The position numbers and the translations under genes were made by a program. Source: Bacteroidales bacterium (GTDB lineage: Bacteria > Bacteroidota > Bacteroidia > Bacteroidales > UBA932). From it: a stretch of DNA of 12,666 bases. Within the stretch, counting starts at the first letter, position 1. Every line of letters starts with the position of its first letter. Below are positions 1 to 12,666 of this stretch, in pieces. Under the pieces are notes generated by a model. The model was not told the origin of the DNA, searched no databases, and was given only the letters and a program-made list of their open reading frames with translations. The DNA is taken from NCBI GenBank assembly GCA_017555925.1, contig JAFZFL010000121.1:1-12666 (forward strand), read 5' to 3'.

Positions 1-381
1 GAGTTTGAGGGATGGCACTCGGCGAAACATTATCCATACATCGGTTACGGTCACAAACTACTGCCACACGAGAATCTGACAGCCGACATTACCGAGGCAC
101 AAGCGGATTCGTTGCTCAGAGCCGACCTGTTGGAGCGATACAAGTATTTCCGACAATATGGGAAAGATGCTCTGTTGCTAACGGTGTTGGCTTACAATGT
201 GGGACATTCACGCTTGCTGGGCTATGGCAAACGCCCGAAGAGTAACCTTGTCAAGAAAATAGAGTCTGGTGACAGAGATATCTACGAGGAGTATATCTCG
301 TACCGTTGCTATAAAGGCAAGCCAATTCCCAGCATCGAACGCCGCAGAAAAAGAGAGTTTCAATTGCTGTATATACAATAA
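1..381 (+). CDS. Conjugative-transposon-type lysozyme (glycoside hydrolase family protein), 3' part
   Basis: The reading frame is open from the first base and ends at TAA 379-381, giving 126 residues with the N-terminus outside the window. Near its start it shows EGWHSAKHYPYIGYGHKLL, followed by LLTVLAYNVG and a basic C-terminus (IERRRKREF). This resembles the small lysozyme encoded near the end of tra operons in Bacteroides conjugative transposons, which is thought to open peptidoglycan locally for the transfer apparatus. The EG and GYGH parts match the T4-lysozyme-like (GH24) active-site region, but the spacing is shorter and the position of the catalytic Thr is occupied by Tyr, so the usual Asp/Thr pair is not visible. 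Its GC content appears higher than that of the genes to the right, which fits transfer. No other tra gene is in the window. The family assignment is good; enzymatic activity is inferred. Confidence 0.75.
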   Translation, partial: EFEGWHSAKHYPYIGYGHKLLPHENLTADITEAQADSLLRADLLERYKYFRQYGKDALLLTVLAYNVGHSRLLGYGKRPKSNLVKKIESGDRDIYEEYISYRCYKGKPIPSIERRRKREFQLLYIQ

Positions 382-488
382 AAAAGGCGAACATTTGTAG
401 TGGATTTGATGTTTTTATTCAGAAAGACCTCAAAATATAGCAAAAGAATGGGCATTTGAAAATAGCTTGCGTCCAAATACAAATAAGA

Positions 489-542
489 AAAAGGAGAACC
501 CTCTGCTCCAGAACCTCTTCTGGATTAGATTGTTCTCCTTTT
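489..542 (-). terminator. Nested hairpin terminator of the met operon, probably bidirectional
   Basis: AAAAGGAGAAC at 489-499 is an exact reverse complement of GTTCTCCTTTT at 532-542, giving an 11 bp stem. A second hairpin, CCAGAA 508-513 with TTCTGG 518-523, sits inside the loop. Read on the - strand the stem ends in a T-rich run continuing past 489, about 47 bases after the asd stop codon. Read on the + strand the stem also ends in TTTTAT, so it could stop transcription from the lysozyme gene as well. The interval 382-488 otherwise shows no gene. Confidence 0.85.
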
Positions 543-588
543 ATACCAGATACTCCCAATAGGATTCTCTTCTTTGTAGGGAAGCGGA

Positions 589-1740
589 TTATGCAATAAA
601 TCCTTTCTTTACAAGCAACTCTGCAATTTGTACTGCATTCGTTGCAGCACCTTTTCTGAGGTTGTCTGCCACACACCAAAGATTCAATCCGTTTTCAAGA
701 CTTGGATCTCTTCTGATTCTTCCTACAAATACCTCGTCTCTCTCTTCTGAGTAGAGCGGCATAGGATATGGTAGCTGCTCCAATGCGGCAAGCTCCATAG
801 CTTTTGCCCCTTTGTCTATAGTACCTTTATTGGCAAGTTTTGCAGTTCTGCATTGCTCTTTAACATTGCTGTTGCCAATTGCTGCATTCTGCTCATCGCC
901 TGAAGGTGCAACACTGTCAAGAACAGCAACACCAGGGGTGTTTCTCAACACCTCTACAATCTCCTTGTCATCAAATGGTTTTTCAAACTCAAGGTTAATG
1001 GACTCAGCGTGTCCTCCCAAAACAGGAATCCTCACAGCTGTAGGTGAAACTCTAATGCTCTCATCGCGCATGATCTTGTGAGTCTCGTTAACCATTTTCA
1101 TCTCCTCTTTGGTATATCCGTTCTCAAGGAATTTGTCAATGTGAGGCAACATGTTCAAATCAATCTGGTAAGGATATGCAGATTTGTACTCTCCGCCAAT
1201 TATATTCTCCTCAATGCCTTTCCATCTCTTCCTCTCCTCAACCAACTGGTCGACAGCCTTCTGTCCTGTTCCTGTAATACATTGGTATGTAGATACAACT
1301 ATTCTCTTTATCTTATATTTCTTATGCAAATCTGCTATTGCAACAAGCATCTGTATAGTAGAACAGTTAGGATTTGCAATAATCATATCATCCTTGCCAA
1401 TAACATCGCCGTTAATCTCTGGAATAACAAGTCTCTTGTCGGGATCCATTCTCCAGCATGCAGAGTTGTCAACCACCCGGCAACCAACCTTTGCAAACTC
1501 TGGGGCATATATCTTTGAGGCATCACTTCCTGCAGAAAAAATTGCAAGTACAGGTCTCATTTCAATTGCCTCTTCCGGAGTTACAACTTCATACTCTTTT
1601 CCTTTGAAAGTCACCTTTTTACCCTTAGATCTTGCCGATGCTACAGGTATAAGTTCCGTTACTGGAAAATCTCTCTCTTCAAGGACTTTTAACATTTTGG
1701 AGCCTACCAGTCCTGTTGCTCCCACTACTGCTATTTTCAT
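589..1740 (-). CDS. asd: Aspartate-semialdehyde dehydrogenase with an unusual internal insertion
   Basis: The product is predicted to reduce aspartyl phosphate to aspartate semialdehyde with NADPH in the cytoplasm, the step between aspartokinase and homoserine dehydrogenase. The 383-residue protein begins with the dinucleotide-binding loop GATGLVG (residues 7-13), carries the catalytic Cys126 in NPNCSTIQ and the catalytic His244 in GGHAES, and ends with the conserved GLNLWCVADNLRKGAATNAVQIAE. The usual length is about 330-340. The excess lies at roughly residues 277-322, where an Ala/Gly/Lys-rich segment separates VAVLD from the conserved PYPMPLY; the frame is intact on both sides, so this is an in-frame insertion and not a frameshift. 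It is the last gene of the operon, 43 bases after the thrA stop, and is followed by a strong terminator. The assignment is firm; the effect of the insertion is unknown. Confidence 0.95.
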   Translation of the reverse strand: MKIAVVGATGLVGSKMLKVLEERDFPVTELIPVASARSKGKKVTFKGKEYEVVTPEEAIEMRPVLAIFSAGSDASKIYAPEFAKVGCRVVDNSACWRMDPDKRLVIPEINGDVIGKDDMIIANPNCSTIQMLVAIADLHKKYKIKRIVVSTYQCITGTGQKAVDQLVEERKRWKGIEENIIGGEYKSAYPYQIDLNMLPHIDKFLENGYTKEEMKMVNETHKIMRDESIRVSPTAVRIPVLGGHAESINLEFEKPFDDKEIVEVLRNTPGVAVLDSVAPSGDEQNAAIGNSNVKEQCRTAKLANKGTIDKGAKAMELAALEQLPYPMPLYSEERDEVFVGRIRRDPSLENGLNLWCVADNLRKGAATNAVQIAELLVKKGFIA

Positions 1741-1783
1741 CTTTTCAATATGTTTTGTAATATACTCTATATATTCCCGACGG

Positions 1784-4279
1784 CTATTTTAAAATATCAT
1801 TCAAAAGACCGCTTGCTGTCTGACGTGCACCCGCACCAGCGCCTTTGATAACCACTCCGTTAGGGTAATACTCTGTAGTAATGAGCATTGCATTGTCGCT
1901 ACCCTCCAATGAGTAGAACGGATGGCTCGAATCAACCTCAATAAGACCAACCCTGTATACAGGTTTCTCGCCCTCCTTGCTCTTGTCAAGTGTTGCAGCA
2001 AAACGGAGCTTCCTTCCCTGAGCGGCTGCATTGTTGTACATAGCTTTCAGATTCTCCTCTTCTGCCTCAAGGCCGGCATAGAACTCCTGCTCATCAGCAG
2101 CAAAGTTTATGCCTTTAGGTTGAAGAAGGCTTTGCGGAACAAATCCGTTGAAATCGATGTCAGAGCCCTCAATCTGCTCACCGGCCTCACGTGCGGATAT
2201 TATGAATTTTCTCAATACATCTGTGCCCGAAAGGTCAAGTCTTGGATCAGGTTCTGTATATCCAAGCTCTTTAGCCTCTTTTACAAGGGTGGCAAACGAT
2301 TTTTGTGTGTTGTAGCAGCTGAACAGATAGTTCAAAGTACCGCTCACAATACCCTCAATCTTAAGAATGCGGTCGCCGCTGTTAATAATCTGTCTTATCA
2401 TTGCCAATACAGGTTGGGCTGCGCATACAGTTGTCTCATAACGGTAGTTCACACCCTCTGCAAGTGCATTGTTGAATAGCTCCTTGTATGAGTCATAACT
2501 CAATGAGTTGGCAATCTTGTTGCAGGCTACAACAGAGAATTTGTTTCTGAAGAAATCAACATAAGTTCCGGCAATATCCTTGCTTGCTGTACAATCAACA
2601 AAAATTGAGTTGCTCAACTTGAGTTTGCATATCTCATTTATATAGTTGTTGCCCTCTGCTCCATCGGCAGGCTGTACTGTAAAGCCTCCCGACAGCTGCT
2701 CAATCATCTCCTCCTCTGAACCGAGAGCAATTCCTGTTCTGTTGAGGATGAATCTCTTGCTGTTGCATAGGCCGCATACAACCAAATCTTTACCCAATGT
2801 CTTCAACAGGAACTCTTTTTTCTGGCGTATGATCTCCACCAAAGCCTTTGAAACTGTTCCGTAACCTGCAATGAACAGATTTATGCGGTGTGCATTACTG
2901 CTGAAGAACTCCTCATGGATAGCCCTGATTGCATCATTAACATCCTCTGTCTGCACAACTGCAGATACATTCTTCTCAGATGAACCCTGAGCAATTGCGC
3001 GTATGTTAATACCCTCTCTGCCAAGTGCGTCAAACATCTTTCCACTTGCACCCGACTGGTTCTTCATATCATCACCAACAAGTGAAATTATTGAAAATCC
3101 CTTCTCTACACGCAACGGATCAACCTTGCCTAAAGAAATTTCATAGGCAAAGAGTTCATCTGTGGCTCTTTTTGCCTTGTCGGCATCGGCTTCGTCAATG
3201 GCTATACACATGGTGTGTACAGAAGATGCCTGGGTAATGAGAATAATGTTTACATTATTTTTGGTTAGGGTGTCAAAGAGTCTGCTCGAATAGCCCGGTA
3301 TACCAACCATACCGCTGCCCTCCATAGAGAGAAGCGCTATCTTGTTCGAACTTGAGATACCCTTTATTTTGCTGTGACCCTCAGGCGGATTGCGCTCAAT
3401 AAGTGTTCCTGGGTCAGATGGCTCAAAGGTGTTTTTTACATATATAGGAATGCCTTGTTTTACAACCGGCTGTATTGTTGGCGGATACACAACTTTAGCA
3501 CCAAAGTGTGAGAGCTCAAGAGCCTCTTTATATGAGATGTTTCTTATTGGTAGAGCCTGTGGCACTATACGCGGGTCGGCTGTCATCATTCCGCAAACAT
3601 CTGTCCAGATCTCAAGTATGCGGGCCTGTACACCAACAGCTATTATTGAGGCTGTGTAGTCAGAACCTCCGCGGCCCAAAGTGGTGGTACGTCCCTTCAA
3701 ATCCATTGCAATGAATCCTGGCATAATGTAGAGTTTGTGGGAAGAACTTTCAAAGAACTCCTTGATATTCTTTCCTGTAAGATCAGAAATTACAGCATTT
3801 TTGCCTGCAACCTCCTCTGTCCTTATCAGGTCTCTGGAATCTTTCCACAAGTGGCTTATGTTCAATGATTTCAATTTTGCGCTGATAATTTTGGTAGAAA
3901 GTAGCTCTCCAAAACTTACAATATGGTCAAGACTGAAGCTGCTCAACTCCTTCAAAAGATATACACCTTTGCATATCTCCCTCAATTCATTGAACAGAGT
4001 GGCGCACTCGGCTTTGATTGCGCTTGAATCATCATTGATAATAAGCTCGTCAATAAGACCGATATGTTTTTGTTCAAGTTTGTCAATGATTTCGGTGTAA
4101 GTGTTGTCCTGGGCCAGGGCAGCCTTTCCTATGGCTATCAACTGGTCTGTGCATCCGCTTATTGCAGATGAAACAACAACTGTCTTGTCTTTAGTCAAAG
4201 CCTCTCTCACAATGGCAATGACTTTGTTGATGTTCTGGGCGTTGGCTACTGAGCTTCCGCCAAATTTCATTACTTGCAT
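1784..4279 (-). CDS. thrA: Bifunctional aspartokinase / homoserine dehydrogenase
   Basis: This fused enzyme catalyses the first step (aspartate to aspartyl phosphate) and third step (aspartate semialdehyde to homoserine) of the aspartate pathway. The 831-residue protein starts with MQVMKFGGSS, the ATP-binding opening of aspartokinases, and has GRGGSDYTA at 202-210. Two ACT regulatory regions follow at about 310-380 and 395-460, then the homoserine dehydrogenase with a divergent nucleotide loop AGYGTVS (471-477) and the substrate motif GYTEPDPRLDLSG (673-685). Family length is about 810-830. I chose the start at 4279 because upstream in-frame ATG codons would run into metX and add residues with no family resemblance; the gap to the metX stop is then 13 bases. 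The motif usually reading ETTVGAGLP is ETTVCAAQP here (615-623). Because it sits in a methionine operon without thrB or thrC, it may be the methionine-branch isoenzyme, comparable in role to E. coli MetL; that is inference. Confidence 0.93.
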   Translation of the reverse strand: MQVMKFGGSSVANAQNINKVIAIVREALTKDKTVVVSSAISGCTDQLIAIGKAALAQDNTYTEIIDKLEQKHIGLIDELIINDDSSAIKAECATLFNELREICKGVYLLKELSSFSLDHIVSFGELLSTKIISAKLKSLNISHLWKDSRDLIRTEEVAGKNAVISDLTGKNIKEFFESSSHKLYIMPGFIAMDLKGRTTTLGRGGSDYTASIIAVGVQARILEIWTDVCGMMTADPRIVPQALPIRNISYKEALELSHFGAKVVYPPTIQPVVKQGIPIYVKNTFEPSDPGTLIERNPPEGHSKIKGISSSNKIALLSMEGSGMVGIPGYSSRLFDTLTKNNVNIILITQASSVHTMCIAIDEADADKAKRATDELFAYEISLGKVDPLRVEKGFSIISLVGDDMKNQSGASGKMFDALGREGINIRAIAQGSSEKNVSAVVQTEDVNDAIRAIHEEFFSSNAHRINLFIAGYGTVSKALVEIIRQKKEFLLKTLGKDLVVCGLCNSKRFILNRTGIALGSEEEMIEQLSGGFTVQPADGAEGNNYINEICKLKLSNSIFVDCTASKDIAGTYVDFFRNKFSVVACNKIANSLSYDSYKELFNNALAEGVNYRYETTVCAAQPVLAMIRQIINSGDRILKIEGIVSGTLNYLFSCYNTQKSFATLVKEAKELGYTEPDPRLDLSGTDVLRKFIISAREAGEQIEGSDIDFNGFVPQSLLQPKGINFAADEQEFYAGLEAEEENLKAMYNNAAAQGRKLRFAATLDKSKEGEKPVYRVGLIEVDSSHPFYSLEGSDNAMLITTEYYPNGVVIKGAGAGARQTASGLLNDILK

Positions 4280-4292
4280 AATAGTGGTACCG

Positions 4293-5336
4293 TTATAAAA
4301 TTTCTTTAAAAATCTCTGATATCTGTTCCCATTCCAACAGAAAACCGTCGTGTCCAAAAAGAGAGGTGATCTCTCTGTATTCGGCTCCGGTAATGTGTTG
4401 TGCCATAAATTTCTGTTCAGATGTAGGGAAAAGGTTGTCGCTGTCAATTCCAATACAAAATGTGCGGGATGTAATCTGGTTGAGAGCATTCACAACGCCC
4501 CCGCGGTTGCATCCTATATTATGGCTGTCGGTCAAATCAAGCATGCTCAAATATGAATAGGCATCAAATCTGTCAACAAGTTTCTTTCCCTGGTAGCGCT
4601 GGTATGATGCGGCTCTGTATGCCCATAAGGTATTGTCGTCGCTTTCAGATTGTGTGGAGTTGTAACCTTTGTAGCTCCTGTATGAGATAAGGGCCAATGA
4701 ACGGGCTGCCGCCAATCCCTTTTTGCCTCCCTCTGCAGTAACTCTTCCATCAGTAATTGTGTACTCTTGTGCTTCAAATGTGGAGTCGGCATAGAGGGCC
4801 ATCCTTTGCGATTCGTTGAATGCTGTGCCCCAAGGTGTAACTCTTGCATTGCTGGCAAGCATCACAAGGTTCTTTATAAGACTCTTGTTCATCAGACTCC
4901 ACTCAATAGCCTGAAAGCCTCCTACAGAGCCTCCAACCAACATCTCTATAGATTCAATTCCAAGTTCCTGACGCAATATTTCATGACACTTTACAATATC
5001 GCGTACGGTACTCTTTGGAAAGGAGAGCATATATGGTTTGCCGGTATTGGGGTCTATAGAGAGAGGTGATGTTGTTCCATAGCATGATCCCAGTATATTG
5101 GCACAGACAATTGTGTATTTGCGCGGATCCAAAAACTTGCCCTCGCCCACAAGGGTGTCCCACCACTCACAAGGATTGGAGTTGGCCGTAAGGGCGTGGG
5201 TTATCCATACAACTCTCTTGCTGCTCTCCTCCTTGCCATACTCCCTTGATATGTGGTAACATATCTCCAGTGATGGCAGTGTGGCACCGCTCTCAAGCGT
5301 AAATTCCCTGTTATATTTGAATATGCGTTTCTCCAT
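4293..5336 (-). CDS. metX: Homoserine O-acetyltransferase
   Basis: The predicted reaction moves an acetyl group from acetyl-CoA to homoserine, committing it to methionine synthesis. The 347-residue protein is an alpha/beta hydrolase of the MetX family: HALTANS near residue 47, the nucleophile elbow GGSVGG with Ser137, the acid Asp300 in IDSDNLFP, and His329 in GHDGFL, forming the usual Ser-Asp-His triad. CANILGSCYGTTSP (78-91) is also a family block. The length is normal. The start at 5336 (MEKRIFKYNREFTLESG) fits the family beginning and lies 11 bases after the metY stop, so the two are probably translated from one message. Some MetX-like proteins use succinyl-CoA instead, and the residue that decides this was not determined here. 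Confidence 0.95.
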   Translation of the reverse strand: MEKRIFKYNREFTLESGATLPSLEICYHISREYGKEESSKRVVWITHALTANSNPCEWWDTLVGEGKFLDPRKYTIVCANILGSCYGTTSPLSIDPNTGKPYMLSFPKSTVRDIVKCHEILRQELGIESIEMLVGGSVGGFQAIEWSLMNKSLIKNLVMLASNARVTPWGTAFNESQRMALYADSTFEAQEYTITDGRVTAEGGKKGLAAARSLALISYRSYKGYNSTQSESDDNTLWAYRAASYQRYQGKKLVDRFDAYSYLSMLDLTDSHNIGCNRGGVVNALNQITSRTFCIGIDSDNLFPTSEQKFMAQHITGAEYREITSLFGHDGFLLEWEQISEIFKEIL

Positions 5337-5347
5337 AGTGAATTCTG

Positions 5348-6625
5348 TTACAAAACCTCCATTGCCTGCTCAAAATCACCTATTATATCATTTATATTTT
5401 CAATTCCAATGCAAAGACGCAAAGTGCCCGGCTTTATTCCAACATTCAGAAGCTCCTCATCTGTAAGCTGGGCATGTGTTGTAGTTGCAGGATGGGCCAC
5501 AAGTGATTTGTTGTCTCCCAAATTTGCAAGAAGGGTAAATATCTTCAATTGGTCTACAAATGCTGCAGTATCCTGTCGGGAAGCCTTAAGGTCAACTGTA
5601 ATAATTCCACCAAAGCCGTTCCTCAAATATTTTTTTGCATTTGCGTGGGTAGGATGACTCTCAAGACCCGGATAATTAACCTTCTCAACTTTAGGATGTT
5701 TTTGGAGCCATTGTGCCAATGCAAGAGCATTGTCGCAAACGCGTTGTGCGCGAAGAGAGAGGGTCTCCACTCCGGTAAGAAGCAGAAATGCATTGAATGG
5801 GCTAAGGCAACATCCGTAGTCACGCAGCATCTCTGAACGTGCTCTTACTGCAAAGGCTTTTGAACCAAAAAACTCACTGAAACCAAGGCCTTTGTATGCT
5901 GCAGCAGGCTGTGTGAACTGAGGAAAACGGCCACATGACCAGTCAAATTTTCCTGCATCAGCTATAATTCCTGCTATTGAATTGCCATGTCCTCCAATCC
6001 ATTTGGTTGCAGAGTGTGTGACAATGTCTGCACCCCAATCTGCAGGGGCACAAAGATAACCGCCGCATCCTACTGTATTGTCAACTATCAACGGAAGATT
6101 GTGTTTTTTGCATACGGCACTCAACAGATCAAAGTCGGGAACGCTCAAATCAGAATTTGCAATTGTCTCCACATATACACCTTTTGTGCGTTCATCAATT
6201 AGCGCCTCAATCTCTTCCGCATTGTTGCATTTGCAGAATCTTGTTGTAATGCCCAATCGTGGAAGTGTCACTTTGAACTGGTTATATGTACCGCCATAAA
6301 GGGAGAGGGAACTTATAATATTGTCTCCTGCCTCACACAAGTTGACAATTGTCAGGAATTGGGCGCTCATGCCCGAAGATACTGCAACAGCATCCTGACA
6401 ATTCTCAAGAGCTGCAATTCTCTTTTCAAAAGTCTCTACTGTCGGGTTGTTTATTCTTGAGTAAATATTCCCCGGCTCTTCAAGTGCAAATAATTTTCTG
6501 CCGTGCTCAACGCTCTTGAATGCGTAGGCCGCTGTCTGGTATATTGGAGTGGCGCATGCCCCTGTTGTGGGATCGGGAGTATGACCGGCATGAACCTGCA
6601 GTGTCTCAAATCTATATTGTGCCAT
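5348..6625 (-). CDS. metY: O-acetylhomoserine sulfhydrylase (O-acetylhomoserine aminocarboxypropyltransferase)
   Basis: A pyridoxal-phosphate enzyme that joins O-acetylhomoserine and sulfide to make homocysteine directly, bypassing cystathionine. The 425-residue protein shows the Cys/Met-metabolism PLP family pattern: [10 protein letters not shown] at the N-terminus, [13 protein letters not shown] (55-67), SSGMSA (83-88), VDNTVG (181-186) and the PLP lysine Lys208 in [11 protein letters not shown]. The length matches the MetY group and exceeds that of cystathionine gamma-synthases (about 380-400). I chose ATG 6625 since the family begins just there; an in-frame ATG at 6691 would add 22 unrelated residues that overlap a hairpin in the leader. 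It is the first gene of the operon, preceded by a roughly 345-base leader with a Met-rich small open frame, so expression is probably controlled by attenuation. Confidence 0.94.
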
Positions 6626-6654
6626 AATCTCTATCTGATTATTAAACTCTTCCC

Positions 6655-6683
6655 GACAGATGGCTGATGGTTTTGCCTCTGTC
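6655..6683 (-). promoter_or_regulatory. Hairpin just upstream of the metY start
   Basis: On the - strand GACAGAGGC (6683-6675) pairs with GCC, one unpaired A, then TCTGTC (6664-6655), leaving a 10-base loop. It ends 29 bases before the metY ATG and is followed by GGGAAGAG with no T run, so it is not a terminator. It may affect translation or message stability, or serve as a 5' processing boundary. The stem is clear; its function is not. Confidence 0.4.
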
Positions 6684-6769
6684 TGAAACATTCTGTTGCA
6701 ATTATAAAATTAAATGAGTTCTATACGTAGAAAGGAGTGTCCGTTATCCCTGCGAAGAGCCTCCTGGAG

Positions 6770-6795
6770 AAAAACAAGTGCATCTTAGCGATGCA
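6770..6795 (-). terminator. Putative attenuator hairpin at the end of the Met-rich leader frame
   Basis: TGCATC (6795-6790), loop GCTAA, GATGCA (6784-6779), then CTTG and TTTTT (6774-6770), read on the - strand. The loop contains the TAA stop codon of the Met-rich leader frame and the fifth leader Met codon in its body (Met29, 6796-6794) overlaps the 5' arm. The 5' arm can instead pair with ATGCA at 6817-6813 (5 bp), or take part in a GCGA/TCGC hairpin (6800-6797 with 6791-6788), so alternative folds exist. Six pairs is weak for a terminator. A ribosome paused at Met27 or Met29 would cover the 5' arm and prevent folding. A further weak pairing, AGGAG 6765-6761 with CTCCT 6737-6733, lies downstream. 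Confidence 0.5.
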
Positions 6796-6880
6796 TTCGC
6801 ATAGATGAAGACTGCATTGAACGCATTATACCCATTGTCTGGTATAAACAAATAGTACCGATATGAATTACTATGTTCAT
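6785..6880 (-). CDS. Methionine-rich leader peptide of the metY-metX-thrA-asd operon (putative)
   Basis: A 31-codon open frame, ATG 6880 to TAA 6785, in the metY leader. It has six Met codons, at positions 1, 16, 19, 22, 27 and 29; the second half reads TMGIMRSMQSSSMRMHR. Ile (5) and Thr (2) are also present, so amino acids derived from the same pathway make up 13 of 31 residues. The start is preceded by GTTAAA, an A-rich context typical of Bacteroidetes initiation. Leader peptides rich in the end product, followed by alternative RNA hairpins, are the classic arrangement for attenuation of amino-acid operons. Here slow decoding at Met codons would let transcription continue into metY. Coding and function are inferred from composition, position and the overlapping hairpin; it is too short for a homology judgement. 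Confidence 0.62.
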   Translation of the reverse strand: MNIVIHIGTICLYQTMGIMRSMQSSSMRMHR

Positions 6881-6886
6881 TTTAAC

Positions 6887-6958
6887 TTACAATTTGAAAG
6901 CAATAATGCGTGTTTCTATAAACCATTTAAAGCTTGTGCTGCATATGATGCTTTGCAT
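6887..6958 (-). CDS. Possible second small leader open frame upstream of the Met-rich one
   Basis: A 23-codon open frame, ATG 6958 to TAA 6887, ends 6 bases before the Met-rich frame begins. It contains five Ile and two Thr codons, including two Ile pairs (SIIC and RIIAF), but only the initiating Met. Its start would lie only about 10-15 bases from the predicted transcription start. It could be a chance frame, or a leader that positions ribosomes for the next one by translational coupling. Confidence is low. Confidence 0.25.
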   Translation of the reverse strand: MQSIICSTSFKWFIETRIIAFKL

Positions 6959-6973
6959 AAGCGTTTTGCAGCA
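6937..6973 (-). repeat. Short inverted repeat at the predicted metY transcription start
   Basis: TGCTGCA (6973-6967) and TGCAGCA (6943-6937), read on the - strand, are exact inverted repeats separated by 23 bases. The upstream arm lies right at the expected transcription start, so it is better placed as a DNA operator than as an RNA stem. Seven-base arms can arise by chance. Confidence 0.25.
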
Positions 6974-6974
6974 A

Positions 6975-7005
6975 CAAAATTAGGTAATAATTTTTAATTA
7001 ACAAA
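6975..7005 (-). promoter_or_regulatory. Bacteroidales-type promoter of the met operon
   Basis: On the - strand TTTG at 7005-7002 is followed after 19 bases by TAATTTTG at 6982-6975, an exact match to the Bacteroidales consensus (TTTG at about -33, TAnnTTTG at about -7). Transcription would begin near 6970, giving metY a leader of about 345 bases. The -33 element lies in the T-rich tail of the preceding hydrogenase terminator, so the two signals overlap. A degenerate TATAATTG near 6705 is a much weaker alternative. Confidence 0.7.
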
Positions 7006-7038
7006 ATAAAATGAGGATGACTTGATAGCCATCCCCAT
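7001..7038 (-). terminator. Intrinsic terminator of the hydrogenase gene
   Basis: ATGGGGATGGC (7038-7028) pairs over 11 positions, two of them G-U, with GTCATCCTCAT (7021-7011), with a 6-base loop TATCAA, followed by TTTATTTTG. It lies 27 bases after the hydrogenase stop codon and separates this gene from the met operon. Confidence 0.85.
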
Positions 7039-7065
7039 TGCATTTGTAATGCAGTATGTAATCTG

Positions 7066-8508
7066 TTATTCCATTTTCTTCAACTCTGCTGCAATCTGTC
7101 TTACAGACGAAGCTTTGTCGGTATAAATACATGGTCCTGTAACGCAACCTGTTTCACAAGCCATCACCTCAATGAAAGGTGCAGGGGATTTGCCGGTTTT
7201 TGCGTATAGTTTCAACAGACCTATATTCTTCTTGTCGAGGTTGGCAACCTGAAGGGCCTGAAGGTTTGCCTGGGCAAGATATGCTTTAACAGCTGTAGTA
7301 ACACCACCTGCCTGTGCAAAACCATGAGCCTCTTTTACAGATTTGAATGACATAGCATACGGCTCTGTTGTATTTATGTCAATATCCATACCGTCAAGAA
7401 CAGAACCCATCTCCTCAAAAGTCATGGTATAATCTACAAACTCAGGATACTTTCTTGCCTCTTTTCTCTTTGCAATACATGGTCCGATGAAAACAGTAAG
7501 TGCTTCAGGATCCTGTTTTTTTACAATCTCTCCTGTATAGTACATTGGAGATTTGGTTGTAGAGATATATTTCTTAATTTCAGGAATATGCTTTTCAGAT
7601 AGTTCAATATAAGACGGACAGCAGCTTGTTGTCATGAAAGGCTCTCCCTCTTCCATTCTCTCAATGAACTCCTCAGACTCGATGCGTGTAGTCTCCATTG
7701 CTCCCTGGGCCACCTCAATCACATCTGAAAAACCTACCTGTTTCAATGCTCCGTATATATTCTCTATAGAGGTGTTGAATTGTGCAAGGATTGCAGGAGC
7801 TACCATTGCAACCACCTTCTTGCCCTCTTTTATCTTCTGAAGAATATCAAAAACTTGCGAAATTTCAAAGATTGCTCCAAACGGACAAGCATTCAAGCAT
7901 TTTCCACAATAAATACATTTGCTCTCATCAATATGCTCAATTCCATACTCATCTTTGCTGATAGCCTTTACAGGACAAGCATCCTCACAAGGAACAGGAA
8001 TGTACAGGATTGCATGGTATGGACAACTCTTGTAACATTTGCCGCAACTTATACAGACATCATGGTCAATCTCGGCCTGGCCGCGTTTGTTGAAGTGGAT
8101 AGCATCTTTTGGACAGTTCATGTAACAGCTTCTGGCAACACAACCCTTACAAAGGTTACTTACCTCATAGTTTACCTGAACGCACGAAGAACAAGCCTCA
8201 TCAATAACGCAAAGGATATTCTCTTTCAGATTTTTTTTGCGTTCAACAGCCTGTTGGGCATAGTATGAAAGAGGTGCAAGTTCATCTTTTTCATCTGTCA
8301 TGTCGAAACCAAGCAATGGTAGCGATTTGTACTTCCATACTGCACGCTCCTTATGGACGCAGCAGCGTCCCATAACTCTTGATTTCTTTGGACTCAACTC
8401 TATCGGTAGGCGGTCTATGCTGTCTATAAGAGAATCTTCTCTCCAAAGTTTTACCAAATTCGCCAACAATTTGTGGCGTACAATCATAACATTATTAGTA
8501 AATGCCAT
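7066..8508 (-). CDS. Monomeric [FeFe] hydrogenase, group B type
   Basis: The product is predicted to be a cytoplasmic iron-only hydrogenase that interconverts protons and H2 using low-potential electrons, probably from ferredoxin. The 480-residue protein has a family-specific N-terminus (MAFTNNVMIVRH, then RCCVHKERAV). Cys-rich iron-sulfur motifs follow: C120/C123/C128/C132, C152/C155/C158/C162, C174/C178 and C198/C201/C204/C208. The H-cluster signatures are present: TSCCPSY (294-300), GPCIAK (342-347) and EVMACETGCVTG (447-458). The variant L1 (Tyr in place of Trp after TSCCPS) and L2 with GPC in place of MPC point to group B rather than the well-studied group A enzymes. No HydE, HydF or HydG maturase is in the window. 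A TATCTTTG -7 element lies 31 bases upstream and a terminator follows, so it may be monocistronic. Whether it evolves, takes up or senses H2 cannot be told. Confidence 0.93.
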   Translation of the reverse strand: MAFTNNVMIVRHKLLANLVKLWREDSLIDSIDRLPIELSPKKSRVMGRCCVHKERAVWKYKSLPLLGFDMTDEKDELAPLSYYAQQAVERKKNLKENILCVIDEACSSCVQVNYEVSNLCKGCVARSCYMNCPKDAIHFNKRGQAEIDHDVCISCGKCYKSCPYHAILYIPVPCEDACPVKAISKDEYGIEHIDESKCIYCGKCLNACPFGAIFEISQVFDILQKIKEGKKVVAMVAPAILAQFNTSIENIYGALKQVGFSDVIEVAQGAMETTRIESEEFIERMEEGEPFMTTSCCPSYIELSEKHIPEIKKYISTTKSPMYYTGEIVKKQDPEALTVFIGPCIAKRKEARKYPEFVDYTMTFEEMGSVLDGMDIDINTTEPYAMSFKSVKEAHGFAQAGGVTTAVKAYLAQANLQALQVANLDKKNIGLLKLYAKTGKSPAPFIEVMACETGCVTGPCIYTDKASSVRQIAAELKKME

Positions 8509-8538
8509 AGTATAAGTTTATATATTAAAAAACGGCTG

Positions 8539-8546
8539 CAAAGATA
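8539..8546 (-). promoter_or_regulatory. -7 element of the hydrogenase promoter
   Basis: TATCTTTG on the - strand matches TAnnTTTG exactly and is followed by GCAG, as is common at Bacteroidales start sites. It lies in the 47-base gap between the AraC gene and the hydrogenase. No clear TTTG is seen at the -33 spacing, which would fall inside the end of the AraC gene, so this promoter may need an activator. Confidence 0.5.
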
Positions 8547-8555
8547 CAAAAAAAA

Positions 8556-9419
8556 CTAACTGTTCCTATACTCTATAGGAGTCATTTTCACATATTCCAG
8601 GAAATAACGGTTAAAAGCGGTTGGTGTAAAGCCTAAAGATTTGGCAATCTTGTTTATACGGGCGTCGCTGCTCTTGAGTTGGGCTTTGGCGTCCATGATT
8701 ATAAGTTGCCTGATAATATCCTGGGCTGTCTTGCCTGTGGCTTTTTTGATGGTGGCGCAAAAATGGGAGAGCGTAAGGCCAATCTCATTGGCATAAAAAG
8801 TGGCTTTATGTTCTTGCGGATAGTTTTCAAAAGCAAGCCGTATAAACTCCCTGAGCACTTCGAGTTCCCTTGGTCCCTTCTCTGTAATTTGAATGTCGGA
8901 ATGTTTGTATACGGTTGAAAGCGAATTGTAGAACATCTCAACAACACTTATTACAATATTGTTGTTGAGCAGTTTTATTGGCGCTTCTTCGGCTTTCATT
9001 ATTAACGATATGGAGTCTTTGTAGAACTCCGCGATCTCTTTTGGAAGATGCAGTACGGGACTGTTTATCACCTCTGCAAGGTTGCTGGTAATGTTTCTCC
9101 AGAAGTTTATTGTATTTATGAAACTTGAACTGAAACCTATAAAAGCAATTCGGGTATTCTCATAAATCTCATGTATCTGTATGAAACTGCCTGGAATTAT
9201 TGTAATGAAGTCATTCTCCTTTACAGTATACTCGCTCAAATTGAGGGTAACCTTTGCTCCGCCGCTCAGACATATTGCAAAAATGCCGGCCTTGATTTTA
9301 CATGGGAACATCTTGTAAATTTCAAGGATAGAGCCATTTATGTTGTCATCCATGATATAGTCTATAGGTATATCATATTTTGGGAAAGGCGCTTTGTAGA
9401 TGGAGTTGAAAAGTGACAT
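8556..9419 (-). CDS. AraC-family transcriptional regulator
   Basis: A 287-residue protein with an N-terminal region of beta-strand character (about residues 25-100, cupin-like sensing domain) and a C-terminal AraC-type double helix-turn-helix at about 185-287. The second helix-turn-helix ends with the family signature FNRYFLEYVKMTPIEYR (269-285). Such proteins bind DNA in response to a small ligand; the ligand is not evident. The gene diverges from the lipoprotein operon (152 bases apart) and lies 47 bases upstream of the hydrogenase on the same strand, so either could be its target. Its own -7 element, TATTTTTG, is at 9447-9440. The start at 9419 is supported by that promoter position. Confidence 0.88.
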   Translation of the reverse strand: MSLFNSIYKAPFPKYDIPIDYIMDDNINGSILEIYKMFPCKIKAGIFAICLSGGAKVTLNLSEYTVKENDFITIIPGSFIQIHEIYENTRIAFIGFSSSFINTINFWRNITSNLAEVINSPVLHLPKEIAEFYKDSISLIMKAEEAPIKLLNNNIVISVVEMFYNSLSTVYKHSDIQITEKGPRELEVLREFIRLAFENYPQEHKATFYANEIGLTLSHFCATIKKATGKTAQDIIRQLIIMDAKAQLKSSDARINKIAKSLGFTPTAFNRYFLEYVKMTPIEYRNS

Positions 9420-9439
9420 GGTGTTATTGTTGTTTTTTG

Positions 9440-9447
9440 CAAAAATA
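9440..9447 (-). promoter_or_regulatory. -7 element of the AraC-family gene
   Basis: TATTTTTG on the - strand matches TAnnTTTG, 20 bases before the ATG at 9419. No good TTTG is seen at the expected upstream spacing. Confidence 0.45.
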
Positions 9448-9503
9448 GGCTATTTGCTCAAAAAAATCTACTAAAAACGATAAATTTGTATATAAAATTA
9501 TTG

Positions 9504-9534
9504 GGAGGCCGATTGTTTTAGAAGATAAGCCTCC
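9504..9534. repeat. Inverted repeat around the -33 site of the lipoprotein promoter
   Basis: GGAGGC (9504-9509) and GCCTCC (9529-9534) are exact inverted repeats 19 bases apart. They bracket the putative -33 TTG (9513-9515) and end directly before the -7 element. The position between two divergent promoters suggests an operator, possibly for the neighbouring AraC-type regulator, although that family more often uses direct repeats. Confidence 0.4.
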
Positions 9535-9543
9535 GTATTTTTG
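9513..9543 (+). promoter_or_regulatory. Promoter of the lipoprotein operon
   Basis: TTG at 9513-9515, then 20 bases, then TATTTTTG at 9536-9543, matching the Bacteroidales consensus. The ATG at 9572 follows 28 bases later, preceded by an A-rich stretch (TTAGGAAAAGT) in place of a clear Shine-Dalgarno site. Confidence 0.65.
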
Positions 9544-9571
9544 CAGCAATTTATAATTAATTAGGAAAAGT

Positions 9572-11878
9572 ATGAAAATGTTTAAGGGCGTACTATTGCA
9601 AATTTTTGCCATCTTGCTTCTTTGTTCATGTGGAAAAGAGGGGTATGATTTTGGTAATGAGGGCAATGCACAAACGCCAGCTGCAGATCAGGGTGAGGTT
9701 GAATTTTCACTCTCTACAGATTATACCATTCGCACAAGGGCAACAGGCGAGGATCTCAATCTTAATCCCGACAATTTCTCTTTTGCAATTCTCAATGCTT
9801 CAAATTATGTAGTGGAGCAGTGGACACAATTCTCCCAGGTAAAGGGTCAGAGTATAAAATTGAACAGCGGCTCGTATGTGGCCATGGCTTGGTATGGTGA
9901 CTCTACAGCCACAGGATTTGATGCCATATACTTTGTGGGAAAGAGCAATTTTGAAGTGGAAAAATTGCAAACGACAAAAAATGTCTCCATAACCTGCAAG
10001 CAAGGAAATGCCAAGGTTGCAGTTAATTGGGGTGACAACATAAAGAAGTACAGCAATTTCCAGGCATGGGTAAAGAGAGAGGGTGGTGTGGACAGCCTCA
10101 ATTTTACAAAAGATGAGACAAGGGCAGGATATGTGCCTGCCGGCAATATCAGATTGTCGGTTTCAACTACAGATGCTTCGGGAGTTGAGAGAATTTATGA
10201 GCATGAAACTCCTATTTCTGTAGCGGCTCAGGATTATCTGACACTTCATATCGACAGCAAAAGCGGTGGCGGAAATGGTGGTGGTACACCTGATACTCCT
10301 GGCGGATCTGATGAGGGATATATTGTCATTACCTATAATATAGATACTACAACTTCGGATAAGCCGCAACAAATTACCATTCCTGCATTTTTGGTTTCAA
10401 AACCTGCACCATCTCTGTCGGGAATTGGATTTGATGATAATAATTGCGCCGAGTTCTGGGAGGGCGACATTTCAGATCCAATTAAGGTTATGATCAATGC
10501 CCAGGCCTTCATCTCTTCATGTAAGGTGGCAATAAAGAGTCCGTCTGCAAATGTTACACTTCCAGATACAATTGATATTGTGAGTGATGCAACCAATGCC
10601 GCAAAATTGAAGGATGTGTTGGGTATTGTTTGGGATGATGAGTTCCAGAACAAGAGATATGCAACAATTGACCTTACAAACTTTGCAAGGAGTATAAGGG
10701 TTGTAGATAATGGAACTTCTTCTGAGAGTACAACAATTTCTGTGTTGGTAACAGATATGAGAGGCAAGAAGAGTGAGGAGGTTACATATACATTGACTGC
10801 CAAACGTCCTGTAATGTCATTGAATGCGGTTCCTGCTTATGATATGTGGGCAAGAAAGGCTTATATAGAGCTGGTTACAGATGTTGAGGACAAGAGCCTG
10901 TTCAAATTTGAGTATCTTGTAAACAATTTGCCTTATGATGTGAAATATTCATTGGTAAGCACTTCGGGCAATGTGAGCAGATATGAAATTTCGGGTCTTG
11001 CACCAGGAACATCATATATCTTCAGGGCTAACTACAATAACGGATTGTACTATACAAATACTGTTGCAGTTACAACAGAGGCTGCCCAACAGCTTGTGAA
11101 CGGTGATATGGAGACATGGAGCAATGATTCGTGGAATACTTATGGCATGCAAAAGATATACTGCTACTATCCTGGAGCGTCGGCTTCAGACAAGGGCTGG
11201 AGTACAAGAAATACTCTTACAATGGATGGTGTAAGCGACGGAACTTCAACAGGAACATCAAATCAGGTTGTAGCTTACCGCTGGAACTCATGTACAATTC
11301 CTACAGGTGATGCAGTAAGCGGCAATGCTGCAGAGATAAGGACTATGGCACTCTCTACAAGGAGTGTTGCAGGAACAGAGGTTGGAAGCGGATTGTTCTG
11401 GAGTACAAAAGCTGTGGAGGCATTTATGCAGAATTACGGAAAAGTGTATGCCGGGTATCTTTACACAGGAGCAAAAGATGTGACAACCCAGAATTCTGTA
11501 CCTGATTCAAAGGGTATTGCCCATCAGTCAAGACCTTTGTCACTTACATTCAGCTATAAGTATGCTCCTTTCAATGGTGACAAATGTAAAATCTATGCGA
11601 AGGTATATGATTCAAATGGCTCCATTATAGCACAGACTGAGGAGTTTGTCTCAGGAGAGAGGAAGGATGCATATACCAAAGTTACATTTGATTTTGTTTA
11701 TTCGTCATATCAGTCAAAAGCAGCTTCTATAATGGTCTTCTTCCAGTCGGGAGTGAATGAGGGTGCCAATATGTCATATGTGCAATTTGTAGATGGAAGT
11801 TATGATGGCAACCCATGGTCGTTGGATACATTCGTGGGCAGTGTGCTTAAGATAGATAATGTGGAGTTGGACTATTAG
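9572..11878 (+). CDS. DUF4493-type surface lipoprotein with a C-terminal carbohydrate-metabolism-like (PCMD) region
   Basis: A 768-residue predicted lipoprotein. The signal peptide ends in the lipobox LLCSC with lipidated Cys20. Residues about 40-230 resemble DUF4493: a beta-strand start, then RTRAT, a GSYVAMAWYGD segment and VSITCKQGNAKVAVNW. A Gly-rich linker (231-247) separates this from a middle region containing fibronectin-III-like strands (YEISGLAPGTSYIFRANY). From Asn510 (NGDMETW) to the end lies a region resembling the putative carbohydrate metabolism domain (PCMD, PF13201), with many Trp and Tyr residues. It is therefore probably an outer-membrane-anchored surface protein. No catalytic residues can be pointed to and its function is unknown. 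It is the first gene of a + strand unit, 43 bases ahead of a related lipoprotein gene. Domain names rest on remembered family patterns and not on a search. Confidence 0.78.
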   Translation: MKMFKGVLLQIFAILLLCSCGKEGYDFGNEGNAQTPAADQGEVEFSLSTDYTIRTRATGEDLNLNPDNFSFAILNASNYVVEQWTQFSQVKGQSIKLNSGSYVAMAWYGDSTATGFDAIYFVGKSNFEVEKLQTTKNVSITCKQGNAKVAVNWGDNIKKYSNFQAWVKREGGVDSLNFTKDETRAGYVPAGNIRLSVSTTDASGVERIYEHETPISVAAQDYLTLHIDSKSGGGNGGGTPDTPGGSDEGYIVITYNIDTTTSDKPQQITIPAFLVSKPAPSLSGIGFDDNNCAEFWEGDISDPIKVMINAQAFISSCKVAIKSPSANVTLPDTIDIVSDATNAAKLKDVLGIVWDDEFQNKRYATIDLTNFARSIRVVDNGTSSESTTISVLVTDMRGKKSEEVTYTLTAKRPVMSLNAVPAYDMWARKAYIELVTDVEDKSLFKFEYLVNNLPYDVKYSLVSTSGNVSRYEISGLAPGTSYIFRANYNNGLYYTNTVAVTTEAAQQLVNGDMETWSNDSWNTYGMQKIYCYYPGASASDKGWSTRNTLTMDGVSDGTSTGTSNQVVAYRWNSCTIPTGDAVSGNAAEIRTMALSTRSVAGTEVGSGLFWSTKAVEAFMQNYGKVYAGYLYTGAKDVTTQNSVPDSKGIAHQSRPLSLTFSYKYAPFNGDKCKIYAKVYDSNGSIIAQTEEFVSGERKDAYTKVTFDFVYSSYQSKAASIMVFFQSGVNEGANMSYVQFVDGSYDGNPWSLDTFVGSVLKIDNVELDY

Positions 11879-11921
11879 TATACATGTATAAGTAACAGGT
11901 TAGAAAAAGAGAATACGATAT

Positions 11922-12666
11922 ATGAAAAGATTTTTGATTATTACAGCAGCTTTAGTGGCAACACTTTTCTGCAGTTGCCAAAAAGTTACATTGGGCGGAG
12001 GTGATGATATTGATCCTGTTTTGCCTGAAGGAAGTGGCGGTGTAAGCTTGAGCCTTGTTCAGGAGGGTGAGTTTACAAAGGCACAGGATGTTGTTGATGT
12101 TAAGGATTTTTATGTGAAGATTTACAACGGTGAGGAGTTGTATAAGAGTTATGCAAAATACTCTCAGGTGCCAAGTACCATTGAGATAGCGCCCGGAACA
12201 TACAGAATAGAGGCAGGCACACAGGGTCAGGAAAAGGCTGCATTCAGCCAGCCAATCTTTTATGGAGAGACTACAGTCTCGGTTACTCCAGGAACAATTG
12301 AACCTGTAAGTCTTGTATGTGTGCTTACAAATGTAAAAGTTACAATAAAGTATACAGATGAGTTCAGAACAGCTGTAAATGACAACTTTGAGGTTGCTGT
12401 TTCTAATGGAATAGATGCGAATCTTGTCTTCTTGAAATCTCATATAGATAACAATATCAGCGGTTATTTTACAGTCGCCCCTTCATTGACAATTACTCTT
12501 CAGGCTTATAGAAGGGATAATGGCGATGAGATTACCCATTCAATTATAGTTGATGATGTAAAGGCAAGGGACCATATTGTTGTGACATATGATGTTGAAG
12601 AGCTTGAGAATACTGGAAATGTACAACTTGGAGAGGGTTCAATAACCGTTGATTACGAGATTAATC
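11922..12666 (+). CDS. Second DUF4493-type lipoprotein, 5' part
   Basis: ATG at 11922 opens a frame that runs 248 codons to the window edge with no stop. The N-terminus MKRFLIITAALVATLFCSCQ is a lipoprotein signal with lipobox FCSC and Cys19, followed by an acidic Gly-rich stretch (GGGDDIDP) of the kind linked to surface export in Bacteroidetes. The body repeats the DUF4493 layout of the preceding gene: VSLSLVQEGEF, DFYVKIYNGEELYKSY, a TIEIAPGTYRIEAGTQG segment, then SLVCVLTNVKVTIKYTD. Spacing of 43 bases and no terminator between the two suggest one operon, perhaps arisen by duplication. The C-terminal domain is outside the window. Confidence 0.8.
   Translation, partial: MKRFLIITAALVATLFCSCQKVTLGGGDDIDPVLPEGSGGVSLSLVQEGEFTKAQDVVDVKDFYVKIYNGEELYKSYAKYSQVPSTIEIAPGTYRIEAGTQGQEKAAFSQPIFYGETTVSVTPGTIEPVSLVCVLTNVKVTIKYTDEFRTAVNDNFEVAVSNGIDANLVFLKSHIDNNISGYFTVAPSLTITLQAYRRDNGDEITHSIIVDDVKARDHIVVTYDVEELENTGNVQLGEGSITVDYEIN

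Follow-up and report, generated by a model that had tools for sequence, protein, structure and literature searches.

A predicted methionine-sensing leader reading frame upstream of metY and metX in Bacteroidales

The trp, his and thr attenuators of enterobacteria consist of a short leader ORF with many codons for the pathway product and a hairpin, placed before the biosynthetic operon. Two further leader peptides are of interest here: TnaC, which senses tryptophan in the ribosome tunnel, and the mgtL-mgtA leader of Salmonella, which senses Mg2+ and proline and is Rho-dependent. Ribosomal sensing of methionine is an awkward case, because Met also starts every protein. A leaderless Met leader peptide, metL, has been proposed before metNIQ in Streptomyces lividans TK24, with hairpins present and no clear Rho-independent terminator in the published description as far as it is accessible (PMC8079986). 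A conserved RNA motif of Corynebacterium, ilvB-II, has been shown to be an amino-acid uORF (PMC10272879), and the fthC uORF candidate of Streptococcus often has its stop codon in a hairpin, its authors speculating on Met sensing via initiator tRNA (PMC11109978). In the order considered here, the Bacteroides thetaiotaomicron transcriptome contains attenuator-like sORFs within long 5' UTRs, e.g. BT_4401 (PMC7366714), and SAM-II has been noted in the Bacteroides group (PMC1273637). The earlier note that drew attention to the present locus knew of no described peptide-based methionine attenuator from Bacteroidales. Our search of open-licence PMC titles and abstracts (partly the best 20 of 67 and the best 20 of 70 matches) likewise returned no description of the element, and the accessible part of PMC6429828 contains nothing on a Bacteroidales Met leader; a Met leader as such had, with metL, already been proposed (PMC8079986).

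The leader locus and its distribution

The window, by which we mean the whole stretch of 12,666 nt that was analyzed, carries on its minus strand a leader ORF of 31 codons, MNIVIHIGTICLYQTMGIMRSMQSSSMRMHR (6880-6788, TAA at 6787-6785), supported by the sequence, the frame test and the Met enrichment given below, with Met at codons 1, 16, 19, 22, 27 and 29. On the same strand, a promoter of the Bacteroidota type can be read from the sequence (TTTTG at 7006-7002, a 19-nt spacer and TAATTTTG at 6982-6975), TAnnTTTG being the Bacteroidota promoter consensus, and the transcript would start near 6970. Both the promoter, which the earlier note had also claimed, and the ORF are kept in the closest relative, Bacteroidales bacterium RGIG1816 (L001), whose MetY is a 92% relative of the window's; in the alignment of the two loci the frame, the late Met codons and the hairpin are all retained. 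A TAnnTTTG box lies 4-94 nt 5' of the leader start in 81/82 leaders, the exception (L063) being cut off at a contig end, and 7-18 nt 5' of it in the 9 leaders verified later; in many loci the start codon is very near the promoter. Upstream, a terminator-like hairpin of 13 pairs (7039-7010, minus strand) lies 3' of an [FeFe] hydrogenase gene, and its T-run doubles as the upstream element of the leader promoter, i.e. terminator and promoter overlap.

Downstream of the leader, all on the minus strand, lie metY, the first gene of the operon, which codes for O-acetylhomoserine sulfhydrylase (5348..6625; NCBIfam TIGR01326, 597 bits, above the cut-off), a gene for a metX-like homoserine O-acetyltransferase (4293..5336; best NCBIfam match TIGR01392, 312 bits, below the cut-off of 500), a gene for a bifunctional aspartate kinase/homoserine dehydrogenase (1784..4285; NF006959, 874 bits, above the cut-off; the longer frame spans 1784-4489 and the true start lies somewhere within) and asd, the aspartate-semialdehyde dehydrogenase gene (589..1740; TIGR01296, 414 bits, above the cut-off). 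As behind known attenuators, the operon makes the amino acid or its precursors. The start of metY is probably 6625 rather than 6691, because L001 keeps the reading from MAQYRF. Neither the window nor the leader region has any Rfam match at the gathering score; the SAM-I aptamer (RF00162) is absent from the window and present in the related tandem loci described below. A near-identity search of phage records with window positions 5300-9500 gave no match. On the plus strand, 9572-12665 holds by eye two adjacent lipoprotein-like genes, and the 768-aa lipoprotein-like gene of this region has no NCBIfam match at E 1e-5.

The strict motif (ATGCGAATGCATCGCTAAGATGC, at most 3 mismatches) was found in 52 of the 299 genomes of the window's bacterial family, and its reversed control gave no match. 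It occurs in 3/393 genomes of the order, of which two are family members and the third, G354, lies outside the family and has two weak matches with no Met gene behind them (L075 and L077, removed from the 55-locus set before counting). A gapped pattern that allows other loop lengths matched 88/299 family genomes and 36/393 genomes of the order. Four of the latter are family members with a leader, and 30 other order loci with a match have no MetX or MetY homologue downstream; the order count leaves six matches unread, two of them the sole match of their genome (G475, G443). Ten family matches of the gapped pattern were set aside: L213, L214, L216 and L217 have no Met gene downstream, and the other six are in G109, G101, G038, G099, G206 and G052, all of which except G101 have a verified leader elsewhere. 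Altogether, leaders were verified in 91/299 family genomes (the strict motif accounting for 52, with a further 39), every one of them 5' of metY or metX; the Met-rich 31-codon leader with a hairpin before metY, as the earlier note had described it, is thus both confirmed in the window and conserved. The counts below refer to a set of 82 loci that includes the window and a degenerate leader (L124) and excludes nine later loci, which served for verification only; L063 is left out wherever n is 81 or 52. The first gene, by alignment, is MetY in 49 and MetX in 24, while the remaining 9 slices were too short to align and had been cut as the upstream side of metX. All counts ignore kinship; at 85% identity, 53 loci form 48 groups.

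MetX homologues at E 1e-20 are present in 196/299 family genomes. A leader is present in 20 of 40 sampled metX-bearing genomes that lack the strict motif, one has a degenerate leader (L124) and 19 show none, which indicates that the leader is dispensable in some lineages. Neither the 19 leader-less genomes nor L124 yielded an Rfam match at the gathering score. In one lineage (L124, L127, L114) the leader has decayed to a degenerate (SQVRMRL) or motif-less form with promoter and start kept; in seven leader-less relatives (L125, L132, L141, L143, L149, L150, L155) the metX start lies, by eye, close behind a TAnnTTTG box, and metX is apparently near-leaderless.

The comparison of relatives supports the reading frame. 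In 52/52 loci with a promoter, an in-frame ATG or GTG lies 8 or more codons before the motif with no stop in between, versus 5/52 and 0/52 for the two other frames, and the first ATG 3' of the promoter is in the leader frame in 48/52, as predicted for a short ORF between promoter and operon. In 81 leaders, Met makes up 199/810 (24.6%) in the last 9 codons before CGA, 25/840 (3.0%) in the rest of the leader and 2/729 in each other frame, an enrichment of end-product codons as in attenuators. The frame test and the Met enrichment together exclude chance, and they bear out the expectation of the earlier note that Met codons would be kept while other codons vary. Less favorable to Met sensing, 10/81 leaders have two internal Met codons and L050 has a single one. 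Nothing points to constraint on the entire peptide, since the 23 close pairs exhibit 25 synonymous vs 74 nonsynonymous codon changes (plain counts). Leader length ranges from 14 to 49 codons. Codon 7 is Ile in 69/81 leaders (6862-6860 in the window), written ATA in 55, and stays at this fixed distance from the start despite the varying length.

The core of the leader is CGA-ATG-CAT-CGN, with CGA in 79/82 and ATG in 82/82 leaders; for the second Arg, 50 leaders use CGC and 21 use CGT, and the codon before CGA is Lys in 10/82. In the window, codon counts show that the dicodon CGA-ATG (6794..6799, minus strand) joins a rare Arg codon to Met codon 29, which is invariant. CGA, which is decoded by inosine wobble, accounts for 3/133 Arg codons in the window's genes and for 56/1308 in the metY or metX genes that come first at leader loci (71 genes).

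Hairpin P1 and its possible read-out

Hairpin P1 (6779..6795, minus strand), recognized from the sequence and its relatives, pairs TGCATC (6795-6790) with GATGCA (6784-6779) across the loop GCTAA. In the window its 5' arm begins inside Met codon 29 and its loop holds the stop codon; most loci have the stop within this loop, and in the rest the frame runs on for one to several further codons (e.g. RMHRQDA, RMHRKMHS). The stem GCATC/GATGC is kept across relatives, with a loop of 4-9 nt. Compensatory changes were found in L045 (GCAAC/GTTGC) and L152 (GCATCA/TGATGC), and the inner C-G pair is compensated in L138, L139, L147 and L151; such cases are scarce within the family, as the greater part of the stem is invariant. 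The median dG of P1 is -8.4 kcal/mol over 82 loci, with a pairing value above 0.5 in 81/82. The 3' arm (6784-6780) contains an ATG one base past the stop (TAAGATG; TTG in L045), a possible reinitiation site.

In the window, P1 is followed by the U-rich tract CTTGTTTTT (6770..6778, minus strand), read from the sequence, and a pattern scan lists the hairpin as terminator-like. The read-out in the window is probably premature transcription termination, because P1 is followed by this tract. Across the 82 loci, T makes up 49% at +5 to +15 after P1, and a simple scan finds a terminator-like site in 21, the window included; 17 of these sites are P1 itself, and 1.6 are expected from shuffles that keep single-base composition only. 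Transcription termination is therefore likely in some lineages, as judged from these sites. Of the conservation anticipated for hairpin and T-run, that of the hairpin was borne out, with few compensatory changes, and that of the U-run was not (17/82).

Alternative upstream partners of the 5' arm, which the earlier note had seen in the window, are not conserved: their mean z is -0.02 over 74 loci, the window alone reaching -1.6. Four tests for alternative partners of P1, upstream and downstream, gave mean z from -0.02 to 0.28 in the same 74 loci, with 3 to 6 loci per test below -1.5. For a downstream partner of the 5' arm the window itself has z -2.6 (by eye TTCGCA, 6756-6751), and only L021 and L152 also fall below -1.5. 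Masking of the ribosome-covered stretch changes downstream folding by a median of 0.05, with more than 0.1 in 16/82 loci, among them the window, and a minor effect in 66/82. The mutually exclusive antiterminator of an attenuator thus has no conserved counterpart here, and P1 is the sole element on which ribosome stalling would have a clear effect. Because there is no conserved alternative partner and masking is mostly minor, we call the element attenuator-like rather than a textbook attenuator. A GCGA/TCGC stem overlapping P1 was dropped on inspection, its one-sided changes being uncompensated.

A possible second hairpin, P2 (GGAG..CTCC by eye), occupies 6734..6765 (minus strand), with CGCAGGGATAACGGA present in close relatives too (L020, L021). 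Two other groups of loci show P2 changing in sequence without loss of pairing: a GGGAU-type loop is closed by the inner stem in one, where the outer pairs align poorly; in the other, the group with a 4-nt loop, P2 is followed by a third hairpin, P3, and there is no U-run. These downstream structures bear on the strongest alternative, namely that the same leader controls translation of metY or metX, the leader ribosome or P1/P2 setting access to the start without any termination. We regard this as a possibility at well under even odds. It would account for the 61/82 loci in which the simple scan finds no terminator-like site, for the P2/P3 of the 4-nt-loop group, which vary with pairing kept and lack a U-run, and for loci with only ~70 nt between P1 and metY; the median distance of 113 nt from P1 to the gene start and the excess of terminator-like sites over shuffles (21/82 vs 1.6, single-base shuffles) speak against it.

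Late methionine codons behind SAM-I riboswitches

That a SAM riboswitch would be the usual expectation in Bacteroidales, as the earlier note put it, applies to the order and not to this family: SAM-I was found in 19/80 order genomes and 1/99 family genomes, under stricter filters by which weak matches are lost. We read 27 SAM-I loci of the order, only one of them from the window's family. This family case (L219 in G044) has the aptamer, then MTSYILHSFINTIHVGRMRA with CGA-ATG and a GCGC/GCGC hairpin whose loop holds the stop, then metY. A content-blind rule, taking the first ATG within 55 nt of the aptamer that opens 12-60 codons, yielded 23 frames in the 27 loci, of which 20 have Met in the last 8 codons and 19 start 8-15 nt after the aptamer. 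Met accounts for 33/184 of the last 8 codons vs 7/487 elsewhere (Fisher p 9e-14), and for 2/184 in each of the other frames. Downstream of the chosen frames lie, among others, metY, metX, metH and an aspartate kinase gene. Thus, judging from codon content, the aptamer and a predicted Met leader often stand in tandem. A Met-anchored hairpin in these frames is moderately supported (p<0.05 in 5/23, none in 7/23, combined p 0.007).

The rule finds no ORF in four loci (L220, L225, L226, L233) and an ORF without late Met in three of the 23 (L256, L235, L221); in L256 it picks the wrong overlapping ORF, which was kept in the counts, and the doubtful L237 was counted as positive. L220 and L221 precede MetY-like genes of ~35% identity, and by eye a T-run soon after the aptamer resembles an ordinary terminator, while in L225 and L226 a metH-like frame starts, by eye, immediately after the aptamer. 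No acceptable Met leader was seen behind the aptamer in L233, L235 and L237. The gene after the L237 aptamer has as its sole NCBIfam match at E 1e-30 the methanogenesis marker 16 metalloprotein, below the cut-off.

The tandem loci also help to judge a nascent-peptide arrest in which the C-terminal RMHR would sense SAM or Met in the ribosome tunnel. RMHR is indeed nearly invariant in the family and mostly adjoins the stop, yet the remaining peptide drifts, the distance to the stop varies, CAT and GCATC are accounted for by P1 pairing, and the post-SAM-I frames end differently (RMRA, FMPVGL, MFMR, PMGMH). Moreover, the constraint is on the codon CGA (79/82 leaders) and not on Arg; in the post-SAM-I frames the Arg directly before Met is CGA in 7/9, compared with 1/38 of the other Arg codons, and a codon-level reason for CGA is favored because the hairpins of these frames differ in sequence. 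Instead of the conserved nascent chain of TnaC-type leaders, there is drift outside the last residues and conservation of CGA at the codon level, and we consider arrest unlikely. Less likely still is that the motif acts as a DNA operator or a riboswitch-like RNA and that the reading frame is incidental, as might be suspected from the structured P2/P3 and from the inverted repeat CGAATGCATC..GATGC, whose nucleotide sequence is very highly conserved; this is opposed by the frame and Met tests, by the lack of any Rfam match at the gathering score and by other families, which change stem and loop sequence yet keep the late Met codons. A small functional protein, for which the conserved start and Ile at codon 7 (69/81) could be cited, can practically be dismissed in view of lengths of 14-49 codons and the drift of the sequence.

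Proposed mechanism and comparison with known systems

The reading we favor, at a rough probability of 0.78, is that the element is a ribosome-sensed methionine leader, i.e. an attenuator-type uORF. When charged Met-tRNA is scarce, the ribosome would lose speed on the Met codons, above all on the AUG that follows the slow CGA; its body would cover the 5' arm of P1 and keep P1 from forming, and expression of metY, metX, the aspartate kinase/homoserine dehydrogenase gene and asd would continue. With ample Met, the ribosome would reach the nearby stop and leave, P1 would form and expression would fall. In relatives without a U-rich tail, the read-out may instead rely on pausing, on Rho or on a second hairpin. 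Ribosomal sensing of Met-tRNA, as the earlier note had proposed, therefore stands as the best explanation, and a terminator of hairpin and U-run as the general rule does not, given terminator-like sites in 21/82 loci with P1 itself in 17. Where a SAM-I aptamer precedes the leader in other Bacteroidales, in most cases by 8-15 nt, it would bring in SAM as an additional signal, probably by limiting leader translation.

A broader joint reading, to whose three parts taken together we give even odds, is as follows. Bacteroidales would possess a two-signal Met switch, in which a SAM-I aptamer without room for a terminator gates translation of the leader and the ribosome reads Met-tRNA at CGA-AUG at the foot of the hairpin. 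In the window's family, the aptamer seems to have disappeared from almost every member, leaving the leader by itself, often translated from near the mRNA 5' end. Finally, CGA would be kept so that decoding of the next AUG is rate-limiting and one Met codon can suffice; the CGA-AUG pair is thus a concrete claim on how a single codon becomes a sensor. If SAM-I riboswitches of Bacteroidales are often trailed by a second, translation-based sensor, then treating them as stand-alone switches may be a misreading.

Like the trp, his and thr attenuators, the Bacteroidales element combines a leader ORF rich in codons for the pathway product with an adjoining hairpin before a biosynthetic operon. It differs in that it would sense Met, its hairpin has a 5' arm that starts in the sensing codon and often holds the stop in the loop, no conserved antiterminator was found, the terminator-like tail is limited to 17/82 loci, and the start codon is very close to the promoter in many loci. 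The SAM-I riboswitch (RF00162) serves the same genes in the same order of bacteria, but has no match in the window and occurs in 1/99 family genomes. The mgtL-mgtA leader similarly unites an RNA sensor and a leader peptide within one 5' UTR and is otherwise unrelated, given its Mg2+/Pro signals and Rho dependence. The ilvB-II uORF concerns branched-chain amino acids in one genus (PMC10272879), with both antiterminator and terminator described (PMC11109978). The fthC candidate belongs to a folate gene and has a third hairpin resembling an intrinsic terminator, and Met codons are not named as a feature in the accessible part of that report (PMC11109978). The one published Met leader peptide that our search turned up, the proposed metL, is from Actinobacteria, precedes a Met importer rather than biosynthesis genes and comes from one genome, as far as the accessible text goes, with the SAM riboswitch named there lying before other genes (PMC8079986); against this single-genome proposal stands a predicted sensor conserved in 91 genomes of one family. 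What is new here would thus be a variant of the Met leader peptide, notable for its tandem arrangement with SAM-I.
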